A model generated the notes under the pieces. It was not told where the DNA came from. It made no database searches and was given only the letters and a program-made list of their open reading frames with translations. Below are positions 1 to 64,000 of a stretch of 64,000 nucleotides of DNA, in pieces. Made by a program: the position numbers and the translations under genes. Location: positions 5,830,484 through 5,894,483 of the forward strand of contig NC_133218.1 in the NCBI RefSeq assembly GCF_040436345.1. Reading direction: 5' to 3'. Each line of letters opens with the position of its first letter. The first letter of the stretch is position 1. This DNA is from Pagrus major. Taxonomy: Eukaryota; Chordata; Actinopteri; Spariformes; Sparidae.

Positions 1-591
1 AGACTGATCTTCTGGGTTTTTATAAATATAAACCAGGCACTTATTTTGCAAAAAATCAGATGCTATTCATGTTATTCAGTTTTGAATTTAATTTGGGCTA
101 GACGGGGCTAGGTGTTTTAGGATAATTTTACATAAATGTCCAGGAATGGTAACAGGTTAAGTATGTCATTCAAACTAAATAAAGGTAATACAACAGGAAC
201 AAACTAGATTGGGTTATTCAGTTTTATAGTTGTGTCAGGCTCTTGTAAGAGGATGTTCTTCTCCACTGATGCATAAAGAAACCTCTCTTCATCTTTAACA
301 TTTCACTGAGCCAATACAAAACAATTATTTCACTCATAGAGGCAATTCAAGGTGCTTTATATAAAGAAGTTACTATAAGAAATGTTTGTGTTGATCAGTT
401 ATGTAGATTTCGCAATATGCCAATAACTGGGTTAATGCATTTCTGTTTCCATGGCCTCTTCTAACAAACTCTGACTTGAACAAACTAAACGTCTGGACGA
501 CTCTGAAAGAAAGACTTCACTCTGCAGAGTCTCACACAGCAGTTTGATGTGCTCATGTTCTGTTCGTGCCAATTCTTCTTCTGTCTTCACA

Positions 592-633
592 GTGTTGGTG
601 AAGCTGCTGTGAGACGCTGCAACCATGGCTGCT
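592..633 (+). CDS. rlbp1: rlbp1 first coding exon (5' UTR plus three codons)
   Basis: A good acceptor (tctgtcttcacag) ends at 591 and a consensus donor gtaagt starts at 634. Only 625-633 is coding (Met-Ala-Ala); 592-624 would be 5' UTR. The acceptor implies at least one further untranslated exon upstream, which I could not place in 1-591. Confidence 0.75.
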
Positions 634-3571
634 GTAAGTTTAATCACTCTGAAACAATTCAACAGAGAGCACTTCAGTGTCACCTTGTCTCTGTTTAAGC
701 TCTCTCATCACAGTCTGGCCTCTCTTCACTGGTGGAGCATCAGCTCCTGGAGGTCTGACTGTCAGCGCATGATGCTGCTTAAAGCTGTTATTGTGCCGGT
801 AGATGCTGGCTCTGGGATGGACCCTTAAGCTGTTTTTTAAGAAGTGGCTTTAGAAGTCCTTTCTGTAATCATGTGAAGCAGATTAAGCAGCCGTCCACCG
901 TGAATCGTTTGGGGTCTCAGATAGGTTTCTCGACTAAAAGTCATTATAACGAGCTGCTGTGGAAGTGTTCAAGCAGTAAAGCATGTATAATAATATCGCT
1001 CTCGCTTTGTTTCATAAAATGCATCTGCTGTGATGTTAAAGACAAGGGTAGAAGCAGTGAAGGAATGTAACTAAGTACATTTACTCAAGTACAATTTTGA
1101 GGTACTTCTATATGTTTTTCCATTTTCTGCTACTTTATAATCCCACTTAAGTATCAATGATACTTAAGTGCATTTAATGTCAAGAGCCTTGGGGAGCAAT
1201 GGAATACATGTTACTGGATTACTGATTTAGGATACAAAATAAAAGGTAACTGTTAAGTTACAGAGGAAGTAATCAGATACAGATACATTCAGTAAAAAAG
1301 AGGATTACAAACAGGATTACAATTTTGAAATAAAGTATGATATACTTGTCTGTAACTATGCGCATGTACACATGACAACGCTACATGAGTCACACATCAT
1401 CAATCTGGTCTGAGTGAAACCAAATACGCTCGTTATTCATCTTATTGACGTCTTTTCTCTCGTCTTTATTTGCACATGTTTGGTATTGAAGTAATCCAAA
1501 AGTAACGGAAAGTAATCAAGTTACAGAGGTAGAGGTAATTAGTAACTTTATTGGAATCCATTTTTAAAGTAACCCTCCCAACCCTCAAGTTTACTCAAGT
1601 ACTATTTGTATGGGTAACTTTCATTTTTACCAAACTAATATTTTAACACAAAATCTTTACTTTTACTCAAACGTGACTTTTGAGCACTTTTTACATCACT
1701 GGGTAAAGGATGAGTTATGGCAGTATACCCAAGAAACTATTAGATAATCTGATGATAATAACCTGCACAAGCTGATATGATAGTAACATTTTTAACAAAT
1801 TTGTGTTTTCACAGACTGGATCTTACCGTATGGTGTCGGAGGAGGAGCAGGCCATGAGGTCTAAGCTGGAGCATCTGACAGTGAAGGATCATGGGCCAGT
1901 GTTTGGGCCCTGCCACAAGCTGCCCGGTCACACTGTGCAAAAGGTAAGAAATAATAACTGAAGCATATACAAATCTAATTATTTTTAAAAAGTACTGTAC
2001 TCCAGAACAAACTCGAGGTATTTGTAATTTACTTTATGAAACTTTATTCTTCATACAGCAAATAATGTACGTTTTGCTCCACTATAGTTGTCTGACAGAG
2101 TTGCTGGCTACCTTTCAGATTCCAGTTTTTCAGAATCCTCCTGTCTAGTTATAACATGTATCTTCACATGTGTTGATGCCGGATGTTTGTGATAAACTAA
2201 AGGATGAGTTCCTTTATGTGTTGAGAAAAAATCTCCTCCTTCTTCAGCTAAATAAACTCTTTGAAAACCTTCTGGGATTGGCTGGAAAATGTTTCATCCC
2301 AAAGCTGAAAACAGGCTGTTTATAGGTTTTGAATACTTCTTCCACCACATTTGTCTGATGTGTTTGATGTCATTTTGTTTTTGTCTCTTTTTCCTGCAGG
2401 CGAAGGATGAGCTGAATGAGACGGATGAGAGGCGGGCGTCGTCGCTGAAGGACCTGCGGGCCATGATGAAGGAGAGAGCAGCGGAGGGAGACGACCTGGC
2501 CAAATTGGTGGTGGAGCGTTTTGGGGACAAACCAGACTCTCTTCTTCTGCGCTTCCTCAGAGCTCGCAAGTTTGACGTTGTCAGATCCCACGAGCTCATG
2601 AAGGGTTGGTAGCAGAAGTTCAAAAATCTTTGTATCAGTGATTTTTATTTCATTGTCAGATATTGGAAGTGATTTGCTTTCATTCGGTGTCTGCAAACAT
2701 TTTCAAATAGTTTCAGTAATTGAGGGCGAGACCTCGTTTGTGCTCCTCGTTTGCATGAGTCCTGCCCATCACTGAGACAGCGAGGCATGTGTTCATTAAT
2801 TGGGGGCTTTTAAATGCTTCTGAGTTTCCCCTGACAAAGACCTCCTTTGTGTCCAAATGGGACAGCAAGTTTACTTCACTTGTGAACCCACAGTGTTCTC
2901 CTGGGAACTGATTGTGTCGGTCTGGGAGAGGAGATGAGATTAAAAAGTGGTTTTGAAGAGTTGTTTGACGCTCAGAGGACAAAATACCATGCTGATGACT
3001 TGCTTGTGTTTCTGTATGTGCTTAAAAAACTGTATTTTTAATTTAAGTAGTGCATTTAAAATCTTTCTGAAGTAAAAGTGCAAAAGCATTTGCATCAAAA
3101 TATACTTGAATTTGAAAATGTAAAAGTGCCAATTCAAAGTTATGTATATAAAACCCCAACATTAATTAACACTGACCACTACTGTGACCTTCAATCAAAT
3201 TTGGACCAAAGAATCTGCTTTGAAGGCTTCCTTCTCCCTTCATTTTTAAATTTAAACTTAAGTCTATTTCCCTGGACATTAATATTAGATGTAAACTGAA
3301 CCAAAACTCCAGCTGAAGCCCCGGGCTCTAACCAGATCTCTGGCTAAAAAAATACCTAGAATCAGACTAAATTTACTTGGTCAGGGCAGACAAATGTCAT
3401 TGTACTGTATTTTTTTCTTACTGTTGCTGTGAGATTATTTGGTCGTCACAATGACACAAGAAAACACACATTTATGAATATGGATCAGAACTTGTTAGTG
3501 TGAGAGGGGAATGCGATGTGAACTTGTTTCGTGGGGTTAATTGCTACTGGCGAGTAAAACACAGAACACAC

Positions 3572-3618
<47 letters not shown>

Positions 3619-3780
3619 CACACAACCACACACACTCTGGGTTAATTGGTGCCTTGGTATGAGGAGGCTTAGAGCTACACTGTAGATGCACTGAGACAGT
3701 GGTGTCATTGTGTTTGGCACTAAACAACCTTCACTGTACACAAAGGGTCTGTGGACCATTAGTGCCACATAACAGAATGC

Positions 3781-3866
<86 letters not shown>

Positions 3867-5289
3867 TCTAGGCTATGTGCGCTTCAGGAAGGAGTATCCT
3901 GAGCTGTTTGAGAACCTGACCCCTGAGGCGGTCCGCAGCACCATCGAGGCCGGTTACCCTGTGGTTCTGCCCAGCAGGGACAAGTATGGCCGTGTGGTCC
4001 TGCTCTTCAACATTGAGAACTGGGACCTGGAGGAGATCACATTCGATGAGGTAGCTGTAGATCAACCTCACAGAGCGCAGCAGCACCTCTTTGATATATA
4101 TGACCAAGAAAAGGGACTTACTCTACTGAAAATGTCTTTGTCTGTGTGTCACAGATCTTAAGAGCGTACTGTGTGATCCTGGAGAAGCTGCTGGAGAATG
4201 AAGAAACCCAGATTAATGGCTTTGTCCTGATTGAGAACTTTAAGGGCTTCACCATGCAGCACGCATCAGGGATTAAACCGGCTGAGCTCAAGAAGATGGT
4301 GGACATGCTGCAGGTCAGAACAGACACACAAGGAAAGCTGAGAATTGTTTCATGTGCAACCTCAGAGCTGTTTTTAAAAATATTTTGGTGTGTTTTTATG
4401 TAGGACTCGTTCCCAGCCCGTTTCAAGGCGGTCCATGTCACTCACCAGCCCTGGTACTTCACCACTACGTACAACGTGGTCAAACCCTTCATGAAGAGCA
4501 AGCTGCTGGAGAGGGTATGGATGGAGGACATGTCCCATTAACGCTTTAATCTAAATCTGATTTTCAGATTTACTGTTAAAACTGTTTTATCCGAATCGTA
4601 CGGAAACTCATTGCTGCCAAGCCAGAAAACAAAAACAGATCAGTATCACGTTTTAACATGAAAGGTTTTACCTTATAACAATACATTTTTTTCTTGTAAC
4701 ATGAAACATTTTATGTTATAACAGATATCTTATTGTTATAAAATAGAATGTTTCACTTTAAATAACACATTATAACCAGATATTTTGACGTTATATTATC
4801 ACATTATAATGTGAAACACTGTAGAAACAATAAGTTATCACGTTAAAACATTAGGAGGTTAATGTTAAGATAAAAATGAGGCTATATTTCAGGCTATATA
4901 CAAGAAAACATTCTTGTTATAACTATATAAGCTGTCACAATACAAGATGAATAGTTCATTGTTATAATGTGGTTAGACTGTATGTTATTAAGTGGAAATA
5001 TCTTTCAATATCTAACATGAAAAACATGCTACTACAACAACAAAATGTTCACGTTATAACATGATAATGACCCGTTTTTCTTCTTCTGGTGGTAAATTTG
5101 CTCCAGTCATCTCCTCTGAACACTGTTTCTAACTCTCCTCAGGTCTTTGTTCATGGTGACGAGCTGGACAACTACGTCAAAGAATTCAACGCAGACATCC
5201 TGCCTGCAGACTTCGATGGTAAAGCCCCGGTCTCTGACTGCCAGGCCATTGCCAACAAGGTTTTCGGCTCTGAAGACACTGCTCTTTGA
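625..5289 (+). CDS. rlbp1: Retinaldehyde-binding protein 1 (CRALBP), complete, 7 coding exons
   Basis: Join 625-633, 1815-1943, 2400-2604, 3872-4050, 4155-4313, 4404-4514, 5143-5289: 312 aa in one frame, close to the 317 aa of human RLBP1. The family protein is a cytosolic carrier of 11-cis-retinal/retinol in RPE and Muller glia and acts in the visual cycle. Seen here: an N-terminal segment with DHGPVFGPC (about residues 27-35), a CRAL-TRIO_N helix region (about 47-115, [13 protein letters not shown]), and the CRAL-TRIO lipid pocket (about 135-290) with [30 protein letters not shown] and [16 protein letters not shown]. The Arg in SFPARFK (residue 233) lines up with human R234, a retinal-disease position. 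The protein ends in DTAL-Phe-less form, shorter than the mammalian tail. Start chosen because ATG GCT GCT runs straight into a strong donor (gtaagt) in the correct phase. Whether this is the a or b teleost duplicate cannot be told here. Confidence 0.96.
1058..1705. repeat. Nested teleost 'ACTCAAGTAC' repeat in rlbp1 intron 1
   Basis: The left end (about 1058-1140, GGAATGTAACTAAGTACATT) and right end (about 1590-1705, TTTACTTTTACTCAAACGTG) look like the two halves of one element family that recurs at 12405 and 13475. The middle (1150-1580) resembles another common fish repeat (GTAATCCAAAAGTAAC). Boundaries are approximate. Confidence 0.65.
1815..1943 (+). CDS. rlbp1: rlbp1 coding exon 2
   Basis: Acceptor tttcacag, donor gtaaga. 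Codes residues 4-46 ([12 protein letters not shown] ... [11 protein letters not shown] ... TVQK), phase 0 at both ends, matching human GTFRMVPEEE... . Confidence 0.95.
2400..2604 (+). CDS. rlbp1: rlbp1 coding exon 3
   Basis: Acceptor tttcctgcag, donor gttggt (weak but in the right phase). Codes [12 protein letters not shown] through [15 protein letters not shown]; the last Gly codon is split with exon 4. Confidence 0.94.
3566..3635 (+). repeat. (CA)n microsatellite in rlbp1 intron 3
   Basis: About 70 nt of CA dinucleotides with three interruptions (CG, CG, AACC). It pairs in antisense with the (GT)n run 150 nt further downstream in the same intron. Confidence 0.97.
3784..3864 (+). repeat. 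(GT)n microsatellite at the rlbp1 exon 4 splice acceptor
   Basis: An uninterrupted TG run of 81 nt ending seven bases before the exon 4 boundary (GTGT-cctctag-exon). It occupies the place of the polypyrimidine tract. Confidence 0.97.
3872..4050 (+). CDS. rlbp1: rlbp1 coding exon 4
   Basis: Starts after cctctag, directly preceded by an 81-nt GT run. Codes [20 protein letters not shown] through EEITFDE; donor gtagct. Confidence 0.95.
4155..4313 (+). CDS. rlbp1: rlbp1 coding exon 5
   Basis: Acceptor gtgtcacag, donor gtcaga, 53 whole codons ([12 protein letters not shown] ... KKMVDMLQ), core of the CRAL-TRIO fold. Confidence 0.96.
4404..4514 (+). CDS. rlbp1: rlbp1 coding exon 6
   Basis: Acceptor tttatgtag, donor gtatgg, 37 whole codons ([11 protein letters not shown] ... 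[11 protein letters not shown]), nearly identical to human. Confidence 0.96.
5143..5289 (+). CDS. rlbp1: rlbp1 last coding exon
   Basis: Acceptor actctcctcag; [15 protein letters not shown] ... [12 protein letters not shown] then TGA at 5287-5289. Confidence 0.95.
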   Translation, partial: VFVHGDELDNYVKEFNADILPADFDGKAPVSDCQAIANKVFGSEDTAL

Positions 5290-5895
5290 GAGAACAGTGC
5301 TCTCATATCAATCCCAAGAGTTATAGTGTCCTTCATCCTAGATGCTTCTTTTGTGATCAGATCAGATATGTGGTCTAATATGAAGCTATTGACATTTTTA
5401 TTATTATTCAGGCAGTTCCTATGAGCAAAGAAAAGTATCTAGAATTAGGAGAAGGGGGTGGTTTGCAAATTTTCGATGAGATAAATGGGAAAGAAAAAGG
5501 ATGTTTAGATGTTACAGAGAGAATAATTGATGGTTAATGTTACAGCACTGACATTCCTTGTTACTTTACAAGCAGGAGGAAAATGAGGGAGTTTTTCGCC
5601 TTAAAATGAATTTCACATCATACACATCAGCCTTATGCCTACAGTCCTGTCAGATGAAGAGTACAGAAGTGAATCATAGTCTCGGGGAGAATTTTAGAAA
5701 GATACGAAGAGGGAAAATTAATGTTTTAAGGAGCAGGAGCCTCCTGATCCTGATTCAGTGCCACGGAAACACTTCTTTGTCTCAACAGCCTTGTTTGAGT
5801 TGTGACACTCAGATGCCTGACGTACCACAAAGATCCATCCTGCAATTTGCACTGGATTGTGACATTTTAAATAAAATAGATTTTTTTGTGTGTGT
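5290..5895 (+). other. rlbp1: rlbp1 3' UTR with AATAAA
   Basis: No further homology after the stop. AATAAA lies at 5870-5875 followed by a T/GT-rich stretch (about 5880-5897), the usual cleavage layout. The exact 3' end is inferred. Confidence 0.6.
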
Positions 5896-6046
5896 CTGAC
5901 GTTTTTCATGTCATTTTTACCATTTGTCATCTTGTTGTTTCACCTAATCTGATTCATTAAGCAAGTTTAGTTAAACCAGGCCTACATCATGAAATCTGAT
6001 TTATTTTCAGCTAATTGTGTTTCATAAAAGAGTTTTAAATGAGTCT

Positions 6047-6300
6047 GTAACCCTTCCTTTTACAGTCCCCTTCCTGGTGATCTAAACTGGTCATAACTTC
6101 ATGGTAGTTTTTTGAATTGATGGGTAATAGTGGAGGTTTTCTTAGTATTTCGTAGTATGCAGTTTCTCTGTACCAATACCATAATAATATCTATAAATTA
6201 TTTTTATATACTATACAATATACCAATAATATACTATGATTTACCATATATTTACTGGGTAAATACTTAGAAATTAGGGAACTGTAAAAGGAAGGGTTAC
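6047..6300. mobile_element. Short MITE with perfect 20-bp terminal inverted repeats
   Basis: The left end GTAACCCTTCCTTTTACAGT (6047-6066) is the exact reverse complement of 6281-6300. The interior is AT-rich, 254 bp in all, with no ORF, so it is a non-autonomous DNA transposon. I see no clear target duplication. Confidence 0.85.
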
Positions 6301-6329
6301 CAGTGGATCTGACCTGAGCTACAATGGAG

Positions 6330-6868
6330 AGGCCAGATGTAGAAAAGTACTCAGATCATTCAATAAAAGTAGTAATACCATGGTGTAGAAATACGCTCTT
6401 ACAAGAAAAAGTCCTGCATTCAAATGATTAGGGTTAGGACAACCCCAACTCCAAATGAAGTTGTGTTCCTGTGTAAAACATGAATAAAAGCAGAATGCAA
6501 ACATTTGCAAACAAACTGTGTTTACCGACAACAGTTTTAGGATCTGTTTTTCTAATCAGGACTGTATCCAAAATATATTTAAAGTATCAAAAGTAAAAGT
6601 ACTCAACTTTAATTGTGCAGCTGGAAAAATGGGGTTAATTGAATTACTTTATATCTTGCTGTGTAGCATAACTTTTAGTAATATATTTTGTTTGTTGTTT
6701 TTTTATTTAGAAAGTAGTAAATCTCTCAAATGAGGTTAGTGAAGCAAAAGGATAATATGTTGTCTGAAATGTGGAGTAGAAGTAGAAAGTTGTTGAACTG
6801 AAGTGCCTCAAAATCGTATTTAAGTGCAGTACTTGAGTAAATATATGTAGTTACTTTCTACCACTGCT
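6330..6868. repeat. Teleost interspersed repeat ('AGTACTCAGATC...TTTCTACCACTG')
   Basis: It begins GTAGAAAAGTACTCAGATC with GTCCTGCATTCAAA at about 6411-6424 and ends with ACTTGAGTAAATATATGTAG and TACTTTCTACCACTG. This is a very frequent fish repeat with inverted ends (GTAGAAAGTA / TACTTTCTAC). Confidence 0.7.
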
Positions 6869-8900
6869 CCAGATTACCATGGTCCTGGTCAGGGTAGTTA
6901 TTTGGCTTAGTGTCACTTAAAGCTTAACTCCATGTTTTTTGATCCTACTCCTGTTCCAGCACACTTGATTTAAATGATCAGCTCCTCATTAAGCTCTGCT
7001 GACGCCCACTAACAACCCATTCATTTGAATCAGGTGCCTTGGAGCAGTCAGGGGGCCCAGGAACAGGGTTGAAAAACACTGGCTTAACCGTTGTTACAGT
7101 CAATTTGCCAGATCCAAACAGTGTTTTTTCAGTGTTCCTCCTTACATCTGCACTGTGCACATAAACCAGTTTGCAGTTAATGTCAAATACATCTCATAAA
7201 GCTAACACAGGAGTTAAACCCATAGGTGTGACTTCAAAATAAGGAGCGTTTTCACAATTTGTTCCTCTTTAAATGTCACTTAAATACAATTAAAGAAACA
7301 GCTACTCAGTTTATTAAAATACAAGTGGGTCAGACAGATAATCTGAAGGTATCAACTCTGAGTTTGTTATGTCACTTAAGTAGCTTAAGTTGTACAGGGG
7401 ACAGACATAGTGAGGAGTACAGTACAGTGTGGTTCTCACAAGGGGGCTCAACTGTATCAATTTTGTCACCATGTTAGACATAAACCTTCAAATTAATCAG
7501 ATAACAGCTTCTTCATCTATTTAGGCAAGTAAAGAGAACAGGAGACCATTTTTCTTTTGAGAAAATAATTTATTTTGGAACACAATAACCATATTTCCTC
7601 ACGTATTTAGATCACACACACCACTGGTTTTCTTCAACAAAAACACCCAGTGTTCAATATCCGAGTACATCATGTTGTGTGACTGTGTGTGCCCCTTCAT
7701 CTCATCGACACATCCCTTAACCGTCTCACAGCATCAAAATGTTTGTCAACACAAAATTAAAGCTGTGGGTTAACACACTGTGGGCTCTCATCACTTGTTT
7801 GGGCTAAAAAGATTTAAAATCAAAAATTATTTTAGAAGAACACTGAACAATGTTCATCACAATCCAAGGTGTATTTCTTTATACATTGGAGACGTTTATA
7901 TTTAAATTCTTCCACTCAAATTAAACGTGAGCCCACAATCTTGACAAAACAAGATGCTTGAAGCACCGGGGTCAGGATAAATACAACGGAGCACATTCTC
8001 ATATCAACACAGTTAACCAACATATCAGATCCAACACTCCATGAGAAAATAATCTGAATGTTTATGACGTGTTTTGGTCTTTCATACGATGACACTATTT
8101 CCTGTCACATTAAAATAACAAGAGATCCCTCCTGGTTGGTTATTGCCTTTATTTTCACAACTGTTCCCTCAAATATTTGAATATACACTATATTTATATT
8201 ATATTTCTTTAGCTTTTTCATTGTTAAAGTGAAGAAGTTTTGGTTTTCAATCAGAGGTGGTGATATGACACAGTATACACGCACTGTACTCGTCAACACT
8301 CTCGCTCTGATGCATTTGCACGATAACACAAGAAGTCGTAATAACAATACAAAATACAAAAACAAATATACCCCAAATAATCGACAAGAAAAAAAATACA
8401 TCCAAATAATACATCCAAACCTGCATTTTTTGTGCAAAGTTGGGGGGGAGGCAAAAAAATCTGAGAAAGAACACAAATGGCTCTCACTGCAGAAACTGGG
8501 TTTTGTGCTGGTGTCGTCGATACTCCTCTGATTTTCCTACGAGCCAGAGTAAATCCAAACCACACCTGATTGTGTTAAAATGAGAGCTGTGGACAGAGTG
8601 AACCATGAATCATGTCACCTCTCTGCAGGCGAATGAGAGGACGATTGCCATTAATGACTGGCAGTTGTAGTTTGGACCCCCTGACAACAGATGGCAGCAG
8701 TGATTTGTGGTTTGAACAATGGAGGATGAAAAGTCTTTTTCAAGGCAAAGAAACTCAAACTGACACTTTTCAGTTAGGGATGCACCAAAATGTCCTTAGG
8801 ATGCACCCACCTGAGATAGCAGCCATGATGCTACTGATCCAAATTAAATAGTTTCATTGTTAGTGTCATTATAACATTTAGTGTTTCCATTTTCAGCGGA

Positions 8901-9255
8901 ATTAAAGGGGAACTGGACCCTCTTTTGCCACGTTTTTTGTCTAAGTGTCTCATGTGGATAACAATTATTTGAATTGACCCTTTTTGTTAAAGAATAAGAT
9001 CATTTTTGCTTAACAACAAACAGTCACTTGCCAAAGCCTAACCCTGACCCTAACACAACCGGACTCCATTTACAGAAACATCAAATGTCATTTTATTGTC
9101 GTAAAACACACTTGATTAAATTTTTTTAAAAATAATTAAAAATTTAAATGACCATTTCTGTAAATGGAGGTGGATTTAGTGAGAGTGATATAAGGGCTGT
9201 TTCTGGTTAGACAATAGGGAAATAGGGTTGAAAAATACTGGAGCTCCCCTTAAAT
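8901..9255. mobile_element. Palindromic MITE-like repeat
   Basis: The ends TTAAAGGGGAACT and AGCTCCCCTTAA are imperfect inverted repeats. Inside, CTCCATTTACAGAAA (about 9064) faces TTTCTGTAAATGGAG (about 9153) in inverse orientation. No ORF. Confidence 0.6.
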
Positions 9256-9925
9256 TCAGTGATGGTCTGCTGCCTTTCTGCCACAGACTCATTTTACTTT
9301 ACAGTACATAAAAATGATTGCAATGAGTTTCAGACTGTGGTTTGTACGGATTTTAAATGTGAAGAAAAGAGGGCACTGGTATCAGATCAGTTTTGAGTTA
9401 AGAGGGATAAAGTTGGATCGGTGAATCCCTATTTTTTTAAGCCAGTGTCTGTGAGATTAACACCTGGATTTCATAGTATTTGCACAGAATAATCTCTAGA
9501 AAAGGAGGTTAAATTTAAGACAATGACATCTAAAAAATTACAACAGATCAGAATGAAATTATCCTTGAGAAAAAAGAAGAGATTTGATATCAGTAGTGAT
9601 CAGAATCAATATTACAGTACCATTCATTTGACCATTGTGAAAAATAACCTAGATCAAACTACTATTTTCCAAGTTCCTATGCAGAGTCAGTGGAGTCTTT
9701 GAGTGTAAACAAAAACTGAATAGCTGTTTAGCATTAACACAGGTCTTTGATTCTTACAATTTCATATTTTCTTGTATTTTGTGCACTTTAATTACTGACA
9801 GTGTGTGCTACTTATATGAAATGTCCTGATATCCTAAACCTCCTGCAACTTAAATTAATTCTACTTCATGCAAATACTATCAAACCCAGAACTTAAAACA
9901 CACAAACTTTGGCTTTAGAGTTTCA

Positions 9926-10258
9926 ACAACTAATCGATTAGTTATCAGTTATCAAATTAATCGCCAACTATTCTGATAATTTGTTTGAGTAATTTCTTGA
10001 AAAAGTCAAAATTCTCTGATTCCAGCTTCTTAAATGTGATTTTTTTTTCTGGTTTCTTTCCTCCTCTGTGACAGTAAACTGAATATCTTCGGGCTGTGGA
10101 CAAAACAAGACATTTGAGGACATCATCTTGGGCTTTGGGGAACACTGATCACCATTTCCACCACCATTTTCTGACATTTTTTAGACCACACAACTAATCG
10201 ATTAATTGAGAAATAATCAGCAAATTAATCAATGAAAATAATCATTAGTTGCAGCCCA
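9926..10258 (-). repeat. Teleost repeat with 'AACTAATCGATTA' ends
   Basis: TTTCAACAACTAATCGATTAG at the left and AATAATCATTAGTTGCAGC at the right, with the typical interior (GAAGCTGGAATC, ACATTTAAGA, GACATTTGAGGACATCATCTTGGG on the displayed strand or its complement). Degenerate reading frames inside belong to the repeat, not to a gene. Confidence 0.75.
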
Positions 10259-11993
10259 GCTTGGCTTAAACTGCCTTACAAGAAAGCTCACTCCCTTCAT
10301 TATTTCAAACCATCCATCTGTCTCATCACAGTGTTCAGATTACTTGGCTGGACTGGAAGCTGCTTCCTAAGCCCTTACAACAAAGTTCTCAATTAGATTC
10401 AGGTTTTAAAAAGTCCACAGGTCCCATTATTGCAGTTTGATTTCATCAAAACACAACTAAGATGGATTTCAACAGTTTTTAAGTCCACTCTGTGGAGCTA
10501 AAACACTAAAGAAAAGCTTTTCAATGCAGTCAAAGAAACAAAAATATCCCCTTGCATTAAATCTCTTCTTTCTTGCATGCAGTGGTCTCCATCTAATTGA
10601 AAACGACCAGAATTTAACAAACAGTCCAATGAAATAAACATTTGGTTTAGAGTTCCTCTGCCCTCTGACTCATCACACCTCACAGCTCAGATTATAAAGA
10701 AAAAACCTACTGAACCTTCCCTTTAAACAGCACCACAATGGCTGCATTTTCAAAATTCGACACCACAGAATCATCTGCTGGTAAATGTAATAAGATGTCT
10801 ATGAGCACTTAACCACTCAGAAGCTGGCTAGTGGCAGGTCTGTGCAGTAAGAGAAGGATATCAGAGTCTTGGCTGGACCTGCAGCTGATCAAAGGCAGGC
10901 GACAGAGTAAGAGGGCGCAAAGACACGGACAAAAGACGACACAGGGAACACGCAAGTCATCTAACTTTTCGCTATCATCCTCGCTCCCTCCAGTTCTCCA
11001 GCTTAATCATCAATAACCTACATACTTCGACTTATGGGGGGCGGGGAGTAAAAGGATTGTGTCATACAGGATGTAAAGTGCACTGAATCAAAGTGATAGA
11101 ATGTGACTGTGGGAATGTGCATGGATCCCCACTGGAGTTGATTCCCACTCATGTCTGAACACATTTCAAGTGCCAAAACATACGTGCCAGGAAGATGTCA
11201 TGAGCTGGACATAACATGTAAAATCCCACCGTAATACTTAATTTTTCTACTGTACATTTTCTACAAACAACAGAGCAACAATTCACCCAAAAGAACGGAC
11301 ATTTTAGGGGCAGAGAATCTGGATCACGTCTACCAAAACATAAAGATCACATGCTCTGTCACGGGGTCTTGAACTCTCGGTCGACACAGGCGCACACGGA
11401 CATCCACACTACATCTGTGAGTTAGATACATACATACTACAAAGACGCTGTGTTGGTTAAGACAGCAGACTAGGCTATATGGCCTTGGCGGTGATAAGCA
11501 GTGAGCTTCTTACAGGTGCCGCAAACGGGCACCGACTGCAGCACAGTCAGTTTACAGTAATAGGAGGCTTCTTGTGTGCTCTTGTTTTTCATGAACTACT
11601 CTAAAGTGGTGCTCTCACTTTCCTTTCCTCTCATCATATTTGGTCAATGCCTCCATTAGCCAAGGACCAATGGTGTGTACACGTAAAGAAAATGTTCCTG
11701 CTCTGAATTCAAAGTCCTCGCAAAGGAAAAAGAGCACAAAGGCAGTTAGTTGTTTTTGTTCCTTCACATACTGTAAGGTGATGGTGATTACAAAGGAGAA
11801 CCGTGGTGAAGGCGTGGAGACATGTGTGGGTCTGGAGAGGTGAGTAGCACCGGAGGAGAAGGCAGAGAAGAAGAGTTTAAGGTTCAATTCAGGTGTCTCC
11901 TCAGTGCTGGGACAGTGGTGGGAGAGGAGGGCGAGAGGTGAGGAGGCAGGAGGAGGAGGAGGAGTGAGAGAGAGAGAGACAAAGGTCAGAGGT

Positions 11994-27093
<15,100 letters not shown>

Positions 27094-27672
27094 GATGATT
27101 CTGAAAAGCAAAACAGTGGACCACATTTCTTTCAGTACTTTTAATTTATTCTAATCCATTTAATCTAAATTGAAAATTTCAATCATAGATATCTTTACAA
27201 ATAAAATGAACCTGTACTCCCTTCCATTATCTAAACTTGTACACAATGATAAAATTAATCTTTTGAGTTCTTGGTTAAATGGGCTCAGTGAAATCGGTCA
27301 TCGGTTTATGTTAGTAGACTCCATTTCTAAACTTACATTAGCTACTGTTGCTCTCTGTTAGCGGAGCGGAGAGATGTACTAAGACGAAGCACTCGAGAAC
27401 GTGCATAAAGTCAAATCCTTTGGACTGTCGCGGAAAATCCGACCAGAGGCCTTCACAAAGAAATCCACAGTCCAGCAGCATTAAACAACTTAAACAAATC
27501 GTCCTCAGGCTTGTATAGGCAACCGAGAGACAAGGAAGGTCTTATTTCTCACGACATGTAACATCTGCGAACATTGATATAAAAGTGACTAATAATTTAA
27601 ATTTCTACAAATTGTTACACAGAGCCCCTTTAAAATAGAAAAAGGAAAAATTTATGATGATGTCTGACTGAC

Positions 27673-27714
27673 CTAAATAGTCCTCTTGGTGCTGAAGGCG
27701 CTGTAGCAACAGAT
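27673..27714 (-). other. abhd2: Candidate abhd2 5' UTR exon
   Basis: On the minus strand the 42-nt block is bounded by an acceptor (tattcccacag) and a donor (gtcagt) and lies upstream of coding exon 1. It has no coding need. Prediction from splice signals only. Confidence 0.4.
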
Positions 27715-28228
27715 CTGTGGGAATACAGAGTCAGTCAGATAAGGCACAGTCAGTTATTTAACACACTCACATTAATTACATTACAGCGTACAAAGGGCCA
27801 ATAGAAAGACTTGCTACATAAGGGATATTGGTCCTGACATTTTACTGACAGATGACAGATTGTGATTCTGGACTGAGTAACATCACTTTTAATGTAAAAC
27901 ACCAATACAGTAATAGCTTAACACATTTACGCAAATGTTAGATATATATATATTCAAAGCATTAAACAAAGTCATCCCAGCTGTGAGATGATGGAAAAAA
28001 AGAACAGGAACTGTGAAGAGTACACAAAGGACACACCATCTTCTGTTATTGCAAAAAGGGGAAGTTGTGGTACAGGATTTCGCAAAAATAGACGACACTG
28101 TTCTCATCAAATAGCCACATAAAAAGTACCATAAAATAAAATGTGCTTAGTGTTGCTACCATTGGTACAGACCATGATTTATCACACAAGATTTAAATAC
28201 AAGTTGAAAAAACACTGCTTTTACTTAC

Positions 28229-28307
28229 ATTTTCTGTTCAAGTTAGCCTCCAATAACGACTTGTTCCACACTTTTGTAAATGGTAAGTCACAGTGATGTG
28301 GTCAAAC
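28229..28307 (-). other. abhd2: Candidate abhd2 5' UTR exon
   Basis: 79 nt on the minus strand between a T-rich acceptor (tttttatttag) and a perfect donor gtaagt. It lies between the putative first exon and coding exon 1. Not tested by transcript data. Confidence 0.45.
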
Positions 28308-30169
28308 CTAAATAAAAAAAAAAACAAAGAAAATGCATTGAGCCCTTTTCCAATTTTTTTCCTTAAACTGTGTTGAAAGTCTCATCTAAATGCCTCGACA
28401 ACAGCGTCCTTATGATGCCTCTTTTGTTTACTCTCACTCCAGTGTCTTGCCATGTAATATGTACCAGTAAGCACGGCATCACCACAGTGATTCAATTAAG
28501 TGTTAAATTGGTTAAAATTTAATTAATGAGTTATGACATTGGATTGATTGTTTGTCATTTACTAATTAAAATCACTGTCCAAAGCTTCAAATTTATGACG
28601 TGTACGTGCTTTTCTCTGTTCTAATTTTGATAACTTGGTGTGTTTTTGACTGGTAGTCAGAGGTAATTAGAGACAAATCAGTAATTACCAACATATTTAC
28701 TCCACCTGAATGGATTACTGCTTTACACCAGTGTGTCTGACCTCAAACCAGCCCAAAACTAATATTCTTGTTCACCAACAAATCGTGAGTAAATGTTCAC
28801 ATTTTATCAGCCATTCAATAGATTACCCTTGATTTTGACTGGTGATAAAGTTAATCTACTCATAACTTGGAACGTTTGGTTGGACCTCGTGCAAATGTTG
28901 TGCCCTTGGAGCATTTATATTCATCTAAGCATGTTCCTGTTCCTATTAAGATATAAAGCAGTGTTTCCTCTGTAATTGTTTTGTTGCAGTGGTGGCTGTA
29001 GATTGTTTGGTGTTTGTTCCACATCCAGCCGTATAATTCCTAGTTTTGGTTGTAGTACTAATATTATTATTAATATTGTTTATTTTTGGTTGTTTCATCG
29101 CGAGTAAAAGGCTTGTTCTATGCACTATGCCTTCTGCTTGTTGGCGTGGGGGATTTTTTGTTGTTTTTAATTGTTATCTAGATTAACATGCTCCCTTTCC
29201 CATTGTATCTATCTGTGGTGGTAGTGTTATTACTGTGAATGAATGAAGAGAAACAAGGAAAGTACACACTTCCTTATTCTAGAAATCGTCATAATAACAT
29301 TATTATACAGGCTGTTTATAATAATAAATATCAGTACAACTTTTACTGATTACTGACAGTGTGTCCTCTATTTGTTTAGGAGTGTTGCCACAAAAAGGAA
29401 GTTTATATCTAAGATCATCACATAGAAAAAGAGCTTTAAATCCTGTACACCTGTAAACACAGCTCAGCCCAGACAGACATGATACCTAGCTGCATAAAAT
29501 TAGCTCCTCTGAATATTTCATCCCAGATCCACACAGCTAATACTGTCCCACCCACTGCAAACAGTGAGTATTGTGACAGCTGTCTCTAGCTAATGCCGTG
29601 AGAAAGTGTGTTTATTTGAATCCAGAAACGATCCAATTTAGCCACAGAACAGCTGCTAACATTCACGCTAGCTCTTCCTCCTTGGTCACGACTCACAACA
29701 AGCCAGAGAGGAGTTTACACCATCATGGGTACATTTATTAAGGTTCCCGTTAACGTTAGCTAGCTAACCGAGAGAAAGGGGTTATGAATAGGCACATTAC
29801 CGGATGGAAACACAGGGGGTTAGTCTGTGAATCTGTGCTATGGTTGTCTAAGAGGAGGCCGTCAGTCCCCGCAGCATCTTCGTTAGCATGAACGTACAAA
29901 AATGAAAACCAAATCGCTTTCTGGGATGAGCTCGCTGCCCACCCTGAATGTCATGCGCAGGAAATTCACATAAAGGCAATATTAAGACAAAAAGCAGCCC
30001 CGTTAGACCGGATTTCTTTTTAATTAACTCTCATCTAGCCTGTCCCAGGAGGCAGAGTCTTTAAGGGTCCGTGTTCCTGCCGTTAATCATCGATCTGATG
30101 AAGTAACATCATCTGAGAGCACCGATAAACCTCAGACACAGACAGCACCAGCATCTTTAGCTTGCTTAC

Positions 30170-30400
30170 CTCGGCTGGGGGGTAAAATGAATCACCTCCT
30201 TGCTGCTCCAAAGCGACAGGCCTTGTTTAAGGTCGTTGCATGTTGTTGTTTTGTTTTGTTTTTTTGTGTTGTGTTCCTCTAAACCATGGCTGCCCGGTGG
30301 GTTTGACGCCCTCTGGTTTACAGCGCTGACACTAGCTGAAGCAGCAGCAGCCGCTCCGACATCATCACCGATTCCACTTCCGAGAAGATTCTGGAATTAG
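30170..30400 (-). other. abhd2: Candidate abhd2 first (non-coding) exon
   Basis: A strong donor (CCGAG|gtaagc) reads leftwards from 30169, next to the GC-rich promoter block at 30340-30441. The 5' limit near 30400 is a guess. Confidence 0.4.
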
Positions 30401-30441
30401 CATTCCGGCGCTCCGATTGGCCCAATCGACCGATGACGTCG
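30340..30441 (-). promoter_or_regulatory. abhd2: Probable abhd2 promoter: ETS-like, paired CCAAT and CRE-like sites
   Basis: A CG-rich block in otherwise AT-rich DNA. Facing CCAAT boxes form GATTGGCCCAATC (30415-30427), TGACGTCG sits at 30434-30441, and an ETS-like CACTTCCGAG at about 30375. No TATA box seen, consistent with a broadly expressed gene. Function is inferred. Confidence 0.5.
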
Positions 30442-32820
30442 CGTTCGAGCTTTATGTCAGTCAGTTTCCACGCCCCCTATCCGTGAAACGTTACAATGAG
30501 TGATTTTCTATTTATTATATTTCATTTTTAATAAGAGTAATGTATGTTTTTGTCGTGGTGTATCTTTTTATTACAAAATAGGCTTCGATAGGCCGAATCA
30601 AATCATTTCACAACATTTCCTATGTGTGTAGATAATCATTTTAGTACGTTCGACACAAAATCGACCAGTTCCTTTCTGAACGTGACAGGAACGTGAGCAG
30701 AAACCTGTTACATAACCTTTCATATATGTTCATATATGTCCTGGAATGTACCAGCACTTAAGTTGTACTTCACTCGCTACCACTCTTTGGTCAGGATTTC
30801 TTTATCAGAAGTTTAATTTTAAATTCTTCATCCACTCAAGGGCTTGCACATACACTGTAAGGCATGGAAAGTGTAAATTTTAAAGTACTAGCTACTTACT
30901 GTATGTACAGTATGCTGCTGTTTGGTTTATTTAATTGATCACAGCTTTAAAGTGATACATCCTGCAGAAGAGTGTTATTGGGACAAGAACAACAGAAGAT
31001 TTAGTCCCTGCTGCCAATACACCTAAACATCCACTAGGTGGCGACAGAGTTTAACATGAAGTTCTGAACACCAGGGATGAACAGCGAAATACAGTAAAAT
31101 AAAGTTGAATGATGCCTTAATTCCCTGTCAAACAAAGAATTGCAATTTCTAAGATAAATGTTATGATGATGCTTTGGACTGTCAGAGATCACGAGTTTTG
31201 TACCTATGTTTCTGGTTATTTTTAGCCAATTGCCATATTTTTCACCTATACCCATTTATAGTAATGATTAAAATATAATATAATAATAAAGTACTTATCA
31301 ATCACTTTTAAAAACAAAGTGCATGGTTGAACCAGGACTGAATCATGTCATTTCAGGACTGTTATGAGGCACATAAAATTAGATTAGTAACATAAACTAA
31401 AATTCATTTAATAAAATACCCAAAAATAACAAAAGATAAAAACAATAATAAATACAAACAGGGGAGTTGGAAATAAAGATGTATGCTAGTAGAATTTAAA
31501 CTTTAACTTTTTGAGAAGCGATTTAAAAGATTTCACTGATTCTGCGAGTCTCAAATCTTCAAGTCTATACAATTTAACTATGTCAGTTTCACTTTTCTGC
31601 CAAAAAATGTGAGATCAGAGTGAAATTCACTGCTGGAAACAAGATAAATCATTCCTATGTAGCTGCATTTGAATCAGAATCTCTGGTGGAACATATATAG
31701 TCTTACACGTTATGATAACCAACATTGATAAATGGTGAATTTATAGTTAATTAAACTAGTAAGTACTCAGTAGTAATTTCACTGTAAACAATTAGATAGT
31801 TCATATACAATACATTCATATAAATAATGTGTCAAGCAGTTATAAAGATTTATAAACATCAGTTTCAACTTTACAATAAACCATTGCCTATTAAATTTAC
31901 CATTTATTAATGATGGTTAACATGAAGTGTTGCCAAATATCCACAGTTAATGAATGATATTAATGTTTGGTGTTCACAGCCTCCTCCTGCCAGTTCCCTT
32001 GACATGGTCAGAGAAGTGGAGCTGGTTTGGCTGCACTTTGCCTGCTGAGTTCCTAAATACTTGGCAAGGGTTATATAAAGCGTTTTCCCACGGGGATTAA
32101 TTCAAAGAACCACCACACTGTTAAAACCCTCTATTCACACTTTTCTCTCAAATGTTGTGGGACTGGGACATCCTGCAGGCCTATCTTCAGACCTTATAAA
32201 TCTCACTTTTTATTTTCTTTGATACGTGTTTAAAACGCAACACGTGCTGCCCAAAATATCCTGTCAATAATCCCAAAATATCCTGTCAATAATCCCAAAA
32301 TATCCTGTCAATAATCCCAAAATATCCTGTCAATAATCCGAGAGGCCATTCACAACCCCGCCTACCCTGTCAGTGCGGGGTCGGTGGTGCCTTCACATGC
32401 TCATCATAAAACAGGTTATTTATAAAACAAATTATTAATCGTGCATTACTATCAGGAATTAGACCGTTTCATGGATTGCAGTGACTTTTCATTTTAGATA
32501 AACAGATACCAGAGATCTCGAAGTGACAGGATTAGAATATTCAAGTTTACGTGTTCACTTAGGTTGATATTAGCCCATAGTAAAATATATAGGTCTAGTC
32601 TTCAATTAAAATATATATTAACAAAGAAAGTTGGCTAATATTGAAATTTTCGCTGTTGTTTCAAGGTGTAAGAATGGCAAAAAGAAAAATGCAAGACACC
32701 TCTAAATGAACCAATAAGCAAAAATACAGAAAGTTTCAAATGTCAAACAACAAGATAATCATGAATTAAACTGCTAGGGAAAGTTCCTTATATTACTGTC
32801 TCTATCTGTTTACCGACATG
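30442..32820. other. abhd2/mfge8 intergenic interval
   Basis: Divergent genes on either side. No ORF of note. It contains the 22-bp tandem array at 32250 and otherwise AT-rich sequence. Confidence 0.6.
32250..32337. repeat. Tandem array, four perfect 22-bp copies
   Basis: Unit core CCCAAAATATCCTGTCAATA; copies begin at 32250, 32272, 32294 and 32316 with no spacers. The E-box CACGTG (32241-32246) sits directly upstream. It lies about 740 bp before the mfge8 start codon. Confidence 0.95.
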
Positions 32821-33062
32821 GCTCCGAGCTCCCCGCCCATCTGACGTCACACGTCGTTAACTCGGGTATTATCGAAAAATCCCGGTGGCTCATTTAACAC
32901 TTCGGCGTTTCTTTCCACCCCAGTCAGAATTCTGATATTTCCGACAGCACTTTAAGGCAGCACCGGTTGGAAGTTTAGCGGCGCGGCGTCGCTCCGGACA
33001 AACAACCCTGCGGGACAAACAAACAAACAGACAAACAGACAAACAAACAGACAGACAGACAG
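32821..33062 (+). promoter_or_regulatory. mfge8: Probable mfge8 promoter and 5' UTR
   Basis: CG-rich block with an Sp1-like CCCCGCCC (32831-32838), a perfect CRE TGACGTCA (32842-32849) and further CG dinucleotides to 33010. An (ACAA)n/(ACAG)n simple repeat (33003-33062) then leads to the ATG. The start site is not defined. Confidence 0.5.
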
Positions 33063-33075
33063 AGAGGAAACAAAT

Positions 33076-33151
33076 ATGAAACGTCCGGGAAATGTAATAA
33101 CAGCGGCTGTAGCTACATTTACTCTTCTGCTGTGCCTGACTTCAGTCAGAG
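33076..33151 (+). CDS. mfge8: mfge8 exon 1, signal peptide
   Basis: [25 protein letters not shown]: a basic start then a hydrophobic core, typical signal peptide. Donor gtaagt at 33152. Confidence 0.93.
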
Positions 33152-36100
33152 GTAAGTGTTTTTCAGACTAATCTGATTACTCGCATTCACTACTCAACTC
33201 CTCTTGTTTGTTTGTTTATGTTCAGTTAATATCTCACAGGTTTCTACTTCTTCCAACACCAGACTTCATTCACTTTTCCACATAATCCACCAGGAGACTT
33301 TGGCACTGAGCTGTGCCACCTAGTCTTTTTTTCATTTTCCTTTTACTGACTCATGGCGATCCAGTTTTGTTTTCCTGCTGTGTGTCTCCTGGTGGAAAGT
33401 GTGCGCTTTAATGAATGACAAACAGGGGAGATGTGCAACAGAGTGGTCATTTAACAGCCACAGTTACTATACTTGCCAAATGTCTTAAGTTGTAGTGCTG
33501 CTTTAACATAATTATCAACATATTCTCATTTATCATCACCAAATAACCTTCAATATCAGCGATCAGTCATGAGATAAAGCACTTTTTCCTGACAGCAGTT
33601 GATGTGTAATTTGTATGTCCTTCATCCCAGGATGCATCTTATCATTGTCAGGTAGAATGAGTGTTTAAATGTGAGACTGCTCTGTTATTACACGTGAGAC
33701 TCTGTTATTAAACTGTTCTGTTGGACTCAGTGATTATATTGTAGGATAAGAGGCAGGTTTGTAAAAGAATTGTCACTCATGAGCAGTTCTGGTGTATGTT
33801 TTTGTCTTGTGTGCACCACCCACAGTACATTACAGTTTGTGCAATGTGATGATGATGCATCTACAGGTGGTTTCCCTGTAAATAATGGATTTGTACTTGA
33901 GCTGGATATGGCCGTAAAACAAAATTGCAATATTTTGAGGCTATAAAATATATATCTTGATATTTTGAATCTCCTCGTAAGTACTTCATAAATGCTCATG
34001 CTGGGCAACAAAATCAAATATCTCAATTATTTTTGACTAAATTACGATCTGTGATATATATATATAAAAAGTCTAATAGCAACGGTAAAATACCATAAAA
34101 ACCAAAGTATTATGCTACTGCAGTAGATACATTGATTTACCCTAAATCAAGAAACAGTGCTTAACTGTACAGGGGTATATTTCATGAAGAAAACACAACA
34201 TTTTACTGTAAAAATACAAAAGTTGGTCAAATTCATGGGAAAATGCAGTAATTTCACAAGCAAGTAGTCACCCTAAAATTAACAGTGTTATATTGTCTTG
34301 ATCACAGATTTTTCTGATGTGTACATTTAAATTTAAGGTGTGAAACATTTAACCATTTAGCAATATGTTATTATTATGATTATTTTAGTTCATTTTTAGT
34401 TTACTCTAGTACTTAGCTTGTCTTACTTCTATTGTCATTGTATTAGGCACTTGTTTTTGCATTTAACTCCTTTATCAACACTTTATATTTTGTGTATTTC
34501 ACCATTGTTTAATATTCTTTATGGTCTTAAACTGGGCCCAGTGTGTCACCCCGACCCTGGGTTGTTACTGGGTGTTACTGGTTTTCTGTTGTGCTGTACA
34601 TTTTTTGGAGCAATCTCTGGCACAACAACTTCCTTTGGGATTAATGAAGGTCTAGTTTATTTTATCTGATCTTGTCTTATCTTAAAATCATACCTTAATT
34701 TCTACAGAAATAAGCTGTTAAAATGCAGTATGTGATGATTAGGTAATGATTTCTAAGTAATGTATAATGTTTTGATACATTAACATTTCACACAATGGCC
34801 TTGTAAATGTAGGTCTAATCTACAAATACACATTTCTTGAAGAAAGTCAGGTGATTTCTAGTTAACAGAGGCATAACTTTATTTTTAATGAAATTGTCAT
34901 AATTTACAAAAACAGTGATTCGATTTTTCGTACCGTTATTTTTTTACTCATTATAATAAAACAGGATAAAAAACAAAACAAAAAGGATGACTCTTGGTAC
35001 TTACACAGTATTTTGATAAATAATCATCAGTAATGTGGATATAATGACTAAGTGTGTAAAGACCAGTATTAGAACAAGAAGAACAATCTGGGAAATGACG
35101 AAATAATGCACCTTTAAAACCAGGAAAAGAAAACACTTATGTCATATCACGAAATAACAATATCCTAAATCTAAGACCATATATAGTCTTGTATCATTTC
35201 TACCAGCACTTATTTGTACACATTTTATTTGTCCCTACATTTTAATGTCTTAATGTCCCCATGGAAACCCTTCTGGTTTGCAGATGGAGAGTAAAATAAC
35301 ACCATATGTGCTCTCTCCTGGTGTCAACATGAACCAGCTGTCCTCAGCCTTACCTTTAGTTCAACCTGGGGTTGTGCTGCCAACCAGGAGCACTTAAAAC
35401 TCAAACAGGGAGACTCCCAGACTGTCTGTGCTCTAAGTGGCCGTGATGTTTGTGTACATCCGCGGCCTGTTGCTTTGCTTATCACCCACCTGTCAGTCAG
35501 GTTTGCGTGTGTCCTGAGCCACCTGTGAGCTGCTGCACTGTCATGTTGTGTAACTGCTCATTCCTGAAAGAGCTGCATGCATCTGTGCAACCCGGCTAAT
35601 CCTGCAAGCTCTTAATCCAGCACGTAGACATGTCCTTTTGTCAGTGTTGGCTAAATAAAAATGTTTGTTTGTTGTTATTTACGTATTATCTTCAGTATCT
35701 ATGGGATAAGAAATTCACTGTTCTCACGACGTGTTTTCATGCCACATATATTTAAACAGGCTTAAAGGCTGAGTTTATACAAAAATGAAAATATAGCTAT
35801 TATGTACTCTCCCTCTTGTTGATGGAAAGTCAGGTGAAGTTTCATCATCCACAAAACATTTCTGGAGCTTCACAGCAAAACAGGGTTGCAGCATTCTCCT
35901 AAACAACTGAAGTAGATGGGGACTTTTTTTTAAATTTAAAAATAACAACAGAAAAACAACATAAAATGTCTCCATAATCCGGCATAATCCAAGTCTGTGG
36001 AAGCCCAGAGATCCCAAATTGATTTGAAAAGACGTTATTTACATTATCAACGTATGATCGAGCTTGTGCACCCACTTCAGGCATGCATGCTCATGTTTTT

Positions 36101-39100
36101 AGCTTAGCAGCTACAGTGAAGTTTTCGGCTTGAAAAAGAGTGTAAATAACATCTTTTCAAATCAATTTGGGATCTCATGGCTTCCGGACACTGGGACTGC
36201 ACTGGATGAGCTGTATGAATCCATTTTATGTTTCTTTTTTTTTATGTTTCTGTATGAATCCATTTTATGTTTAAGTTGTTTTTTATGTTTTAAAACAAGT
36301 CCCCAGCTACTTCAGCTGTTTAGAAGAATGCTGGAAGAAAGCTGTTTTACTGTGAAGCTCCAGAAATGTTTTGGTGAACTTTTCCTTTAAATATGGAGCG
36401 TGAAGCAATACTACTTCTACTCTAAATGATTAGATTGATCTGATGATTAGATTCCAGCATTTGTTCACAGTGCAAAACCACATGTTTCATTAAACCATGT
36501 GAAACTGTATCATAACTCACACTTCTTACTGTATAAATTGTTCCCTCTGGTTAATTACTTTGTCACAGTGCTTGTGTTCGGATCTGCTCTCATTGCTGAA
36601 ACATATTGCCTGTTTAGCAAATCCAGTCTGCCCAGTTCTCAGAGATTAGACTGTCACATGTGTTCTAGTATGAAACAGTTTGTATACAGTGACAAAATCA
36701 GCAAAATGATCAACTTCACACACTGAATTTCACATTTCTATGCCTGGTAATTGTGATGGTACAGCAGTTTTCACCAACACCAACTCACCAATAAACTCCT
36801 GTAGTTCCACCTGGGGCTGTTCAGGGTTTGAACAGTGACTCTGACGTGGCAGCTGATGAGTCTACGGGCTGGTTAGAAAAAAATTTAAAAAACACAAAGA
36901 TTACGAGGTTGAGGTTTGGTGATTTTGACTACTCTACTGTGACTCATAACTGTGCCCTGCCGCTCCCTCTGGACGTCTCTGCCATTATTTCCCTGATCCA
37001 GCCAGGATCTGTGACTCAGCACTTTGGGCCTGCAGCAGCTCTGTTGTTACAGACATTCAGGCCAGACACTCCTGCAACAAAGAGAAAGCATGCTAGATCC
37101 CTTTTCCCATCCCTGAATCTAAACTGGGGAGTGCCCAAACCTTCAAAAATATAAACTTTGCATGGACAGCAGACTTCTTTTGCCTTTGTGCATTACATGT
37201 CTATAATGTGGTAGTGGCTCTTTTCTTGGCAAATGGCCACTAAAATATTTATTAAAGTGATTTCATACTAACTCTTTTTCTTATTCTCATTTCCTCAGGT
37301 GACTTCTGTAAGGTGAATCTTTGCCATAATGGAGCAACATGTGTGACGGGGGTAGGTGACGATCCATTCATCTGTATCTGTGCAGATGGCTTCGGAGGAG
37401 ACACCTGCAACCTGACAGAGACAGGTACAGCAAAGAGAAAAAGCACGGTTAAATCACACACCTTAACAAAGATCTTTCCCTCTAGGTCACCTCAGAGCTA
37501 TGTGAAGTCACATGCAAATAATATCTTTGATTCTGAGCTCTGTCTTGATAAACATTGGTTAAGAACAATTTCCAAACTCAAGCCAGTGCTGTCGTTCTCA
37601 TGGTATGAAAAAGTAATTATGCCTTCATTACAACATAATTGGCCTATTGCTTCTCCCTTTATGTAGACCTTCATCTGTAGTTGGTCCAAAATGCAGCTGC
37701 ATGGATGTTGACTGGCTCTAAAAAGCGTGAGCACATCAGCTGAGTCAGGGCCTCTCTTCATTAGTTACCTGTTTATTTTAGAATTCACTTTAAGACCTTG
37801 CTGATTCATTTTAAGACTCTTAATGGTCAGGCCTCATCTGACATCACAGACCTTATTCACTGGCACTCAGCTCGCAGGTCTTTTAGGTCCAACAGCGAAT
37901 CTCTTATGTGTCTCACAGTCACAACTAAAACTGAAAGATGATTTGCAGTTGCTGCTCCACATTTGTGAAATGAGTTGCCGTTAGACACTAGATGTGCTCC
38001 CTCCATCTTTGTTTTTAAGACTCTTTTTGACTCACTGGCCTTCTGCCCCGCTAATCTTTTAATCTGTTGTCGTCTCTTTAACTTTATATTTTGTCCCTTG
38101 TTGTTTACTGTTTTCATTGATGTGTTTTTTCATTGTGTTTTTTACTTTTCACTTTATATTTTAAAGCTCTTTTGTGCAGCAGTTGTTAGCTTAAAGGAGC
38201 AGTTCACCCAAAAATGAAAATTCAGTTATTATCTACTCACCCTCATGCTGATGGAAAGTCAGGTGAAGTTTTGTAGCAAAACAGCGTAGGACCAGTCTGC
38301 TGAAGTAGATGGGGACTTGTTTCAAAACGTTAAAAGACAACTGAAAGAAGATATGAATGGGCTCATCCACTGTAAATCAAGTCACCGGAAGCCCTGAGAT
38401 CCCAAATTGGTTTGAAAAGATGTTATTTACACATTGAACACACTTATCCTTTAAGCTATGTTGAAATGTGTTCTTCTTCCTTCTCTCAGGACCGTGCAGT
38501 CCTAACCCCTGTAAGAATGATGGCTCATGCGAGATCATCGCTCCAACCAGACGAGGAGACGTTTTCAATGAGTACGTCTGCAAGTGCCAGCCGGGCTTTG
38601 AGGGAGTGCACTGCCAGACCAGTAGGTTACCTCTGGATGTGATGTTATTGTCTGAGCTGCTGTTCTTGACCTGTGCACTTATATAATTACACATTTACAT
38701 TCTCCATAAATATCTGTGAATTTCATTCTAAGTGGAGCACGCACATTTTATTGTTTTGTCAGTTTCCCAGGAGATATCTTGCTATTTATTCAATGAATTT
38801 AGAAAGCTTTTAATTAACCAGAAGTGTTGACATGAAGGATTTTATGTCTAGATACAATAAGAATACTTGTGGATCCTAGAACAAGAAAAAAGTCATCAAA
38901 TGGGAGAACGTCAAGTGAGATTTTGCCTGAACAAGTCTCTTGGTAGCGTAATACAAGTAGCAGTTGTCTCAACTTGCAGCAGATTTTCTCTCTAAGTGTG
39001 AACACATGAGGTTTTTCCACCCTGTCATAGCGTCATTGGTGAAAGAGACGTGTAGTCCGCTCAGCAGTTTCATGAAAGGATCTCATTCAGCGAGCTCTGC

Positions 39101-42100
39101 GGTCATTCTGTTTGGCTAATTAGTAAAAGGCCACTCCAAGTCTCTTAGCATGCAGACGCCTTCATCACAGGTTCAACACTGCGTCTGCTTGTGCTCAAAG
39201 CTTGAAGCAAATCAGGTGAAGAATTTGATAATAGTGAATTTCTACATATCCTCTTAAAATAATGACCAAGTTAGCTTATGATTGTTGCAGTAGTTTGGGC
39301 TTATTAGTGCAAGGAAATAGAGGATTATTTTCTACAAGTGAGAATGTCATTGTCAAAAACTACTGACAGCTATAATTTGGAGTTTTATGACTGTTGAGAG
39401 CAGATTTATTATATTATCATAGTTATAAGTAGAGAAAATATAACTTAAGCTGCCAGGACTTTGACTCATGCCGTCACTGAAGAGGAATTTTTTGTGAATG
39501 AGCAGTTCGCCCCGAAGCCCACAGCCTGACCACCAATTGTAGTGTTTGTACAGTCTGGTCGTTGACTCCCAAACAGTTTCTAATTTTGAGTCAATCAGAC
39601 GTCACAGGCCGGGCTGGTGTCGAGGTGCTGGAATGAGGTTAAACCTGTCCCATTTTTTATCCAGTATGATCCAGCCAGAGGTGGAAACACTCAGATCTTG
39701 TACTTAAGTCAAAGTATCAGAAGAAAAATCCAGCCCGGCCAGATATCACAGTTGAGGAGAGGTTTCATAGGGAACCAGTCTGTCAGTGGATGGTGTCATT
39801 TCTACAGCCATTACACTGTGCATTCAGTATTTACTGCAGAATGATGAGTGGAGCAAAAAAGTCATAGACAAGGCATAGACATAAATTAAATTCATACTTG
39901 AAATTAATTATATGATTGTAGTTGGTAAACAAGGTGAGGTTGCTTTACAAGAAATAATCAGTTGCTTCATTTCATCTGCAGGTAAACAAGAGCAAGAAAG
40001 CAATGAGGGAAGAAATAAGCAAGTCAGAATGATAGTTATTCTGGAGACCAAATTTCATTGATTGACAGTTAGAATGAATGTCACGTCAAAACATGTTAAA
40101 AATAATCCTAGAGAAAAACCCATAAGGCTATTTTTGGTGTTCCTCCAAGTAGGATCACCTGTTTCTTAGTGTTATTAGCTGCGCCGTGCCAGTGTTGTCA
40201 CAGACATACAGGCATTTGTTTCTAAGTTGTGAGCAATCCTCTTAGTGTTAATGGGAACAAGAATTAAACAGATCCATGTGGCATTACGTCAACCTGTCAT
40301 CTGTCTCAGTTCACATGTCTGAGAGAGCTTTCCAGAGTAGAGAGACAGGTAAAACAAAGCTGGACAAACACTACATTTCATTTATCATCATTCAGTGGAA
40401 TCACTTCAGTGTAATAAACATGTGAATTAATACTTACTCATGTTATCACTGTTTTGCCGTGGGTTTGGAGTGGATCTGCTCAGAGAAAGAAACAGTGAGT
40501 GCTGCTGCACTCTGCCTGATGTTACTGCAGTGAGGACTGTCTCAGTGTATATGTTGAGGGAAACATCATAAACATACATTAAGAGCCAGTCAAAACCAAC
40601 AATTTACAGACAGAAATACTGTTTTTGAACATGATCATAATGTATATATATAAAGACTATCATTACCAGGGGATCATGATACGGGTCCTCCTCCACTGCC
40701 GTTTTTTCTGTTTCATCAGCTAGTTTGTTACCTGGTGTGCCTCCAGGACTCAAGAATCCAGCTGTATGTAGAAATAGTATTGATAGTAAGGGCTGTCATG
40801 TTGTTTGATTGTCTTAACATCTGGTTTAGCATCAGTCTGAAAATATTTAGGTCATTTTTTAAGATAAACATATGCTGAAGTAAAACTTGCTGCTCTGCAT
40901 GTTTTTTTCCACTGCTCTAAATAAACCATCTGGACATGCTGTGCAAGTATGCCACCTTGTGGAGAGTAGGAAGCATCACACTATACTAATAGTGTGGAGA
41001 GAGGATACAGGAAGTGACTACAGACTTGTTTTGTTGCCATGGTTACTGTGGAGTAAAACAAGATCCTTAGTAGACGGAACAAAAACCTCAGATGTGACAT
41101 GTATTGACTAATTAGGGACCGAAAAATGAAAGGAAATGAAATAACCTCAGGTATGAGGAGGGATTCCTCTCCCAGGAGGGACTGACATTCAATAGATGTT
41201 GCATGTACAGATCAGACCAAGAAAATCACAGAATATTCAGATTGCAGTGACAAAATATCTGATACAAGTAGGAACATCTGTGAAGAAGAGGACAACTGAG
41301 CATACAAAGTCTTCTTTGTGACCTGGGAAAGTCTCACAAAGACCATCAGCACAAAGAGTGTCAAAAGATTATCACATTGTATACAGATTTTGACAACAAA
41401 AATACAGATATGTGTTGATCATTAAACATAAGTGAGCAACGATCCAATGATTTTAAGGGGTTGACGAGCTATGTGAGGCACTGACAGTCGAGAGAGAGTG
41501 AGACGTGAAAGGAGAGGAGAAATAAATAAGGTTTATTTTAAAGGGTCCAGTTTGTACATTTGATCTTTGGGGATAATCAGAGATCCATTTTGCTTATCTG
41601 GTTCCTACAATACACAGAGTTAGTTTGTGGGCTGATTGATGGTGACACAACATGGATATAACCTCATTAAATCTCCTGAGTGTGCATGAAATACAATTAT
41701 CAGTCGCTGCCTATCAACCCCTAACCTGCTGTGACCTTTAAACTGAGCGTCCTGTCTCGTCAGTGTTGCCTTCAGGAACATTTCTGTCATCATGTTGAAT
41801 TTAAGGGAAACTATACACTGAGGCTTTTGTGTCCCTGCACCTGCCTCAACCCCTGTCTGCTCTCTCTGAGATGTTTCTGGGCAGCAGGTGTGCACTACAT
41901 CTCTAACAATCATCCTTTTTTTGTATGATTGTGTTTTGAAGAATATTCCACTTGGTGACATTAGTTTGAAGAGTAGAGAAAAATAAAGTAAATTCTTGTC
42001 TTTTCCAGATGTGAATGATTGTGCCAACCAGCCCTGTAACAATGGAGGGATATGTCGAGATCTTGATGGAGATTACACCTGCCAGTGTCCCTCACCGTAT

Positions 42101-45100
42101 GTTGGAAAGCAGTGCCAGCTACGTATGTACACCAACTACCATTTCATTTAATTTCCTTGATTTTTATATCAAAGCAATTAAATTGGCAAAATGACAAACT
42201 ACTATCTGTGTGTTAAATCTAATGAATACTATAATAAAAAGTGGTGTAATATCCTGAGCAAGTATTTTACTGGTGGAAAATAAAGTGCCGAAACAAGTTT
42301 TTTACCACCACAGGTAAACATAACACTTTGGTTTTCAGTGGCCACTTAACAAGAAATTTGCTCTGTAATCAAGCGATTAAAAGTTTGGAGAGGTAAAAAT
42401 ATATTTAGCAACTCCAAAATAAATACAGGAGTTAATGTAATCACTTGTTTAAGGCTATATAATATTTAAATTTCTGTGTCCCAGGTTGCATTTCTCTGCT
42501 GGGGATGGAGGGAGGAGCGATCGTGGAGTCACAGATCTCAGCGTCCTCTGTACACTACGGCGTTCTGGGACTTCAGCGTTGGGGCCCTGAGTTGGCTCGA
42601 CTCAACAACCAGGGCATCGTCAACGCCTGGACGTCAGCAGCCCACGACAGGAACCCCTGGATCGAGGTGAGAGAAAGGACCACTTTAAAATAACGAGGCT
42701 GACCGGCGAGGGCTGTGATTAACACTTGACCTGTTAACAACAGATTAACATGCAGAAGAAGATGCGTCTGACAGGCATCATCACTCAGGGCGCCAGTCGA
42801 ATGGGCACAGCTGAGTACATCAAGGCCTTCAAGGTGGCGAGCAGCTTCGATGGAAACTCTTACACGACCTACAGAGTGGAGGGCCAACGTAGGGACAAGG
42901 TTAGACGACTTCACTTGAATTTAATTAGGGATTCATCAGTTGTGAAATTGTTGGCCGATACTGATGTTTAAAATAACAATGAGAGCTGATGCAGATACTG
43001 ATGTTTTTAGTTATTCTTTGTTTTAAATTCCCCTTTTTGTGCCAGGGAACCAAAGAAATCTTTATTATAAAAAATAACTGTTTTTAAAGTCATTTAGCCT
43101 TCATTACACTCTCTTTTCAAAGAGTGCACAAATTCAATCATACAAATTTATGAAACAACTTCTTTCACATAAAGGTTATATTAAAGGGGACTTCTGGTAT
43201 TTCTAGAATTTGGAATCGGTGCAGTAGATCGTCTTAGCTGGCAGCCGCGACACAGCTGTAATGGCTGCAATGTAAACCTTTGGGGCAACTGCAACTGTCA
43301 AAGTTACCTCCACTTTGACGGTTGATTTAGTCACTGACAAGCTGAGGTTGTTGGATCTCATTATTTATCAAAAAGGTCTCTCTGTAGGAATCGTTGCCAT
43401 AATGTTGTCAGACACTGGGAATAACAACCTCAGCCTGTCAGTGACAAAAACAAGCACTTTCGATCGACTTTTGACTGTCACATTGGTATTGATAGGCATT
43501 TCTTGTAATGACCTTGTCATGCTGGAGCAGATAAACTGGACCCAAATGCACGTTACGGCAGGCAGGAATATCAGTGGATTAGGAATTTTTTTTGCAGGAA
43601 TACGGCAGGATCAGGGAAACACAACCAATGCCTCAACAAAGGCTGAATTTTAAAACTGGACTTAAATTCAAACTAACTAACGGAGGAGATGAGGTGCAGG
43701 TGGGGAGAGGCAGAGAAACACAGGTTAGGGTAATGAGTGGAAAAACACTAGGAACAGGGCTGGGCTAACAGAGGAGATGCAGTGCAGGTGTGGAGGGAAA
43801 GCAGACTGGGGAGGAGCAGAAGAAAACAGAAGGGTCACAGAGCAAAGACACAACAAAAACCCAGAAAACACATAAAACACAAAGATAACACAGATATAGA
43901 ACAATGACAGGATATTTTACAGTTTAACACTAACCTTTATTGTCCAAAATAAAACCGTAAAAATCACTAGTAATTAAGTCTTTATAAATTACCCCATTTT
44001 TCTTTTTTTTTAAACAGAGCATAATGCACACACTACATTAAATAAAGGTTTAGTGCTCACAGTTCCAGCTGTTTTTGCATAATCTTAAACAGCAGATTCC
44101 ACAGAAAGCATCCCTTCTTCAGCTTACTTGTCTTAACCCATCATGTCTCTGTGCTGCAGGTTTTCATGGGCAACACAGATAACGACAGCACAAAGACGAA
44201 CCTCTTTGACCCTCCCATCGTCGCCCAGTACATCCGAATCATCCCTGTGATTTGCCGCAGGGCCTGCACGCTGCGCATGGAGCTGGTGGGCTGTGAACTC
44301 AATGGTAAAACACACAGAAAACATGCAGCACGTCAAGTTCAGGGACTTGGCAGATAATAATGCTGGCTGGAAAAGCACATTTGATATGGAGTTGTAGCCT
44401 CTGTGAACTTTCCCCTGAAGACTGGCTTTCCCTCTGTCCCTTGTTTTACTGTGTTTGTTTCTTGCTGTGGTTGCCCTGACGAGCACAATGACAGTCAAAG
44501 TGTTTATTGAAACTACATAACATGGCCTCAATCCAGCCGTGGTTAGATGGAAAATGTATAGTATAAACAGGATTCTGTGGGTAGACCTCACTATGTAACA
44601 ATAAAACAGCAATCCAAGGCAAACACAGAGACAGAAATACACATTCGTGGTTTTCCTCAGCGTCATCCTTTTGTCCTTTGTCTTCTTTGAATATAACACT
44701 TAAGACATCAACAGAGAAACATGGTGAATGTATACACACTGCATCTGTAGCTCTATGCACCTTATTGCATGCTTTCTTCTACTCTGTGCACCTTTTTCTG
44801 TTCCTCTTGGTCATTGGTGGGTGTAAAATGATTTCAATCAGTCACTTTCCTCTGAATTATAGAAATTTTCTTGGAATTGGTGAGGTTAATTTGTCTTTTC
44901 TTTGGGTGTCTTCATTTTCTCTCCTCTCTTCCTCTTCCTGTCGCTTTGGCGTCCCCTCCCTCCGTCCTTCCGTCTACTTTCAATTCACAGTTTATTCAAA
45001 CGCGGCAGGTTGCTCAGAGCCTCTGGGGATGAAGTCTCGCCTCGTCTCAGACGGCCAGCTCTCGGCCTCCAGCTCTTTCCGCACGTGGGGCATCGACACT

Positions 45101-47010
45101 TTCACCTGGCACCCTCAGTTTGCCCGACTGGACAAGCAGGGGAAGACAAACGCCTGGTCTCCTGCACACAGCAACCGCTCAGAGTGGATCCAGGTGAGAG
45201 AAACCTCAAAGTGTCATTAATGGTAAAAAAAAGAAAAAATGTGTTGAATGTGCAGATGTTGCAGAGTATAACTGTTTTGTCTTTGTTTGTTCTCCAGGTC
45301 GATCTAGAGAAGACAAAGCGCCTCACAGGCATCATCACTCAGGGGGCCAAAGACTTCGGGGTGGTGCAGTTTGTGTCGGTGTTTAAAGTCGCCTACAGTA
45401 ACGATGGAGAGTCGTGGAGTATCGTGAAGGAGGAGAGCACCGGCGATGATAAGGTCAGACATATGTGATCACCTAGAACAGTACACTGCATATGTAGGTC
45501 TTAGTGAATTAGCCCCATTTCAACAGGTGAAAATGCACTTGTCAGTTTGAGATTTTGGTTATTAAAAAAATAAAATAATAACATGTCTTCTTTCAGACGA
45601 GTGGAAAGGATATTTCTAAAAACACATTTAGGTGTTTATTAACTCATGCAAATGTGTGCATATTTAATGAGATCACCTCATTTGCATATTCATATAAACA
45701 TCAAACATCAACAAACTCAATTGTCTTAATAAAGTAATCAACTGGGGACATTTCATGGTGATATCTGTTAGTTAAACGTTTACCCTATTTACCATTTTTG
45801 TTCAAAAATGTATGGAATTTGGCAAAACATATCTTTAAAGGCAGTTTTCTCAAAACAAGTTTCAGAAAGATTTACTTACACCAAAGTCTCCAGTATTGTT
45901 CTTATCTATTTTCTGAAGGTTTTTACAGAGGGGTTTGTTCATATATCATTCATAGCCAGATTTTATATAACACTTTATTCCTAAAAACATATATTTCTGA
46001 TTTATGGAGTGATGAAAAGAAAATATCCAAAATTTTAGTTTTTTAAATTTTATTTCTTATTTTGTTTTATTTGTACACACGTACGATGACATGACTATGA
46101 CAATATATACATGTACAAGAAATACATTTAAACACTTCATGAATTAAATGTGATGACAGTTTTCCTATTCTAATTCCAATATGTCAACAAAATAAAAAAC
46201 AAGAAATTTGAGCCGGGCTTTATCCATTGTTCAGATTTCTGTTTTGGAAATGTTTGCAAATTAGTGCATTTCCAACTAGAGAATACCTCATTTGCATATT
46301 TAAATATAAAATATCAGAAAACTGTTCGCCTGTAGTGTCTCTTGGCCCAGTTCTTATGATTTATTACCACTTTTCTGAAGTTTTTTGCACGATCGTCAGT
46401 CTTTCAGCCCACAGAAGTCCAAAAAGTCACACAAATTGTCAGCTTCTGTTTCTGTTTCTCTCTTTCCCTTTATGATGAGATATTTGGGGTTCTTCCTGGA
46501 GGAATGTAAAGCCTGTTCTCCTCATCGTAGCCTCTTTCTCTGAGATAATCCAATAAAACTGTATAAGAAGCTTTGATGTTTTTACTGAGCACAGAGCTAA
46601 CAGGCTCGTGGGATGTTAATGATGCTGCCTGAAGCTGTTGTCTAAACATCTGGTTGGGGCTGAGACTTTTTAGACTGTAAGAAGTCCACACAATTCAGAT
46701 TGATGACAGATGGTCAATAAGACATTTGTTGTTTTGGTATCATGAAATTGTTCATCTTGTTTAGGCCTAAGTTATTTTTGCCTTCCTTCCTCCTTATCAT
46801 CGGTTTTTTAAAGAGTGGTCACTCTTTAAAACGAACATGCTAAACTGTAAACTTGTTTCTCTGCAGCTTTTCCAAGGTAACATCGACAACAACTCCCATA
46901 AGAAGAATCTGTTCGAGCCTCCGTTCTACGCCCGGTACGTCCGAGTCGTCCCCTGGGAGTGGCACGAGCGCATCACTCTACGCATGGAGCTGCTGGGCTG
47001 CGATGACTAG
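33076..47010 (+). CDS. mfge8: Milk fat globule EGF-factor 8-type secreted protein (three EGF, two discoidin domains), complete
   Basis: Join 33076-33151, 37299-37424, 38490-38621, 42009-42122, 42485-42666, 42744-42899, 44160-44304, 44991-45193, 45298-45453, 46867-47010: 477 aa. Family role: a secreted bridge between phosphatidylserine on dying cells or vesicles (C domains) and integrins (RGD). Seen: signal peptide 1-25; EGF1 about 29-65; EGF2 about 70-110 with R-G-D at 89-91; EGF3 about 116-148, with VNDC and the C-x-D-x4-Y-x-C-x-C hydroxylation pattern of calcium-binding EGFs; C1 151-307 and C2 318-475, each closed by a terminal Cys pair. EGF-per-exon layout. The symbol rests on synteny (abhd2, hapln3). 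Domain number and several stretches ([19 protein letters not shown]) look like the paralogue EDIL3. Confidence 0.93.
34430..34690 (+). repeat. LINE 3' end with TTATC-type tail
   Basis: TTCCTTTGGGATTAATGAAG followed by a degenerate TTATCTGATCTTGTCTTATC tail, the usual 3' terminus of fish L2/Rex-like LINEs. No coding part left here. Confidence 0.65.
35762..36390. mobile_element. Long palindromic MITE, complete copy
   Basis: Both arms present: ATGGAAAGTCAGGTGAAGTT and AACATTTCTGGAGCTTCACA on the left, GTGAAGCTCCAGAAATGTTT and GGTGAACTTTTCCTTTAA on the right, turning around near 36085. Lies in mfge8 intron 1. Confidence 0.85.
37299..37424 (+). CDS. mfge8: mfge8 exon 2, EGF1
   Basis: Acceptor atttcctcag, donor gtacag. 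[15 protein letters not shown] ... [14 protein letters not shown]: six-cysteine EGF pattern in a single phase 1-1 exon. Confidence 0.94.
37640..38120 (+). pseudogene. Decayed LINE reverse-transcriptase C-terminus in mfge8 intron 2
   Basis: Conceptual + strand reading gives [50 protein letters not shown] and [17 protein letters not shown] with several in-frame stops. These match the conserved end of non-LTR retrotransposon ORF2 (L2/Rex type). Inactive. Confidence 0.75.
38191..38456. mobile_element. Truncated palindromic MITE next to the mfge8 EGF2 exon
   Basis: TTAAAGGAGCAGTTCACCCA start, CCTCATGCTGATGGAAAGTC, GATGGGGACTTGTTTCAAAA, GATCCCAAATTGGTTTGAAA, then a collapsed right arm ending about 38456 (ATCCTTTAAGC). 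It stops about 35 bp before the exon 3 boundary. Confidence 0.8.
38490..38621 (+). CDS. mfge8: mfge8 exon 3, EGF2 with RGD
   Basis: Acceptor ttctctcag, donor gtaggt. [12 protein letters not shown] ... [19 protein letters not shown]; the RGD sits on the hairpin loop as in mammalian MFGE8 and EDIL3. Confidence 0.95.
42009..42122 (+). CDS. mfge8: mfge8 exon 4, EGF3 (calcium-binding type)
   Basis: Acceptor cttttccag, donor gtatgt. [24 protein letters not shown] then [11 protein letters not shown]. Confidence 0.95.
42485..42666 (+). CDS. mfge8: mfge8 exon 5, C1 domain first part
   Basis: Acceptor tgtgtcccag, donor gtgaga. [20 protein letters not shown] ... [14 protein letters not shown] ... NPWIE. 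Confidence 0.95.
42744..42899 (+). CDS. mfge8: mfge8 exon 6, C1 domain middle
   Basis: Acceptor taacaacag, donor gttaga. [20 protein letters not shown] ... [13 protein letters not shown]. Confidence 0.95.
42951..43175. repeat. Interspersed repeat, empty-site copy
   Basis: GCCGATACTGATGTTTAAAA, CCTTTTTGTGCCAGGGAACC, TTATTATAAAAAATAACTG; same family as 25130-25560 but without the internal MITE. In mfge8 intron 6. Confidence 0.6.
44160..44304 (+). CDS. mfge8: mfge8 exon 7, C1 domain end
   Basis: Acceptor tgtgctgcag, donor gtaaaa. VFMGNTDND ... [31 protein letters not shown]. Confidence 0.95.
44991..45193 (+). CDS. mfge8: mfge8 exon 8, C2 domain first part
   Basis: Acceptor caattcacag, donor gtgaga. 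[17 protein letters not shown] ... [20 protein letters not shown] ... SEWIQ. Confidence 0.94.
45298..45453 (+). CDS. mfge8: mfge8 exon 9, C2 domain middle
   Basis: Acceptor gttctccag, donor gtcaga. [20 protein letters not shown] ... [13 protein letters not shown]; the same 156-nt size and phase as exon 6, fitting the C1/C2 duplication. Confidence 0.95.
46470..46680 (-). other. Antisense ORF in the last mfge8 intron, unidentified
   Basis: Minus-strand reading of about 69 codons ([20 protein letters not shown] ... [20 protein letters not shown] ... TPNISS, TAA) preceded by an acceptor-like cttcttacag and followed about 105 nt later by an antisense AATAAA (46359-46364). The composition looks protein-like, but I do not recognise the family. 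It may be a transposon or retro-fragment. Confidence 0.3.
46867..47010 (+). CDS. mfge8: mfge8 last exon, C2 domain end
   Basis: Acceptor ttctctgcag. [20 protein letters not shown] ... [16 protein letters not shown] at 47008-47010. Confidence 0.95.
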
Positions 47011-48785
47011 AAACTCATCAATCACCATCTAACAGTGCTCCATCCTCATCCAGTGGCTCCATCTCCTCCAATCGCAGCAGAGGAATGGATCTTCTACAGA
47101 ACCGTCTGTTCTGTGCACCATTTGTTTCTCTGGATAAAGATCCTGTTGGCTGCTGGGACTTTAACACTTGTAGCACTTTTTGAATATAGAGACTTTTTTA
47201 TGTTCATGTTAATAGAATTGTTTGACATCGCTCACAAACTAAGAAACACCCATGATTTGGACTGTAACAGTTTTAGATATAAACAAAATTAGCAGAAATT
47301 TGCTTTTAATCTAAATTATTTACTCCTCCTTGATTTCCAGGTTCTCTTAAAATCAAAAATACACATTTTTCCTCTTACCTGTTATCCCTCTAGATTGTTT
47401 TGGTGTGAGGTGCTGGGTTTTGAAGATATCAACACATCCTCATACCTAAACAACCGAGAGGGTCGATTGTCATGGCTCCCACACTGTAAAATCTAACAAA
47501 GTAACTTTATTTTTTTTTAAAAATTGAGGAAACCGATTGCCTCAAAACTACCAAGCAAACTAGACTAGTAATTTTTAAATTGTTTTTTTGGCTCGTAAAT
47601 GTTAACATGTAATACTTTACTCTAATAGTCTACTTTACTTGGTAATTCTGAGGTTATCGGTTTCCTGACTGTTCAAAGTAAAGTCGACTTTTAAAATATA
47701 CAGTACTAAACAACTCTTATTACTGTTTCCAAAACAACATGGCTGTTGCAGCGTAACAGTTGCAGTTTCATTAGGTTTTGGCAAGAATACCACTTGGTTA
47801 GTTTTAGGAAGAAATATCATGTTTCGGGTTCAAATCACTACGCTGTATATTTTAAAAGTTGACTTTACTTTAAAAAGTCAGGAAACTGATTACTTCGGAA
47901 TTACAGAATAAAGTAGACTGATCTAAAAAGTTTGATAAGGATGCAATTAATGTTTAAACAAGCTTCTCAATCATGAGCAGATGCACGCTTCCTCCTGCAC
48001 GGTGATACAGAGAGAAAATAGTTCCTGCATGAAACTGAGTAACCTTGAGTAACCTGGTTATGATTTCTGGAAAGAGACATTGCTGATGAAGTTTTCAAAT
48101 GTATCTTTTGGCCCTATGAGCACCACAAGATGAGGTGAGGTCATCTAGTTCTATTATATTCAAGAGAAGGTAGACATCTTTAAAACCCTGCAACTCACAC
48201 AGAAAAAACAATCTACATGGATAAACAGCACTACAGGTACCACAAGAGGAAGAGATGTCATTTTGATTTTAAAGGGTTAACTGTCCCTTTAAGTCTGGAC
48301 TTGATAACAGTGCTCTCCACCTCCTCCAGTTTTACTTCAAGCTAAATTGCCAGTTTTCAAACTTTTTCTTTCATTCCTTTGCACTTACACATCAATTTAC
48401 AACCTTGCTGTTTCTTGTAGTCTTGTAGTCTGCAGAGGATAAACATCCAACCTCACTATCATCCAACTGCTGTTTAGTTACTCAAGCACAAACATGAAGG
48501 CCTGTGCAAAGAATATTTTGGCATTTCCAACTGTCCTGGAAGAGATAACATATCCAAGAGCAGAAAATTAAAACTGCAGCACACAGCTCTGTCGATCAAA
48601 ACATGGAATGAAAAACTGAAAGGCTTTTTAAAAGTTTTAATGTTTTTTTTTTTAGCACAACATATTATAGCAGATTTTTCCGCTTCAGTCTTACATATAA
48701 CTTCATTGTAATTTAATTCTTTTTACAACAAATGTGAAATATATAGAAATATGTGTAGAAAATAAACATTGTTTTACATTTTTTT
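47011..48785 (+). other. mfge8: mfge8 3' UTR
   Basis: AATAAA at 48761-48766 followed by a T-rich tract. An earlier AATAAA near 47908 could give a short form. It includes a MITE fragment at 48166-48293. End inferred. Confidence 0.5.
48166..48293. mobile_element. Damaged copy of the 'AGGGACAGTTCACCCCC' MITE
   Basis: GTAGACATCTTTAAAACCC, CAACTCACACAGAAAAAACA, AACAGCACTACAGGTACC and the right end TAACTGTCCCTTTA parallel 25307-25454; the left terminus is lost. Confidence 0.7.
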
Positions 48786-49071
48786 ATTCATTGTTGGTCT
48801 TGAAACTGAGATCATTTATTAAATGTTAAAATACATCTTTGTGTGTGTTTCTTTTCAATCAGGAGACACAAAAAAAAGTCTTTGTCGTGCTTCATAAATG
48901 TATGTCACCAGTTATGTAACAGTTTATTCCCCATCGCTGGTCATACAGTCCCATCGGTCAGACAATGTCCATGTCAGGGTGTTGGTGGCTGATTTCTGCA
49001 TGAACAGACTGATCAGTGAGGCCACATACAGGGGAGTTAAAGGGGGCAGCATGAGGGAGAGGCACATGCTT

Positions 49072-49190
49072 GGGGCGGCTGTGGCTCAGGAGGTAGAGTG
49101 GGTCATAGAGTAATTGGAAGGTCATTGGTTCGATTCCCTGGCTGCACATTGAGGTATCCATGAGCAACATACTGAAGCTCAAATTGCAAA
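49072..49190 (+). mobile_element. tRNA-derived SINE
   Basis: GGGGCGGCTGTGGCTCAGGA holds an A-box (TGGCTCAGGAGG) and GGTTCGATTCC is a B-box, about 50 bp apart. It is followed by a non-tRNA body (CATTGAGGTATCCATGAGCAA). This is the head of a widespread fish SINE. Confidence 0.85.
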
Positions 49191-49420
49191 AGTACAGTGT
49201 TGTTTCATATGAAGGAACTTGAGCATTATTTAATAGGCTTTAAAGGCCATTGTAAGATATCATAAGATGATTAACGTGTGTTTATTTCCATTAAGTTATT
49301 TAGATTTCTTTAGGCGTATAATAACAATAATAGTAGCAAGAAGACACACAAATGAATAGTGAGAAAGAAGACGTTCATAAGAATGTAAGAATAGAGGCGT
49401 TATGAGCTTTAAATTGTTTA

Positions 49421-49680
49421 AAGGGGCACTGTGTAGTTTTGGAGAAGAAATTCAAACTCAGAAATTTAATATTTACAATATTAATGAGGTAATGACACAA
49501 ACTCAGCATGTATTTTTTCCATAACTGAATAAACAAGCTGTTCTCAGAGGAAAATAAGGTCCCCAGCACACTGTTTGAAGCTAGAAAGGTGGCAGGGTCC
49601 GCCACACATAAACAAAGTATGAAACTGTGTTGCCCTTTAAAGTCAGTTTGTTTATTCAGTTTGTTCAGTCGCAAGTTTGT
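49421..49680 (+). repeat. Interspersed repeat, copy 1 ('GGGGCACTGTGTAGTTTTGG')
   Basis: AAAGGGGCACTGTGTAGTTT, ATTAATGAGGTAATGACAC, GAGGAAAATAAGGTCCCCAG and GGTGGCAGGGTCCGCCACA match 63723-64000 in the same order and orientation. Confidence 0.85.
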
Positions 49681-51031
49681 CTATTTAGATTGCTGAGGCA
49701 CAAAAAATAAGTCAATTAAGAGCTTTATCCACTGCTTTAAATGTAATAGCATTAAAACACAGTTATTGAGTTTAACTAACTTCTCTATAATGAAATTCCA
49801 TTTTTCTGTAAGCTGTTCCTTTAATGCATATATGTGTTGTTTTGGTCCTCTTCCCACCAACATAAAGCACTGAATAACATTTTTCTTATTACAGTAATAT
49901 GAAACATAACAAACGCATCCTGTCATGCAGCTGTTTAAAGATGAATATGTTGGGTGAAAACCTCCAACAGTCAAAAAGCAGATGTTTGTTGCAGAGCGTC
50001 CCCACACAGACTCCAGCCAGCAGCTGTGTTTTCCTGGAAGCACTGTGATCTTTTATAGGACACCTTGCTATGTTGTGGAAAACATGCACATCCACGTACA
50101 GTATAGACGTACACAGCGAGGACAGATGTGTGAGAGATGCTCCGTCCTCCACCACAATCATTTCATAGATGAAAGCTGTTGCCAGGGGCCAAACATACCA
50201 GGACTGTGAGCGGAGCAGGACCATGAGTGTCTAACAGGGAGTAATTACTGTTGTAAACAGCAGGCTGAAAGACAGGTGTTGTATCATAGTTGTCTTAAAT
50301 CCAGCTCCATTATAGCAGGTAAAGCACATCCTGACAGCTTGGAGTATTACTGTCAGATACTGTTCCCCCTCTGTTCGATATGAAAGCAGGCTCACACACC
50401 TTTTAAATTCATACTGCTGACTTCTTTCCCCACAATAGATAAGTCCTGTGATTTTCAGGCTGATATCATTACATTTGACCATTTACAACAGGGGGAACGT
50501 CACCTATACTGTCATTGTGTGCTCTGTAGCGCTCGTTGTGAAGTGGCTTGCAGGTCGCAGACCCCGGCATCTCCGTGTGGAATGGTAGCCTAGTGTTCAA
50601 GCCACGTCAACATTAATATACATATACATGACTTGGATCGATGAGCAGGGTGATCGGAATGTTTTTCCTGGTCAGCGGACAGGGCCGAGGACTCCTCTCG
50701 AGACGGGATTCTCAAACCACACCTCCAGCACATCTGGGACCCTCGCCAGTAAAAATGAACACCAGTTACACCGTCACACCGGCTGTCCAGCATGGAGGAG
50801 ACTCACAGCATCTTTGTGTGGTTCAAACAGTTTGTGCAAGAAATCAGAACAGCACCCCCTCCTGAAACTTCCTTCATGCTAGCTTTAAACAGTAATGTGC
50901 TACAAAAAGAGGTCAGTTTTTATTAAACACTTTTATTGTTACATTATAGATTATAAGACTTTTTAGGCACTTATGAGAGACTTGTTAACAGTTTCTAAAC
51001 TGTTTCACGACCCTTTCGAGTTTCTTATAAT

Positions 51032-51330
51032 GCTCCACTCATGCTGATGGAAAGTCAGGTGAAGTTTCATAATCCACAAAACATTTCTGGAGCTTCAAAA
51101 GAAGCGTTGCAGCATTCTGCTAAACAACTGAAGTAGACGGGGACTTGTTTTAAAATGTAGAAAAACAATAGAAAATGTAAATACTTCAATGCAGCTGGTC
51201 CGGCGTAATCCAAGTCTGCAAAAGCCCCGATTTTATTTGAAAAGACGTCAATTACACCCATTTTTAAGGTGAAATCTGCACTGTCTCTGCTCAGCTAAAA
51301 CAGTAGTGTGCACCCACTTCAGGGACGCAT
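51032..51330. mobile_element. Palindromic MITE, left-arm fragment
   Basis: CTCATGCTGATGGAAAGTCA, CATTTCTGGAGCTTCAAAAG, AACAACTGAAGTAGACGG, TTTGAAAAGACGTCAATTAC. The right arm is missing; a GGGTTGGGTCAC simple repeat follows (51356-51400). Confidence 0.75.
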
Positions 51331-51449
51331 CAGGGGTGTGCTGCAGCTCTGTGCTGGGGTTGGGTCACGGGTTGGGTCACGGGTTGGGTTGGGTTGGGTT
51401 GCTGTCTGCGCTCAGGTGCGCACATCTAGCTGGAGTGGCAGGGTGCAGC

Positions 51450-51717
51450 CTGGTGAGGTGAACAGTTAGAATACAGTTATTATCCGTAGTTGCACCTTTT
51501 TATGATCGACAGCGACTGGAGGAAAACTACACGTTTGCCTTTTCTTGATGTTTTTAGGTTTTGGTCCAGAAAATCGCCCGTACACATCAGAACTCCTGCG
51601 TCCTCTTGAAGACAGTCGTCTGACTCCTGTGCGTCTCTTTTTTCCTTTTGCTCCCCAGAAGTTTGCCTTTGGAGGTTTTTTTTAAACCACAGGAGCAGAA
51701 TATCAAGGTGCTTTACG
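51450..51717 (+). other. hapln3: Candidate hapln3 non-coding first exon
   Basis: A strong donor (TTTACG|gtaagtg) at 51718 lies upstream of an acceptor at 52660. The sequence before it has no ORF. Its 5' limit is unknown and set arbitrarily. Confidence 0.4.
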
Positions 51718-52063
51718 GTAAGTGAATAAATTCAATTTAAACATGATGAATGAGCCTCGAACATGGTGTGTGTCCTGAACTGAGTCACACATTGTCGCAG
51801 GTGTGTTTTCCACACGAAAAAAATGATGTATTGTTACTTAAATAGTCATAGCCTACCTGCAATGTGGAGCAAAGCTGCTGAAAACTAAAATGCAAACCAT
51901 CGACATTTAAATATTTATAATAAAACAATCTAACTAACTTTTAAAGCGCATCAAAGTTGTCCAAGTGTAATTGTGGTACGGTTAGAGCTCATGATCACAG
52001 TTTCGTGCTGCCCTCTAGTGGCCCTCTCCTGTCATCACATCCGATGTTCATAACTATACAGTA

Positions 52064-52260
52064 ATAATAATACATTTATACAGCACCTTTCAAAACACAG
52101 TTACAAAGTGCTTTACAGGACACAAAGCGAATAAAACAAACCAAAATCATAAAACCTTAACGCATGAAACACAAAGACAAAGCATAAAACAGAATGTTAT
52201 AAATCACAGCAAAGCAAAATTAAAAGAAGTGGGTTTTTTTTAAAGTGATTTTGATTTTGA
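52064..52260. repeat. Teleost repeat ('CACCTTTCAAAACACAGTTA')
   Basis: TTATACAGCACCTTTCAAAA and CAAAGTGCTTTACAGGACAC are typical of a common fish interspersed repeat. Limits approximate. Confidence 0.6.
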
Positions 52261-52660
52261 AGACAAGACTGAGTTTGCAGCCTTGATCTCTATCTAACCC
52301 TAACCGGAGCCCTGACTGCAGGGCTCATCACCTTTGTGTATTAACCTATAAACCTTGAAACAACAAGGAATGACGAGTCCAAGGATCTCAGGGAGAGGCA
52401 AGATACACACGGCATTAAAAGATGTGTTAAAAAGCATGTATCAATTAAATAATCAATAAAGTGATCAATAAAATCTCTGATTAAAACCTAAAAGAAGCAG
52501 GTATCCAGTGTAAGTGGTCCTGGCCCGAGTCAAAACTTTTGCAGTGACCTTCGGATGACCTGGAAGTAGGAGAGGTTTTTTTTACTGATGCCAGAGAGCA
52601 TCGAATTACAGTTAGGTTGTCTGCTAACTGAAATCAGATTAATCACATTTCACTCCACAG

Positions 52661-52834
52661 GACTGAGGATTTTGAACAGACATTAATGATCAGGATTTGC
52701 CATCACAGCCAGGATGATGATGATAATTTGCGGCCTCGCTCAGCTGCTTCTCTCAGGCTGGGCCTCGACTGCTGCCATAAACCCAGACAACTTCTTCTAC
52801 CACAACTTCCTCAAAGGAAACATCAACAAAGAAA
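52661..52834 (+). CDS. hapln3: hapln3 coding exon 1
   Basis: Acceptor cactccacag at 52660; 53 nt of 5' UTR, then the signal peptide and INPDNFFYHNFLKG; donor gtgtgc at 52835. Confidence 0.9.
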
Positions 52835-54486
52835 GTGTGCACATGTTCAATAATAATGTATTTTATCTGGCTCATGTTTTTAATACACATAGGTACAATG
52901 TGTTTTTCTAGTCAGCTCCACTCTGTCTGTATTTCCTACAGTCCACTTCAGAGGTGTGAAGCTCTTTGTGGACTCTGCTCAGCCGTCAGTGTTTGCAGTC
53001 AGAGGGGGTAACGCCACCATGCCGTGCAGGTTTTGGCACGAGCCTGAGCTGAGCCCTCCGAGGGAGGTCCGGGTCAAGTGGTCCTGGCTGCCCGCTGCAG
53101 GGGGACCTGAGACAGACGTGCTGGTGGCGATTGGCCTCCGGAGTCGAAGTCTTGGAGAGTTCAGGTTTATGAAATGACAAATAATAACTGTATGATTATT
53201 CTGTATGACTGTGTTGAATGTTAACTCACATTATGTCTGCCTCTTTGTTGGTCAGAGGTCGTGTGCAGCTCAGACAGGATTTTCCAGGAGATGCTGCTCT
53301 TGTGATGACTGAACTCCAGTTGAATAATACAGGCTGGTACCGCTGCGAGGTGGTGGACGGACTGGAGGACAAGAGCTCCTCAGTTCATCTGGAGCTACGA
53401 GGTACAATATGTCCAACTACACTGACACCATGACTTCCTTTCTCAGAGTGAGACCAAACATTAGATCCTACTTTTAATTCTAATCAGAGATAAAAGAGAT
53501 TAAACTAAACACGCTGACAAAAGATGAATTAGAAAGCATTTCATTTTTGAGTCATCTTTAAAACATGTTACAAGACTGCAGAGAATGACACACATACTTT
53601 GCGTAATAGTACATCTGTCTAATGAATTCCTCCACCCAGGCGTGGTGTTCCCCTACCAGCACCCTCATGGCCGTTACTACATGAGCTTCCTGGGAGCCCA
53701 GCAGGCCTGTGAGGAGCAGGACGCCACACTGGCCACCTTCTCGCAGCTCTTCCAGTCCTGGAAGGAGGGCCTGAACTGGTGCAATGCAGGCTGGCTGGCA
53801 GACGGGACAGTTCAGTACCCCATCACCCAACCCAGAATGCCATGCGGGGGGCACGGCCTCGCCCCGGGTGTCAGGAGCTACGGCAGAAGACACCTGCACC
53901 TTCATCGCTACGATGTCTTCTGCTTCTCCTCTTCAATCAGAGGTGAGGCAGCCTTTTTGTAAGTAGAGGGTTGGTGTGTGACCAGGGCTCCTTGATCCTG
54001 ATGGAAAATGTCACAAGGTCAAGAAAAGATGGATGGATTCGTAGAGAGAGAATCTGACTGCACCTACACCAGGGCTAAAAGGAAAAACTCTAGTGAGATG
54101 TGTGTCTGTTGTCTGATGTTGGAGATCCAAAACATGACCCTATCTAACAAGCGTGAGGTTTATCTAAATATACCAATAAATGTGTTGCCTTCAAAGGTAC
54201 AGTCTACTATCTTCAGCCCTCTCACAAGATGAACCTGACCGAGGCTCAGCAGACGTGTCAGGAGTACGGTGCAGAGATCGCCAAAGTCGGACAGCTCTAC
54301 GCCGCCTGGAAGTTCTCAGGGATGGACCACTGTGACGCCGGCTGGCTGGCCGATGGGAGCGTTCGGTATGCAATCACCAGGCCACGAAGAAACTGTGGTC
54401 CCTCAGAGCCGGGGGTGCGCAGCTTTGGGTTCCCACCTCCCCACCACAAGCACGGAGCCTACTGCTACAAGTCAGATGATGAATAA
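52714..54486 (+). CDS. hapln3: Hyaluronan and proteoglycan link protein 3, complete, 5 coding exons
   Basis: Join 52714-52834, 52942-53164, 53256-53401, 53640-53942, 54197-54486: 360 aa, the same length as human HAPLN3. Link proteins lock aggrecan-type proteoglycans onto hyaluronan in extracellular matrix. Seen: signal peptide about 1-20; V-type Ig domain about 45-160 (ATMPCRF ... VRVKWSW ... DVLVAIGLR ... GWYRCEVVDGLED); Link 1 about 165-262 (VVFPYQHPHGRYYMSF ... WCNAGWLADGTVQYPI ... PCGGHGLAPGVRSYG ... RYDVFCFSS); Link 2 about 266-358 (VYYLQPSHKMNLTEAQQTC ... CDAGWLADGSVRYAI ... NCGPSEPGVRSFGFP). Three ATGs in a row open the frame (52714, 52717, 52720). Ig and Link domains are split at the family's usual exon borders. 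Introns are unusually short (91-254 nt). Confidence 0.97.
52942..53164 (+). CDS. hapln3: hapln3 exon 2, Ig domain first part
   Basis: Acceptor ttcctacag, donor gtttat. HFRGVKLFVDSAQP ... LVAIGLRSRSLGEFR. Confidence 0.94.
53256..53401 (+). CDS. hapln3: hapln3 exon 3, Ig domain end
   Basis: Acceptor gttggtcag, donor gtacaa. GRVQLRQDFPGDAALVMTEL ... SVHLELRG. Confidence 0.95.
53640..53942 (+). CDS. hapln3: hapln3 exon 4, Link 1
   Basis: Acceptor ccacccag, donor gtgagg. The whole first Link module lies in one phase 1-1 exon. Confidence 0.97.
54197..54486 (+). CDS. hapln3: hapln3 exon 5, Link 2
   Basis: Acceptor ccttcaaag; second Link module to KSDDE and TAA at 54484-54486. The stop codon lies inside an AATAAA hexamer (54482-54487). 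Confidence 0.97.
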
Positions 54487-54566
54487 ACGCAGGGGAGGGC
54501 CCTGCATTTATTCATCTTGTGTTGTGCAGAAATGTGATGACGACACTGATTTCTTATGACCATAAA

Positions 54567-54597
54567 AGAGATATTCCTATTTTATAGGAATATCTCT
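54567..54597. repeat. Perfect 14-bp hairpin, 3-nt loop
   Basis: AGAGATATTCCTAT, TTT, then its exact reverse complement. Starts 81 nt after the hapln3 stop codon. Confidence 0.95.
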
Positions 54598-54685
54598 TGC
54601 ATTTACAAGCTTAAAAATGCACCACCACTGGTGTAAACCTTATTTTTACTATTATATCTTTGTCTCATTGTATTTTTCTATCAAA

Positions 54686-55015
54686 GGTGCAATATGTAAG
54701 AATTAAAGTTTAAAAACATCCAGAAATGAACTTAAATTATCAAAAGAATGCAAAGAACTAACAGTTTGATGTCAAGTCAGAGAAGTCTTTGTATTGTGTT
54801 GCAGAGATACTGACTGAAATTAGCATGCTAAAGGCTAGCCCCAGTCCATCCTTTCTCATACCACTCCAACCTCCGAGTCCAGACCGCTAGCTGCACGGCT
54901 AACTCAGCTAACTAGCTTACTGTTTCCAGCAGTTCGGAGTTACCCTTGTGATGTGCGGCTCCTTGTTTGTTTGAAGTATGAATTCAAATGAATATGAATT
55001 CTTACATATTGCACC
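54686..55015. mobile_element. 330-bp MITE with perfect 19-bp terminal inverted repeats
   Basis: GGTGCAATATGTAAGAATT at the left, its exact reverse complement at 54997-55015. The interior has TTAGCATGCTAAAGGCTAGC and no ORF. It is embedded in the hapln3 3' UTR. Confidence 0.88.
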
Positions 55016-55434
55016 CATACATTTTCTGTGAATTTCTTGTTGTCCATAAGGGCAAAGCATTTACTTTTCTATTGACTCACCAATTATAAGCTATTAAAAT
55101 TAGCATTTGCAAGCTAACATTTGTACCTGAGCTTCTATCAGCTGATGTAGGCTTTATCATTCATTTCAAAGCTCAGAAAAAGCTAGTTAGAAGCCTTGAG
55201 TTGAGATTTTGTTACTGACAAGCCTGTCGTATAACCATGTGTCTCAGGTGATTTTCACAATAAAGGCTGTTGTTGGCTGATCAATATTTATATAACTCAT
55301 TTTTGTATAACAAATGTCTTTCCTAACCATTAAAGCGCTTCTACAGAAGATTCTCATCTTGAGACAAAAGCTGTTTGTACACCAACAGAACACAACTCTT
55401 TTAACGAGAAGGAATGAAAAAACTCTGCTTGAAC

Positions 55435-56245
55435 AACTCAAAACAGGAGCTTTATTTTAATAGAAAACAACAACAATATATTTCAGGTTTTTACAAATAG
55501 CAGCTTCATTTAGTCAGTCTCTAGAGAACACTGGACCAAGTGTCAGTCATGTCCAGCTGACTGTCTGAGGTACGCAACAACCAAACATCTTCTCTCTCCA
55601 TCGAACAGTTTCACACTTAAAAGGTGTTAACATTGGAGCCCAACTGACATATTAGTAGGCGATATCAGCCTTAAATTCACTCTGTAGTTGTAGGTATAAC
55701 GATATAAGAAAAGCAGCCGTTAGCAACATAAAGAACATAAACTCATAAAATTCATAAAATCCAGGGGTAGGTTGTTTTTGACTTCAGTCCAACCTTCTTA
55801 TCTTGTTTCTTGTTGCAGAAAATCACACTTTATAATATGTAAACAAACAAGTGGCCAGTTTCACAAGTTGATTTGCAAGCAAATATCAGATGGTGGCAGT
55901 GTTCAACAAATATCTAACAAATTGAGGTTAAATTTGTGAGTCCTACTGGTCTTTTACATGCTAATGTATGGGTGAGAAGTATGAGATTTGTTTTAATCAA
56001 TGAAATATTTCAAAATGACCACAAGAGGAAGTCATGTTATGTTGCAAAATGCTGCTTGCATGTAGTAAATTTGGTGAAACTGGCAGAAGGCAATGAGGCA
56101 TCTTAGCTGAGGCGGTAGTAAAAACTTGAACTAGAACTTGTAAACAATCCAGTTTTTCACCTCCACTGAAGATGCAGTGGGCTAGCACAAAGATACAATC
56201 GAACGTAATCAACAGTAAATTAAAAAATAGCTTATTTTTTTCTTT

Positions 56246-56285
<40 letters not shown>

Positions 56286-56302
56286 CGTGTGTAAACCCTT
56301 CC
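55435..56302 (-). other. 3' UTR of the finger/BESS gene
   Basis: Runs from the TAG to an antisense AATAAA (TTTATT at 55451-55456). Carries a (GT)n run at 56247-56290 right after the stop. Converges with the hapln3 3' end about 170 bp away. Confidence 0.5.
56247..56290. repeat. (GT)n microsatellite
   Basis: GT run ending in GCGTGCGTGT; lies just downstream of the finger/BESS stop codon on the other strand. Confidence 0.95.
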
Positions 56303-56626
56303 CTACTCAAACTCGGCTTCGAAGAGGAGTCTCTCGATTTTCATCCTGACGACTGACTTTTTCTGAGGGGACAGCTTTTTAAACATTTTCACAAGGTTCA
56401 TGAAATAGAATTCATCGCAGTCTTGTGGTCTTTCAAGGTTTGTCTGTACAGTTCGGTCACATTTTGAAGGCTCTGGCTCCGTACTCCTCCTCATCATGTC
56501 CACAGTGTCCAGTTCATTTGACTTGGGGATGACTGGAGTCACTGACTGGCTGCTGCTCGCTCCTTGGCCGTCTTGGTCGTCTGTATCCGAGATGATGGTT
56601 ATTTCCTCACTGTCATCTTTGAGCTC
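56303..56626 (-). CDS. Finger/BESS gene, last exon (acidic region and BESS-like motif)
   Basis: Acceptor tcctcacag. ELKDDSEEITIISDTDDQDG ... ERPQDCDEFYFMNLVKMFKK ... LLFEAEFE, TAG at 56305-56303. Confidence 0.85.
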   Translation of the reverse strand, partial: ELKDDSEEITIISDTDDQDGQGASSSQSVTPVIPKSNELDTVDMMRRSTEPEPSKCDRTVQTNLERPQDCDEFYFMNLVKMFKKLSPQKKSVVRMKIERLLFEAEFE

Positions 56627-58182
56627 CTGTGAGGACAACAAAAAAGTTTTTTTTAAGAAAGAAAAAAAAGAAAATCTTTAGGGTTTAATTGCAGATCTAG
56701 TTACATAGCCAATCAAAGTGAGTTTTCCCCCACATGTCCTTAAGAAACATCTGCAGCCATAATAGATAACATGACACAATGAAAACACGCAAAGGAGGTT
56801 TTAGAAAACTGCTTTAAGAAATCTGGAAAAGTGTCATGACAAACAGTATGCATTCAGGAGACATGAATGCACATCTTTTGTGACAAAAAGCTCACTTTAA
56901 AGTGCATCAAACGTGAATACAGCCTTACTATGTCATTTGAAAGGACGTTACTCTCTCCAGGAGTCGGCAATGGAGCAGTTTGAAACGCCTTTTTTGACGC
57001 CTCTGTCTGTAGTTGGGATGATTTCTCAGCTCTCTTCTGTTGGTTATGGCGGCAGGCTAGTAGATGGTCAGTGAAATCTCTTTTCTTTATCAGTGTGGCT
57101 GAGCAGTACAAACAGTGGTAATGCCGCAGTTTTCTGCACTGCAGCCCACATATTAGGATCGTGTACTCTGAAATATGAACAACACATTAAATTGGGAAAG
57201 AGTTAGTAATGACTCATTTTGTTGACACTGTTAATCAATCATAAATGGGAGAATGTAAAAACATTACCCTCAAAGGAAACGGCTCTCTTTAGATGATATT
57301 TCATATGATTCTCAGCTTTGTGTAGGTAATGTGTGGGGTTGAAATCAACAGGTGAACATATTGGACAATGATATCTGCTTGGCGTGCAGCAGTTGACGCA
57401 TTTTTTCAGAGTGTGAATGGACAATCCCTTCTTGATCGATGTATGAACCTGGAATAGATAAAACATGAGTTATTAATAATACTGAGACATCCAGGAACTA
57501 CATGCCTACGAAGAGCCATGTTGTCTGCTTTGGTTGTAAGAGAAATACAGCCAATTTAAAAATGTGAGTTACTTAGACAGTATTGTGATAGGACGATATA
57601 ATTAATATCTAAACATCTGTTATTATGGCAAATGCAAAGCAAAACAACAACAATGCACATGTGTGTTTTCATTTCAATGAACAAGCGTCTGCTTCTGATT
57701 TTAACAGTTTTAGCCCTTTTGTTTCTACAGAATGACTTTTTAAAGGCTAACGATATTAGTCGGCTAGCCTTGCTAACTTTTGGCTACGAATGATGCCGGG
57801 TGTTAAGTTTCTATCGTGTTAAACGTGTTTTTCCTTTACATTTTTAAGAATAGCATTATGTCTTCGGATCTCCTAAATCACCACTATGTGCTTTGGAGGA
57901 AATTCAAAAGTTAACACCAACAAATACACATTAATTTCATTTGCGTTCGTTAGCTGGCTAACGTTACCTGCGCGATAACTATGTTAGCTAAACAATTAGC
58001 TAATAGCTTGGCGAAGTGAAGTCAACAAGACAACTTCTCTGAGGTATTTCATCTACTACATGGCTGAAAAGTGAGACTAACACGACGGTCACACATTCAT
58101 AAGTTGTTATAATTATAAAGATATGATAATCATTGACTTTGTTCGTGTGTTATCTTACTTTTACCTGTCGACCACTGTCCAT
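56303..58182 (-). CDS. Uncharacterised protein with Cys/His finger units and C-terminal BESS-like motif, complete, 4 exons
   Basis: Join (complement) 58182-58165, 57448-57268, 57167-56929, 56626-56303: 253 aa. I do not recognise a named orthologue. Seen: two related finger-like units, unit 1 with C23-x2-C26, C34-x2-C37, H54, H58 (YHCPICSP core) and unit 2 with C73-x3-C77, C85-x2-C88, H101, C105/H107 (YHCLYCSA core); a basic Gln/Lys-rich linker (about 108-130); an acidic/Ser stretch (EEITIISDTDDQDG, about 153-166); and a C-terminal segment about 216-253 (FYFMNLVKMFKKLSPQKKSV V, MKIERLL) shaped like a BESS protein-interaction motif. This suggests a nuclear DNA- or chromatin-binding protein, by inference only. 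All junctions are GT/AG and in phase. The start is the ATG in GAACGATGG before donor gtaaaa. Confidence 0.8.
56929..57167 (-). CDS. Finger/BESS gene, exon 3 (finger unit 2)
   Basis: Acceptor catatttcag, donor gtaagg. EYTILICGLQCRKLRHYHCL YC ... DHLLACRHNQQKRAEK ... ESNVLSNDI. Confidence 0.83.
57268..57448 (-). CDS. Finger/BESS gene, exon 2 (finger unit 1)
   Basis: Acceptor tctattccag, donor gtaatg. VHTSIKKGLSIHTLKKCVNC C ... YHCPICSPVDFNPTHYLHK. Confidence 0.85.
58165..58182 (-). CDS. Finger/BESS gene, coding exon 1
   Basis: Codes MDSGRQ only; donor gtaaaa. Tiny, found by phase matching to exon 2. Confidence 0.65.
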
Positions 58183-59034
58183 CGTTCCCGCAGAAAAGTT
58201 AAATAAGTTTTATCATGGGTGTTTTTCTTCTTCTACTTCTTCGTCTCCGGTTTTTAATGACGGATGGCAAACCAGCGACATTACCGCCACCTACTGGACT
58301 GGAGTGTGAAGGAGACGCTCGGCACAAATAAAACACGAATAAAAACTAAATTCTCTCGATTATTCTTATTTTAATATGATTATATTATTCTATAAAGTTT
58401 ATTTGAAGTACTTAATTAGAAGATTGTTTAGTTTCCATGATAACGGTGAAAAATATGTGCATTAAAACTATAATATGTGACACCTTTGAAATATACTATA
58501 TATACACATAGAAAAGCTACTAGACATATAGATGTTAAGACATGTGACTTGTACTACACCATATCTACAGTGTAGATAGTATTGGGTAATGCTGCAATAC
58601 GTAATAATTTACAAGGTGAGCATATATAAATAAATGCTATATAAATGCTACAATCAACAGTAGAATATCGCACATGATACTGTGAACTTATTTTCCAATA
58701 TTCTTTCCCAGCCCACACGAGGCAAATGGGAAAAACCTCAGTTTCTATAATAAGTGAACGATGTTCATCACAATGTCTTGTCTACATGATTATTTCTGCT
58801 AGAGCAATGTTAGAAAGTGCAGACAAACTAGATCCAATTATCTTTTTATATCCACCCACCGTGAAACCAGTAGTATCTCCATACTTCCCATTAATTGTGT
58901 GTCTTGATAAATAATCTCCTGTCAAGTGAAAGATAATATCAATGTGCCACTATTGTTCATTTTTTACTTTTTATTAAAGGACAAAAAAACAACCCTCCTG
59001 TCTGTGTTTCACTAGTGTTCACTACTACACCCCC

Positions 59035-59290
59035 GCTCTCTTCCAATTTATTCCCCTGACCTTTGACTTCCAGCTCCTCCCTGCAAAGCTTGTTCAGCTC
59101 GCCTCTCCAGCTCCTCACTTACCTTCAGACCCACATGAGCAAGAACCCACACAAACAAAATCTTCATCTTTACTGGAATTCAAGGACCACTGCCTCTTGA
59201 TAACACAACATCTCTACTTTTTCCCTCTTTCACCCATTTCATAGCCAAGAGAACAGTGAACACTTCCCCAACCTCACTGAACTGAAAATC
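59035..59290 (-). pseudogene. Decayed LINE RNase H domain
   Basis: Minus-strand reading gives EVFTVLLAMKWVKEGKSRDV then a stop, then ILFVWVLAHVGLKVSEELER RAEQAL. The F-x-W-V-x-A-HVG and E-L-x-x-x-A-x-x-AL pattern is the end of a retrotransposon RNase H. Broken by an in-frame TGA. Confidence 0.65.
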
Positions 59291-60271
59291 AGGCACATTT
59301 TGCACTTGTCTTGGGTGTCTATTATTTCTTGACAGATATGTTGTTTTATTAATTGATCATATCCTTCCTGAGTTTGACTTTTATTTTAAACATGTATTGT
59401 GGAAATTGAAATTCCCTTTTTGTTTATACGGTATATGTTTGTATATTGACTTCTACACTTGAAATTGGTTCTCTATAAACAGGGAGCACGGTTTTGTCAC
59501 AGGGTTTCGGTGTGATCCTTTAATCTAATCACTTCCTGGGATGCTTACATTTGAGCTGTTTCCCAGTATTTGCTCTGCTTTTAACTCCATTCACATGCTG
59601 TTTTTTGTTAATGTGTGTGACAAAATGAGAAAGATCAATTTGTTAATGTGTCAGCCCCTCCTGGAGAGACTCCTTTCTTGACATCGTTCTGCCTTTATCT
59701 GTTCAGAATTATTGCATGTAATTGCATTCAAGCATGCATCTTTTTTGCAGAATGAAAAGTCTTTGGAAAGCTTTTAAAGGAAAATGATGCAACAAGATAT
59801 GGTCATTTCTTCTTCAGGTTTTAAAAAAAAAATCCTGAAATTAAAAGCTCAAGAAAGAAAGAAGCATAAAACAAAACTGTGTTTTGGTCTTTATAGAGAG
59901 AAAACTTCTCAGATGGAGTTTTAATCACAGCCAGCAGATGGCAGTCAGATGTTGGCTGCTTTCAGTTAACAATGAACAGAACAAAATGTGCAGAAACTAT
60001 TAAACTTCCTTAAATCTCTTAGTTAAAACAAAAAAGACATCTTGAGGGACACTAGATCCTAACTTTGCTCTGACTTAACGTGATCAACCAACTGTATCAC
60101 TTGACCAGACTGGATAGAAGAAAATCTAGATTTCCTGACATTCACTGTTAACACTACAGTCATGCAGAAAATGTGACATTCATGGAAATACAATCACATT
60201 AAACATGAAGAATGCAGGATGACACGTACGTGACTCCTGAAAATCTGAGGTGAAATGTGATGAACGAACAG

Positions 60272-60320
60272 TGAGGAGGAGGAGGAGGAGGAGGAGGAGG
60301 AGGAGGAGGAGGAGGAGGAG
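60272..60320. repeat. (GAG)n microsatellite
   Basis: About 16 GAG/GGA triplets without interruption. Confidence 0.97.
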
Positions 60321-62539
60321 GGAAAAAAAGCAGAGAAGAACACAGTGTACAGTCAGTGTAGTATGTCCACAGACCCTGCAGTATCTTGCACGTCTATGAG
60401 ACTTTCATATGTGGGACGGTTTAATATTTGCTGTGAAGCTGATTCAGTATCTCAGGTCTTGTTAGGTTCATGTCAGGAAACACAGTGACATAATCTTCAC
60501 ATATAAAATCGGTCACAGCTGGATGTTCATTACGTCTCAGTGCTGTGAGTCTCAGTTCATACAAGCATGTAAATTACACAAAATGGCCATAGACAGACTT
60601 GTAACGGTAAGGAAGTGTCATGTGAAAGGTAAAGGCACCAGTTTACATTAGGATGACACAAACTTAAGTAACTGTAGCTGTATTAGTTTGGAAAAGAAAA
60701 GAGCAAACAGTGTCATTTTACAGCCACAGTACATAGACATTTGTATTAATGCCCCAAAATCATTCTGACAAAACTGAAACAAAATAAAATCTTAAAATAA
60801 TATTATATCAAATAAAAGCCGAAAACACAAAAATAAGTGTTCAGGTTCTATAACTTTAGAACATGTAAAGCACTTTTAGCTCCATATTGATTGAAAATGT
60901 TATTCAGTTTCTTATTGTTACTACTTACTTGTTGATTTTTACATTGATTCATATCATTTCATCTGGCAAGTTAGGTCCAGTTGTGCTCCAATTTATGCCA
61001 TTTTATACCAATACTTGCAATTCCCCGTGTTTACTACATTTATTTGATAGCTATAGTTGCTCGTAATTTTTCAGTTTAACAATTTATATATAAAACATAT
61101 GATGAGGTTAAATATAGACATGTGACCAAAGTAATTTGGCCCACGTCTCAAGCAAGTCCCTAGTAACTCTTCTTGGGCAAGGAAAGTAAAGTCAGACAAA
61201 AAAACAAAAACAAAAAACTAATTATTTTACAAAAACTTATTTATTTCTTAGTTTCTCTCCATCAAAGAAATATTGCCTCCCCCATCACTTTTGAACAGTG
61301 AAATATTGACAACCAGACAATAAAATACTAAACTAGAGTTACAGTTTCACAGTTGTTTGCCTCCTCCTCCTCCGCATGAGTAAAGTTGCCATTCCTGAGT
61401 TATGGCGTATAATGAAGAACATTTATAATGTCACAGTGCATTTAACCACTTTTGGATATCAAATGTCGTAACTTCATCATTTTATCCTATTGGACATTTG
61501 TGTGAAATTGTATTGTAATTATCTTATAATTTCTTGAGCCAGGGTCAAAAATGTGTTTTGTGAGGTCACAGTGACCTTGACTTTTGTCATAGTAGACATT
61601 GAAATATTGTATAAAAATATGAGTTAATAAAATAAAATTCGACATCCCCAATCTAATTCAATCAGAAGGTATTATTTCCAGCGACTTTCTGAAGAGTTTC
61701 AAGCGTAACTCAGCAGACATTACATGACATTACATCACAAATGGAACAAACACAGAGACTGACAGAAAAAGTCTTCTTTACCAAATTGAGTAACTGCATG
61801 AAAAACAAGATTAGGCCTTCTTGGTATCCTTTAAGTACCAAGAATGTCAGTCGCATTTCAAAGCAATAAAATGTTACTTCCTGGAAAAAGATTGTTGATT
61901 GGTGAGTCTCATCTCCAGGTCATCAAATGCTGACGCTTTCAGTTGGCAGCTGGGGTCGGACGCCAACCCAAAGGCATCAGTATTTGGTGATCTTTCTCCA
62001 GGAAGTCACAATTTGTTGCTTTTAAGGTGACAGTATTGCCAATATATCACATGGTAGTCCAGGGATGCTTGTAAATAGCTGATATCAAGCCATTATCATA
62101 GCATCAGTAAAAGTGGAGAGGGTAAGTTATCTTTGCTTGACCCCCTTGAGACATTATACCAGATTCAATCCATGAATATAAATGTCTTTGTGCAACATTT
62201 TGTCCCAGAAAATTTTGTTGTTTTGTTCAAGAAAATCTTCATTTTAGGCTCCAAACTGACAGAATGAATCTGAGTCAATCTATGAATAGAAATCTTACAA
62301 GCTCAATTCCACACTTGGCGACTTCCTCTTCATAGTTGAGGTTCTCAAGGGTGTAAACCCCAACATAAGTAATATTTTGGTGTAACCTCAGGAAACTGTG
62401 TCATGGAGTTGGTTGGGAAGTTTCTAAACAAAAAATGGAGAGGTCAGCTGGTGAAATAAACACCACAAAAATGTACTGCGTTCAGATCTGTTGTGTTTTG
62501 TTTATTGTGTGTCCCTGATTCAGGCACTAATATGAATTC

Positions 62540-62700
62540 AAATCAAATCAAATAAATTTCATTTATATAGCCCAAAATCACAATCACATTGCCTCAGTGG
62601 GCTTTACAAACTGTACAGTGAACGACATCCGCTGTCCTTCGACCCTCGAGTCGAGTGAGGAAAAACTTGCCATATTGAGAAAAAAAAACCTTTTAACAGG
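62540..62700 (+). repeat. Teleost repeat ('TTTATATAGCCCAAAATCAC')
   Basis: CATTTATATAGCCCAAAATC, GCCTCAGTGGGCTTTACA, ACATCCGCTGTCCTTCGACC and GAGGAAAAACTTGCC are landmarks of a very common fish interspersed repeat. ORFs over it are not genes. Confidence 0.75.
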
Positions 62701-63722
62701 GAATTGTCTCGTCTGGCGGTATGGCAGCCTTATCTTGTATATTATGTGTACACTGATAACACTGCTGAATGCAACTAGGCTGACACAGAACATTAATTAA
62801 GGGAAAAATGTGACAGGTGACTGTAGTTAACATATACCTGTTAAGGTCCTAGCAGTAAAGAGAGGCCCTGTCGTCCTGTAGATTAGTTATATGTTATATG
62901 TAAGTTATATGTTACCAACAATGACCCGCCTCTTTTATGGTTTTAGGTTTTATTTTTCAAGGCATTTTCCCCTCCTTAGATACTAAACTTATATTCTCTA
63001 TCCTTGTGACGACAAAGGTCTTGTCTATTTTAGTCTTTTCTAATCAAGTCTACGACATCGATTCATTTTTCAAAGATTTAGTGATGAGCAAAACTCAGGT
63101 GAAAGTGGCACCAACACAGTTCAAAAATACTACAAATACTAAGGACCTACTTTTGCTACAGAAATAGAAATAATAACAAAAACAGAATTATAATTGTATT
63201 GTGGCATTACATTATCATTTTCAAGTTTACATCATCATTCTAATAAAGCTGGCTCTGGGCTCCATATGTTTGAGTATGAAAATTGAGAGTGGCTTTGAAG
63301 AGGGGTCCCTTTCGCAGCCTTAATGATTTGTATTTTAATGTAAGCAGTGTTTTAATGTAGTGTGGCTCAGGCGGAGCTGTAGTATAACTAATTTATAAAA
63401 TACCACGTGATTTAAACTGCAGAAAAACATAATTTCTTAAAAAAACGTATAGTATGTTTTGCATTTAAAATGAAGCAGAAGCAGAATGATAAGCAGTACC
63501 TCAATATGGTAGCTTTTGATTTTGATAGAAAATCATGATAGAAAGTGAGATTTTCATGTCTTTTTCATTAATAAGCAGGGTTAGGTGCTATATAAAGTAT
63601 AGAAAAGTATAAATATACAAAAAAGCTTCATCCACAGAGAGGTACACAGCCCACATACAGAGATGTGCTTTAAACAAGATGTCATGGCTTCTCTATACTG
63701 AGAATGGCCATAATACAGGACC

Positions 63723-64000
63723 TTTAAAGGGGCACTATGTAGTTTTGGAGAAGAAATTCAGACTCAGAAATTAAATTTTTACAATATTAATGAGGTAATA
63801 ATACAGAAATATTTAGGTTTTCCATGAGTGAATAAACAAACTGTTCTCAGAGGAAAATAAGGTCCCCAGAGCACTGTTTGAAGCTAGATAGGTGGCAGGG
63901 TCCGCCACATATAAACAAGGTAAAACAGTGTTGTCCTTTAAGGTCAGCTTGTTTATTCAGTTTGTTTGGTAAGTTTGTTAAAAAAATTTTTTTTTAAAAA
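63723..64000 (+). repeat. Interspersed repeat, copy 2, cut by the window end
   Basis: AAAGGGGCACTATGTAGTTT, ATTAATGAGGTAATAATAC, GAGGAAAATAAGGTCCCCAG, GGTGGCAGGGTCCGCCACA: the same order as 49421-49680. Confidence 0.85.

Follow-up and report, generated by a model that had tools for sequence, protein, structure and literature searches.

Human apoA-II intron 2 is spliced at a GU-tract acceptor, and it is not the only one. UG runs are described as enriched near human splice sites (PMC12276007, which also cites the UG tract of CFTR intron 8), and the human gene TMEM175 is reported to have an exon with UG repeats within its pyrimidine tract (PMC6093180). A second arrangement is the zebrafish class of Lin et al. 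2016, the (AC)m-(GU)n introns, in which an AC repeat lies close to the donor and a GU repeat close to the acceptor, so that the fold joins the splice sites. As described in PMC9024468 and PMC9198270, splicing of these introns is independent of U2AF2, and their folding energy lies 50-100% below that of ordinary introns of the same length; for one class example, the branch site is described as masked in double strand (PMC9024468).

Herein, we compare both arrangements with intron 3 of rlbp1 in Pagrus major, counting introns from the first coding exon. Coordinates are those of the window, the whole stretch of 64,000 nt of DNA that was analyzed. The product of rlbp1 is CRALBP, which acts in the visual cycle. 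Its coding sequence on the + strand (625-633, 1815-1943, 2400-2604, 3872-4050, 4155-4313, 4404-4514, and 5143-5289) yields a protein of 312 aa, whose alignment with human CRALBP is ungapped at the junction of exons 3 and 4. No Rfam family matched at its gathering score across the window, and no relatives of rlbp1 were found on viral contigs. The features that matter here are the following.

2400..2604, + strand: rlbp1 coding exon 3 (unbroken 312-aa coding sequence; match to human CRALBP)
2605..3871, + strand: rlbp1 intron 3, 1267 nt (coding sequence model)
2605..2610, + strand: donor AGG/GTTGGT, lowest-scoring among all six rlbp1 donors (matrix)
3559..3862, + strand: AC/GU hairpin predicted by in-silico folding, loop ~150 nt
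3566..3635, + strand: interrupted AC tract (TRF: 35 copies, 88% matches)
3770..3773, + strand: candidate branch site TAAC with A3772 (motif scan; 99 nt to the intron end; putative use)
3784..3864, + strand: pure TG run of 81 nt in the position of the polypyrimidine tract (TRF: 40.5 copies, 100% matches)
3865..3871, + strand: acceptor end CCTCTAG (sequence and coding sequence; top of 60 AGs by matrix)
3872..4050, + strand: rlbp1 coding exon 4, 179 nt (coding sequence model)

An earlier note on this DNA had placed an AC tract (3566-3635) and a GT tract (3784-3864) in one intron and on one strand, the former about 960 nt from the donor and the latter ending seven bases before exon 4 and leaving only CCTCTAG as acceptor context. 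TRF and the sequence itself confirm all of this: both tracts lie on the transcribed (+) strand, the AC tract (longest pure run 35 nt, 3577-3611) starts 961 nt past the donor, and the TG run is uninterrupted over its 81 nt.

We consider it probable that the TG run substitutes for the pyrimidine tract, with the AC array as an independent neighbor whose pairing at most modulates access. The AC/TG pair looks like a set of unusual yet explicable microsatellites and not like the bridged-intron kind. With the branch site upstream of it and the acceptor AG downstream, the TG microsatellite would do the polypyrimidine tract's job; half of it is uridine and it contains no AG, which is presumably why it is tolerated. 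Exon definition and the CCTCTAG end would supply the remaining acceptor recognition, and splicing would proceed as it does elsewhere at GU-tract acceptors. Some ~150 nt upstream, the AC array would be a separate microsatellite, able through its complementarity to form a strong local hairpin with the TG run; without bridging the splice sites, this hairpin might at most alter the accessibility of the GU tract, chiefly to TDP-43-type GU binders.

The acceptor itself fits this reading. By sequence, continuity of the coding sequence, and homology to the human protein, a GU repeat replaces the polypyrimidine tract directly before the AG at 3870, and the same homology makes this AG the probable acceptor. 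On simple splice matrices built from vertebrate frequencies, it scores 8.6, the highest of the 60 AGs scored in the intron (other five rlbp1 acceptors: 4.5-15.8), and the intron 3 donor scores 3.64 versus 6.14-10.29 for the other rlbp1 donors. A U run is missing, the longest T run in the 60 nt upstream being 1 versus 3-5 at the other five acceptors. Use of an alternative acceptor, CAG/3776, would lengthen the exon by 96 nt without closing the frame (ORF 3763-4161); it was rejected on its matrix score of 2.43 and because human CRALBP has no such insert. For three of the four TNAY motifs after 3640, a usable AG intervenes before 3870; TAAC is the exception, and A3772 may well be the branch point. 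Its 99 nt to the intron end is unusually long for a branch site, and A3772 is paired within the predicted fold; both points count against the TG run as a substitute.

Exon 4 is not alone in this genome. The pattern (GT)12YYYYYAG occurs at 108 places, and from 100 of these, 40 were sampled (every fifth, then the next per step, with the rlbp1 place swapped for a neighbor). Like rlbp1, at least nine other exons among these 40 places are preceded by a GT tract (25 to ~119 nt) followed by YYYYYAG and the coding exon, namely exons of SNX1, CALCRL, CDC123, TRNT1, CCDC22, an integrin alpha, STRIP1, a spectrin-repeat gene, and LRRC16A. Nine is a lower bound, with 20 of the 40 downstream peptides run through Pfam and the other 20 judged by eye. 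CCDC22 scored slightly under the curated Pfam cut-off (36.9 versus 39.2 bits), and the integrin alpha and LRRC16A were identified from PDB matches, their Pfam matches being weak. A PDB search with one further candidate (L043) gave no match, and an acceptor-like GT array with a score of 84 (L009) was dropped, no coding exon being seen downstream by eye. The GT tract of TRNT1 is exactly 81 nt, the same length as in rlbp1. Unlike rlbp1, all nine lack an AC array scoring >=14 within 1300 nt upstream. At three of the nine, AC runs begin at the exon's own donor, so that with GT at the acceptor the exon is bracketed by complementary repeats.

Across the genome, GT arrays show no clear enrichment before YYYYYAG (108 places versus 86 for (AC)12YYYYYAG, P 0.07), a point to be set against our reading. 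Reversed, the two patterns occur at 58 and 25 places, respectively, and the control (GT)12YYYYYGA occurs at 36 places, or 85 when reversed. We claim no enrichment because the GA control is confounded by the rarity of CpG in CGA, its reversed form nearly equals the signal, and P is 0.07.

As for the AC partner, arrays were searched for from ~1300 nt upstream to 300 nt downstream of the sampled GT places. Within 1300 nt upstream, an AC array with a score >=20 accompanies four of the 40, all four without a recognized exon, which makes AC neighbors a background feature. If arrays fall independently, the chance of an AC array in 1267 nt ranges from 0.005 (score >=47, as in rlbp1) to 0.03 (score >=20), as estimated from the few arrays in 272,634 nt of genome (fixed stretches of 10 kb at 20 sites of contigs C1-C5, the remainder of the window, and the locus of an rlbp1 paralog). 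The co-occurrence in rlbp1 intron 3 is only mildly unusual; the lower of these values is nonetheless to be counted against an independent neighbor. The paralog, in the same genome, has neither tract in its intron 3 and ends that intron with an ordinary pyrimidine tract. The rlbp1 run may have expanded from a short TG stretch; homology of the acceptor flank to that of the paralog is not significant (740 of 9137 window 46-mers and 60 of 2000 shuffles are as good).

That the RNA can fold into a long CA/GU duplex enclosing about 150 nt, as the earlier note had proposed, is borne out in silico. The tracts form ~70 predicted pairs, the longest helix comprising 59 bp (3566-3624 with 3798-3856), and the fold is more stable than all 100 dinucleotide shuffles (z = -9.6). 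Taking RNA alone and ignoring proteins, the folding energy per nt of intron 3 is -0.340, which is 33% lower than the mean of 20 same-length random genome segments (-0.256, sd 0.033, minimum -0.323); the other five rlbp1 introns, of different lengths, range from -0.17 to -0.24. The predicted contribution of the tract pairing to the ensemble energy is 116 kcal/mol, an extreme value that might not be neutral and thus also speaks against a mere neighbor.

Exon 4 could instead be regulated, its inclusion being set by repeat-bound proteins, of the TDP-43 type at the UG run and of the hnRNP L type at the CA run, and tuned by array length and pairing; we regard this as unlikely. We know of no alternative rlbp1 transcript, and AC/TG pairing would shut out both protein types. 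What speaks for regulation comes from other systems: TDP-43 is described as a very tight binder of UG repeats that blocks pUG folding (PMC12697283), a known precedent is CFTR exon 9 (cited in PMC12276007), and hnRNP L/AC and TARDBP/GT associations are reported at splicing repeats (PMC13174678). At a footprint of 11-12 nt (PMC12697283), 81 nt would by arithmetic give room for up to ~7 TDP-43 molecules.

Quite improbable, in our judgment, is a variant of the zebrafish class, in which the duplex is required and replaces U2AF2 and the acceptor is recognized through structure despite the distant AC. The earlier note had assigned the intron to this class or a variant of it, and part of that stands: the predicted duplex is strong, and the GU acceptor lacks a U run. 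The weak donor, the folding energy below that of every random segment, and the predicted double-stranded branch site, as in the class example (PMC9024468), point the same way. The part that does not stand is the position of the AC tract and the bridging. In the first 200 nt of the intron, the longest AC alternation (1 mismatch allowed) is 6 nt, and in the predicted folds the pairing does not join the splice sites. Bridging via donor-proximal sequence was rejected, as the pairing energy of the donor window with the last 100 nt, -18.7 kcal/mol, ranks 35th of 43 windows outside the AC tract (AC window: -148.7); when the intron is folded together with its two flanking exons, the donor's partner is exon 3. 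The predicted end-to-end distance of the intron, again for RNA alone, is 6 steps (14 with the AC blocked), but 11 of 100 random segments also reach 6 steps or fewer. Nor does the hairpin draw the branch site toward the AG, the path being 99 steps with the stem versus 68 without it. Together with the tract-free paralog and the nine GT acceptors lacking an AC array within 1300 nt upstream, these points weigh against the variant, and membership of rlbp1 intron 3 in the bridged AC/GU class is not supported.

A related idea, to which we give a similarly small chance, is that the AC array is a built-in antisense mask that pairs with the GU tract upon transcription, excludes TDP-43-type repressors and pUG folds, and so enables a very long GU acceptor. 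If the mask were real, inclusion of exon 4 would hinge on how long the two arrays, both of them fast-mutating, are relative to each other. It is very improbable that the acceptor is marked or delayed by pUG quadruplexes folded from the UG run: at least 24 GU repeats are reported to give double pUG folds in vitro (PMC12276007) and 40 could by arithmetic hold three, but in vitro folding is described as slow (half-life >=13 min; PMC12276007), TDP-43 binding as kinetically favored at nuclear concentrations (PMC12697283), and the AC strand, being transcribed first, can pair with the emerging GU run (22 predicted pairs once 21 nt of GU exist, in equilibrium folds).

Reading the TG run as a pyrimidine-tract substitute, we see in rlbp1 a case that separates two easily conflated fish features, namely GU replacing the pyrimidine tract and complementary repeats bridging the intron. 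One genome offers natural comparisons, as rlbp1 (GT81 with upstream AC), TRNT1 (GT81 with no AC within 1.3 kb), and the tract-free rlbp1 paralog together would allow a direct test of whether an AC partner is needed. Skipping of exon 4 (179 nt) would shift the rlbp1 frame, and, given the role of CRALBP in the visual cycle, array length alleles could therefore matter for vision.

With the zebrafish (AC)m-(GU)n introns, as far as they are described in the sources cited, rlbp1 intron 3 shares the presence of complementary AC and GU repeats within a single intron, the position of the GU repeat at the acceptor, a strong predicted hairpin, and a masked candidate branch site. It differs in the AC tract, which sits 961 nt from the donor, so that the predicted stem spans no splice-site pair. 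Like the acceptors of apoA-II, TMEM175, and CFTR, on the other hand, it has a GU repeat immediately ahead of the AG that replaces the pyrimidine tract or forms part of it. Unlike these human acceptors, it has a tract that is, to our knowledge, longer than theirs, a candidate branch site 99 nt off, and a complementary AC array upstream.

The window begins with an rlbp1 gene on the + strand, whose seven coding exons give a 312 aa product that matches human CRALBP (E about 1e-140), with the exon 3/4 junction ungapped in the alignment. Intron 3, counted from the first coding exon, carries two complementary repeats, and sequence, repeats, and gene model bear out the coordinates and description that the earlier note gave for both:

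2605-3871, + strand, rlbp1 intron 3 (1267 nt)
3566-3635, + strand, interrupted AC tract in intron 3
3784-3864, + strand, perfect 81-nt TG run in intron 3, followed by CCTCTAG and then exon 4

An open frame (3763-4161) runs through the entire TG run into exon 4; if the upstream CAG at 3773-3775 served as acceptor, 32 additional Cys-Val-rich residues would lead to exon 4 without a stop. Further along the window, ORFs in 20821-54486 include one with EGF and F5/8 C domains and another with an Xlink domain. These look like mfge8 and hapln3, respectively, and a minus-strand ORF of the same region (without Pfam match) looks like abhd2; all three genes belong to the vertebrate rlbp1 neighbourhood. Other repeats in the window are a 0.4-kb TA-rich array at 14394-14801 with (AC)10 (14464-14483) and (GT)10 (14732-14751), which forms a nearly perfect inverted repeat, its arms (14431-14607 and 14608-14784) being 88% complementary with 0 nt between them; a minisatellite at 32250-32339 with 4.1 identical copies of a 22-bp unit (100% matches); and a 32-nt GT run on the + strand at 56250-56281, which, seen from the strand of the BESS-motif ORF next to it (56303-56677), reads CA.

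Folded in silico, as the earlier note had suggested, the intron gives a strong AC/GU duplex, all folds discussed here being predictions for naked RNA. The longest unbroken helix has 59 bp (3566-3624 with 3798-3856), and a 341-nt piece of the intron reaches a folding z of -9.6 against 100 dinucleotide shuffles. In the best ViennaRNA structure the two tracts share 74 pairs, with 68 expected in the ensemble, and keeping the AC tract unpaired raises the ensemble energy by 116 kcal/mol. Swapping the tract for 100 other intron 70-mers yields a mean of -91.6 (sd 4.7) versus -192.7 kcal/mol for the native sequence. In equilibrium folds of growing transcripts, the two tracts pair as the GU run emerges. 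Of 200 sampled structures, 198 have the candidate branch site A3772 base-paired, and the acceptor AG is predicted to be unpaired. According to these models, the GU tract can be masked in cis by the AC array.

The earlier note had assigned the intron to the bridged class of (AC)m-(GU)n introns described in zebrafish, or to a variant of it. That class is described as needing AC close to the donor (PMC9024468; PMC9198270); here the AC tract starts 961 nt from the donor, and we therefore leave intron 3 outside it. We also reject the stem as a bridge between donor and acceptor on account of this distance, the pairing of the intron's first and last 100 nt at -18.7 kcal/mol, which ranks 35th among the 43 windows clear of the AC tract (best AC window, -148.7 kcal/mol), and the predicted end-to-end distance of 6 steps (14 with AC blocked), which 11 of 100 random segments equal or better (median 17). 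Nor does the stem shorten the distance from branch site to AG in this step measure, since the predicted path from A3772 takes 99 steps with the stem versus 68 without it.

How often would such tracts meet by chance? Based on 272,634 nt of the genome, the probability of an array of given orientation in 1267 nt is 0.03 at a score of at least 20 and 0.005 at a score of at least 47, the level of the rlbp1 AC tract, which only two arrays in that sample reach. Contig C1 has 14 distinct pure AC arrays of at least 40 nt in its first 0.61 Mb, or about 0.03 per 1267 nt. A survey of 14 fish genomes lists 30-499 perfect dinucleotide repeats (at least 14 bp) per Mb, apart from a single entry of 2,999 (PMC8186053).

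GT acceptors can be found elsewhere in the same genome, which has 108 places with the pattern (GT)12YYYYYAG. At least nine of the 40 places read, among the 100 listed, have a coding exon with a Pfam or PDB match after the GT tract, namely SNX1, CALCRL, CDC123, TRNT1, CCDC22 (3e-9, slightly under the Pfam cut-off), integrin alpha, STRIP1, a spectrin repeat, and LRRC16A. Their tracts measure 25 to about 119 nt, that of TRNT1 equalling rlbp1's at 81 nt. None of these nine exons has an AC array (score at least 14) within 1300 nt upstream, so GT acceptors here are not generally paired with one; four of the remaining 31 places do. These 4 of 40 lie slightly above full independence (P 0.04), and a GT array with an AC neighbour is a background feature of this genome. 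GT arrays show no clear enrichment before acceptor-like motifs: AC arrays precede them at 86 places versus 108 (P 0.07), and the other controls give 58, 36, 85, and 25 places. Within 0.8 kb of contig C22 (30530890-30531712), TCTCCAG follows each of four (AC)12 runs, apparently a locally duplicated unit.

For three of the nine matched exons, the intron that follows carries an AC run (33-56 nt) starting no more than about 7 nt in. Complementary repeats thus bracket the exons of integrin alpha (place L053, contig C9), STRIP1 (L057, C14), and LRRC16A (L061, C17), with GT at the acceptor, AC at the exon's own donor, and 26-35 predicted pairs across. Random placement predicts about 0.005 such cases among nine exons (P about 3e-8), a pattern noticed post hoc and to be read knowing that arrays cluster and that donors may favour AC runs generally. 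Of the remaining 31 places, 3 also have an AC array no more than 300 nt downstream. Such bracketing could promote exon circularisation or skipping; a literature search listed one sheep circRNA paper, with no counts for AC or GT repeats.

Turning to the splice signals, the AG at 3774 is the last one before the intron 3 acceptor. A motif scan finds four TNAY motifs past 3640. Three are followed by a usable AG ahead of the acceptor, and the fourth, TAAC (A3772, 99 nt from the end of the intron), is not, since AGs normally have to lie more than 8-12 nt past a branch point to be used (PMC5224494) and the AG here comes after two bases. On a simple matrix of vertebrate splice-site frequencies, the acceptor reaches 8.6 and outranks every other AG scored in intron 3 (60 in all); the remaining five rlbp1 acceptors score 4.5, 8.7, 10.1, 11.3, and 15.8. 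By the same measure as for intron 3, three of these five also lack a pyrimidine run above 5 nt, with T runs of 3-5 versus 1 at intron 3. The donor (AGG/GTTGGT, 3.64) is the weakest among the six.

The 785,883,843-base assembly (25 contigs) contains a second rlbp1 copy on contig C8. Its intron 3 has 468 nt, an acceptor AATGTGTGTCTGTTTTTTCCACCCAG scoring 12.98 and a donor scoring 7.78 on that matrix, and a TGAC branch-site candidate 32 nt from the intron end. The AC/TG tracts are not common to both copies, as neither (AC)6 nor (GT)6 occurs within the 9.9-kb paralog locus. The short TGTGTGT in the paralog acceptor suggests what the start of a TG expansion may look like, but aligning the acceptor flanks of the two introns gave nothing significant.

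Most likely, then, rlbp1 intron 3 ends in a GU acceptor that has expanded, and its complementary AC neighbour is incidental, both roles being read from sequence and predicted folds. The evidence favours a GU-tract acceptor in which the repeat would replace the pyrimidine tract. apoA-II is a precedent for such an acceptor, one that our literature search did not return. In human TMEM175, UG repeats are reported inside the pyrimidine tract (PMC6093180), and human UG runs of at least 12 repeats are described as enriched close to splice sites (PMC12276007). UG-repeat RNA is reported to be bound very tightly by TDP-43, which blocks pUG folds (PMC12697283), and associations of hnRNP L with AC and TARDBP with GT are listed among splicing repeats (PMC13174678).
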